Virus record (IMG/VR): IMGVR_UViG_3300050821_010438
Coordinates: 1-36,474 of that record
Origin: a virus
Strand: one strand, 5' to 3'
DNA length: 36,474 nucleotides
Shown: positions 1-36,474 of the stretch, piece after piece
How the letters are laid out: each line of letters begins with the position of its first letter
Position numbering within the stretch: the first letter of the stretch is position 1
Program-made: the position numbers and the translations under genes
The notes under the pieces: model-generated
What the model saw: the letters and a program-made list of their open reading frames with translations, nothing else
Told to the model about the DNA's origin: nothing
Databases searched by the model: none

Positions 1-98
1 TCCACCCGCACCTTTACCCTGTGTTGCAATAACAGAACCTTCTGCAGCAGTAGCAGGTAAGGTCACGGTTGTTTGACTAGCATTTGATATAATATAGC
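1..98. repeat. Terminal direct repeat, left copy
   Basis: Bases 1-98 are identical to bases 36377-36474. The repeat lies inside a fibre gene whose reading frame stays open across the join. This shows the window is a closed circle of 36,376 bp written with a 98-base overlap. A headful-packaging phage would give such a circular map. The overlap is more likely an assembly overlap than a true terminal repeat. Confidence 0.95.
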
Positions 99-867
99 CA
101 TTATTAACTGCTGCTGCTTGACTTGTACCTGAAACATCATTCCATATCAGGGAACCTACACCAGTAGATGCAATGGTTATCGTTCCTGAGCCATTTGTTA
201 CTGATATTCCAGTGCCAGGACTAATGGTCGATGCTGTGTAATTAGTCCCATTACCGATCGGGATCTGTCCGTTTGATGGAGTAGAAGCTATTCCTAATCC
301 ACCTCTACCAACTGCTAATGTTCCGGTCCAACCGGCAGTTATAGATGCAGCATTAACTAATGCGGTTGATGCATTTCCTCCAAGTGTCAACGTAACATTT
401 GTATCATTTGATTCTGTGAGAGCTGAACCTGTTGGAATTTGGGATGTAGTCGCTAGGGTTCCTGATGTTGGAAAGGTAACACTAGTTGTATTAGTCATAG
501 TAAATGTTGAAGCAAACGCTCCTGAGGTGGTTAAGCTGCCACCCAAAGTGATCGTGGAAGCGCCATTATTTACCCCAGTACCACCTCGTGTTCCAGATAA
601 AGTGCCAGTCCATCCAGCTGTTATGGTTGTGGCTTGTAGAAGTGCTGTGCCTGGCGATCCTCCAAGTGTCAAAGTCACATTCGTATCATTTACTTCAGAC
701 AGGGCGGCTGCTGTAATTGGACCCTGGAATTGCAATTTAAAATTACCATAAGTCATTGCGGCATCATTACCTGCGCCATATGGAGATTGACCAAAATACA
801 TTAAATCCGTATTGGCATTTGATGTGATAGGGTTGGCTATATAAACTTGATCTATATTCATGCTCAT
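1..867 (-). CDS. Tail fibre-like protein, N-terminal part (continues at 36474..36206)
   Basis: This is the 5' part of a 345-residue protein split by the window ends; codon phase matches exactly between base 1 and base 36376. The start ATG at 867 overlaps the preceding stop as ATGA. The N-terminal 50 residues form a distinct head segment (YFGQSPYGAGND). Two tandem units of about 60 residues follow, each with NDTNVTLTLGG and an AGWTGTL motif next to RGG, a pattern common in phage tail fibres. A second half (ending at 36206) resembles the end of the protein at 35309..36175, with VSGTSQA, NNGYI and KGAGG shared. It is last-but-few in a chain of fibre genes with overlapping stops and starts. Role in host binding is inferred; no enzymatic motif is seen. 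Confidence 0.8.
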   Translation of the reverse strand, partial: MSMNIDQVYIANPITSNANTDLMYFGQSPYGAGNDAAMTYGNFKLQFQGPITAAALSEVNDTNVTLTLGGSPGTALLQATTITAGWTGTLSGTRGGTGVNNGASTITLGGSLTTSGAFASTFTMTNTTSVTFPTSGTLATTSQIPTGSALTESNDTNVTLTLGGNASTALVNAASITAGWTGTLAVGRGGLGIASTPSNGQIPIGNGTNYTASTISPGTGISVTNGSGTITIASTGVGSLIWNDVSGTSQAAAVNNGYIISNASQTTVTLPATAAEGSVIATQGKGAGG

Positions 868-1055
868 AGTAGTGTCAAATCCTGTCCGTTAAGTAATAGG
901 AAATTACTTCCATCTAATAATAAGAAATAACCTTCAACCGGCGGTGGAACCGGATTATATTGCGGATTCTTAACTTGACCTGTGACGCAATCTGTAGCAA
1001 TTCGAACCCACTTATCCATCTGAAAACTATGACAATAAGAATCTTTTTCGCTCAT
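864..1055 (-). CDS. Small hypothetical protein with LLL-[DN]-G repeats
   Basis: 63 residues. The ATG at 1055 overlaps the stop of the upstream gene (ATGA) and its own TGA overlaps the next ATG at 867 (again ATGA), so it is translated as part of the fibre operon. The C-terminus carries two short repeats, FLLLDGSN and FLLLNGQ, of a kind I associate with small phage structural proteins. No known domain recognised. An in-frame ATG at 1079 would add eight residues but lies inside the upstream gene. Confidence 0.6.
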
Positions 1056-1414
1056 TGTGCAAGCCTCGTAATACCCCACATCTCAACCCCTACATCAGCG
1101 GTAGTATTGTCTGTAATAGCACTGATAGTGGTTCCTGCAATGACTGTACGCTGTCCTGGGTTTAAAGATGCAGTAGTTGCTGCAAATGTAGCACCCACAG
1201 GGATTGCAGCAGTGGTTGTAAAATCAACCCATACATTAGCCCCTGGTTGAATGCTAAAAGCGATTATCCATACTTCATAATTAGAAGGCACTGTTAGGTT
1301 ATGAGGTGTACCGTTAGTAAGAGTAGCTGAATATTTATTGGTTGAATCTTTGGGCGCATAGGCATTATAGCCTTGAAGGTCTCGGCCAAAATTTAACTCA
1401 GTAGTTGCTGTCAT
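1052..1414 (-). CDS. Putative small virion structural protein
   Basis: 120 residues, Thr/Ala-rich, predicted beta: segments such as VWIIAFSI and [17 protein letters not shown] alternate hydrophobic and polar residues as in virion beta-sandwich proteins. It starts 11 bases after the 772-residue fibre gene, with AAGGATAT as ribosome site, and overlaps the next gene by four bases. Position between the large fibre and the smaller fibre suggests a fibre-associated or chaperone role. This is inference; family not recognised. Confidence 0.65.
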
Positions 1415-1425
1415 AAACTATATCC

Positions 1426-3744
1426 TTATAATTTAATGTACATATTGTAAAATGTTGCTGGCTGTATAACATTGGCTGTTGCTTGTGCTGCTGAGCCAGT
1501 TGGAAGCCCTGTAGCTGACGCGACAACAATATTGCTACCTGTGGTTGATCCAAATGTGGGTCCTGCAGATTGGGTCCAAAACCCATTGTTTGGTGCAAAA
1601 TGCTGATGAGGACCAACTTCAATACCCAATTGTGTATGGTCGTATTCACCTAAGGTTGATATTGGTATCTGAGAATAAACCGTATTTGGAGCAACACCGG
1701 CACCAGCATATAAAATATAATTACCATTAATTGCATTTGCAAAACTTGTTGCAATACAAAAAGTCGTAGATGATATTGGATTGGCATAGTAAATGACATT
1801 CGCTGTAATACCGGTCGGCAAGGTTCCTGGGGTTAACATACCGCTGGTGTTCGTGAATGTTACAGGGTCACCTTTAAACAGATTCATGGCCGTGGCTGAT
1901 GTAAATACCAGGGCAAACGTTTGGACTGATTGCGTACCAGTTCCAGCGCTTGAATAAGCCTTAAAATTACCAACTTGAGCATTGGCAAGGGTGTCAGCAA
2001 GATAAAAAGTTGTTGCTGATGCAGGGGCCGCATAATAAGTAGTAGCTGCTGCCAACCCACCAGGTAATCCGCCCCCTGAATTGCTCACTTGAACTTGCTC
2101 ACCAAATACCATTGGCAGTGTTGAGGTTAATAAAAGTCCATCAGCCCCAGGAGCCGCAGTAAAGGTTTGTGTAAGCTGTGCTGATGTCACGGTTTGTGAA
2201 TTTGCAGGTAACAAGGCACTAATTGGCACAGAACCCATAATGACCTTGCCCATCATCTTGCTAATAGATAATTGGTTACCAGCTATAAAATCACCATAAG
2301 CTGTACTTGGGGAAGATATATTAGGACCATATCCAACTGGGGTGGGCGTCACGCTTTTAGTATACATCTGAGCCAATGGGTTTGTGGTTCCGGCACCTGA
2401 TGCGCTATAGGGTGCGGCTATAGTCCATATTAAATTGTATAACGGCCAAGTATCAGCATTGGCTCTATTTGTAGCATTGGAATAATTTGGGCTGCTTGGT
2501 CCACCTAGACCAATGGTGCCATCATTCATTGGCAGCCAGCCATAATTATAAAAATTATTTATACTTGTTCTTAAGTCCCCTGTGCGTGGGCTATTGATAA
2601 TGGAATCAACTTGGTCATAGGTTTGAAAATCATTAACTGGTAAAACTCCATTCTCTGTCAAATAAATACTTGGTTTTGTAAAATTAATACTGCAAGCGAC
2701 ATTAAGTGGCATTTGTACCTGTAAATAGAAGGCATCATCAGCACCTTGACCCAAAGTAAGTCCTGCCGCCGAAGGGAAAATACCTGTTGCTGTATAGGTT
2801 GTCCAGGTGGTATTTAAAGATATTTGTTTTAATGGCATTACAACGGGGTCAGCGCCGCCCCCAGTTCCTGTGTCTTGCAAGATAAAAATATTAATTACAT
2901 TTGAGCCACCAGTAAAAATACCGGCATTAGGGTCATTCTGAGCCTGTATGGAAAAAGAAAAAGGAACATTAGCGAGTGTTGTTAAATGCAGTGAAATAGG
3001 GAATTGATAGCATTTTTGTAAAACACCGCTTCCAGCGCCACTACATACATGATTGATATAGTATTCTGGAGATATTGTATTGGGTATAACAAGCGACGTA
3101 CCTGCGGGAAATGGGGTGAATGTCACACTATCGGTGGCCGTAAAATTTGTTTTCTGAAACTCAATATCAGGCATTCTAAAGCCATCATGCTGGCTAGGGG
3201 CTACAATAACGCTATAAAGAGTACCGGCAGGGTTTAGCGTCATGTTTGTGGCGCTATAGGTAAAGGCAGTAAATGGCGTGACATTTAATGTATTGGGCGC
3301 AATGTTTCTCCAAAAACCATTATTAATGATTAAATTATTAAATGTATCTGTACCACCGCCGCCACCGCCACCGCCTCCCTCAAACGGGAAGTTAGCGCGG
3401 GTGATTTGGTTAGTCATCGCATGATTGACGATGGTCACATAATAGGGGTCGGGCACATCTTCATCAGTTTCAGACCATGGATAATAGAAGGGGATAGTGT
3501 CAACGCCATTGATATCACAGATGGTGCCAGCCGCACTGAGTGTTAAAGGATTTGGGAGGGTGATGTAGGTGTAATTGCCTGGGGTTCCTGATTGATAATA
3601 CCAGTTCTTGAGTGTAGTTCGACTATTATCATGATACATAGTGACGGTGCCACCAGACATAGGTGTTCCGTCTTTATCCACCAGATAGTCTTGGAGCATT
3701 GCTGCAGCAACTAATTTATTTACATTCCCTGTAAATGTTGACAT
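1426..3744 (-). CDS. Large tail fibre / collar-domain protein
   Basis: 772 residues. The N-terminal 115 residues (GTPMSGGTVTMYHDN, PYYVTIV) look like the virion-attachment part of podovirus tail proteins. A run of nine glycines at residues 123-131 forms a flexible hinge. Around residues 400-440 the pattern YGWLPMNDGTIG followed by WPLYNLIW resembles the phage tail collar domain. Residues about 540-690 hold two related beta modules, each with YY-x-x-P and TTF followed by ANA and GN. His-containing motifs (GPHQHF) occur near the C-terminus. It sits just downstream of the ejection genes, where P22 places its tail genes. Likely a receptor-binding or collar protein; it is not recognisable as the P22 tailspike endorhamnosidase. 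Confidence 0.75.
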   Translation of the reverse strand: MSTFTGNVNKLVAAAMLQDYLVDKDGTPMSGGTVTMYHDNSRTTLKNWYYQSGTPGNYTYITLPNPLTLSAAGTICDINGVDTIPFYYPWSETDEDVPDPYYVTIVNHAMTNQITRANFPFEGGGGGGGGGTDTFNNLIINNGFWRNIAPNTLNVTPFTAFTYSATNMTLNPAGTLYSVIVAPSQHDGFRMPDIEFQKTNFTATDSVTFTPFPAGTSLVIPNTISPEYYINHVCSGAGSGVLQKCYQFPISLHLTTLANVPFSFSIQAQNDPNAGIFTGGSNVINIFILQDTGTGGGADPVVMPLKQISLNTTWTTYTATGIFPSAAGLTLGQGADDAFYLQVQMPLNVACSINFTKPSIYLTENGVLPVNDFQTYDQVDSIINSPRTGDLRTSINNFYNYGWLPMNDGTIGLGGPSSPNYSNATNRANADTWPLYNLIWTIAAPYSASGAGTTNPLAQMYTKSVTPTPVGYGPNISSPSTAYGDFIAGNQLSISKMMGKVIMGSVPISALLPANSQTVTSAQLTQTFTAAPGADGLLLTSTLPMVFGEQVQVSNSGGGLPGGLAAATTYYAAPASATTFYLADTLANAQVGNFKAYSSAGTGTQSVQTFALVFTSATAMNLFKGDPVTFTNTSGMLTPGTLPTGITANVIYYANPISSTTFCIATSFANAINGNYILYAGAGVAPNTVYSQIPISTLGEYDHTQLGIEVGPHQHFAPNNGFWTQSAGPTFGSTTGSNIVVASATGLPTGSAAQATANVIQPATFYNMYIKL

Positions 3745-3774
3745 ATGATAAATCCTTTATCATCTATTTACTTA

Positions 3775-3960
3775 TTATAATACTTTAAAGAATTTAAGTA
3801 TAATCGGCAAAATAATTGAGCTAACAACAGTGCCAAGTATCCATAATAACAGTTTATGCGTCTCTTTAACTAATTTTTTCAAATCTTCATATTTATGATC
3901 ATGTAATCTTATTCTAACTTCATGATCAATGAATTGTTCATTTAATTTTTCTTCATTCAT
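3775..3960 (-). CDS. Small coiled-coil/membrane protein, HEVRIRL family (XhlA-like)
   Basis: 61 residues. The start at 3960 is chosen because AAAGGGC lies a few bases upstream; an ATG at 3981 adds seven residues. An amphipathic helical N-terminal half contains IDHEVRIRL, followed by a C-terminal hydrophobic helix beginning LLLWILGTVV. The same layout and motif recur in the proteins at 10253..10465 and 10502..10660. The form (charged coil plus one C-terminal membrane span) is that of XhlA-type phage proteins associated with lysis. A holin-like or membrane-anchor role is inference. Confidence 0.7.
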   Translation of the reverse strand: MNEEKLNEQFIDHEVRIRLHDHKYEDLKKLVKETHKLLLWILGTVVSSIILPIILKFFKVL

Positions 3961-3975
3961 ATTTAGCCCTTTATA

Positions 3976-3990
3976 AACCATCCTTGGCTA
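3976..3990 (-). repeat. 15-nt leader repeat TAGCCAAGGATGGTT, copy 1
   Basis: On the minus strand this reads TAGCCAAGGATGGTT and lies just before the small membrane protein gene at 3775..3960. Copies stand before the related genes at 10253..10465 (exact, 10482..10496) and 10036..10230 (one change, 10231..10245). It contains a Shine-Dalgarno-like AAGGA and suggests gene and leader were duplicated together. Confidence 0.7.
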
Positions 3991-4001
3991 AATTATTTAA
4001 A

Positions 4002-4091
4002 TCAATTTTTTCCTAATTCATTAAGCTCTGATAAAATTTCCCAGATAAAGTACCCAATAATAATAGTCAGTATCATTTTAAATGATCTCAT
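4002..4091 (-). CDS. Possible 29-residue membrane peptide
   Basis: Open frame from ATG 4091 to TGA 4004, encoding MRSFKMILTIIIGYFIWEIL then a short acidic/polar tail. The hydrophobic stretch could span the membrane once. No good ribosome site is visible upstream, and composition in AT-rich DNA can mimic such peptides. It lies between an ejection-protein gene and a membrane-protein gene. The remaining bases between 3991 and 4134 hold nothing else I can support. Confidence 0.3.
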   Translation of the reverse strand: MRSFKMILTIIIGYFIWEILSELNELGKN

Positions 4092-4134
4092 ATAATGTAT
4101 ATTAAATATTCATTATAAGTTAACCTAAATCATT

Positions 4135-6132
4135 TTAAAAGGGTAAAATCGTTTTAATACCAATTAAAGCCAATGAAGTTCTGATTCCTCTTTTTATTTT
4201 ATTTTTTGATTCAACGGCATGCTTTAATTTATGATCTAACTTTTCAAATTCTTCTTTTGTTATTCTACCTTTTTCTAGTTCTGTATTTAATTTTTCTCTT
4301 TTTGATTCTAAATCTTTAATATCGTCATTTAATTTTTCAATTTTTTCTATTGATTCTTTTCTTTGCTTTTGTTTGGGCCTTTCTTCTTCAACAAATCTTC
4401 TATGCGATTCTTCTCCAAATATTCTTCTGTTTTCATGAATTTGATTTGCGATATGCTGATTAAATCTTGCTTGCCTTAAATTTTCTACAGCTGGACCAAG
4501 TCTAGGATGATGATTTAAGAACTCGCTTTCATTTCTATTCAGATTCAATAGGGCTTCAGGGTTATCTGAATGAGAATGAGAAATTGCTAGCCGATTTAAT
4601 TCAGGATCGCTTAATGTAATTCTTCTCGCTAATTGTTGTCCTGCTTCATTTCCTCTTAATTCATGCATGATATTAGATATATCGAGTCTACCCCTTCCTT
4701 TGCTTCCTCTTATATTCTTTGATTGTTCATAAATTTTATTGCCATAAAGAGGAGTGACATTTTCTCGCCATAACCTATTGCCCTGCATCAATCCATTGAA
4801 TAAATGTTCTGGCATGTGATCTTGTAATACTGCAAGCTGCCTATCTGCCAAATCTTGTAAATTTCTATGTTCTCGTTCCCAATATGCCTGATCAGGCTCA
4901 CCTTCTTTTCTACTTAATGAACGAGCTCGATTTGCAGCGTTCCTAGTCGCTTTCCATTGACCTAAATAATCAGTCATTGGAACTAAATCATGTGCACCAC
5001 CATGCTGTCTAATAAGGCTATTTCTTAATTCTTCAAATTGACCAGGATTTCTTTCGAATAGATTACCGGTTGCATCTCTTAACTGTTGATTAAGTCTTTC
5101 AATTTCACCAACCCTAGGAATGGCAACATGTTGTGTTTCTGCATATTGATATGCTGGATCGTAGGTTTCTCTTTGAATCTGATTTTTTATATGACGAACA
5201 TTATCTTGAAATCTATTGGCATACTCAACATCATGTGTTGCACCTGGTTCCATCATATAATGTACATCTCGTAATCTTTCTTGGGCTTCATTTGTAGCTT
5301 GATTGGCATTTTCTCTTGTATTAAAAGATTCAGGAGATTCTAGTAAATTTTCTGTTTGACGATAAGGAATTTGGGATGAAGGCTCTAAATTTTCTATTTG
5401 ACCTGATTTTTCATTTATCTTTCTTGTTATATTTTCTGGTGAAGTTAATCCTGCACCTTTTTCTTTATATTCACGTTTAAGCGCATCAATCATAGCTTGT
5501 TGTTGTTCATGAGAAGTTAGGGCTTCACCATGACTTTTTTTCAACTCTTCTAAATTAGTGATATTTCTAGCGCCTTTTCCCATTCCAGGAATTGATCTGG
5601 CTAGTGATACACCTGGGCCACCAAGTGCCCCGCCAAACAATCCCCCAAGTAACATTCCTTCTCCTTCGTTTCCAGGAGAAGAATATAAACCACCCATGGT
5701 TGCACCTTCTAAACCATGAACTGCTGTGCGTTTTAACAAAGAAGGAGCAGCAGCCTTCATTGCCCTAGCGACAAAGGGTATACTTCTCATACCTACTGAT
5801 GTTACACCACCAATAGGACCAAATCCCACGGCCCCTCCTGCAAAATCTGCCATAGGGTGAGCCATCTGGCCTTGTTCATGAGATTCACGTGCCTTTTGTC
5901 CTTCTTCCCCTAATCCATATAATGCTTCTTGCATTACCTTAGGATTTGATAAACCTAATTTTGATAATAAATTTCCTATAGCTTCAGGTGTAGCATTAAA
6001 AGCTGAGCGTGCAAAAGTTGATAAAGCACCAGGATCATCAATTTTTTTAATAGGCTCTAGAGGGCTCTTCATACTATATGAATCATGTCCGTTTAATTCA
6101 GCTATAAGTGCTTTATTAGTAACCTTTTTCAT
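4135..6132 (-). CDS. Putative DNA-ejection (internal virion) protein, largest
   Basis: 665 residues. After a short polar N-terminus, residues about 85-185 are Gly/Ala-rich and hydrophobic (AGGAVGFGPIGG, GGLFGGALGG), able to insert in membranes. The rest is long, helical and highly charged, with a coiled coil near the C-terminus (EKIEKLNDDIKDLESKREKL). This layout and its place as third of three such genes after the gp10-like hub match P22 gp16, which enters the host envelope during DNA delivery. Its ATG shares a base with the stop of the upstream gene (TAATG), implying coupled translation. No lytic transglycosylase motif was found. Assignment rests on order and composition, not on clear sequence identity. 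Confidence 0.6.
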   Translation of the reverse strand: MKKVTNKALIAELNGHDSYSMKSPLEPIKKIDDPGALSTFARSAFNATPEAIGNLLSKLGLSNPKVMQEALYGLGEEGQKARESHEQGQMAHPMADFAGGAVGFGPIGGVTSVGMRSIPFVARAMKAAAPSLLKRTAVHGLEGATMGGLYSSPGNEGEGMLLGGLFGGALGGPGVSLARSIPGMGKGARNITNLEELKKSHGEALTSHEQQQAMIDALKREYKEKGAGLTSPENITRKINEKSGQIENLEPSSQIPYRQTENLLESPESFNTRENANQATNEAQERLRDVHYMMEPGATHDVEYANRFQDNVRHIKNQIQRETYDPAYQYAETQHVAIPRVGEIERLNQQLRDATGNLFERNPGQFEELRNSLIRQHGGAHDLVPMTDYLGQWKATRNAANRARSLSRKEGEPDQAYWEREHRNLQDLADRQLAVLQDHMPEHLFNGLMQGNRLWRENVTPLYGNKIYEQSKNIRGSKGRGRLDISNIMHELRGNEAGQQLARRITLSDPELNRLAISHSHSDNPEALLNLNRNESEFLNHHPRLGPAVENLRQARFNQHIANQIHENRRIFGEESHRRFVEEERPKQKQRKESIEKIEKLNDDIKDLESKREKLNTELEKGRITKEEFEKLDHKLKHAVESKNKIKRGIRTSLALIGIKTILPF

Positions 6133-7325
6133 TAATATTCGCCTTTTTCAAGCTCATGCCATTCACCGCCTATATTTTTATACCTTTTATTTCCTATTTT
6201 TTTAATATTGCCACCGGCTCTTTCCTGACTAGCTTGTATTCTTTTAATGATTGAATCAATTAATCCATTGGCCCTACCTAAAGCTGCTTGCTGTGAATTT
6301 TCAAATGATGGCAATTTTGATGCCGATGTTTTTAATGCAACGATATTACCCCTGCTACTAAGCTGCTGTTCCATTCCTGCTAATTGCGGTATTAGTAATG
6401 ACATAAACTCACCAGCAAGAGGATCTGTTGCGGTATTAGCAAATCGTTCAGCAGGATTATAAAACTTACCTATAATTGGTAAAGGTGTGTGACCAAAAAA
6501 AGCAGGACGTGATTCAATAATATTTTTTAATCTTATTGCTGATTGCAATGCATTTTTTAATTGCGGTACATCATGCTGAGCCGCTTGAATCTCCTTATAT
6601 TCTTCAAAATCTTTTTTAGCATCATTTTTAAATTCAGCAGCTTGTTTTGCATTCATAGATTTGGTTTGAGCATCAATCCATGCTTTATATTTTGGAGTAA
6701 AGGTATCCATACCAAAAACTTTTTTATTCAAAATATCATCAGCTGAAATTTCAGGCGCACCATAAGGCAATCCAACTTGAGCGGGCTGTGCTATTTGTTG
6801 GCTTTTCGGACCAGTATTAAGGCCAGGGAAAACACTTGATTCATTTGGGATAGGATATGGTTGAATATTTTGATTTGGTTGATTGTCTTGATTGATGTCA
6901 GGTTGCTGTTGTTGGTCAAAATTATTATTACCAGCATATTGACCAGCATTATTCCCATTCCCTTGTCCAGACAAACGTTTTCGAAGCATATTATTTAGCA
7001 TTTCATTTTGTTGTTGTTGCAAATGATAAGCTTCAGCTTCAGCTTTTAATTTATCCGGGAGATATTGATTTGTTATATTCTGACCCGTAGTCAATGACCC
7101 CAAATGACCTGCCTGAGCGCCTCTAAGACCAATCTCAGACTGCATATTAGGACCATACCATTGATTATAAAGTTTAGCCTTGGTAAGTGCTTCCTGCAAA
7201 TTAGGCTTTAAAAATTTAGCATTAGTAACGCCTGTATATCCTCTTAAGAGTTGACCAATTATATCAGGCATAGCTCCAGATTGTTCTGGAGTTAAACTAG
7301 GAGGACTGTAGAATGTGAAAGTCAT
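6132..7325 (-). CDS. Putative DNA-ejection protein, middle
   Basis: 397 residues, mainly helical. Residues about 100-160 are very rich in Gln and Asn (QQQQNEML, NNNFDQQQQ), then Pro/Ser-rich. The C-terminal 200 residues are helical and charged, with FMSLLIPQLAGMEQQLSSRG and a C-terminal KRYKNIGGEWHELEKGEY. It is second of the three genes occupying the P22 gp7-gp20-gp16 position. The Gln/Asn-rich low-complexity part fits internal virion proteins that must unfold to pass the portal. Direct homology to gp20 is not claimed. Confidence 0.55.
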   Translation of the reverse strand: MTFTFYSPPSLTPEQSGAMPDIIGQLLRGYTGVTNAKFLKPNLQEALTKAKLYNQWYGPNMQSEIGLRGAQAGHLGSLTTGQNITNQYLPDKLKAEAEAYHLQQQQNEMLNNMLRKRLSGQGNGNNAGQYAGNNNFDQQQQPDINQDNQPNQNIQPYPIPNESSVFPGLNTGPKSQQIAQPAQVGLPYGAPEISADDILNKKVFGMDTFTPKYKAWIDAQTKSMNAKQAAEFKNDAKKDFEEYKEIQAAQHDVPQLKNALQSAIRLKNIIESRPAFFGHTPLPIIGKFYNPAERFANTATDPLAGEFMSLLIPQLAGMEQQLSSRGNIVALKTSASKLPSFENSQQAALGRANGLIDSIIKRIQASQERAGGNIKKIGNKRYKNIGGEWHELEKGEY

Positions 7326-7355
7326 TTTCTATCCTATCTAAATAAATTTTAATAA

Positions 7356-7931
7356 TCAAAATAACCCACCTAAACCACCAAAAGCACCGAGTAAATTATT
7401 AAAAATTGAACTTCTATTTTGATTTCTGCCAGCTTGTCCTTGATATGCATAAGCTCCTTGTTGATTCAAGGCCTGAGAAATCATATCTGCCATACTTTGA
7501 CCTGCCTGCATACCCATGCCAGCCATTCCTTGTTGTCCAGATAAACCCTGTCCATATAGACCCAACATATTCTGCATGTACTGATTATAGTCTTTTGAAG
7601 ATATATCAGTGGCAGCATCCATATTTTGCTGCTCATGCATCGGTGAGCCCGCCATTCCTCCAGCAGCCGCAGCGTGTCCTCCAGCTTGCATTGCTTGACG
7701 AATATTATTTTGCAATCCGGGAGATTCTTTATAAGAGCCCGCAAGTTTATTCATAAACCCACCAGGATCTGCCAATAACTGTTTATATTGTTCTTGAAGA
7801 CTAGGAAGAGCGCCTTTACCCGCATCAAAAAATGGATTTAAATAAGGAGCAACAGCACCAGGAATCTGTCCAGTATAAGCGCTGGCTTTATCGGCAGGAT
7901 TCCTTCCAAAAAGATCGTCGAACCAACTCAT
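7356..7931 (-). CDS. Putative DNA-ejection protein, smallest
   Basis: 191 residues. It begins MSWFDDLFGRNPADKAS, a start often seen in phage internal virion proteins. The middle and C-terminus are Gly/Ala/Met/Gln-rich (AGGHAAAAGGMAGSP, GQQGMAGMGMQAGQSMADM), ending in a Gly/Leu/Phe tail (LLGAFGGLGGLF). It is the first of three genes between the tail-hub genes and the fibre genes, the place of P22 gp7. The glycine-rich tail could contact membrane. Function is inferred from order and composition. Confidence 0.55.
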   Translation of the reverse strand: MSWFDDLFGRNPADKASAYTGQIPGAVAPYLNPFFDAGKGALPSLQEQYKQLLADPGGFMNKLAGSYKESPGLQNNIRQAMQAGGHAAAAGGMAGSPMHEQQNMDAATDISSKDYNQYMQNMLGLYGQGLSGQQGMAGMGMQAGQSMADMISQALNQQGAYAYQGQAGRNQNRSSIFNNLLGAFGGLGGLF

Positions 7932-7943
7932 GATTATCCTTAA

Positions 7944-8327
7944 TCAAGTTATTGTAAATGTCTTCCAAGACGCCCCAGTTACATTAGGAGGAGTTGCGCC
8001 ATCAAAGGTTATGATAAAAATCTGTGGCGCTAGTATTGTCCTATTATATATCATCTGACCTGAAATGTCAGGAACCCCAGGATCTAAAGGTATATTCATT
8101 GGTGAATAAAATCTAGTATAAGTTGCAGCAATGGCATTGGCCTGTGTTGTTGTTAATGAAGGAATCAAAATACCCTCATTTTTATAATTAGTTTGCAAAG
8201 ACTGGAAAAGTTGCGCAAATCCCAATGACCACAAATCCGTTAACTTGCCATCCTTGTCAACGATGGGTGCCTCGCGTGGCAAATCAGGAAATAAACCTGT
8301 GGGATTACTAATATTAGGCATTGTCAT
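7944..8327 (-). CDS. Conserved-looking phage protein, possible tail-tip/needle-region protein
   Basis: 127 residues. The N-terminus has PREAPIVDKDGKLTDLW, a pattern I know from small phage proteins encoded beside tail genes, then NEGI and a beta-rich C-terminus. It overlaps the stop of the gp10-like gene by four bases (ATGA), so the two are co-translated. In P22 this spot holds the tail needle gp26 and gp14, but no trimeric coiled-coil repeat typical of gp26 is present. Function unknown. The second Met (MPNISN) is an alternative start. Confidence 0.6.
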   Translation of the reverse strand: MTMPNISNPTGLFPDLPREAPIVDKDGKLTDLWSLGFAQLFQSLQTNYKNEGILIPSLTTTQANAIAATYTRFYSPMNIPLDPGVPDISGQMIYNRTILAPQIFIITFDGATPPNVTGASWKTFTIT

Positions 8328-10036
8328 ATTCGTACATTAACCTCCCCATCCGTCACAACAAATCGACCCATTCCCCAGAACTTAAACTGTGGAACAAAGT
8401 CATTGACAATCCCTATCTGCCACCACATAAGCCTATTTTTAGTGTGACCAATAGGCGGCAAATAATATGCCCATTCATTACCAAAAGATTCACCACCATC
8501 ATCTGATATAGATAAATCGACATGAGGCAACGATAAATTCGAAGTACCCGTATCAGCCATTTGCTGGGCGATTATGAGCATCTCAGTGCCCGTAGCATTT
8601 TGCTGGGAAACTAATATTTTTCCGTCTTGAGTTATTAAAAAGTTATTATCTTGTGTAACAAGGCCCAAGAAATCACCTTGGGTAATCAATGGATGACCGT
8701 CTTGTGTAACTAGAATTATTTCACCTAAAGATTGCTGCTGATAATCTGTTTGGCCTGACTCGATTGTAAACCCAATGTCATTAATAATCATGTAATCTTG
8801 ACCAGGAGTTCTTACATTTGCACAAGACCTAATCCTAGGTACTTCATGGGTCTCAACAACACCCAAAGGGTTAGTATCCTGGTAAGTCGTAAATACAGTA
8901 TCAAATGAATAAACATTTCCTGTGTTTCTTGATATAAAATAATACTGATTGCTTATGTAAGCAACCTCAGAGGCAATGAAATAATTGAGGTTTTGATCGC
9001 AGGCATGATAGAACTTATTGGCAGAGAAATCATAAAAAAGGGATAAGTTATCAGTATAAAAATTAATATGATAAAACAAATGGCCATCTTGTCTATAAAG
9101 AAAAGCCTGTGAGTCTTGAGGAGCTTGCAGTAAAGAAAACATGTAGTCGATACCATCAGTCGTAATCTTCTGAGGCATACCACCATTTGAGTACACAATA
9201 ATCGGGCCTGACTTTTCATTTTGTGCCAACCACACTACAATTTCATCCATGTATGCTACCGTTGCAGGAGACACACAGCCATAATCTATATTAAATTGAT
9301 TAGTACGCTGGTAAGGAAATAATGCATTCCCAACATCAAACCAAGCCTCTGTAACAATACTTCCCATAACAAATATCATATTTCCTTTAGACGGGAATCT
9401 AACGACTGCCTGAACATTATCAGGCTTAGTTTGAAGCAATCCTATGCCTGAAGCAGTAGAGGGCCATAGAGCCCCATTATTTTGCGCTGACAACCTCCAA
9501 GTATTATTAGCTGGTGGGGAGTAATTAATATCATTACTTGCAGCCAATATGAAGTATGTATCATGAAAAGTTAAATAGCCTGGAGTAAAGGTTAAGGCAA
9601 TTGTCTGAAAAGATGGTGTTAACAACGGGTCATAAAGATAAAAGGCTGTGCCATCTGATATACCAATCTGAGGCTTATTGTTCTCTGCTATATAAACAAC
9701 ACCCGTTGTAGTTTGGAGTGTTCCAATTTTAATGACTTGTTTGAATGTAACTTTTTCTTGTCTTTGATTATAAAATATTGAAACTAAGTAAACAGTATTG
9801 CCAATTACAACTACCAGTTTATTAAACTTTGTGCTGGTATAGATTGCCCGCCCTATTCCTGGATTAAATTCACTTTCATTAATTGCTATCTCATAACCAG
9901 CATAAGGAACAAGGAACTTATCACTGATAAACATGTTATAGGTTTTTTCTATGTTTATCTTGGGATAACGACCAAAAACAGAGCTACCAACTATATTTAA
10001 GGGAAATTTCTTGAAGTTCTGTCCACGAGTTATCAT
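8324..10036 (-). CDS. P22 gp10-like tail hub / packaged-DNA stabilisation protein
   Basis: 570 residues, against 472 in P22 gp10. The order of short beta strands with many aromatic residues (RAIYTSTKFNKLVVVIGN, VVYIAENNKPQIGI, FYHINFYTDN) fits a propeller-type hub, and the N-terminus (FPLNIVGSSVFGRYPKIN) resembles the gp10 family's start. The gene sits between the gp4-like and ejection genes as in P22, where gp10 hexamers plug the DNA exit channel. Residues 441-478 contain a run of TQDG/ITQ repeats that may explain part of the added length. Its start shares bases with the stop of the 64-residue gene upstream (TGATG). Confidence 0.75.
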   Translation of the reverse strand: MITRGQNFKKFPLNIVGSSVFGRYPKINIEKTYNMFISDKFLVPYAGYEIAINESEFNPGIGRAIYTSTKFNKLVVVIGNTVYLVSIFYNQRQEKVTFKQVIKIGTLQTTTGVVYIAENNKPQIGISDGTAFYLYDPLLTPSFQTIALTFTPGYLTFHDTYFILAASNDINYSPPANNTWRLSAQNNGALWPSTASGIGLLQTKPDNVQAVVRFPSKGNMIFVMGSIVTEAWFDVGNALFPYQRTNQFNIDYGCVSPATVAYMDEIVVWLAQNEKSGPIIVYSNGGMPQKITTDGIDYMFSLLQAPQDSQAFLYRQDGHLFYHINFYTDNLSLFYDFSANKFYHACDQNLNYFIASEVAYISNQYYFISRNTGNVYSFDTVFTTYQDTNPLGVVETHEVPRIRSCANVRTPGQDYMIINDIGFTIESGQTDYQQQSLGEIILVTQDGHPLITQGDFLGLVTQDNNFLITQDGKILVSQQNATGTEMLIIAQQMADTGTSNLSLPHVDLSISDDGGESFGNEWAYYLPPIGHTKNRLMWWQIGIVNDFVPQFKFWGMGRFVVTDGEVNVRI

Positions 10037-10230
10037 CAGAATAGTCCAAATCCTTTGGTAACTACACCTAATGTAGCACTATTTATGCTAAATATAATAC
10101 CAGTTAGCCAGCGCAATGAATTCTTTATTTCTTTTATGTCATCTTCAATATGAATAGTACTCGCTTCAACTCTTGCCAGACGAGACTCTAGATATATCTG
10201 CTTTTCTATTATTGCTTGATTCTCTATCAT
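10036..10230 (-). CDS. Small coiled-coil/membrane protein
   Basis: 64 residues: a charged N-terminal helix with heptad character (LESRLARVEASTIHIEDDIKEIKNSL) and a weakly hydrophobic C-terminal segment (WLTGIIFSINSATLGVVTKGF). The shape is that of the HEVRIRL proteins nearby, although the HEVRIRL motif itself is absent. AAGGACGG in the leader repeat is the ribosome site. Its stop overlaps the start of the gp10-like gene. May be a holin-type or virion-associated membrane anchor; not proven. Confidence 0.65.
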   Translation of the reverse strand: MIENQAIIEKQIYLESRLARVEASTIHIEDDIKEIKNSLRWLTGIIFSINSATLGVVTKGFGLF

Positions 10231-10245
10231 AACCGTCCTTGGCTA
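10231..10245 (-). repeat. 15-nt leader repeat, copy 2 (one mismatch)
   Basis: Minus strand TAGCCAAGGACGGTT, 14 of 15 bases as in copies 3976..3990 and 10482..10496. It directly precedes the ATG at 10230 and supplies the AAGGA ribosome site. Confidence 0.65.
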
Positions 10246-10252
10246 AAACATG

Positions 10253-10465
10253 TTAAATTAACTTTGCCATATGTAATATTATTCCACCAAACAATGGTAA
10301 AAACGTACTCCCAAATAATGCAATCATTGTTCCTAGAGTCCATTTAAAATGAGAATCAATTTTATTTTCTAAATTCTCAAATCTTATATCGATTTTTTCC
10401 GATATCTTTTCTAACAACCTAATTCTTACTTCATGCTCTATATAACTTTCTGTATCTTTATTCAT
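10253..10465 (-). CDS. Small coiled-coil/membrane protein, HEVRIRL family (XhlA-like)
   Basis: 70 residues. IEHEVRIRLLEK near the N-terminus is followed by a charged helix (KIDIRFENLENKIDSHFKW) and a C-terminal membrane span (TLGTMIALFGSTFLPLFGG). Close relative of 10502..10660 and 3775..3960. The CAGGAG site before the ATG supports the start. The layout matches phage XhlA-type proteins, which act with holins at the inner membrane. With no other lysis gene recognisable, this family is the best holin candidate, at low certainty. Confidence 0.7.
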   Translation of the reverse strand: MNKDTESYIEHEVRIRLLEKISEKIDIRFENLENKIDSHFKWTLGTMIALFGSTFLPLFGGIILHMAKLI

Positions 10466-10481
10466 GGATGACTCCTGGTTG

Positions 10482-10496
10482 AACCATCCTTGGCTA
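10482..10496 (-). repeat. 15-nt leader repeat, copy 3
   Basis: Minus strand TAGCCAAGGATGGTT, identical to 3976..3990, lying upstream of the gene at 10253..10465. Together with the protein similarity it argues for duplication of a leader-plus-gene cassette. Confidence 0.7.
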
Positions 10497-10501
10497 TTAC
10501 T

Positions 10502-10660
10502 TTAAATTAATCCATATGAATGTAAACTTATTGGTAAGGCTATACCTACGATAATTGTTCCTAATATCCAAAAACCTAGCTTTTTGATATCTCCAACTGT
10601 TTTTTCTAGTAACCTAATTCTTACTTCATGGTCAACATATATTTCTTGTTCTCTTATCAT
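10502..10660 (-). CDS. Small coiled-coil/membrane protein, HEVRIRL family
   Basis: 52 residues from ATG 10660 to TAA 10504. It contains VDHEVRIRLLEK, a short charged helix and a C-terminal hydrophobic segment (FWILGTIIVGIALPI). The ATG overlaps the TGA of the upstream gene (ATGA), a strong sign of coupled translation and of a real gene despite its size. Third member of the HEVRIRL family in this genome; tandem with 10253..10465. Confidence 0.65.
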   Translation of the reverse strand: MIREQEIYVDHEVRIRLLEKTVGDIKKLGFWILGTIIVGIALPISLHSYGLI

Positions 10661-10974
10661 TGGATGATTCCGATTGCATCATCCTTGATGTGTTCGTGTT
10701 GCTGTAAGTATTTTTGATTTTGCTTATATATTCTATCTCTTTTCCTCAAGTATTTTATTATATTTACTAGTAAGTCCTTATCATAATTACTAGTAGTTAG
10801 AATACAGTAACAATCAAAACATGTAACAGAATGGCAATAATGATCATCATCCATATCAGCATAGGGTTTTTCTATGTCGTTTTTACATATAGGACATAAA
10901 TCATTTTGCATTTTTTTAATATCATAAATCATTTTTAAATAAACTTCTGAAATTTCATTTATTTTGTCAGACAT
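10657..10974 (-). CDS. Small Cys-rich hypothetical protein
   Basis: 105 residues. A zinc-ribbon-like arrangement CPIC at residues 27-30 and CFDCYC further on could bind one zinc ion. The C-terminal third is basic and helical (IIKYLRKRDRIYKQNQKYL). It lies eight bases after the endonuclease VII-like gene and overlaps the next gene by four bases. Function unknown; the zinc-binding reading is from cysteine spacing only. Confidence 0.55.
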   Translation of the reverse strand: MSDKINEISEVYLKMIYDIKKMQNDLCPICKNDIEKPYADMDDDHYCHSVTCFDCYCILTTSNYDKDLLVNIIKYLRKRDRIYKQNQKYLQQHEHIKDDAIGIIQ

Positions 10975-10982
10975 AATAACTC

Positions 10983-11567
10983 CTAAAGATGTATATGATT
11001 TTTTAAATAATTAACTGCTTTATGCAGTAAGTCCATATCATCCTTGAAGCCACCAAGTCCTTTATTGCATTCATGACAAAGTAAACCCCTAACATTTAAT
11101 AATCCTTTGTGTCCTTCATCCCTACATAAGTGGCAATGATCAACACATAAGGGAGCTATATCTCCGCTCTTTCCTTTTCTCTTCTCTTCTAACCCACAAA
11201 TTTTACACCTATGGTTTTGTTCTTCAAATAATGAATCGTACTCCTCCAATGTTAATCCATGAATTCTTGAAACCTCCATCTTTCTTACCTTAATGATTCC
11301 ATGTTTTTTAATATAATTTTCTTCATAACGTTTATATTTATCAGGATTAAGTATCCTATCTTGTCTTTCCCATTCGTTATGATGTGGTCTATTTTCTTTT
11401 TTCCATTTAATAGAATACTCAATCCTGCTTTCTCTGTTTAAATCATAAGATTTTTTATTGGTCTCAATCCTACATTTTTTACATCTAAATAAATGACCAT
11501 CTTTTCTAGTTTGATCAATTTTTAATGGGCCATGTATCTTACAAATTTTTACTATTTCATCTGACAT
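10983..11567 (-). CDS. Recombination endonuclease VII-like protein
   Basis: 194 residues. The C-terminal half has the endonuclease VII pattern: CKIC (C121, C124), VDHCH (D143, H144, H146), then VRGLLCHECNKGLG (C164, C167, N168) and a terminal NYLKNH helix. The four cysteines bind structural zinc and the DHxH/N residues form the metal-dependent nuclease site. A second cysteine set (C9, C29, C32) lies at the N-terminus. The family includes phage T4 gp49, which resolves branched DNA before packaging, and many free-standing homing-type enzymes. Here it stands between gp4-like and gp10-like genes with its own promoter-like sequence, so a mobile origin is plausible. Confidence 0.8.
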   Translation of the reverse strand: MSDEIVKICKIHGPLKIDQTRKDGHLFRCKKCRIETNKKSYDLNRESRIEYSIKWKKENRPHHNEWERQDRILNPDKYKRYEENYIKKHGIIKVRKMEVSRIHGLTLEEYDSLFEEQNHRCKICGLEEKRKGKSGDIAPLCVDHCHLCRDEGHKGLLNVRGLLCHECNKGLGGFKDDMDLLHKAVNYLKNHIHL

Positions 11568-11594
11568 TTTTACTCCCTTTATTAATTCAGGAGC

Positions 11595-11623
11595 ATTATA
11601 TATTATAATATTAGGCTAAACAA
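11595..11623 (-). promoter_or_regulatory. Candidate promoter for the endonuclease VII-like gene
   Basis: On the minus strand TTGTTT (11623-11618) and TATAAT (11600-11595) are 17 bases apart, about 30 bases upstream of the ATG at 11567. The -10 is perfect, the -35 half-matching. The wider stretch 11568-11695 has no gene; it also holds two TTAATGG direct repeats. Confidence 0.45.
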
Positions 11624-11695
11624 TACTTTTAATGGACTATCACCGGGATTCAACTATTAATGGTAAATAAATAAAAATCCTTTAAAATCAATTAC

Positions 11696-12478
11696 TTACG
11701 GGCGCCAACCATGCCCCAAATTGCAATCTCCCCAATTGTAACCTGGGTTGGAGTCCTTATACAAAATAGACAGTTTCTTTCCACTCAAGTCTGGCGGATC
11801 CATATACATTAATTTTCTAGCCATAGACTGATATATCTTTTCAGACTCAGGATTGAACAAAATTCCGTACTCACTTGCCATATACCTGGCCAAACTGTAT
11901 CTTAAATATTCAATATAGCTAGAATCATATCCTTGTATACCATTATTAATAAAACTATAAGTCGTATAATTTGGGACATTATATTGATTGGTAAAAGTGG
12001 AGGTCACATCCTGCAAATCAGTTTGCAAGTCAACATCAACCAAAAATATCTTAACCATCATCTTAATTGGATAGGGCTGATCAGGAATGAAGTACATCCC
12101 AAATGTACCGCCTCCCACACCACGCTCATAGTTCCAAGAAAATGGCAAAGTATAGATATTATCTACCCGACTAGAACCTTTATAATTACTACGAGAAGTC
12201 GATACCATGGGGTAACGCACGACATTAATATTAAATGTAGATTCTTCAATGGCAGCAACATTGGGTAAAAAATAATATTCTTGCTGAGGAACTGCATTGA
12301 ATGTTATATATTGCCAATAAGGGATTAAATCTGTTTCAATTTGCTTGAAATTAAGCAAATCATTAAGCATTTGAAGACCGTCATAAATCTGGTCTCCTGT
12401 TGGTACTTGAAGGTTTCTTGCTACAATCCCTGATAAAAACCAGGAGCGAGTAATTAGCTGTTGCGCTGTTTGGCCCAT
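11696..12478 (-). CDS. P22 gp4-like tail accessory / head-completion protein
   Basis: 260 residues (P22 gp4 is 166). The N-terminus TAQQLITRSWFLSGI...GLQMLNDLLNFKQIE is characteristic of the P22 gp4 family: a helical part that binds the portal ring, with ALQMLN-like and YLRYSLARYMASEYG helices. Central beta segments (YITFNAVPQQEYYFLP, MYFIPDQPYPIKMMV) carry the added length. It sits between coat and gp10-like genes as in P22, where it is the first factor added after DNA packaging and bridges portal to gp10. No peptidoglycan-hydrolase motif was spotted. Confidence 0.75.
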   Translation of the reverse strand: MGQTAQQLITRSWFLSGIVARNLQVPTGDQIYDGLQMLNDLLNFKQIETDLIPYWQYITFNAVPQQEYYFLPNVAAIEESTFNINVVRYPMVSTSRSNYKGSSRVDNIYTLPFSWNYERGVGGGTFGMYFIPDQPYPIKMMVKIFLVDVDLQTDLQDVTSTFTNQYNVPNYTTYSFINNGIQGYDSSYIEYLRYSLARYMASEYGILFNPESEKIYQSMARKLMYMDPPDLSGKKLSILYKDSNPGYNWGDCNLGHGWRP

Positions 12479-12498
12479 AATTACCGCTCCTTGTTATC

Positions 12499-13356
12499 TT
12501 ACACTAGTGCAGGATATGCACTATTTGATACACCTGCCCATTCAACCACTGTTAAGGTTAATGCATCACTGCCTGAAGTTAATTTATAATCAATTTCAGG
12601 CTTGGACGATCCAACCCCTGCAATTACCTGAATATATTGAGTCTGAGCAATACCAGCTGCAACCCCTGTTATCGTTGGCAGATTACCGGTAGCAGTTGAA
12701 CCAGTAGGCCTAAATTGCGCAGTATCGCCAGCAGCTACGGGAGTAAATGTAGCCAGGAAAGTTACTATCACATTTTGCAAGGTTGTTGTAGGAACCGCAG
12801 CATTAGTAGTCAGGTCAATTGCGGTAAAGCTTGTGGCAGTACCACCAGTTAGAACGGCAAGACCTGGGTTATTAAAGTATGTCAACAAACCACCGATATT
12901 TTGAGGTTTATTGGTAGCATACACAAAGTGACTTGAACCATCTGTTGCCCAAAAGCCTATAAGTCTATAAGAATCATAGCCTGATGGAAGAAGAGGAGCG
13001 GTATTACTAGTTAAGCTTAAAACAGCTGCTGTAACATTATAATTGCGAGAATCACCTATCAAGTACACGGCATACTGAGTGCTGGCTGCAATTGTACCTG
13101 TATCAAGACCATTAACCCCATTAACCGCTGAGTTAACAAACAAACCAGCTTGATAGCCGTTAAATTGAACGGCAGGATGGTCAATGCCAAAGTAATCTTG
13201 TAACCCTACAACCATGTCAATACTGTTTGTAGAGTCTCTAGCAGCCCCTGGAGCTACAGCTATAACGGTAGTTGAGGCTGCGGATAATTGCAAGCCTTGG
13301 GTATATAGTCTTGGTAATGCGTATATTGTTTCATTTTGTATTTGTGGAGTAGCCAT
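12499..13356 (-). CDS. Putative virion structural protein downstream of coat
   Basis: 285 residues, Thr/Ala/Val-rich and predicted beta throughout, with no charged coils. Segments such as STQYAVYLIGDSRNYN and GYDSYRLIGFWATDGSSHFVY suggest a jelly-roll-like N-terminal part. The C-terminal half (GDTAQFRPTG, IAQTQYIQVIAGVGSS) looks like a separate beta domain. Directly follows the coat gene and precedes the gp4-like gene, so a head-decoration or neck protein is likely. Family not recognised with confidence. AGGATATAAAAATG is the ribosome-binding context. Confidence 0.65.
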   Translation of the reverse strand: MATPQIQNETIYALPRLYTQGLQLSAASTTVIAVAPGAARDSTNSIDMVVGLQDYFGIDHPAVQFNGYQAGLFVNSAVNGVNGLDTGTIAASTQYAVYLIGDSRNYNVTAAVLSLTSNTAPLLPSGYDSYRLIGFWATDGSSHFVYATNKPQNIGGLLTYFNNPGLAVLTGGTATSFTAIDLTTNAAVPTTTLQNVIVTFLATFTPVAAGDTAQFRPTGSTATGNLPTITGVAAGIAQTQYIQVIAGVGSSKPEIDYKLTSGSDALTLTVVEWAGVSNSAYPALV

Positions 13357-13381
13357 TTTTATATCCTCATAAATTAGTTAT

Positions 13382-13399
13382 GGCAGCCCTAAGACTGCC
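13382..13399 (-). other. Short intercistronic hairpin after the coat gene
   Basis: GGCAG and CTGCC (13382-13386, 13395-13399) form a 5-bp inverted repeat with an 8-base loop between the coat stop and the next gene. No T run follows on the minus strand, so it is more likely an RNA-processing or stability hairpin than a terminator. Confidence 0.35.
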
Positions 13400-13405
13400 T
13401 CTTAA

Positions 13406-14722
13406 TTAACCTTGTGATAGAGGAATGACATAACGCATGGAGTACTCAGGTACAATCACTGAGCCATGGGTTTCATCATAAATCATACCAGTTTGGTTTT
13501 GACCAAACAAAGAACCGTATGTCAATCGAAGTGATGCACCTGTGTCATCATCATATTCGTTGGCAGTTGGGTAGGGGCTTTGTTCAGGCAACTGAGGCAT
13601 AGCAAGATATGCAGCATCCCCACCTAAAATACCACCACATCTGTGAGAGGGTAGGCCAAGAATCTGCATTCCAGCTACAATTGGATTATTTAGGTTTTGG
13701 TTTTGACCACCTGCCCAGTTTAATGCTGGTGTTATGTTAATTGTTACAACACCTGAAGAGTTAGAAGCAGCATTGGCAGTTGCTCTGAATTGGACTGGGT
13801 TTGCAGATGGGAAATGTCCAATAAATGTTAAGTAACGCATGTTTGGCTGACCACTAACACCGTCTTGGAAGCTAAATAAATCGCCTGCAAGAACAGCGCT
13901 TGAATCACTAGCAGTAGCACCAGAAACAGTGATTTGCGTTACATTTTGACCTGTTGGGTCGTTAGTTGAAACAACGGTCAAAGTATTTTGGTTAATACCA
14001 GTATTTCCTGAAACATGAATTGGCATTAAGTTTGATTGATAATATGAAACAAGAGGTGTTCCAAAATCACCAACTTCCCAGCTCATTGCAATTTCATCAT
14101 TACGGTGTGGAACAAATTGGTTTAATCCATTACCTACAACAGAAGGAACCACTGTATCTGGCAGATAAACCTTAATGCCTTCAGCTACAGAACCATAGTT
14201 TTTAAAGAACATAATGGCTTGTGCCAATTGTTGGTAGGAGCTAATTGCAGTTGTACCATTACCATAATATCGATAAGGACCTGAGAATGTATTTGTAGTA
14301 CCGTCTAGTTGGCTAACTACTGCAGATGCCCAGTTAAGAGCGATATTACCTTCAACTAAAGCTGCAAGTTCAGCAATTGCTGATTTCCCAAAGACTCGCA
14401 TGTAGTCTTCTTCGCCTTTTTCCAAGTTAAATATTCTTTGTTGTGAGGTCACAGCGAAAGAAGTATTGTTAGCCTGATCACAAGCTAGAGATTGAACTCT
14501 TTGAACAGCTGGCTGAAAGGCTGCAACCAAACCTGCTGTGGTTGTAAATCTTGGGGGCAAATCAAAGGTTACTACAGAACCTAGGTTTGCTTGAATGTTA
14601 TCAAAGTCTTTAAATTTAGTATTGAATGTTGAAATATGGCAACATAAGTTTTGTAATAGTGCCAAACCTGATCGTTGGTATGTTTCTACCTGTTTTAAAA
14701 TATTTGTAGGGAAAACAGCCAT
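13406..14722 (-). CDS. Major coat (capsid) protein, P22 gp5-like HK97 fold
   Basis: 438 residues, close to the 430 of P22 gp5. The N-terminus MAVFPTNILKQVETYQRSGLALLQNL and later PPRFTTTAGLVAAFQPAVQRVQSLACDQ fit the P22 coat family, whose HK97 core carries an inserted domain (here probably the Ser/Thr-rich residues about 240-320). It directly follows the scaffold gene, as expected for procapsid assembly. A 9-bp hairpin covers its ribosome site (see 14732..14758), suggesting that coat synthesis is tuned by RNA structure. Confidence is high from length, neighbours and N-terminal pattern. Confidence 0.85.
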   Translation of the reverse strand: MAVFPTNILKQVETYQRSGLALLQNLCCHISTFNTKFKDFDNIQANLGSVVTFDLPPRFTTTAGLVAAFQPAVQRVQSLACDQANNTSFAVTSQQRIFNLEKGEEDYMRVFGKSAIAELAALVEGNIALNWASAVVSQLDGTTNTFSGPYRYYGNGTTAISSYQQLAQAIMFFKNYGSVAEGIKVYLPDTVVPSVVGNGLNQFVPHRNDEIAMSWEVGDFGTPLVSYYQSNLMPIHVSGNTGINQNTLTVVSTNDPTGQNVTQITVSGATASDSSAVLAGDLFSFQDGVSGQPNMRYLTFIGHFPSANPVQFRATANAASNSSGVVTINITPALNWAGGQNQNLNNPIVAGMQILGLPSHRCGGILGGDAAYLAMPQLPEQSPYPTANEYDDDTGASLRLTYGSLFGQNQTGMIYDETHGSVIVPEYSMRYVIPLSQG

Positions 14723-14731
14723 GTTAGTTAC

Positions 14732-14758
14732 TCCTAACTTTAGTCCTTTAAGTTAGGA
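14732..14758 (-). promoter_or_regulatory. Hairpin that sequesters the coat-gene ribosome site
   Basis: TCCTAACTT (14732-14740) and AAGTTAGGA (14750-14758) are perfect 9-bp complements with a 9-base loop. On the minus-strand mRNA the hairpin's downstream arm contains AGGA of the AGGAG Shine-Dalgarno (14735-14731), which sits eight bases before the coat ATG at 14722. The loop shows another AAAGGA. The stem would block ribosome entry unless melted, for example by ribosomes finishing the scaffold gene. Confidence 0.6.
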
Positions 14759-14772
14759 TTCGATGAAATATT

Positions 14773-15492
14773 CTATGCCCGATATTTACGCTTTAAATCA
14801 CTCATAGACAAAGAACCACCCGAATCCGTGCCAGTGTTAGAAGGTCTTTGTTGTGACAATGGTGCTTTAGAGTTTTTCATTTGCGAGCTTTGATCATTTT
14901 CTTTTATTGAATCTGACAAACGCTTCATCTCGTAAACGGCATCTTCCGGTCGATCTGAATAAAATCTTTCAAAATCATATAATTTAGAACGATTTTTAGC
15001 CAAGTGATATAAGACATCGGCGCTATTATCCACGTGTTCCGCTAAAAGCTGAACAACGCCTGGATATTGGTCCATCCTTACACTATTGGCTACAGAATCA
15101 AAATCCTCATACTTGTCTTTTCCGGCTATAATCTTTTCACCAAACATACGGACGATACGGTTAGCTGCCTCTACATTTGAGCGCTCTTGTGCCTCATTTT
15201 GTAATTCCGTAAAATGGCTTTTAATCCTATCATCTGTAACTCGCTTTATATCTTCTTCAGACATATTGCGATATTGGCTAGGTTCATGATTAGTCGTACT
15301 TTGAGAGCTGATTGCAGTTTGTGCCTGAGACCTCTTGTATGCCTCTACCGCGCGTTCTGCTGCCTCTCTCTTAGCATTGCCAACTATTTCATTAACCTGA
15401 GACTGTGGAATCGATTTCTCGATAACTTGAGCAATCGGTTCAACTGATGCCTGACTTGTATCAGACGCATTATCCATAACACTATTATCCAT
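14773..15492 (-). CDS. Scaffolding protein (putative)
   Basis: 239 residues, hydrophilic and helical, with no cysteine-rich or membrane region: a Ser/Gln-rich N-terminus, a central helical part (EEDIKRVTDDRIKSHFTELQNEAQE), and a short basic C-terminal helix (LSMSDLKRKYRA). A basic helix-loop-helix C-terminus is how P22 gp8 binds coat protein, though gp8 is longer (303 residues). It stands between portal-side genes and coat, the P22 position of gene 8. The 5' leader contains the tandem structured element at 15516..15625. Scaffold identity is inferred from place and composition. Confidence 0.7.
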   Translation of the reverse strand: MDNSVMDNASDTSQASVEPIAQVIEKSIPQSQVNEIVGNAKREAAERAVEAYKRSQAQTAISSQSTTNHEPSQYRNMSEEDIKRVTDDRIKSHFTELQNEAQERSNVEAANRIVRMFGEKIIAGKDKYEDFDSVANSVRMDQYPGVVQLLAEHVDNSADVLYHLAKNRSKLYDFERFYSDRPEDAVYEMKRLSDSIKENDQSSQMKNSKAPLSQQRPSNTGTDSGGSLSMSDLKRKYRA

Positions 15493-15515
15493 AAAATCCC
15501 TTCAGCTTTTGCCCC

Positions 15516-15566
15516 GCTACGGTAGTTCCTCTGCATGTCGCACAGGTCTCGGATTATTTCGCCATC
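15516..15566 (-). ncRNA. Tandem structured leader element, scaffold-proximal copy
   Basis: 51-base unit on the minus strand, beginning GATGGCGA and ending TAGC, about 25 bases upstream of the scaffold ATG. Its core is a hairpin CTGTG-CGACA-TGCAG preceded by CGAGAC. The neighbouring copy (15569..15625) keeps GATGGCGA, CGAGAC, the GCGAYAT loop region, AGG or GGG and TAGC, but has TCTTG-CGATA-TGAGA as hairpin. Three of five base pairs differ by paired changes. The region is notably GC-richer than the surrounding DNA and contains no plausible reading frame. Likely a cis-acting RNA in the late-operon leader; no named family could be assigned. Confidence 0.5.
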
Positions 15567-15568
15567 AC

Positions 15569-15625
15569 GCTATTAACGCCCCTCTCATATCGCAAGAGTC
15601 TCGATGACACGGAAATATCGCCATC
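15569..15625 (-). ncRNA. Tandem structured leader element, distal copy
   Basis: 57-base unit, minus strand, separated from the other copy by two bases. It shares GATGGCGA, CGAGAC and TAGC blocks with it and contains six extra bases before CGAGAC. The hairpin TCTTG-CGATA-TGAGA conserves the loop and the two wobble pairs nearest to it. Upstream (15626-15660) the string AGAGGGTGACCACCG may be a decayed third copy's end. The remaining noncoding bases up to 15801 are AT-rich and show no further gene. Confidence 0.5.
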
Positions 15626-15801
15626 CCTGGCTTTATCATTTTCCGGTGGTCACCCTCTGAATTTATTTAACTATTGGATTATTAACAATAATTTTGATTA
15701 TAATTGATGACCAATGAATATATATGGATGCTGATTTATAACTTTGAATGCTTTATGCTTTAAAAGGAACGATAGGAGTACATTTGATTAAGGATGATAA
15801 A

Positions 15802-15996
15802 ATGATTATAATCTCAGGCGAGAAATATCTTAGAGAAAAGGAAATAGCTTCTAAATATGGACTATCTACTCAATGGTTTAGGCGTGCTAGATATAGCCAT
15901 AATAGCCCTGTGTACCATAAATTACATGGTAAAGTATATTACAAAGAAGAAAATGTTGAGCAATGGTTTAAAGAAAAATTAAAGGATAATAAATGA
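15802..15996 (+). CDS. Small helix-turn-helix protein (AlpA/excisionase-like)
   Basis: 64 residues from the ATG at 15802, chosen for AAGGAT about six bases upstream; a TTG at 15784 behind AGGAG is an alternative. LREKEIASKYGLSTQWFRRARY matches the winged-helix MerR/AlpA type used by excisionases and small regulators, followed by KVYYKEENVEQWFKEKL, the usual wing and last helix. It reads against the surrounding structural operon and overlaps the next gene as ATGA. It may regulate the adjoining divergent leader, or be a small accessory (moron-like) gene. DNA binding is well supported; target is unknown. Confidence 0.7.
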   Translation: MIIISGEKYLREKEIASKYGLSTQWFRRARYSHNSPVYHKLHGKVYYKEENVEQWFKEKLKDNK

Positions 15997-16334
15997 GCAA
16001 TTTATATTTCTTAAATGATGACCATACATATCGACCTTGTACGATTAGGGAATGGTCAAATCAATATTTTAATCACAAAAATGTTTCTAAAAAAACACTA
16101 GCTTGTGATCATATTTCGGATAAAAGAATATCAACGGTTTGGCTTGGTGTAGATCATAATGTATTTACCAATATAAATAATACCGCACCAATATTATTTG
16201 AAACAATGATCTTCACTGGAGATGAGAATTTAGAAATTTATCTAGATAGATATTCGACATGGGATGAAGCAATGTCTGGGCATAAAAGAGCCATAAAATG
16301 GGTTATTGATGGTTGTAATGACGAAGAATTATAA
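15993..16334 (+). CDS. Conserved hypothetical phage protein
   Basis: 113 residues. The pattern TIREWSNQYFNHKNVSKKTL, then STVWLGVDHN, PILFETMIF and RYSTWDEAMSGHKRA is one I recognise from uncharacterised proteins of many tailed phages. It starts inside the stop of the HTH gene (ATGA), so the two form a two-gene rightward operon enclosed by leftward virion genes. No catalytic motif seen. Function unknown. Confidence 0.65.
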   Translation: MSNLYFLNDDHTYRPCTIREWSNQYFNHKNVSKKTLACDHISDKRISTVWLGVDHNVFTNINNTAPILFETMIFTGDENLEIYLDRYSTWDEAMSGHKRAIKWVIDGCNDEEL

Positions 16335-16342
16335 ATGAATCA

Positions 16343-16371
16343 GGGCAGGAAAATGGAGAATAAACCTGCCC
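16343..16371. terminator. Hairpin between convergent genes
   Basis: GGGCAGG (16343-16349) and CCTGCCC (16365-16371) are perfect 7-bp complements around a 15-base loop, placed between the end of the rightward pair and the end of the leftward gene at 16384. No T run follows on either side, so termination would be weak or factor-dependent. Confidence 0.45.
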
Positions 16372-16383
16372 AATTCAATACAA

Positions 16384-17397
16384 CTAGAGCACTGTATATC
16401 CTATAAGGATAGTTCCGTTAAGCGATGTAGCCGCAGTATTATTATATATTGTAAGGGTTGCAGTTCCAGATCCCGGTAAAACAGTAAATGTGATGTTTCG
16501 TGTAGCACTATTGGTTCCACCTTGTATGGTTAACCCAATCACAGAGGTTGAAGTAATTAAGGTATTAGTCCAAGTAATGGCATAGTTTGCACCACCTGCA
16601 GTTGTTAATGAAGATGTGGTTATAACTCCTGCATTACCACTTGCAGTTACCGCATTAGCTGCTTCTGTACCATTTGCCTTTACAAGTATGATTTGACCTG
16701 AACCTGTCATTGTGTTAACGGCCGTTGTTTGCATAACAGCACTAGAAGCAATGCCTGCATCAGCGATAAGGCCAGCTGTTCCACTTGCTTTAATCAAGTT
16801 ATTATTCACTAAAGCCGCAGCTGCAATGGCAAAATCTGCGGTAGCACCACCCGGATCGGGAATACTGATTACACTTGCCTGTCCCATTGCAAGGTTGCTT
16901 ATTGTGGTTGTGGTATTACCAGTATTAGCTACAGCTGCAAGGACTAAAGAACCTTTAGAAGCCGTTCCAGGAAAAGACGAGACGGTGCCAGCTGTTCCAC
17001 TTAATCCTGCTGCAATGCTACCAGGTTGCGTTACATTTCCTGCGGCAGAAGATATTGTGCCTGTAGTATTGGTAAAATGCGCCAAATAATTGGCAGTCGT
17101 AGGCAGTACGGCGTCCCCTGGGTTTGCCCACTCAGTTAAAGTAATCTGACCATTAGAGGCTGATATACTACAGGTGAATATCCCAAAAGTACCTGACACT
17201 GTTTGTGTATTAAAACTATATAATGCCATGATAACATCAGCATTAGATAAAGGAATACCAGCCTGAATGGCAGCCGCATTAAGATATCCTGCCGTTGTTA
17301 CAGTCGATAGATTATCTCCAAATACTGCAAATTTAAATTGAGGATAATTCCCATTGGTAACAGGAATTGGCATTGGAAATTGAATTATATTAGTCAT
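16384..17397 (-). CDS. Putative structural/decoration protein, Ser/Thr/Ala-rich
   Basis: 337 residues with very few charged residues: long beta-prone Thr/Ser/Gly/Ala stretches (GTISSAAGNVTQPGSIAAGLSG, ANTGNTTTTISNLAM shortened here). The N-terminal part PQFKFAVFGDNLSTVTTAGYLNAAA is more regular and may be the virion-binding domain. It lies between the basic small proteins and the scaffold gene in the leftward virion operon. Composition fits a head-decoration or surface adhesion protein. No family named. Confidence 0.6.
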   Translation of the reverse strand: MTNIIQFPMPIPVTNGNYPQFKFAVFGDNLSTVTTAGYLNAAAIQAGIPLSNADVIMALYSFNTQTVSGTFGIFTCSISASNGQITLTEWANPGDAVLPTTANYLAHFTNTTGTISSAAGNVTQPGSIAAGLSGTAGTVSSFPGTASKGSLVLAAVANTGNTTTTISNLAMGQASVISIPDPGGATADFAIAAAALVNNNLIKASGTAGLIADAGIASSAVMQTTAVNTMTGSGQIILVKANGTEAANAVTASGNAGVITTSSLTTAGGANYAITWTNTLITSTSVIGLTIQGGTNSATRNITFTVLPGSGTATLTIYNNTAATSLNGTILIGYTVL

Positions 17398-17427
17398 TTT
17401 ATTTTAGTCCATTATAATAAATTAAAT

Positions 17428-17637
17428 TTAAGCTTTACGTGGAGTTAATGAATCACCCTTACGACTCCAATGTGCCTTATCACCGCGACCCATTTTACCA
17501 TGATGTCCTTCACAATCTTTGGGATTGTATTCAGAGCGACGTTGCTTAACCCGTTCAATTCCTTCTTGATGCTTATCATGCACCATTCGATTATCAATCA
17601 TACCAGACATAGGGTGATGTTCGTGATGTTTCTTCAT
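17428..17637 (-). CDS. Small basic His-rich protein
   Basis: 69 residues, rich in His, Lys and Arg (MKKHHEHHPMSGMID, IERVKQRRSEYNPKD, HWSRKGDSLTPRKA). AAGGATATT before the ATG is a good ribosome site. First-to-last neighbour in a group of five tiny basic proteins between portal and scaffold. No domain recognised; charge suggests nucleic-acid contact, perhaps inside the capsid. Confidence 0.6.
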   Translation of the reverse strand: MKKHHEHHPMSGMIDNRMVHDKHQEGIERVKQRRSEYNPKDCEGHHGKMGRGDKAHWSRKGDSLTPRKA

Positions 17638-17666
17638 TTTAATATCCTTATTATAATGGTTAATTT

Positions 17667-17849
17667 TTAATGACTTCTAAGTTTTTTCAATGTTTCGGCC
17701 AAATTCGCACGACGTCTGGTCAGCGGATTTTTACTGTGTTCAGCTTTTTCTAGCTTCTTTTCAGGGATTTTTTCACCCTGTGGTACGCCTAAAGTTTTAT
17801 GAAGAGCACCTTTATGACGAATAGCCCCTTTTATCCAATGTTCAGACAT
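17667..17849 (-). CDS. Small basic phage protein (GALHKTLGVPQGEKIP type)
   Basis: 60 residues. The sequence IRHKGALHKTLGVPQGEKIP, then KLEKAEHSKNPLTRRRANLAETLKKL is a pattern I recognise from short uncharacterised proteins encoded near portal or capsid genes in many phages. AAGGAGACC precedes the ATG. Strongly basic and helical; function unknown. Confidence 0.7.
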   Translation of the reverse strand: MSEHWIKGAIRHKGALHKTLGVPQGEKIPEKKLEKAEHSKNPLTRRRANLAETLKKLRSH

Positions 17850-17859
17850 TTTGGTCTCC

Positions 17860-18117
17860 TTAGCAATCGGTCTTAATAGGTTTTTTCATAACTTTTTTAA
17901 GATCGCGATTTGGTGCCGGTTTGACTTTCTTTACAGTCTCCCCGACAATTCTTGCACGAGTAACTTTACGTCTTGTTTTATTGGTATCTTTGGCTACAGG
18001 CTTAACACCTTTTTCAACTGACTTAAAGGCCTTTCCCATAGACGCTTCTTCTCGTCTATTATAAGGACTTTTATCGATTTTAACATCTGGCTTTTTTGGT
18101 CTGTTATACATTTTCAT
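17860..18117 (-). CDS. Small, very basic protein
   Basis: 85 residues with about one in three lysine or arginine (KMYNRPKKPDVKIDKSPYNR, TRRKVTRARIVGETVKKVK). No acidic compensation and no membrane segment. Start at 18117 is supported by AAAGGCAG just upstream; 18111 is possible. Part of the basic cluster preceding the scaffold gene. Could be a DNA-condensing internal protein; unproven. Confidence 0.6.
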   Translation of the reverse strand: MKMYNRPKKPDVKIDKSPYNRREEASMGKAFKSVEKGVKPVAKDTNKTRRKVTRARIVGETVKKVKPAPNRDLKKVMKKPIKTDC

Positions 18118-18134
18118 CTGCCTTTAATTGTTGT

Positions 18135-18206
18135 TCATTTAAGACAAGCCTTTTTAACCATTTTTTTAACCAACGCTTTATCTTGTTGCTCATCTTCATG
18201 ACTCAT
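18135..18206 (-). CDS. Tiny basic peptide
   Basis: 23 residues from ATG 18206, overlapping the TGA of the His/Lys-rich gene as ATGA, to TGA 18135. It has DEQQDKALVKKMVKKACLK, a short motif type also seen in small phage proteins beside portal genes. The overlap and content favour a real gene, but its size keeps confidence low. Confidence 0.4.
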   Translation of the reverse strand: MSHEDEQQDKALVKKMVKKACLK

Positions 18207-18397
18207 TTTTTTTTAGCGTGATGCTCATGTTTCTTCATCATAGCTTCGTGATGGCGCATTTCCTTGGAGTGATGTTTGTGCATCTCTTTGTGATGATGAT
18301 GAATTTCTTTATGCGCTTTATGGGCTTTATGGGCTTTATGCTCATGTTCTTTGTGCTCATGAGCTTTATGTTCTTTGTGATCTTTATGTTCTTTCAT
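18203..18397 (-). CDS. His/Lys/Glu repeat protein
   Basis: 64 residues from ATG 18397 (AAGGAC upstream), nearly all His, Lys, Glu, Ala and Met: repeats of HKEHK, HKAHK and EHHAK-like units. The DNA shows matching short repeats (GGGCTTTAT three times near 18313-18340). Such a sequence could bind divalent metals (Ni, Zn, Cu) or condense DNA when protonated. The hydrophobic frame on the opposite strand is a mirror of these codons, not a gene. It starts three bases after the HNH gene's stop codon. Confidence 0.6.
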   Translation of the reverse strand: MKEHKDHKEHKAHEHKEHEHKAHKAHKAHKEIHHHHKEMHKHHSKEMRHHEAMMKKHEHHAKKK

Positions 18398-18398
18398 T

Positions 18399-18905
18399 TT
18401 ATTCGTCCTTAAATTGATAATAAATTTTATAGCAAGTACTTTTGCTAACACCATAAGACAATGCAAGATTAGATATTGAATGCCCTTTCAATATTTTTTC
18501 GTAAATTTCTTTACGATGATCATGCGTTAAAATTGGGTTTTTTGACCATCTATCCCTTTTTTTATTAAACATATCTTTTGTGTTAACTTTTGCTGAGCTT
18601 AAAAATAAGTGCTCTGGATTAACACATCTTCTATTATCACATTTATGAGCGACGTAAGTGTTTTCAGGCACTTTCACTTCAAAATGTAATTCGAATGCAA
18701 ACCTATGAACATATACTGGTTTGCCATTTAATCCCATTGTTCCATAACCTTTTGGCCTTGTATATCCTAGCCAATTTATACAGCCATTTATATCTGGTTC
18801 ACTACACTTTAGTTTAAATCTATTTTCCGGTGTGTTTTCTATTTTCTTTAACCAATATCCAGGAACGTATTTTCTTGGATCATTATTTGTTTTAGTTTTA
18901 TGCAT
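18399..18905 (-). CDS. HNH homing-type endonuclease with C-terminal HTH
   Basis: 168 residues from ATG 18905, chosen because AAAGGAGG lies directly upstream; a frame extension to 18953 exists. The HNH_3-type core reads YVHRFAFEL (H67) and AHKCDNRRCVNPEHLF (residues 86-101, with C89, C94, N96 and H99), then NTKDM and KKRDRWSKN. A C-terminal helix-turn-helix (GHSISNLALSYGVSKSTCYK, residues 141-160) would add DNA specificity. Free-standing HNH genes of this build are usually mobile intruders in phage genomes. It interrupts the run of basic small proteins. Confidence 0.85.
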   Translation of the reverse strand: MHKTKTNNDPRKYVPGYWLKKIENTPENRFKLKCSEPDINGCINWLGYTRPKGYGTMGLNGKPVYVHRFAFELHFEVKVPENTYVAHKCDNRRCVNPEHLFLSSAKVNTKDMFNKKRDRWSKNPILTHDHRKEIYEKILKGHSISNLALSYGVSKSTCYKIYYQFKDE

Positions 18906-18936
18906 AGCGCCTCCTTTTTTAGAGATGCTATAGTTT

Positions 18937-19092
18937 TCATCTTTTCTTTGCAACCTTTTTCTTCTTCTTCTGACCCGCTTCGCTATAAGCAGCAGCTACA
19001 CTTTGTTTGACTGGATGCCCTGCATCTACCATCTCTTTAATATTATCTTTAAATCCTTTGCTACCAGGCTTAGCACCTTTCTTAAGTGGCAT
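18937..19092 (-). CDS. Small basic protein (MPLKKG type)
   Basis: 51 residues from ATG 19092: MPLKKGAKPGSKGFKDNIKE, then MVDAGHPVKQSVAAAYSEAG and a final KKKKKVAKKR tail. This layout, with a central GxPxKQxVAAAY helix between lysine-rich ends, recurs in small uncharacterised proteins of many tailed phages. Starts one base after the upstream stop (TGAGATG). Likely virion- or DNA-associated; function not established. Confidence 0.7.
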   Translation of the reverse strand: MPLKKGAKPGSKGFKDNIKEMVDAGHPVKQSVAAAYSEAGQKKKKKVAKKR

Positions 19093-19093
19093 C

Positions 19094-19270
19094 TCATTTA
19101 TCCTTTTTATCCCAAACCGTCTTATACAATTCTCTTTTCTCCTGAGCACTAGCACCAACCAAATGATTTTGAACTGCACGTTCAAGTTCTCTGTTATCAA
19201 GTTTATAAGTCTTTTTCAGTTCTTTAAAGGTGGCAGAGTGGAGATCATTCCAGGTCACTTTTTTGTTCAT
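19094..19270 (-). CDS. Small hypothetical protein
   Basis: 58 residues from ATG 19270 to TGA 19094, charged and helical (MNKKVTWNDLHSATFKELKK, RELERAVQNHLVG). GGAGCG upstream is a fair ribosome site. Overlaps the preceding frame by 26 bases and nearly touches the next start. No family recognised. Confidence 0.55.
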   Translation of the reverse strand: MNKKVTWNDLHSATFKELKKTYKLDNRELERAVQNHLVGASAQEKRELYKTVWDKKDK

Positions 19271-19415
19271 AATTCGCTCCGTGAATTAAATAGTCCTTGT
19301 AAACTTGTTCAAAAGTAGAGCCTGTCAGTTCCTTGACAAACTCCTCAAATGTAATCGAATCACTGTACCCGTCTGGGTACCGATTCTCAATGTGCTCTGG
19401 CTCTGTGCTTTTCAT
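19245..19415 (-). CDS. Small acidic hypothetical protein
   Basis: 56 residues from ATG 19415, which lies inside the end of the portal gene (29-base overlap). Sequence MKSTEPEHIENRYPDGYSDS, then ITFEEFVKELTGSTFEQVYKDY. Composition is protein-like and the frame fills the gap between the portal and the 58-residue gene. Ribosome site weak (AAAGAAAGA). Function unknown. Confidence 0.45.
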   Translation of the reverse strand: MKSTEPEHIENRYPDGYSDSITFEEFVKELTGSTFEQVYKDYLIHGANYEQKSDLE

Positions 19416-21501
19416 GGTCTTTCTTTATATTATGGTGTGTTTCAATAGCTTCTTTTGTATGCCTATGATGTTGATCATGCCCTCGTAACTCCAAATCAAC
19501 TTGCTTTGCAAAGCGCTCGGTTAATGCCTTTACCAATTGTACATTGGCCGATTCTTTCCCCAAATGCAAGTCTGCCATAATTTTCTTCTCATCTTGTTCT
19601 AATTTCGCCATATCTAATTGAAAATCCATTTGTGATTTCTGCTGTGCTTGCTGCATTTTAGCCATTTCAATCTGACCTTTCATAGCAGCTGGATTTTGTT
19701 GTGCTTGTTGTTGTTGAGCCTGCATGGCCTGAGCCTTTTCTTTCTGGTATTGCTCAACCCATTCTTTGGTAAGCGCTTTAAGCTCTTCTATGCCTTTTCC
19801 TTCCATATTGTCTAGAATAAAGTTTAATCCCTTCTCAGCCATAAATTGTGAGAATAGAGGAGACATGCCCATCATCTCTTTAATCATCATAATGGTTCTT
19901 GATTTTTGAACCTGGAAGCTTGCCCCCGCTTTGATAGCCACATTTAATACATTGGTATCAAATTCCATTGGCATGCCTTGGGATTGATTAATTTTTACAA
20001 AATGTCTTTTTCCATCCTCATCTATTATTGGAATTGTTCTAGGTGTAGTCATATATTTAGGCATTAAATCCACATAGACTTGTGCAAGACGCTGAAATCC
20101 TTGGAGGCACCCAACTACATATGGCATCGCAGTTGCATTAGATTGTGAGGCACCTTCTACGATTGCAATACCAGACAATTGATTATTATTAATGCCAAGA
20201 GAAGCATCGTATGAACCCAATACATTTTGGATAAGTGAATCTGATCCGGTAAAGGCTTGACTAATTTCCGGTGGCGCTGGAATTCTTTGAACCTCTCGGA
20301 TAGGATTGCTGATAGGCATCTCAGGGTTTGATTCATGCACAGAGTTATAAACCAATACGGATTCTTTCTGAACATCCTTGTATGCATCCAGAAATTGCTC
20401 CTCTTTAGGTAGAGCCTCTTTTGCCACCATGAACTTATGCTGTACCGTATTTTCAATCTCATTCGCAAGCGAAATACCCGCATAATTCTTAAGCCTTTGC
20501 GCACCTTTTGCATGATAAACATAGGGCCTCGTTACCTGGTGTATATTGCCATTCAATGGTGTCTTTATCATCAAGGAGTTACCATCGATAAAGACAATAG
20601 GAAGAAAGGAGAAATCCGTTTCTTCATATTCTAAAACTTGATTCTCGATTAACCTGTAACGCACAATCTTATCAAGAATGGTTTTACGAGGTTTGCCAAC
20701 TAAGGATGGCGGAACAGTAATATCATCCCATTCATCAACTAATTTCCTATAAGCTGATTGAGTCATGACCTTGCCGTCACGTACCTGTACTATTGTTTCT
20801 TCTTTTTGTTTTTTCTCGTAATAATCAGCAACTACTATGATTTTACTATTGTCATTAAGATATGACCAATTAAACCCTGCGAAATCTCGCCTAAAACTTA
20901 ATGAATTAGTTGGGATATCAGGATATTCCACCATGAATTCATCTTTGCTTTTTGGATATAACTCGAAGCAAAAGCTACCATCCCCCTTATGAGACATGCG
21001 CGCAAGCTTATCAAACCCAGTTAATGTTGGCTCACATTTTGTGAATTTGATAACCTGATTCATAGACATGGGATGTTCATAATCAGTATATACCTTTACG
21101 GCTGAAAAACCACCAGATAGTAGGTCCTTATAAACTTCATAGCGCAGGTGCTCATTATCATTGTCCATAAAGACATGCTTTAGATGTTGCTCAACAACTT
21201 TTATAGTGATAGGATCGGCTTGGTCTTCATCATAAGCATTGACCTCGATATCTGGCTCTTGCTTTGAGAACTCACCAAGTAATCGGCTAAGATAGGCTTC
21301 TAGAACATTGAATTCTAGTTGTGGTCTTCCCATAGTCATAAGAAGAGTTACTTCATCATTTGTAAGTGATGATTCAAATACAAACTTTCTATATTCAGTA
21401 TAGCGATCGTAGTTACTCTTAAAATAATCATGCGCATTTCTAACTGATTTTTTAATGCGAGCAAGATTATCCTGGTAACGATTTGCTACATCCTTTGTCA
21501 T
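19387..21501 (-). CDS. Portal protein, P22 gp1-like
   Basis: 704 residues, against 725 in P22. The N-terminal YQDNLARIKKSVRNAHDYFKSNYDRYTEYRKF, the LLTMGRPQLEFNVLEAYLSRLLGEFSKQEPDIEV segment (given in part) and the NNNQLSGIAIVEGASQSNA region are typical of P22-type portals. The C-terminus (residues about 590-690) is Gln/Ala/Lys-rich and helical, matching the long helical barrel of P22 gp1. A dodecamer at one capsid vertex would act as DNA channel, packaging-motor dock and headful sensor. Follows the large terminase by 57 bases. Its extreme C-terminus is His/Lys-rich. Confidence 0.9.
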   Translation of the reverse strand: MTKDVANRYQDNLARIKKSVRNAHDYFKSNYDRYTEYRKFVFESSLTNDEVTLLMTMGRPQLEFNVLEAYLSRLLGEFSKQEPDIEVNAYDEDQADPITIKVVEQHLKHVFMDNDNEHLRYEVYKDLLSGGFSAVKVYTDYEHPMSMNQVIKFTKCEPTLTGFDKLARMSHKGDGSFCFELYPKSKDEFMVEYPDIPTNSLSFRRDFAGFNWSYLNDNSKIIVVADYYEKKQKEETIVQVRDGKVMTQSAYRKLVDEWDDITVPPSLVGKPRKTILDKIVRYRLIENQVLEYEETDFSFLPIVFIDGNSLMIKTPLNGNIHQVTRPYVYHAKGAQRLKNYAGISLANEIENTVQHKFMVAKEALPKEEQFLDAYKDVQKESVLVYNSVHESNPEMPISNPIREVQRIPAPPEISQAFTGSDSLIQNVLGSYDASLGINNNQLSGIAIVEGASQSNATAMPYVVGCLQGFQRLAQVYVDLMPKYMTTPRTIPIIDEDGKRHFVKINQSQGMPMEFDTNVLNVAIKAGASFQVQKSRTIMMIKEMMGMSPLFSQFMAEKGLNFILDNMEGKGIEELKALTKEWVEQYQKEKAQAMQAQQQQAQQNPAAMKGQIEMAKMQQAQQKSQMDFQLDMAKLEQDEKKIMADLHLGKESANVQLVKALTERFAKQVDLELRGHDQHHRHTKEAIETHHNIKKDHEKHRARAH

Positions 21502-21515
21502 TGTAGCTCCTATAA

Positions 21516-21532
21516 AGAGAAATCCTTTCTCT
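21516..21532 (-). other. Hairpin between terminase and portal genes
   Basis: AGAGAAA (21516-21522) and TTTCTCT (21526-21532) are 7-bp complements with a 3-base loop, just upstream of the portal ribosome site TAGGAG. On the minus strand it is followed by TTATAG, too poor in T for a clear terminator. Could limit readthrough or protect the portal mRNA end. Confidence 0.35.
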
Positions 21533-21558
21533 CAGTCGTACCATTTTAACTCATTTGC

Positions 21559-23103
21559 TTACCTAACATAAGCACTTTTCCTTAATCTTTGAATTTTATT
21601 CGTGTGACTTGATAAATCACGTGCTACTTCATTATAATTTGTAGCATTCACATGTGATGATATCAATGTCTTTTCAATCAAGGCAATCCTGATTGCATCT
21701 GCTGCTGTATCTGCAATATCATCCCAGCGATGTGTTTCATTTGCTGTAATTTTGCTCATATGCTCAATACATAACTTAACATGGCGACCATTATTAGGGA
21801 AAGATATTCTTCTTTCTGCAATATAAGGCTGAACAGCTAAGAATCTTTTGGTTTTATTACCTTGTTCTCGAGTGCGTGGAATATCAACAGCTCTTATCGT
21901 TCTAATTTCATCGATTAAACTAAGCAAGGTACCACCTGTGGATTTTTTTTCAATAGCAACCATCTGTGGAGGCTGTTTATAACGCATGCATTGAGACCAA
22001 AACTCTAAAAATGTATCTTTTAAGTCTTTTGGTTCAATACGACACTCTAATGTATCTATCCAGTGAAGACCATATTGACCCGTCTTAACCTCATAAGATT
22101 CAATATCATAAATTCCCCAAAAGCTAAAAACTGTTGCATCATTGTATGATTTTGAAGTCTCGGCGGTATCACAGGTAATAAAGCTATAAATGATTTGTGG
22201 GTCTTCATCTAATATTACAAACCATTCAGGCTTAAAGAGTGCGCCACCTGCAGGAATTGGGTCTTGTTGATATTGGGAAGCAAAGACATAAGGGTCTGTC
22301 TCTTGCTTCTTCAAGAGTTTAGCAAGTGTGTCTACTTCAGGATAAAGTGCATTTCCTGCCTCATCTATGCTTTTAAGAATCACGTGATGCCATTTATATC
22401 CATCTTTTCCATTAATGAGATAAGACCCTAAGTCGTCTTCATGGAGTCTTTGTCCGATGAAAATGAAGGGAACATTGATACCACGTGCCCTTTGCTGTAT
22501 TGTTTCTCGATAATTGTCGATAACTGATACTCGAATTGTGTCACTATGTACTTCATCTGGTTTATGTGCGTCATCAATAATGACCGCGCCTGAAAATCTG
22601 TTAAGCCCTGGCAATCCAGCGTCCTGGCCAGTAATCGCACCTCCGCTACCAAATGCTGCGACAGCCCCGCCATTTGTAGTCTGGAAATACTCTCTAGCTT
22701 TGCTGTCATGTCTAATCCTTACATTAAATAAAAATTGATATTGGGATAACTGCATAATACGCTTAATTGTCTCTGTATGCTTTGCCGCCAACACTTTAGA
22801 GTATGATATGTATAAGAACCTTGAATCTGGAAAACTTGCCATGGTCCATGCTACCCACATAGCAAGTAAGGTGGATTTTCCTGAGCCTGGACTTACATTG
22901 ATTAAGAGCTTGTGGTTAGGTATCTCAAGTCGTGCAGCAGATGTTAGGGCGCGAGCTATGATGATATGGTGTGATTCACGACCTATGGGGTTTGATACAA
23001 TAAACTTACGACCAGTTAGTATAGGGTAAAAGAATTCTGTAAACTCCAGGAAACTACCACGAAGCTTAGATGCGATTGCTTCATCTTCAATGGTAAGTGA
23101 CAT
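21559..23103 (-). CDS. terL: Terminase large subunit
   Basis: 514 residues. Packaging ATPase: Walker A SPGSGKST (residues 71-78), Walker B VIIDD (174-178), and a coupling motif near FIGQRLHEDD (215-224). The C-terminal RNase H-like nuclease has D312 (ITCDTAE), E385 (VAIEKKS) and the D461/D462/D465 cluster (RWDDIADTAADA). These are the conserved acidic residues for two-metal cleavage. It cuts concatemeric DNA and drives it through the portal. The start overlaps the upstream small gene by 17 bases. Genes for small terminase and portal lie on either side, though with about 3.5 kb of small genes before it. Confidence 0.95.
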   Translation of the reverse strand: MSLTIEDEAIASKLRGSFLEFTEFFYPILTGRKFIVSNPIGRESHHIIIARALTSAARLEIPNHKLLINVSPGSGKSTLLAMWVAWTMASFPDSRFLYISYSKVLAAKHTETIKRIMQLSQYQFLFNVRIRHDSKAREYFQTTNGGAVAAFGSGGAITGQDAGLPGLNRFSGAVIIDDAHKPDEVHSDTIRVSVIDNYRETIQQRARGINVPFIFIGQRLHEDDLGSYLINGKDGYKWHHVILKSIDEAGNALYPEVDTLAKLLKKQETDPYVFASQYQQDPIPAGGALFKPEWFVILDEDPQIIYSFITCDTAETSKSYNDATVFSFWGIYDIESYEVKTGQYGLHWIDTLECRIEPKDLKDTFLEFWSQCMRYKQPPQMVAIEKKSTGGTLLSLIDEIRTIRAVDIPRTREQGNKTKRFLAVQPYIAERRISFPNNGRHVKLCIEHMSKITANETHRWDDIADTAADAIRIALIEKTLISSHVNATNYNEVARDLSSHTNKIQRLRKSAYVR

Positions 23104-23290
23104 GTCGCTCTTCGTATTTATTTATCTCCAACTCTATTTCCTCATTACTCGCCTCTTCAATAAGCCACGCGATGCGCCTTAATTCTTTCTGAAGATACAT
23201 CTCAGATATAAAGCAAGCTGCAAACCATAAACTTGGATCATCTGATTGCTTTTCTATGTACCGTTTTAATAGAGATATCTTTGATTTCAC
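23087..23290 (-). CDS. Small hypothetical protein upstream of TerL
   Basis: 67 residues, helical, mixed charge (SLLKRYIEKQSDDPSLWFAA, AWLIEEASNEEIELEINKY). It overlaps the terminase start by 17 bases, so it is probably co-translated. No domain recognised. Might assist terminase or be unrelated. Confidence 0.6.
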   Translation of the reverse strand: MKSKISLLKRYIEKQSDDPSLWFAACFISEMYLQKELRRIAWLIEEASNEEIELEINKYEERHVTYH

Positions 23291-23373
23291 ATATTTACCT
23301 TTTCTTGTTATTTTTGATTAATAATTGATTAATTTATTGGTATTTATTTTATACAATATGTTGGTAACAATTT

Positions 23374-23400
23374 TATACCAATAAAAGCCGAATTGGTATA
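23374..23400. repeat. Perfect 9-bp inverted repeat
   Basis: TATACCAAT (23374-23382) and ATTGGTATA (23392-23400) with a 9-base spacer AAAAGCCGA. It lies upstream of the leftward gene at 23290 in an AT-rich gap. Could be an operator or RNA hairpin; no promoter assigned. Confidence 0.5.
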
Positions 23401-23440
23401 AGCAAGAATCCTTATAAATACTGGATCCATGTTACTAAGT

Positions 23441-23460
23441 CTGATTATTACAATAATCAG
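23441..23460. repeat. Perfect 9-bp inverted repeat, near-palindrome
   Basis: CTGATTATT and AATAATCAG flank a 2-base centre, giving a 20-bp near-perfect palindrome. Operator-like geometry. A loose T-rich tract follows on the plus strand, but no plus-strand gene ends here, so I do not call it a terminator. The gap 23291-23485 holds no supported gene. Confidence 0.45.
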
Positions 23461-23485
23461 GTTTTATATTTATCTAATTATTCTT

Positions 23486-23626
23486 TTATTTTTTTTGTAA
23501 CACTAAATCATTAGGATATTTGCTCATTATTCGTCGTAAGTTTCTGGGAGTAATATTTGGATTGTTTAAATTCTTCGATACCTTATATTTCCCAAATGGT
23601 CCATTCAGACTTCCCTTGATTATTCC
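23486..23626 (-). pseudogene. Open frame without a standard start codon
   Basis: Between TAA (23629-23627) and TAA (23488-23486) lies a frame of about 46 codons with protein-like content: KGSLNGPFGKYKVSKNLNNP, then NITPRNLRRIMSKYPNDLVL. There is no ATG, GTG or TTG near its beginning, although AAGGA lies just upstream of ATA-ATC. It may use a rare start (ATA or ATC), be a decayed gene, or be chance. No relative recognised. Confidence 0.3.
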
Positions 23627-23695
23627 TTATCAAATATTTAATTAATATGCTAAGAATGATAGCATCTAACAATCAGTAATCAAGGATTGATTATA

Positions 23696-23890
23696 ATGTG
23701 CTGTGATGATTATATAATGTATCATGGGGTTGAGTGCCACCATGAGTGGAAGAAGACTTTAGATAAATCTGGAATGTACTTCATCGATATGTGTCATAAA
23801 TGTTATTGTCAAAGACCATTTGATATGAGGGAAGGAATTAATTATAATCTATCTGATAAACCCGCCAGGCCTCTGCAATGGCAATCGTAA
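23696..23890 (+). CDS. Small Cys/His-rich protein, possible zinc ribbon
   Basis: 64 residues from ATG 23696, with AAGGA nine bases upstream; a TTG at 23687 is less likely. CCDDY near the start, then VECHHEW and DMCHKCYCQRPF, give a C/H pattern able to hold zinc. It is an isolated rightward gene among leftward ones. No family named. Confidence 0.5.
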   Translation: MCCDDYIMYHGVECHHEWKKTLDKSGMYFIDMCHKCYCQRPFDMREGINYNLSDKPARPLQWQS

Positions 23891-23892
23891 GC

Positions 23893-24072
23893 TCAAATTG
23901 TGCGGGTTTCTGAATATTCTGTATCTATATCATTTTCACCACAGAAATAACCGTATGAAACCATGTCTTCATTAAGATATATCAATCGCTCATGCTCTAA
24001 ATCAGTCATGCGTCTTCCACATTCATTTTGGCAATCTGATGATGCACAGAAGGTTTTATCTAGGTATGCCAT
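23893..24072 (-). CDS. Small Cys-containing conserved-type phage protein
   Basis: 59 residues from ATG 24072 (AAAGGGAC upstream): MAYLDKTFCASSDCQNECGR, then RMTDLEHERLIYLNEDMVSY and GYFCGEN. Four cysteines suggest a zinc knuckle; the opening resembles small proteins in many phage genomes. A 19-codon frame (24073..24132) runs into its start as TGAATG and may couple translation. Confidence 0.6.
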   Translation of the reverse strand: MAYLDKTFCASSDCQNECGRRMTDLEHERLIYLNEDMVSYGYFCGENDIDTEYSETRTI

Positions 24073-24132
24073 TCAAGTCCCTTTAAAGTTAACTGTTTCT
24101 CCCAAACCTTTTATTTCATTTAAATCAATCAT

Positions 24133-24273
24133 TTATATACGCTTAGGATTATAAATCCTTTCAAGATATTCACATAATTTCGGGTGTTTGGATAATATTA
24201 TAGAGCCATCTGGTTCTTTGTGAGAATCTAACCATTCCTTCAACTCTTCAAACTCATCATCAAGGTATCTCAT
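24133..24273 (-). CDS. Small hypothetical protein
   Basis: 46 residues from ATG 24273: MRYLDDEFEELKEWLDSHKE, then PDGSIILSKHPKLCEYLERI. Charged, helical, no motif. The AAAAGGATTTT preceding the ATG provides the ribosome site. It belongs to the string of short leftward genes between small and large terminase. Confidence 0.5.
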   Translation of the reverse strand: MRYLDDEFEELKEWLDSHKEPDGSIILSKHPKLCEYLERIYNPKRI

Positions 24274-24299
24274 AAAATCCTTTTTTCAACCTTTAAATA

Positions 24300-24698
24300 T
24301 TACTTGTTATTTGGAGTATCCTTATCATTAACTAATTTATCAGCATAACACCTATATTCGTTTGATTTATATGTTGCCTTACCATCTTTAACTCTATTAT
24401 TCCATTCTTCTTCTGTAATTTCTCTAACAGCGCCATATTCTCTTATGAATATACCACTACCACAGGAATCTTGGGTGGCATCAACACCATGGAACCAGTT
24501 TACCTGGGACGCCATCCAAGACCCTCGGCATTGCTTACACACTCTTAGTGTATAAATTCTCTTAGTTTGATCGTTTAATTCTGATTTCATTAACTCTTGT
24601 TTAAATGGAATACCCAATTCATCCATATCATAGAAACAAGCCATGCTAATAGTACGCCTATCCTCATCTACTTCATGGCATCGTTGACATTCTTCCAT
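24300..24698 (-). CDS. Hypothetical protein with paired Cys motifs
   Basis: 132 residues. MEECQRCHEVD at the N-terminus and LRVCKQCRGSW in the middle give two C-x2-C pairs, as in a split treble-clef or zinc ribbon. The C-terminal part (REYGAVREITEEEWNNRVKD) is charged. Overlaps the upstream membrane-protein gene by 31 bases. Function unknown. Confidence 0.65.
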   Translation of the reverse strand: MEECQRCHEVDEDRRTISMACFYDMDELGIPFKQELMKSELNDQTKRIYTLRVCKQCRGSWMASQVNWFHGVDATQDSCGSGIFIREYGAVREITEEEWNNRVKDGKATYKSNEYRCYADKLVNDKDTPNNK

Positions 24699-24838
24699 TT
24701 TTTTATCTCCAGTAATTCTTTTTCTAAATAGTCTAATTTACACATAATTCTTTTAATCAATAGACCATTAGTCAACATTGATATTGAAATAACCAACAAT
24801 GTAATTGTTATTAACATTTTCCATGTATCAATTTTCAT
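24668..24838 (-). CDS. Small membrane protein
   Basis: 56 residues from ATG 24838 (a longer frame to 24922 has no convincing start signals). MLITITLLVISISMLTNGLL is a clear single membrane span, followed by a charged cytoplasmic or periplasmic coil (CKLDYLEKELLEIKKW). Its form is the reverse of the HEVRIRL proteins (span first, coil second). Possible spanin- or holin-like role cannot be shown. Confidence 0.5.
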   Translation of the reverse strand: MKIDTWKMLITITLLVISISMLTNGLLIKRIMCKLDYLEKELLEIKKWKNVNDAMK

Positions 24839-24949
24839 TTTAAAAACCTTATAACTTAAATTTGTATCTATACAATCGACATGTTGTATCGATGTGTCGA
24901 AAATTAATAGTTTTATCGACATTATTGTTCATATAAAGTTGTTGTTGGT

Positions 24950-25064
24950 GGGACGGCAGGTCTTTCACCTGCACCAACCTCGTTAGCTTACTTTGTTCAT
25001 TCAGCCCCGTATATAGCAAAATGAGGCGCCCTTCGATCACGAGCGTCTTTTCGAGCTCCGTCCC
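24950..25064 (-). ncRNA. Candidate structured RNA closed by a 7-bp stem, 3' ACCA
   Basis: On the minus strand GGGACGG (25064-25058) and CCGTCCC (24956-24950) pair perfectly around a GC-richer 101-base interior. Inside are CAGGT-GAAAG-ACCTG abutting the closing stem, GCCTC pairing with GGGGC, and CTCGT pairing with ACGAG. One pair is G-U on the minus strand but A-C on the plus, favouring the minus. CCGTCCC is followed by ACCA, like a tRNA end, yet the length and T-loop do not fit a tRNA. GTTGGT/ACCAAC offers an alternative fold. No protein is convincing here. Confidence 0.4.
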
Positions 25065-25070
25065 ATAATT

Positions 25071-25250
25071 TTAGCACTCCGACCTCATGTAGGTATCGGT
25101 TATATCCTTTAATTCTTCTGATTGTTGATTATAAATTTCACTCATTAATAACTTAGACTCTTCAAGCTCATATGTATCTAAATTATAGTCAATTGACAAT
25201 GCAAATAATTGTAATAAACGCATGATTTGTTTTTCACTGATTTTCATCAT
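25071..25250 (-). CDS. Small hypothetical protein, possible paralogue of next two
   Basis: 59 residues from the ATGATG at 25250/25247: MKISEKQIMRLLQLFALSID, then YNLDTYELEESKLLMSEIYN. Its length and opening helix resemble the two upstream genes (25234..25431 and 25431..25628), but it lacks their MIDNYCEH and cysteines. Overlaps the upstream gene by 17 bases. Unknown function. Confidence 0.5.
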   Translation of the reverse strand: MMKISEKQIMRLLQLFALSIDYNLDTYELEESKLLMSEIYNQQSEELKDITDTYMRSEC

Positions 25251-25431
25251 ATCCTTTATTACATTTATTGCATCTTAGAATATTGATATTAGGACTTAAG
25301 TAAAATTCCCACTCATGTTCGCAATAGTTATCAATCATGGATTGTATTTTTTCCCATAATGGATTTGAGTAGTCTATTTCACTAAGAGCGGTCTGTAACA
25401 ATTCTAGCTCTTCTTTCGAAAAATCATTCAT
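25234..25431 (-). CDS. Small zinc-ribbon-like protein, tandem paralogue
   Basis: 65 residues from ATG 25431, sharing one base with the upstream stop (TAATG). MNDFSKEELELLQTALSEID, IQSMIDNYCEHEW, then LRCNKCNKGYD. Shares the MN-x-F opening and the QxMIDNYCEH motif with 25431..25628, so the pair arose by duplication. The C-x2-C and CEH residues could bind zinc. Confidence 0.6.
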   Translation of the reverse strand: MNDFSKEELELLQTALSEIDYSNPLWEKIQSMIDNYCEHEWEFYLSPNINILRCNKCNKGYDENQ

Positions 25432-25628
25432 TACCATCTGACCCCACAATCTCGACATTCAGTGCAATTATATCCTTCACCAGAATTATTGTGTTCACAA
25501 TAATTATCAATCATGAGTTGGATTTTGTCTCTAAGCTCGTACGTGCTATCAGGCTCATTGAAATCTTCTATTGCAATGTTAAAAAATTGACAGATTCTTT
25601 TAAGTTCATCTAACGTGAATTCATTCAT
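25431..25628 (-). CDS. Small zinc-ribbon-like protein, tandem paralogue
   Basis: 65 residues: MNEFTLDELKRICQFFNIAI, IQLMIDNYCEHN, then CTECRDCGVRW. Paralogue of the downstream gene (common IQxMIDNYCEH). The CEH plus CxxC(xx)C set fits a zinc site. Starts inside the stop region of the gene before (four-base overlap). Function unknown. Confidence 0.6.
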   Translation of the reverse strand: MNEFTLDELKRICQFFNIAIEDFNEPDSTYELRDKIQLMIDNYCEHNNSGEGYNCTECRDCGVRW

Positions 25629-25819
25629 TTCAATTTACTTACTGTAAGTTTAAATTCATATATACCAGGTTTGTTTATTCTATCTTTGCATTCATTAATC
25701 AAAGAATGAACTACTGGAATAAAATCATGTGAACCCATGTATTCTTGTTGTGCAAAATAATCATCTCCAAGAGCTAATCCTGTAGAAACTGAAATTATTT
25801 TTTCTTCTAAATCATTCAT
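25625..25819 (-). CDS. Small hypothetical protein
   Basis: 64 residues: MNDLEEKIISVSTGLALGDD, YFAQQEYMGSHDFIPVVHSL. Acidic, mixed helix. Overlaps both neighbours by about four bases, as is usual in this compact operon. No motif recognised. Confidence 0.5.
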   Translation of the reverse strand: MNDLEEKIISVSTGLALGDDYFAQQEYMGSHDFIPVVHSLINECKDRINKPGIYEFKLTVSKLK

Positions 25820-26505
25820 TTATAAAACTCACCACATTTTTTACATTTTGCATAAAGTTCATATTTAGCATTAAGTACTAATCGATTATTAGATATTGAC
25901 CGCATTATTCCGCCTATATTTGCATAAAACTTTTTATCACTTTCATGATCGCATTCCAACTTGCATTGACAAGATGACCATGATTTATTGCATCTTGGAC
26001 ATTCAAATCTTGGTGCACACTCCTTGCATTCATTATTATATTTCTCTATTTCATCTTTAAACTTTTCTCTTGGAGTTTTATCTTTTAATGATTTCCAATA
26101 TTCTATTTGTTCTTCGATAAGTGATTCACGAGAAGGATAGATAGAATTAATAAATAGACGGGCATTTGGATTTTCTAATTCAATAATATCTTTTCCATTA
26201 ATATCCTTAAATATTCCTTTTATTATCCCGTTGCAGATATCGCCGTTATCACAACAATAATAAACGAATTGACCAACTTTATACTTAGGTTTTAGTTCGG
26301 CGGTTAATTCTTGTAGTTTAGATATGAGTTCGTCTATATTTGACCATGCATCAATATCCTCATGATTTAAAGACAAGGTGTACTCTGTATGATTTTCAAG
26401 GGGCTCAATAGAAAATGAAATCTGTTTAAGTGTCATTAAGTAATATTGTCTTGCCAATTCATGCGCAAGTTTTAATTTATCGTAGTCAATCACTTTATAC
26501 ACCAA
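25816..26505 (-). CDS. Hypothetical protein with cysteine-rich C-terminal region
   Basis: 229 residues. The N-terminal 90 are helical (LELARQYYLMTLKQ-type). A middle SH3-like stretch (PKYKVGQFVYYCCDNGDICN) is followed by a C-terminal Cys-rich part: CKECAPRFECPRCNKSWSSC, CKLECDH and CKKCGEFY, enough for two or more zinc sites. No ATG starts the frame: TTG 26505 or GTG 26502 would be used, overlapping the upstream gene, so coupled translation is likely. The role may be nucleic-acid binding; not established. Confidence 0.6.
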   Translation of the reverse strand: MVYKVIDYDKLKLAHELARQYYLMTLKQISFSIEPLENHTEYTLSLNHEDIDAWSNIDELISKLQELTAELKPKYKVGQFVYYCCDNGDICNGIIKGIFKDINGKDIIELENPNARLFINSIYPSRESLIEEQIEYWKSLKDKTPREKFKDEIEKYNNECKECAPRFECPRCNKSWSSCQCKLECDHESDKKFYANIGGIMRSISNNRLVLNAKYELYAKCKKCGEFYK

Positions 26506-26627
26506 TGATTATAACAATCATGGCACATGTATGGATTCTTATCAGGATTACCAATGTTTAATTCTAGACATTTAGTACAGGGTTTAGGGGAGAAGAATCG
26601 AATTATCTTTTTTATATATTTAAACAT
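26490..26627 (-). CDS. Small zinc-ribbon-like protein
   Basis: 45 residues from ATG 26627: MFKYIKKIIRFFSPKPCTKC, then MCHDCYNHWC. Two C-x2-C pairs spaced about 25 residues apart form a minimal zinc ribbon. It follows the small terminase gene by nine bases and overlaps the next gene. Missed by length cut-offs but well-formed. Confidence 0.5.
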   Translation of the reverse strand: MFKYIKKIIRFFSPKPCTKCLELNIGNPDKNPYMCHDCYNHWCIK

Positions 26628-26635
26628 ATTAAATA

Positions 26636-27085
26636 TCAATATTCTTTCTTATTTCTTTCATCAAGGTCTTGATAACGTTTCTTGCAATCATCTGATATAT
26701 CAGTGTTTACGGTTTCTAATTGTTTTGTGTCACCATATTCTTTTGGCTTAAGTTTAGCAGCATGCCATTTAAAATGGTCTAACTTAAGCTTTAATAAAGG
26801 AGAATCAACTTTATTTTGACCTGTTTCAGGGTTAAAATAAACATGAGGTTCATTCATTAATTCATGCATATATTCAACAACAACATCGGCTTGATCTTGT
26901 TTTGCCTTAAGATATCTATCTCGAAAATATGGATGTCGCAACCTCCACTTAAATATATTTGACCTGTCAGGCCAATGAGGATTTAAGTTCACGAGATGTA
27001 AAAGTCCGAGTTCAGATGCAGAAACAACATCGCATATTTCATCTGCAAGTTCATCTGTATATTTTGTTGGCCTTCCTCGTTCCAT
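26636..27085 (-). CDS. terS: Terminase small subunit (Sf6/P22-type)
   Basis: 149 residues. The N-terminal GRPTKYTDELADEICDVVSA is a helix-turn-helix opening common to small terminases of the Sf6/HK620 kind. The WPDRSNIFKWRLRHPYFRDRY segment (shortened) and C-terminal KLDHFKWHAAKLKPKEYGD are further family signatures. The protein binds the pac site and hands DNA to TerL. In many phages pac lies within this gene. It is separated from terL by several small genes, an unusual distance. Confidence 0.85.
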   Translation of the reverse strand: MERGRPTKYTDELADEICDVVSASELGLLHLVNLNPHWPDRSNIFKWRLRHPYFRDRYLKAKQDQADVVVEYMHELMNEPHVYFNPETGQNKVDSPLLKLKLDHFKWHAAKLKPKEYGDTKQLETVNTDISDDCKKRYQDLDERNKKEY

Positions 27086-27114
27086 AATTTATAACCATTT
27101 TATGCTATATATCA

Positions 27115-27357
27115 TTATACATTGTTATAAGTCTCATCAAACACTTTAACAGCCTCAACTCTGCTAATATTTGATGTGCTCATAATATCACTAATAGCAT
27201 TATTATAAGATTTACTCCGTCTGTCAATCTTCTCAAGTGGAGGAAACTTCTTTTTTACAGGATGAATATCTCCCTGACACAAATTACACTCAGTCATAAT
27301 CATACCATTACCCATATACATTCCACTTCCACCGCATCGAATACATTTATCAGCCAT
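27115..27357 (-). CDS. Small zinc-finger protein, first gene of the leftward operon
   Basis: 80 residues. ADKCIRCGGSGMYMGNGMIM followed by TECNLCQGD is a DnaJ-type CxxCxGxG zinc motif pair. The C-terminal part (NNAISDIMSTSNISRVEAVKVF) looks like a small helical domain with HTH-like character. Divergent from the rightward genes starting at 27495; the ribosome site is GGGATA. Possibly a regulator of the packaging operon; inferred only. Confidence 0.65.
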   Translation of the reverse strand: MADKCIRCGGSGMYMGNGMIMTECNLCQGDIHPVKKKFPPLEKIDRRSKSYNNAISDIMSTSNISRVEAVKVFDETYNNV

Positions 27358-27424
27358 AAATATCCCTATAAATCATCAATGATAAAATAATATCACAAAT
27401 ATTTAAAATATACAGAAATAAGTG

Positions 27425-27453
27425 TTGACTATATAACTTAATATGTATATAAT
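27425..27453 (+). promoter_or_regulatory. Near-consensus sigma70 promoter
   Basis: TTGACT (27425-27430) and TATAAT (27448-27453) are 17 bases apart, 42 bases before the first rightward gene. ACTTACATA (27455-27463), directly downstream, is the complement of TATGTAAGT found in the other divergent region at 30643-30651, so a common regulator may bind here. Bases 27358-27494 contain no gene. Confidence 0.7.
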
Positions 27454-27494
27454 TACTTACATACAAAGCAACATTAACTAAGTGGGGAAAGAAA

Positions 27495-27647
27495 ATGACA
27501 AGAGCACAAGAAATGAAACAAGCTGCAAAAGAAACCAAAGCTCGTCGTAAACAAAGAGAAATCGAATATGTTGAGTATATGAAGGAAAAGGCAGCACAAG
27601 GAAGTGAATATGCAAAGATGTGGTTAGAAAGAGAAACGGCGGCCTAA
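27495..27647 (+). CDS. Small charged protein
   Basis: 50 residues from ATG 27495, preceded by GTGGGGAAAG. MTRAQEMKQAAKETKARRKQ and a helix with EYMKEKAAQGSEYAKMWLER. Entirely helical, basic then mixed. First gene after the strong rightward promoter, so likely an early protein. Not otherwise recognised. Confidence 0.6.
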   Translation: MTRAQEMKQAAKETKARRKQREIEYVEYMKEKAAQGSEYAKMWLERETAA

Positions 27648-27672
27648 TGGTCGCTATAAAGTGGAGAACAAA

Positions 27673-27882
27673 ATGAAAACATTAGCACAAAAAGTAATGG
27701 CAATAGCAAACGAAAAAGGATTAACAATGATTGAACAAATACTAACAAGCCACATGGATAATGAGACTGCATTAAAATTTTTAAACTTTAATCGTTGGCA
27801 TTATAAGAAATTTTTTGACGGATCTAAGTTCAAAATAAGAGTGATGAATGGGCGCGTAGATACATTAGAGGTTTACGAATAA
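27673..27882 (+). CDS. Small early hypothetical protein
   Basis: 69 residues from ATG 27673, with GTGGAG six bases before it; a GTG at 27661 is part of that ribosome site rather than the start. MKTLAQKVMAIANEKGLTMI, then FKIRVMNGRVDTLEVYE. Mixed alpha/beta, no motif. Second gene of the rightward early operon. Confidence 0.6.
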   Translation: MKTLAQKVMAIANEKGLTMIEQILTSHMDNETALKFLNFNRWHYKKFFDGSKFKIRVMNGRVDTLEVYE

Positions 27883-27900
27883 TGACAACACACATAATCA

Positions 27901-28179
27901 ATGGATAAAAAAATGACATCATACATAGTAGATACAGAAAGATTCGAGGTAGCTAGAATATACAGACTACTTAACCGAGCGCGTTATGACATGAGTGACT
28001 TTTTCTCATGGTTTCCAAATGACAGATACAGGCTATTTGAAGATCAACATGACGCGTACGAATACTGGGAATCAGTCATGAATGAAAGACCAGAAAGATA
28101 TGAGGGCAGAGGGTTATCAGAAAACATGTTGTTTGATATGTTCGATGATTGGTTAAACGATGCAAAGACAATTGACTAA
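27901..28179 (+). CDS. Acidic early hypothetical protein
   Basis: 92 residues, rich in Asp, Glu, Tyr, Phe and Trp (DDWLNDAKTID, FFSWFPNDRYRLFEDQHDAY). An internal ATG at 27913 is also possible; neither has a clear ribosome site. Net negative charge and aromatic content recall small phage inhibitors that mimic DNA, but nothing specific supports that. Third gene of the rightward operon. Confidence 0.55.
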   Translation: MDKKMTSYIVDTERFEVARIYRLLNRARYDMSDFFSWFPNDRYRLFEDQHDAYEYWESVMNERPERYEGRGLSENMLFDMFDDWLNDAKTID

Positions 28180-28198
28180 AAAATAGAGTATAAAAATC

Positions 28199-28384
28199 AT
28201 GATAGAACAAAAATTATTTACTCAACAGCAATTAGACATTGAAATCTTAAAGAACAACGACAGTCATTTATTTAAAACTCTAGAACGAATAGAGTCACAA
28301 CAAAAATGGATATTAGGACTAATGGGAACGGGCTTCTTAGGCTTATTAAGCTTAATGGCACATGGCTTCAAGTGGATTATATAA
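28199..28384 (+). CDS. Small coiled-coil/membrane protein (XhlA-like)
   Basis: 61 residues: a charged N-terminal coil (QLDIEILKNNDSHLFKTLER) and a C-terminal membrane span (WILGLMGTGFLGLLSLMAHG). Same layout as the HEVRIRL proteins though lacking that exact motif, and encoded on the opposite strand. Ends the rightward early operon. Confidence 0.6.
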   Translation: MIEQKLFTQQQLDIEILKNNDSHLFKTLERIESQQKWILGLMGTGFLGLLSLMAHGFKWII

Positions 28385-28419
28385 ATTCATAATAACAATA
28401 AATTAACAAGGACGTTTCT

Positions 28420-28647
28420 TTATTTCTTCACATACAAACTACATGGTTTACCATTAGCATAATCAGGCATCCCAGAATCCCTCCAAACCTCTATATGAGC
28501 TCTTAGAGACTCGATCGAAAAATCCACTGTCATCATATTACTCTTATCATAATCGTCTAACAGACGCGTTGATATGAGGTTTGGTGATACTCCTAACTCT
28601 ATACCCAGATTGAATAGTATTTTTTTGCATTCCTTTTCCGTTAACAT
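28420..28647 (-). CDS. Small hypothetical protein downstream of the initiator gene
   Basis: 75 residues: MLTEKECKKILFNLGIELGV, then a beta/alpha part with SIESLRAHIEVWRDSGMPDY. Its ATG lies at the centre of a 12-bp palindrome TTAACATGTTAA (28641-28652), which may hinder or mark initiation. It follows the replication-initiator-like gene by eight bases. Function unknown. Confidence 0.55.
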   Translation of the reverse strand: MLTEKECKKILFNLGIELGVSPNLISTRLLDDYDKSNMMTVDFSIESLRAHIEVWRDSGMPDYANGKPCSLYVKK

Positions 28648-28655
28648 GTTAAGAC

Positions 28656-29717
28656 CTAAACGAGCCCAACTGAACGTCTAAGATTTTGCAATCCACTTGA
28701 GCGTTCTCCTGGAATCCTAGATATTTCTTTAATTATTTTCCTATAAGTTTTTCCATCGGTAGATTTTAATTGCTCATTTATTCTAATTTCATCGGCGCGT
28801 TTTTGAGACAAACGTTCTTGTTCAGCTAGCCTTCTCTCATTTTCGATTCGATCGTGCTCTTGTTTTTGCTTTAATTCATCTTGAGCATTAAAAATTTCAC
28901 CAAGAAATTGACCAGAACGAAGATAACCTGCTGGCAATTTAATAAATTGCTTATCCTTCCATTGAGTGTGTTTTTCTTTACGAATCTCTAAGTCCGTTAA
29001 AATTCTATTTAGCAAATCATCATCATTTCCAACGCAAGATTTAAAAGCTTTCCATGCGTCCCAAGGTTGATCATGACGAGGATATGCATCATAAAAACTC
29101 ATAAACCTATCATCTTTTTCATAATCTTTAACTTTTGAAACAGATTTTTTATTTTTCGTCGATTTTTCAAAATCGACAATAGATCTCTTTTTCTTCTGAA
29201 AGTGATCTTCTGTATATAATGAGATAGAACCCTCCGAAACGGACAAGTTGGCCGGTTCCGAACGGCCACTTTGGCCGGTTGGGGCAACTTTTGTACAGTG
29301 GGGTTGCTCTGGTTCTAACCCATCCGGACACATTGGCCGGATGGGGCAATCTACACTCAACATGAGTGATATTGAATCAATGATTTTATCCATATCAGGG
29401 GATACATGCTTGGTATTTTTTCCAAGAACTTTTTTAACTTTAGAATGGATCCACCCTATGGATTCGAGTTTATTTAAATATCTTCTAAGAGTCCTTTCAG
29501 GGATATTGATTTCATCAAACCAGTCTTTGTAAGTTTTATAAAAATAACCGTGATCACAGGAGGATTTATTTGACCAAAATACGCATTGGTTAAGAACACT
29601 TGCTAAAGAATGGCTTTTTGTGAGTTGTATATAAAGTTTTGGAATTGTTATTGTGCTTGATTGTCCAGAAAATAATGCAATAATTTCTTTGTTTAGGTTT
29701 TTTTTTATAAATGTCAT
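28656..29717 (-). CDS. Replication initiator-like protein (phage O-type)
   Basis: 353 residues. The N-terminal 110 residues form a winged-helix-like domain (TIPKLYIQLTKSHSLASVLN, TYKDWFDEINIPERTLRRYL, LNKLESIGWIH) typical of phage replisome organisers. A Cys/Pro-rich linker (residues about 125-160) is encoded by GC-rich iteron-like repeats. The central FYDAYPRHDQPWDAWKAFK segment is common in phage replication proteins. The C-terminus is a charged coil (residues about 280-320) that may contact the helicase. As in lambda O, the origin probably lies within the gene. No helicase or primase of the phage's own was found, so host DnaB is presumably recruited. Confidence 0.7.
   Translation of the reverse strand: MTFIKKNLNKEIIALFSGQSSTITIPKLYIQLTKSHSLASVLNQCVFWSNKSSCDHGYFYKTYKDWFDEINIPERTLRRYLNKLESIGWIHSKVKKVLGKNTKHVSPDMDKIIDSISLMLSVDCPIRPMCPDGLEPEQPHCTKVAPTGQSGRSEPANLSVSEGSISLYTEDHFQKKKRSIVDFEKSTKNKKSVSKVKDYEKDDRFMSFYDAYPRHDQPWDAWKAFKSCVGNDDDLLNRILTDLEIRKEKHTQWKDKQFIKLPAGYLRSGQFLGEIFNAQDELKQKQEHDRIENERRLAEQERLSQKRADEIRINEQLKSTDGKTYRKIIKEISRIPGERSSGLQNLRRSVGLV
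29248..29348. other. Candidate replication origin: iterons in the initiator gene
   Basis: TTGGCCGG occurs at 29248, 29271 and 29333. The last two extend to 16-base units, TTGGCCGGTTGGGGCA and TTGGCCGGATGGGGCA, differing at one base. CCCATCCGG (29319-29327) and CCGGATGGG (29337-29345) form a 9-bp inverted repeat, and TGGCCG/CGGCCA (29249-29254, 29263-29268) another. The block is strikingly GC-rich for this genome and sits in the linker of the putative initiator, as lambda ori does in gene O. Confidence 0.5.
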
Positions 29718-29757
29718 GATATAATCACTCTGTGTATGGATGCTTGTAGCCGTTATT

Positions 29758-29784
29758 TGCCAAACCTTGGCATCCGGTTTTTTT
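29758..29784 (+). terminator. Intrinsic-terminator-like hairpin, plus strand
   Basis: TGCCAA (29758-29763) and TTGGCA (29767-29772) form a 6-bp stem with a 3-base loop; CCG/CGG (29750-29752, 29775-29777) can extend it past an internal loop, and seven T follow (29778-29784). It faces rightward though no rightward gene lies just upstream, so it may stop antisense transcription through the initiator gene. The rest of 29718-29896 has no gene; CCTTAA/TTAAGG at 29877-29891 is another small inverted repeat. Confidence 0.45.
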
Positions 29785-29896
29785 AAAGAATGAATAGGTT
29801 ATCTTGGCGGATGTTAATATTCACTCTGAACTTAACTGGGGGGATACATGATGTACCCACCAGGTATTTAATTATGCCTTAAACATTAAGGTAAAT

Positions 29897-30142
29897 CTAA
29901 GGTTGTTTTTCTGTTTCAATTATTAGACTTCTAAAATAGTAATAAAGATTAAAAAAAGATTTAATTGCCTCTGCTTCACATAAAACTCTATCAATTAAAC
30001 AACCATAAACATGGAAATTATCCATATTTTTAGTGTATTCGGAATAAATAATATTTAAATTACAGAAAAAGTGCTCAGATGCTTCCTTAACTTTTTCAAG
30101 CGATTCCTCTAGATTTTCTTTGTGAACTCCTAAATCAATCAT
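29897..30142 (-). CDS. Small helical hypothetical protein
   Basis: 81 residues: MIDLGVHKENLEESLEKVKE, ASEHFFCNLNIIYSEYTKNM, ending in YYYFRSLIIETEKQP. Starts three bases after the stop of the 57-residue gene with AAGGGTG as ribosome site. Third gene of the leftward operon headed by the Cro-like protein. Unknown function. Confidence 0.55.
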   Translation of the reverse strand: MIDLGVHKENLEESLEKVKEASEHFFCNLNIIYSEYTKNMDNFHVYGCLIDRVLCEAEAIKSFFNLYYYFRSLIIETEKQP

Positions 30143-30145
30143 AGA

Positions 30146-30319
30146 TTATTCACCCTTACCCCCTAACTCTCTCAAAGAAAAATTAATAGACTCAACAATC
30201 TGTTTAGTAATTTCATCTAAAGATTCAACCGTCATGCTCTTGCCAATGTAGCATGACAAATTAGACCTTAACAATTTAGCTAATGATTCATCATGAATCA
30301 TATCCTTAACGTCATCCAT
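30146..30319 (-). CDS. Small hypothetical protein of the Cro-like operon
   Basis: 57 residues from ATG 30319: MDDVKDMIHDESLAKLLRSN, LSCYIGKSMTVESLDEITKQ, then helical. TAGGAG lies upstream of the start. Twelve bases separate it from the Cro-like gene's stop and three from the next start, so the three genes are an operon. No domain recognised. Confidence 0.55.
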   Translation of the reverse strand: MDDVKDMIHDESLAKLLRSNLSCYIGKSMTVESLDEITKQIVESINFSLRELGGKGE

Positions 30320-30330
30320 GATATTAACTC

Positions 30331-30552
30331 CTATTGCTGCTGTGAATTGGATTTAGACAACCTTAAATACATCTCTTCTTTATTCAAATCAATAGGCATA
30401 TCGATACCCACAAGACGATTAATTAAAAATTGCTGCTTAAGAGGTATAAACCCGTTTTTTCTCCAAATATTAACATTTGTTGATGTTATTTTAAGTTTTT
30501 TACACAAATTATAACCCGTTGGGAAATGTTGTAATGCTTCTTCTAATGTCAT
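30331..30552 (-). CDS. Cro-like / YdaS-like DNA-binding protein
   Basis: 73 residues from ATG 30552, directly behind AAAGGAG; the longer frame to 30600 is not needed. EEALQHFPTGYNLCKKLKIT followed by STNVNIWRKNGFIPLKQQF aligns in form with P22 Cro: a first helix with HF, a turn, a recognition helix with W, and the P-x-K/E-x-x-x-x-L end. Encoded divergently from the rightward recombination operon, across an intergenic region with two promoters. It probably represses one or both. No companion CI repressor was recognised. Confidence 0.7.
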   Translation of the reverse strand: MTLEEALQHFPTGYNLCKKLKITSTNVNIWRKNGFIPLKQQFLINRLVGIDMPIDLNKEEMYLRLSKSNSQQQ

Positions 30553-30601
30553 GGCGGTCTCCTTTTCGAGAAATATACCATAAAAAATTAAACTTAACAC
30601 A

Positions 30602-30631
30602 ATTATATTTCATCTTATTTTTAATATGCAA
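30602..30631 (-). promoter_or_regulatory. Candidate leftward promoter of the Cro-like operon
   Basis: Minus strand TTGCAT (30631-30626) and a perfect TATAAT (30607-30602) with 18-base spacing, about 50 bases before the Cro-like ATG. The -35 is poor (three of six). Confidence 0.4.
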
Positions 30632-30634
30632 AAT

Positions 30635-30679
30635 AACTTGACTATGTAAGTTTTATATATTAACATTCTCTCAAGTTAA
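30635..30679 (+). promoter_or_regulatory. Rightward promoter with operator-like inverted repeats
   Basis: TTGACT (30638-30643), 17 bases, TAACAT (30661-30666). The -35 lies within AACTTGACTATGTAAGTT (30635-30652), whose ends AACTT/AAGTT are inverted. The -10 overlaps a second inverted pair, TTAAC (30660-30664) and GTTAA (30675-30679). Both spots are suitable for a repressor such as the divergent Cro-like protein. TATGTAAGT here recurs, inverted, by the promoter at 27425. Confidence 0.55.
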
Positions 30680-30698
30680 CAAAATAGAGAGAAATAAA

Positions 30699-31187
30699 AT
30701 GACCTTACGAGATAGATTTGATAAGCTAAATACTCATTATGTCAAAGGATTGACAAACTTGAATCACCAAAAAAATCTTGAGTTTTATGCAAGAGATTTG
30801 GTTGCGCACTATGCTAAATACGATAAGTACTCTGGCATGTACAACCTGTTTCTTTGCGATATATCTGATTCAGATCAGAATGAGCTTGCACGCCTATACA
30901 TTGATTACACCGATAGAGAACTTAATGAGTGTGTTCATGGCAATGATTTCTCAATCGACAATGAATACACCTGTGCATTACTTGCCATGCTTAAAGACAA
31001 TACTCTTGAGAATCGTGAACGATTTGCAGAAATTACTCGAAATAACATAATCAACTACTATAAAAAATCACTTCAAAAAGTCATTGATACAGCTTGTGAA
31101 GACTATCTCATGAGCATGTATAACGAGAACGATATGTATTCCTATATCGATCAAAGCTCAGGTGATGTTATGACGTCAAAGTATTAA
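30699..31187 (+). CDS. Early hypothetical protein
   Basis: 162 residues, helical and acidic, Tyr/Asn-rich (NLEFYARDLVAHYAKYDKYS, NIINYYKKSLQKVIDTACED). First gene of the rightward operon leading to the recombination genes. No membrane segment, cysteine cluster or catalytic motif seen. An inner frame (30778..31050) is its shadow. Function unknown. Confidence 0.65.
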   Translation: MTLRDRFDKLNTHYVKGLTNLNHQKNLEFYARDLVAHYAKYDKYSGMYNLFLCDISDSDQNELARLYIDYTDRELNECVHGNDFSIDNEYTCALLAMLKDNTLENRERFAEITRNNIINYYKKSLQKVIDTACEDYLMSMYNENDMYSYIDQSSGDVMTSKY

Positions 31188-31207
31188 TAAATAATAAGGA
31201 AAATAAA

Positions 31208-31426
31208 ATGATTATGAAAGACTGCTTGCTACCTAAAGATAGATTGTATTTTAAGAACTCAATTAATGAGGATAATTTTTTACGTGAATGCTGTGGATGC
31301 GGCAGAAACACTCTGGAGATAATTTCAGATGATGAAATAAGCCATGATGATCTGGAATGGTCGTCTAAAGAACTAGACAGCGGTGAATGGTATTGCCATG
31401 CCGATTGCTATCGAGATAGCAGATAA
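31208..31426 (+). CDS. Small Cys/His protein
   Basis: 72 residues. RECCGCGRNT in the middle and WYCHADCYRDS at the end give C-x2-C and C-H-x2-C groups suited to one zinc ion. AAGGAAAAT precedes the ATG. Between the first gene of the rightward operon and the Sak4-like gene; a 127-base gap with a 20-bp palindrome follows. Unknown role. Confidence 0.6.
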   Translation: MIMKDCLLPKDRLYFKNSINEDNFLRECCGCGRNTLEIISDDEISHDDLEWSSKELDSGEWYCHADCYRDSR

Positions 31427-31464
31427 ATTCCTCATTTGCAATGGTTATTTTTACCGACTAAATG

Positions 31465-31484
31465 CTTACTAAACGTTTAGTAAG
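31465..31484. promoter_or_regulatory. Perfect 20-bp palindrome upstream of the Sak4-like gene
   Basis: CTTACTAAACGTTTAGTAAG equals its own complement, 70 bases before the ATG at 31554. A-tracts follow it, not T, so it is not an intrinsic rightward terminator. Size and symmetry suit a dimeric repressor's operator. The rest of 31427-31553 holds only a ribosome site (TAGGAG) and no clear promoter. Confidence 0.55.
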
Positions 31485-31553
31485 AAAAAATAGTTATTGC
31501 CCATCGGGAATATATCAGCAGACCTTAAATGGTCATAATTTAGGAGAAGTGAG

Positions 31554-32405
31554 ATGGCTTTAAAAGCAACAAAACCAGTAGTTAAGAACAATAGATTAAA
31601 ATTGTTTATGTATGGCAATGCTAAGGTTGGAAAAACAACATTGGCTATTCAATTTCCAAAGCCTTATATCATCGATACTGAAGGAACTACTGATAAAGAA
31701 AAGTATGTGGAATTGATTAACAAAGGTGATGGTGCTGTATTGATTACACAAGACTTTGATGAGTTAGTAGAACAGGTAAAGGAGCTACTAACTTCAAAGC
31801 ATGATTTTAAAACACTGGTTATAGACTCATTAACAATTCTCTATAATGATTTATTAGATAAATCAGCCCTAAAAGTAGGCACAGAATTTGGTAGGCATTA
31901 TGGAGAGGCTAATAAAAAAGTCAAGCACCTAATTAATTTACTATTAAGGCTTGATATGAATGTAATCATAACTTCACATGCTAAAAATGAATATGGTTCC
32001 AAACTTGAAGTACTTGGCTCAACTTTTGATTGCTACAAAAAACTTGATTATATCTTTGATTTAATACTAGAGGTTCAAAAACGAGGAAAAGAGCGTGTGG
32101 CTATTGTTAAAGGGACTAGATTAAAAGAATTTGAGGAATCAGCAATAATACCATGCTGCTACAAAGAGTTTAGCAAGCGATATAGCGTTGAGGCTCTTGA
32201 AAGAATCTCGGTTGCTCAAGAAATAGCCGACATATATCAAGTAAATGAGCTTTTAAGGCTAATAGATTTGCTTAAGGTTCCTAGGGAAACATATGAAAAG
32301 TGGCTAGATAAGGCAGGCTCTGAAGACTGGCTTGAGATGCCAGCAAGTGCTATACAAAAGTGTATTGATTTTTTAACATCTAAAATAAAGGGAGAAGCTG
32401 CATGA
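31554..32405 (+). CDS. Sak4-like RecA-fold ATPase (AAA_24)
   Basis: 283 residues. KLFMYGNAKVGKTTLA carries Walker A (residues 21-29) and KTLVIDSLT Walker B (87-93); YIIDTEGT (38-45) and NVIITSHA are further RecA-core strands. This is the phage AAA_24/Sak4 type, single-strand annealing or Rad51-like recombinases that work with a ssDNA-binding protein. The next gene, overlapping by four bases, is the usual DUF669 partner. The C-terminal part (ERISVAQEIADIYQVNELLR, residues about 215-280) is a helical add-on of unknown role. Likely supports recombination-dependent replication or repair of phage DNA. Confidence 0.8.
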   Translation: MALKATKPVVKNNRLKLFMYGNAKVGKTTLAIQFPKPYIIDTEGTTDKEKYVELINKGDGAVLITQDFDELVEQVKELLTSKHDFKTLVIDSLTILYNDLLDKSALKVGTEFGRHYGEANKKVKHLINLLLRLDMNVIITSHAKNEYGSKLEVLGSTFDCYKKLDYIFDLILEVQKRGKERVAIVKGTRLKEFEESAIIPCCYKEFSKRYSVEALERISVAQEIADIYQVNELLRLIDLLKVPRETYEKWLDKAGSEDWLEMPASAIQKCIDFLTSKIKGEAA

Positions 32406-32833
32406 AATTTGCACCAAAAACGGAACTTGAATTAGACTCAATGTCTTTGCTTGAGCCTGGGATTTATCCATTCCAGGTTACTAGTGCCAGCAATGAAATA
32501 TCAAAGTCTGGAAATGATATGATAAAGCTTACTTTAACAATTTGGGGTAAAGATGGGAGCATGCATTTTATCTTTGATTATCTTCTAGAAGCAATGGCCT
32601 ATAAACTTCGACATTTTTGTGAATCAACCAATCTTCTTTCAAAATATGAGGCAGGTGAACTTTATCCTGGAGACTGTCTCGATGTTCAGGGAAATCTTGA
32701 GATAATTATACAAGAAGGGAAAGAGCGTCCAGATGGCAGTAAGTATATGAGTAGAAATAGTGTTAAAGATTATGTTGTCAAAAAAGACAAGGTAACTGGT
32801 GAAGTATTCAACGACGATGATATTGCATTTTAA
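32402..32833 (+). CDS. DUF669-type ssDNA-binding-like protein
   Basis: 143 residues. PGIYPFQVTSASNEISKSGN, then MIKLTLTIWGKDG, FDYLLEAMAYKLRHFCES and GDCLDVQGNLEIIIQEG fit the DUF669 family, beta-barrel proteins encoded beside Sak4-like ATPases. The acidic C-terminus (NDDDIAF) resembles the tail by which SSB proteins recruit partners. It starts within the stop of the ATPase gene (ATGA). Likely coats ssDNA during recombination. Confidence 0.75.
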   Translation: MKFAPKTELELDSMSLLEPGIYPFQVTSASNEISKSGNDMIKLTLTIWGKDGSMHFIFDYLLEAMAYKLRHFCESTNLLSKYEAGELYPGDCLDVQGNLEIIIQEGKERPDGSKYMSRNSVKDYVVKKDKVTGEVFNDDDIAF

Positions 32834-32847
32834 TCGAGTTCAAAATA

Positions 32848-33213
32848 TCATTCAAAGCAATACCACTTAATCATGTCGATTGTGCTCTCTGTGGTGCGAC
32901 AAACAGCTGTGTAGTAATTTTGTCGCGCCATATCTAACAAAAATTTATTTTGTAATTCAGACAAAACACCTTTTGCACTCTTAAGCTCAATCCAGGCTCC
33001 TCCATAACCATGTCTTTGCATAGCAATGAACAAGTCACAAACTCCAGCGCGCATCCCCATATCCCGTAAAACACGTCCGTAACGCTCGCTACGACGTCCT
33101 TCGTTTGGGATGTGGATTACTAGGTCTTTTATGCAATCGTTTAATCTAACCCACTCTATTACGGTTTTTTGGATGGATTCTTCGGACACATCACCTGATT
33201 TAAGTAATCTCAT
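32848..33213 (-). CDS. VRR-NUC domain nuclease
   Basis: 121 residues, the size of stand-alone phage VRR-NUC proteins. EESIQKTVIEWVR (helix with E12/Q15), IPNEGRRSERYGRVLRDMG, MRAGVCDLFIA (D60), WIELKSAKGVLSELQ (E76, K78, Q88) are the family's active-site pattern, a PD-(D/E)XK-type fold. Such proteins cut branched or flap DNA and may resolve junctions before packaging. It is convergent with the recombination operon but lies at the end of the leftward fibre operon. The gap 32834-32847 has no terminator. Confidence 0.85.
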   Translation of the reverse strand: MRLLKSGDVSEESIQKTVIEWVRLNDCIKDLVIHIPNEGRRSERYGRVLRDMGMRAGVCDLFIAMQRHGYGGAWIELKSAKGVLSELQNKFLLDMARQNYYTAVCRTTESTIDMIKWYCFE

Positions 33214-33225
33214 TAAATTATAATA

Positions 33226-33837
33226 TTAAACTAAGTATGAACCGGATATAATTAATAAAGATGTATTGCTGAAATTTGTATCATTAATGACACTTGTTAC
33301 AGATCCAGCTGTACCTATGACTTCTAAATTAATCCCCTGATTTGCCGCTGCTGCGTAAGCAACAACCGTTGGCCCATTGCTAAAACCTGGATAGATATTG
33401 AACGAAGTAAATCCAGTTCCAGATCTAACATTTGCCGGTAATGTAACAACAGCGTTTCCAGTGGCCGATCCTTTATTTGATAATTGTAACTCTATTGTAA
33501 TTACAATTACATTACCAATTCGAGTATAAGCACCAATTTGTGTGGTATATGTTATTCCTGTACTTAACCCCCCAAATTGTAAAGTAGGCAAGTAAGTAAA
33601 ATCAGTAGATAAAGCTACCCCACCAGAGCCAAGAGCATTTGCGGCAAGTCCTGTTGCGACTCCAGTTCCAAGTCCAGAAATACCAGTCCCTACAGGCAAT
33701 CCAGTAGCGTTCGTAAGTATTGCAGACGCTGGAGTACCGAGAGAAGGAGTTGTCATAGATGGGCTTACAGAACCTAGAAATGCGCCAGTTCCTGATTGAC
33801 CTATAAGGGTGGTATCAACTGCGTTATTTGTAGACAT
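33226..33837 (-). CDS. Adhesin/fibre-tip protein with shared N-terminal adaptor
   Basis: 203 residues. N-terminal MSTNNAVDTTLIGQSGTGAF, then SPSMTTPSLGTPAS matches the starts of 33858..34754 and 34796..35296, and GLPVGTGISGLGTGVATGLA is a typical tail-fibre linker. The C-terminal 120 residues (YTRIGNVIVITIELQLSNKG) form a separate beta domain related to that of 34796..35296 (YTRIG). Likely a receptor-binding tip or capsid-surface adhesin attached by the shared segment. Preceded by a weak AAGGACTAA ribosome site. Confidence 0.65.
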   Translation of the reverse strand: MSTNNAVDTTLIGQSGTGAFLGSVSPSMTTPSLGTPASAILTNATGLPVGTGISGLGTGVATGLAANALGSGGVALSTDFTYLPTLQFGGLSTGITYTTQIGAYTRIGNVIVITIELQLSNKGSATGNAVVTLPANVRSGTGFTSFNIYPGFSNGPTVVAYAAAANQGINLEVIGTAGSVTSVINDTNFSNTSLLIISGSYLV

Positions 33838-33857
33838 TTGTTAGTCCTTGTTCATCA

Positions 33858-34754
33858 TTAACTAAATTCCCAAACAATAATTAAACCAGCAGCACCATTA
33901 CCTCCGGCAGCTTGTGTTGAGCTAACTGTCCCTGCTCCACTTCCACCGCAACCACTGTTTGTAGACGCATTTACACCAGGAACTGAAGTCCCACCCAATG
34001 CGGGAGCTGTCATATTGCCTAATATTGTAGCACCACCGGCCCCACTATATCCGAGAAGTGAGCCTACAAATCCCGTCCATCCTGCCCCACCGGTAATATT
34101 AATATCACCACCACTGGCACTTCCTCCAGCACCTCCAGTTCCAGCAGGACCCGCCGCTTGAGAAGCACCACCACCGCCGGATGATCCACCATTGGCTGTT
34201 ATGGTAGAAAATGAGGATGCATTGCCAGCAGTCCCGGCATTATTACCTGCTGTCCCACCACTAGCTGCAGCTCCCACAGTATAAGTATAGGTTGCAGACG
34301 CAGAAGCAATATATTTTCTTGCATAACCACCACCGCCGCCACCCCCTCCAGCAGCACCTGTTCCCGATGTAGTAGCAGCGCCACCACCTCCCGCACCGCC
34401 ACCAACAACCTCAACTAAAATTGAGGTAACGCCACCGGGCTTTGTATAAGTAGCAGATGTTCCAGATGTAAAAATCTGAAAGCTTTTAAGACCACCAGAG
34501 TTTGAAGGCGTTGCCCAGGTCGCATCTCCTCTCCAAAATGTACTAGAACTTGCTGAAGTGCCAGAATTTAGATTTGTTACTGGTAAATTTCCTGTAACAC
34601 CAGTTGTTAATGGCAATCCAGTGCAAGAGGTTAAAACGCCAGCGGTTGGGGTTCCTAAAGCTGGTGTTGTAAGGCTTGGTGAAGTAGTTCCAGCAAAAGA
34701 TCCGGTTCCTGAAGCACCAGATAAACCTACGTTAACTGCATTATTTGTGGCCAT
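33858..34754 (-). CDS. Glycine-rich fibre-tip protein with shared adaptor
   Basis: 298 residues. The N-terminal adaptor ([33 protein letters not shown]) is followed by a linker, and from residue about 105 by a glycine-rich domain: [20 protein letters not shown] and many GGGG runs to the C-terminus. Polyglycine-sandwich tips of this kind occur on adhesins of T-even-type phages and vary rapidly to shift host range. The final GLIIVWEF strand is also typical of such glycine-rich proteins. AAGGATAT is its ribosome site. Likely receptor binding; target unknown. Confidence 0.7.
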
Positions 34755-34795
34755 TTTTTTATATCCTTAGAGGGCATATAACAATTTAATTAATT

Positions 34796-35296
34796 TTATA
34801 CGAAATAAGTTATTTGGAAATAATTTGTGCTAAGTGTTAATGTGGCATTAGTTATGGGTGCACCTGCAGCCGTATATAAATTAAATGTTTTTGTAGTTCC
34901 GACAGGAAGACACCTACTTAATGTGGCAGCAGTAGAATAAGTAATAACCCCTCCAGCTTCATACGTATTTGAGATAGTGTAAGGCAACCCTCCGATTGAA
35001 GCACTCGACCCACTTACGGTTGAAGGGTAAATCAATGTGCATGTTGCTATAACTATTCTTCCAATTCTAGTATAATTTGCTGCAACACTGGTAAAAGTTA
35101 ATGACGCACCACTATTATCTACCGGTGTCCAAGATCCCTCTTCATAAAAATTAAGACTGGTTTGTCCAAAGTTAATGCTCGTGGCAGATGCAGCTCCTAA
35201 CCCTGGCGTGACAAGGTTTGGGCTTGTGGATCCAACAAAACTTCCGCTTCCTGTGGATCCTGATAAACCAACATTGACAGAATTGTTTGTAGTCAT
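34796..35296 (-). CDS. Adhesin/fibre-tip protein with shared N-terminal adaptor
   Basis: 166 residues. The N-terminus MTTNNSVNVGLSGSTGSGSF, then STSPNLVTPGLGAAS is the shared adaptor. The remainder (LNFYEEGSWTPVDNSGASLT, YTRIGRIVIATCTLIYPS) is a beta domain with the EEGTWTP-like motif seen in C-terminal parts of phage fibres. Shorter than its siblings. AAGGATAT precedes the start. Probable receptor-binding or decoration protein. Confidence 0.65.
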   Translation of the reverse strand: MTTNNSVNVGLSGSTGSGSFVGSTSPNLVTPGLGAASATSINFGQTSLNFYEEGSWTPVDNSGASLTFTSVAANYTRIGRIVIATCTLIYPSTVSGSSASIGGLPYTISNTYEAGGVITYSTAATLSRCLPVGTTKTFNLYTAAGAPITNATLTLSTNYFQITYFV

Positions 35297-35308
35297 TTCT
35301 AGATATCC

Positions 35309-36175
35309 TTATACAATAGTCAATCCGCCAGATTGAGGAGCTGATGCAATAGTCCATTCCAGATTTGCAACAGTACAAATCATATAAAATGAGTCTTTAG
35401 CCTGAGTTGAAGCAATACTACCGGATGCGGAAGTAGTAGAGCTTCCCAGAACAATTGTTTGTCCTGCGCCACATTGAACTAACCATCCGCCTGCGCCCTT
35501 TCCTATTATGTCTATTTCATCGCCAACAGCACTCGAGATAGGTAGGATCAATGTAACTAATCCAGCATTATTTGCGATATAGCCATTATTAGATAACATT
35601 GCCTGAGATGTCCCAGATACAACATTCCAGCTAAATCCAGCAAGTCCTGTAGAGTTTATGGTTATACTTCCTGATGCATTAACTAAGCTGATATTGGTAC
35701 CAGCTGTAAGCGTTGCAGGAACCGGATCGTTACCAGTTGATCCAATCAGTAATTGACCATTGGTCAGAGGTCCTAAAAAGTTAAAATTACTAGGACCTTC
35801 GGCAACCGGTAAAGTATGTGCTGTCGGATTTGATACACCAGTACCGCCATGAGTTGGAGTAATAGTTCCTGAGTTTGAAGATACTAAGGTCCAAACCGCT
35901 GTAGCAGCATTGCCAGAAGTCGTGCAAATATACAATTGTGCATCTAGAGTGTCCCAGCAAAACTGATATGTGGTTCCTGCAACAGCACCATTAGGATTTC
36001 CAGAATTAAACAATATGATATTAGCCTGGAATAAGTTATAAACCTGCTGGAAGCTCTCTTGGACAGACAATCCAAGATTTGTTGGGCTAACATAACCTTG
36101 TACCGCACAAATAATATCGCTCATCATGGCGGTGCTAACCGTAGGTAGCGATGTAAACATCTCTTCTGTAGCCAT
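35309..36175 (-). CDS. Fibre-like protein, paralogue of the join-spanning fibre
   Basis: 288 residues. The N-terminal 100 residues (MATEEMFTSLPTVSTAMMSD, VQGYVSPTNLGLSVQESFQQ) look like a virion-attachment domain, followed by HGGTGVSNPTAHTLPVAEG, a fibre-type linker. The C-terminal 130 residues repeat the pattern of the join-spanning fibre: VSGTSQAM, NNGYI, GKGAGGW and TTSASGSI. The two therefore share a domain acquired by duplication. Ribosome site AAGGATATAG. Likely part of the tail or a side fibre. Confidence 0.7.
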   Translation of the reverse strand: MATEEMFTSLPTVSTAMMSDIICAVQGYVSPTNLGLSVQESFQQVYNLFQANIILFNSGNPNGAVAGTTYQFCWDTLDAQLYICTTSGNAATAVWTLVSSNSGTITPTHGGTGVSNPTAHTLPVAEGPSNFNFLGPLTNGQLLIGSTGNDPVPATLTAGTNISLVNASGSITINSTGLAGFSWNVVSGTSQAMLSNNGYIANNAGLVTLILPISSAVGDEIDIIGKGAGGWLVQCGAGQTIVLGSSTTSASGSIASTQAKDSFYMICTVANLEWTIASAPQSGGLTIV

Positions 36176-36205
36176 TCCTATATCCTTATAGTTTTAGACT
36201 AAAAA

Positions 36206-36474
36206 TTACGCAACTGTCAAGTTGCCAACCGAGGAAATAACGGCCCAGGTTGTATTTGCAGTTACGCATACTACTGTGACTGAATCCCATTGATTCGTTG
36301 ATGTTAAACTACCACCACTAGAGCTTGCAGAATTACCAAAATGTATTATTTGGCCCGTGTTGGCAGCGAAAATGAATCCACCCGCACCTTTACCCTGTGT
36401 TGCAATAACAGAACCTTCTGCAGCAGTAGCAGGTAAGGTCACGGTTGTTTGACTAGCATTTGATATAATATAGC
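36206..36474 (-). CDS. Tail fibre-like protein, C-terminal part (continues from 867..1)
   Basis: Completes the 345-residue fibre that begins at 867; bases 36377-36474 repeat 1-98, so on the circle base 1 is followed by 36376. This part holds KGAGGFIFAANTGQIIHFGN and a Ser-rich turn, ending VISSVGNLTVA. It corresponds to the C-terminal domain of the next gene (35309..36175). Starting translation inside this part would be wrong; the frame is open to the window edge. Confidence 0.8.
   Translation of the reverse strand, partial: YIISNASQTTVTLPATAAEGSVIATQGKGAGGFIFAANTGQIIHFGNSASSSGGSLTSTNQWDSVTVVCVTANTTWAVISSVGNLTVA
36377..36474. repeat. Terminal direct repeat, right copy
   Basis: Identical to bases 1-98. 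See the left copy: the window is a closed circle with a 98-base overlap. Confidence 0.95.

Follow-up and report, generated by a model that had tools for sequence, protein, structure and literature searches.

The window, that is, the whole stretch of DNA that was analysed, is a virus record of 36,474 bases whose gene content is P22-like. The P22-like set is encoded on the minus strand and includes the terminase (21559-23103), portal (19387-21501) and capsid (13406-14722) genes; the scaffold gene (14773-15492, minus strand), the proposed target of leader control, matches the head scaffolding protein family phrog_8865 (E 2e-10). Endonuclease VII-like (10983-11567) and HNH endonuclease (18399-18953) genes, both on the minus strand, are contained in the structural gene block. 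The element described here lies in a gap of 255 nt that separates the scaffold gene from a small divergent HTH gene (AlpA/excisionase-like; 15748-15996, plus strand, start at 15748), whose counterpart occupies this position in nearly all relatives, with identities down to about 30%. Downstream of the leader come about 14 kb of structural genes. Searches against cultured phages gave no match for the leader region (blastn) or for the scaffold (tblastn), and the capsid is only about 22% identical to a cultured-phage capsid. MAG contigs were considered as a pointer to the host and discarded as probably mis-binned.

A sigma70-like promoter is predicted on the minus strand of this gap, with a -35 box TTGTTA (15683-15688), a 17-nt spacer and a -10 box TAAATT (15660-15665). 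Its consensus is weak when taken alone and a simple promoter scan reported no site at the leader; the call rests on recurrence in relatives, in most of which, when they bear the hairpin P0 described below, the arrangement TTGxxx-17-TAxxxT recurs just upstream of P0 (-35 counterparts TTGTTG, TTGAGT or TTGTTC, with TAxxxT at the same place). The transcript is expected to start near 15653. Because the promoter recurs and the divergent HTH gene lies upstream in nearly all relatives, the scaffold-capsid mRNA most likely begins in this gap. The HTH product may act as a controller of the scaffold promoter. Repeated words resembling TTCATAC or TTAATAC were observed in many relatives (for instance L083, L021 and L015) 150-250 nt 5' of the scaffold start and 5' of the predicted -35 box, and are possible binding sites of the HTH protein.

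The element consists of two tandem modules of about 50 nt on the minus strand, from 15603 to 15504. A search with model R1, built from 80 modules including the window's own two copies, recovers two copies at full length, with E values of 4e-15 and 2e-14, and no further convincing copies in the window, and the tandem repeat reported in the original prediction is therefore real. The words described there (GATGGCGA, CGAGAC, CGAYA and TAGC) are all present, on the minus strand; the copy boundaries were misplaced. In the alignment of relatives the two modules start at CGAGAC, or a variant of it, just 5' of the Shine-Dalgarno sequence, which sets module 1 at 15603-15552 and module 2 at 15551-15504, both beginning at CGAGAC. 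In this register GATGGCGA and TAGC can no longer be counted as words common to both copies, since they are drawn from different parts of the element. The first GATGGCGA is the 3' half of the separate upstream hairpin P0 (part of its A-N-GGA-N loop plus stem), the second is a piece of the module 1 pseudoknot and hence no homologue of the first, and the TAGC at the two copy ends likewise belongs to two different parts. Each module comprises two short H-type pseudoknots, and the order of the whole array is a1-b1-a2-b2.

Pseudoknot a1 (15581-15603, minus strand) is formed by CG 15603-15602 with CG 15592-15591 and by CTCT 15598-15595 with AGAG 15585-15582. Pseudoknot a2 (15528-15551, minus strand) is formed by CG 15551-15550 with CG 15540-15539 and by CTG with CAG, the next C-G pair closing over a bulged A. 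In the first stem of the a pseudoknots, stem S1, the first two bases of the module (1-2) pair with bases 12-13 in the loop, so that the partner of the loop CG is the CG of CGAGAC. Across relatives this stem is found as CG/CG, GT/AC, AG/CT, GG/CC, GC/GC and CA/TG. In alignment A4 (45 sequences), which was hand-assembled from units at leader positions and is thus mildly selected, most failing units there having been kept, 84% of the cells are paired and covariation reaches 0.834, against 0.20 after shuffling and at most 0.23 after sliding. Units without the initial CG match stem S1 in 26 of 44 cases (shuffled maximum 19 in 2000 trials), a set that includes some stretches outside real units. The outer pairs of the second stem, S2, also covary, and the AC that follows the first four bases is conserved and unpaired.

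The original prediction had drawn one hairpin per copy, with two fixed wobble pairs by the loop. Its outer pairs (TCT/AGA and CTG/CAG) are real and covary; the fold is a pseudoknot rather than a hairpin, and the second pseudoknot of each copy had been missed. The two wobble pairs do not make a good helix, as they fail in 24 and 32 cells over 80 units and pair in only 58-69% of units. A plain hairpin including them was rejected, since these pairs fail in about one third of the units and the loop CG covaries with bases 1-2.

The b pseudoknots follow the consensus xxGU-yyy-G-x'x'-G-UAAUA-y'y'y', which pairs crosswise both in 48 two-module leaders (alignment A1) and in 80 single modules (A2). In b1 (15552-15571, minus strand) GC/GC pairs 15570-15569 with 15562-15561 and GAT/ATC pairs 15566-15564 with 15554-15552; b2 (15504-15523, minus strand) has a CC/GG stem and an AGC/GCT stem and ends at the Shine-Dalgarno sequence. 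The x stem is 100% paired (CC/GG, GC/GC or CG/CG) and the y stem 97-100%, with every y pair changing on both sides. None of 500 shuffles reaches the observed covariation, which collapses when the partner strand is slid. A further set was obtained by a DNA pattern search in which y1, y2 and y3' were left free: y2-y2' is paired in 46 of 46 cases (shuffle maximum 40), and y1-y3' is paired in 32 of 46, which exceeds the mean of the shuffles (22) but no more than equals their maximum. The first b pseudoknot of remote phages shows total turnover of sequence with pairing kept, as in CGCA-GATG-TGCG-gataaaa-CATC and CGT-AGCCAT-ACG-ggataa-ATGGCT; the excess of such matches in the scan is modest (35/46 vs 66/138 for shuffles), and therefore the individual examples of turnover, not the count, carry the weight. 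The unpaired bases A, GU, G and AAUA are conserved. On the sense strand G-U pairs are tolerated (27) and A-C pairs are rare (4), which, together with the crossing helices, indicates single-stranded sense RNA. Since their stems are only 2-4 and 3-5 bp long, it is uncertain whether the pseudoknots would be stable unless bound by a ligand.

The original proposal that the scaffold leader is under selection for RNA structure is strongly supported: compensatory changes on both sides were found in dozens of related phages, neither the pairing nor the covariation observed is reached in any of 500 shuffles, and pairing falls from 90-94% to 32-60% when the partner strand is slid. Stops in all three sense frames show that the region is not coding. 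Folding of the single leader sequence gave no signal relative to shuffles (z -0.06 and +1.05) and was judged uninformative because the method cannot model pseudoknots. Neither the window nor any of 11 relatives scored at the gathering threshold of any Rfam family (4227 searched), and permissive Rfam searches returned chance-level hits only. By these comparisons the element represents a genuine family of structured RNA for which the libraries searched contain no description.

Searches with the scaffold and capsid proteins yielded more than 100 loci, 68 of them with distinct leaders, the window included. Model R1 matched 45 further records at the scaffold leader, 42 with an adjacent pair and 3 with a single copy, and found no convincing copies elsewhere in those records, the remaining hits being short and weak. 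A gene-blind search with a DNA pattern recovered 58 new contigs, of which 54 carry a scaffold homologue, even at a capsid identity of 34-50%; the remaining 4 are cut short or have a capsid match only. As judged from these alignments, the element is conserved by matched mutations in a large, mostly uncultured phage family.

The position of the array relative to the start site is constrained. The Shine-Dalgarno sequence of the scaffold gene, GAAGGG (15498-15503, minus strand), is followed by an A and thus contains an A-N-GGA as well. The distance from the end of b2 to the AGG is 0-5 nt in every leader scored (seven leaders gave no value, several of them through misassignment of the start codon), and the spacing between module 1 and module 2 is free, from 0 to about 35 nt. 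Six relatives (L110, L113, L117, L129, L131 and L135) carry inserts of 27-35 nt between intact modules, some of which can form hairpins. We take the fixed distance to the Shine-Dalgarno sequence, together with the free distance between modules, as the best evidence that the element acts at translation initiation. Among the roles suggested in the original prediction, regulation of late translation therefore fits best, given that the 3' pseudoknot abuts the Shine-Dalgarno sequence.

Upstream of the array, the predicted 5' end of the mRNA is occupied by hairpin P0 (15604-15654, minus strand), composed of an outer stem and an inner GCC/GGC stem. Its hexaloop AGGGAT (15623-15628, minus strand) has the form A-N-GGA-N, a CsrA/RsmA-type site, and recurs in leaders. 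The inner stem has 4.4 bp with its own partner strand vs 1.8 bp with swapped partners, and the outer stem 6.1 vs 5.2 bp. Of 68 leaders, 42 contain an A-N-GGA-N hairpin (1.35 expected by chance on average, 5 at most), one of these hits, in L095 at -243, being probably due to chance. In the window's clade P0 lies at -128 to -137 from the start codon, with one case at -163. A second A-N-GGA 5' of the hexaloop was observed in 14 of 37 leaders (it lies in the P0 of L005, L022, L024, L030, L032, L033 and L034).

The preferred target of CsrA is a short hairpin that exposes A-N-GGA (PMC7366521), and the leader has such a hairpin loop in P0 and AGGGA at the Shine-Dalgarno sequence, the arrangement of CsrA/RsmA leaders. 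Genes for CsrA were detected in 9 of 44 records searched (L012, L073, L084, L094, L098, L099, L114, L116 and L128), a frequency among relatives far above that of phages at large (30/2517, 1.2%; PMC7366521), and the HREE or HRGE motif is conserved in the five proteins that were read. No csrA was found in the window phage. Among the first 28 records csrA occurs in 1 of 20 with P0 and in 5 of 8 without it. A simple circuit in which phage CsrA acts on P0 does not fit, because csrA is mostly found in records lacking P0; host CsrA may serve the P0-bearing clade. CsrA as ligand of the whole array was rejected, as the more distant members of the family lack P0.

On the whole we favour, with moderate confidence, the interpretation of the leader as a cis-acting translational control element of the scaffold-capsid operon. 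The mRNA would start just upstream of the scaffold gene with a structured 5' leader and continue into the capsid genes; either the array's own folding or a partner bound to it would decide the access of the 30S subunit to the start site, and this access would in turn set the output of scaffold and coupled capsid. The effect on translation, its direction included, is what we infer from such an arrangement. The likeliest partner would be scaffold protein in its unassembled state, by analogy with P22, whose scaffold gene is autoregulated (Wyckoff and Casjens 1985, as cited in PMC5744158). Phage T4 gp32 binds a pseudoknot in its own leader and represses its own translation (PMC3014915). These two precedents make the scaffold the first candidate ligand, a tentative assignment by analogy; at a guess, ribosomal protein S1 or the 30S subunit would come second and RNA polymerase, in a put-like manner, third. 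The scaffold has invariant basic residues (K120, K170 and R216), but no known RNA-binding fold or domain was recognised in it, and the ligand is therefore put forward as a guess. In the window's clade a second input could be provided by CsrA bridging the P0 loop and the A-N-GGA in the Shine-Dalgarno sequence.

The scaffolds of relatives are 28-77% identical to that of the window and the RNA motifs are nonetheless kept. A slowly evolving host partner (the ribosome, protein S1 or RNA polymerase) would therefore fit equally well or better. One such alternative, which we regard as unlikely, is that the pseudoknots bind S1 or the 30S subunit and thereby enhance translation of an operon that is very strongly expressed, with no repressor involved. 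Retention of the motifs despite scaffold divergence is expected of a host partner, and a 5' pseudoknot of the tisB mRNA is needed for binding of S1 and 30S at a standby site (PMC7708055); however, the Shine-Dalgarno sequence (AGAAGG) is strong and not visibly sequestered, so that a standby site is not obviously needed, and four specific pseudoknots are more than the tisB case requires.

Quite unlikely is a put-like antiterminator, also among the roles originally suggested, in which the nascent array would bind RNA polymerase and suppress pausing or termination through the long late operon. The array sits between the predicted promoter, just upstream, and a block of about 14 kb of structural genes, and the put RNA of HK022, a cis-acting structured phage RNA near a promoter, is also two-lobed and of similar length (about 70 nt). 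The put sites are stem-loops found in early operons, two per genome, and bind the zinc-binding domain of RNA polymerase beta' (PMC9378689). The two non-crossing stem-loops and the presence at both early promoters were not found here: there is one late site per genome, made of four crossing-helix pseudoknots, no Rfam family was hit, and the distance to the Shine-Dalgarno sequence and start codon is fixed, which an antiterminator would not need. This suggestion was thus left without support.

More improbable still is that the array stabilises the mRNA by shielding the late transcript at its 5' end against nucleases such as RNase E; the 5' end is structured, P0 would pair the very first nucleotides and the operon is expected to be highly expressed, but simple protection needs neither sequence-specific unpaired bases nor a fixed distance to the Shine-Dalgarno sequence. 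A signal acting as DNA (packaging, recombination or a protein-binding repeat), to which a GC-rich tandem repeat within an AT-rich gap might point, is very improbable given the crossing helices, the tolerance of G-U but not of A-C and the turnover of sequence with pairing kept in remote phages.

With translational control as the preferred reading, the four-pseudoknot array could define a novel class of phage RNA, able to sense scaffold (or coat) protein that is still unassembled and to adjust its own translation to it, one clade being also wired to CsrA; this fuller proposal is speculative. If true, it would provide an RNA-level answer to how scaffold synthesis is coupled with capsid assembly. 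How tailed phages keep the scaffold/capsid ratio right is a long-standing question that is made testable here: compensatory mutants can be taken directly from the covariation, and the element is easily found with a covariance model of the module. In addition, phage csrA genes are tied to a concrete candidate target.

Comparison with known systems places the element close to several of them. It shares with CsrA/RsmA leaders the A-N-GGA-N hexaloop on a stem (P0) and the A-N-GGA at the Shine-Dalgarno sequence; here, however, a stretch of about 115 nt that holds the pseudoknots separates the two sites, and P0 does not extend to the more distant family members. Consecutive small H-type pseudoknots occur in tobamovirus 3' UTRs and in tmRNA, which are likewise tandem but belong to other genomes and to a 3' UTR or a tRNA-mRNA hybrid, and homology is not expected. 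With P22 (scaffold gene 8) the phage shares the P22-like head module, in which scaffold synthesis is the expected control point; to our knowledge no RNA operator is known for P22. In the cultured P22-like phages Shewanella X14 and Vibrio 41E34.2 the portal-scaffold gap of 38-91 nt leaves no room for this leader. The T4 gene 32 operator is alike in being an H-type pseudoknot in a phage mRNA leader 5' of the start codon, with autogenous translational control proposed in this case, and as in gp32-type operators the predicted pseudoknots lie in the leader of the proposed target gene. Gene 32 encodes a ssDNA-binding protein, whereas the gene here is a scaffold gene, and a sequence relation was not seen; T4 has a single pseudoknot, placed 67 nt upstream, together with an A+U stretch that is unstructured, whereas here four stand in a row and end at the Shine-Dalgarno sequence. 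The array would thus represent a second phage leader made of pseudoknots, unrelated to the first, more elaborate and conserved across a wide uncultured group.
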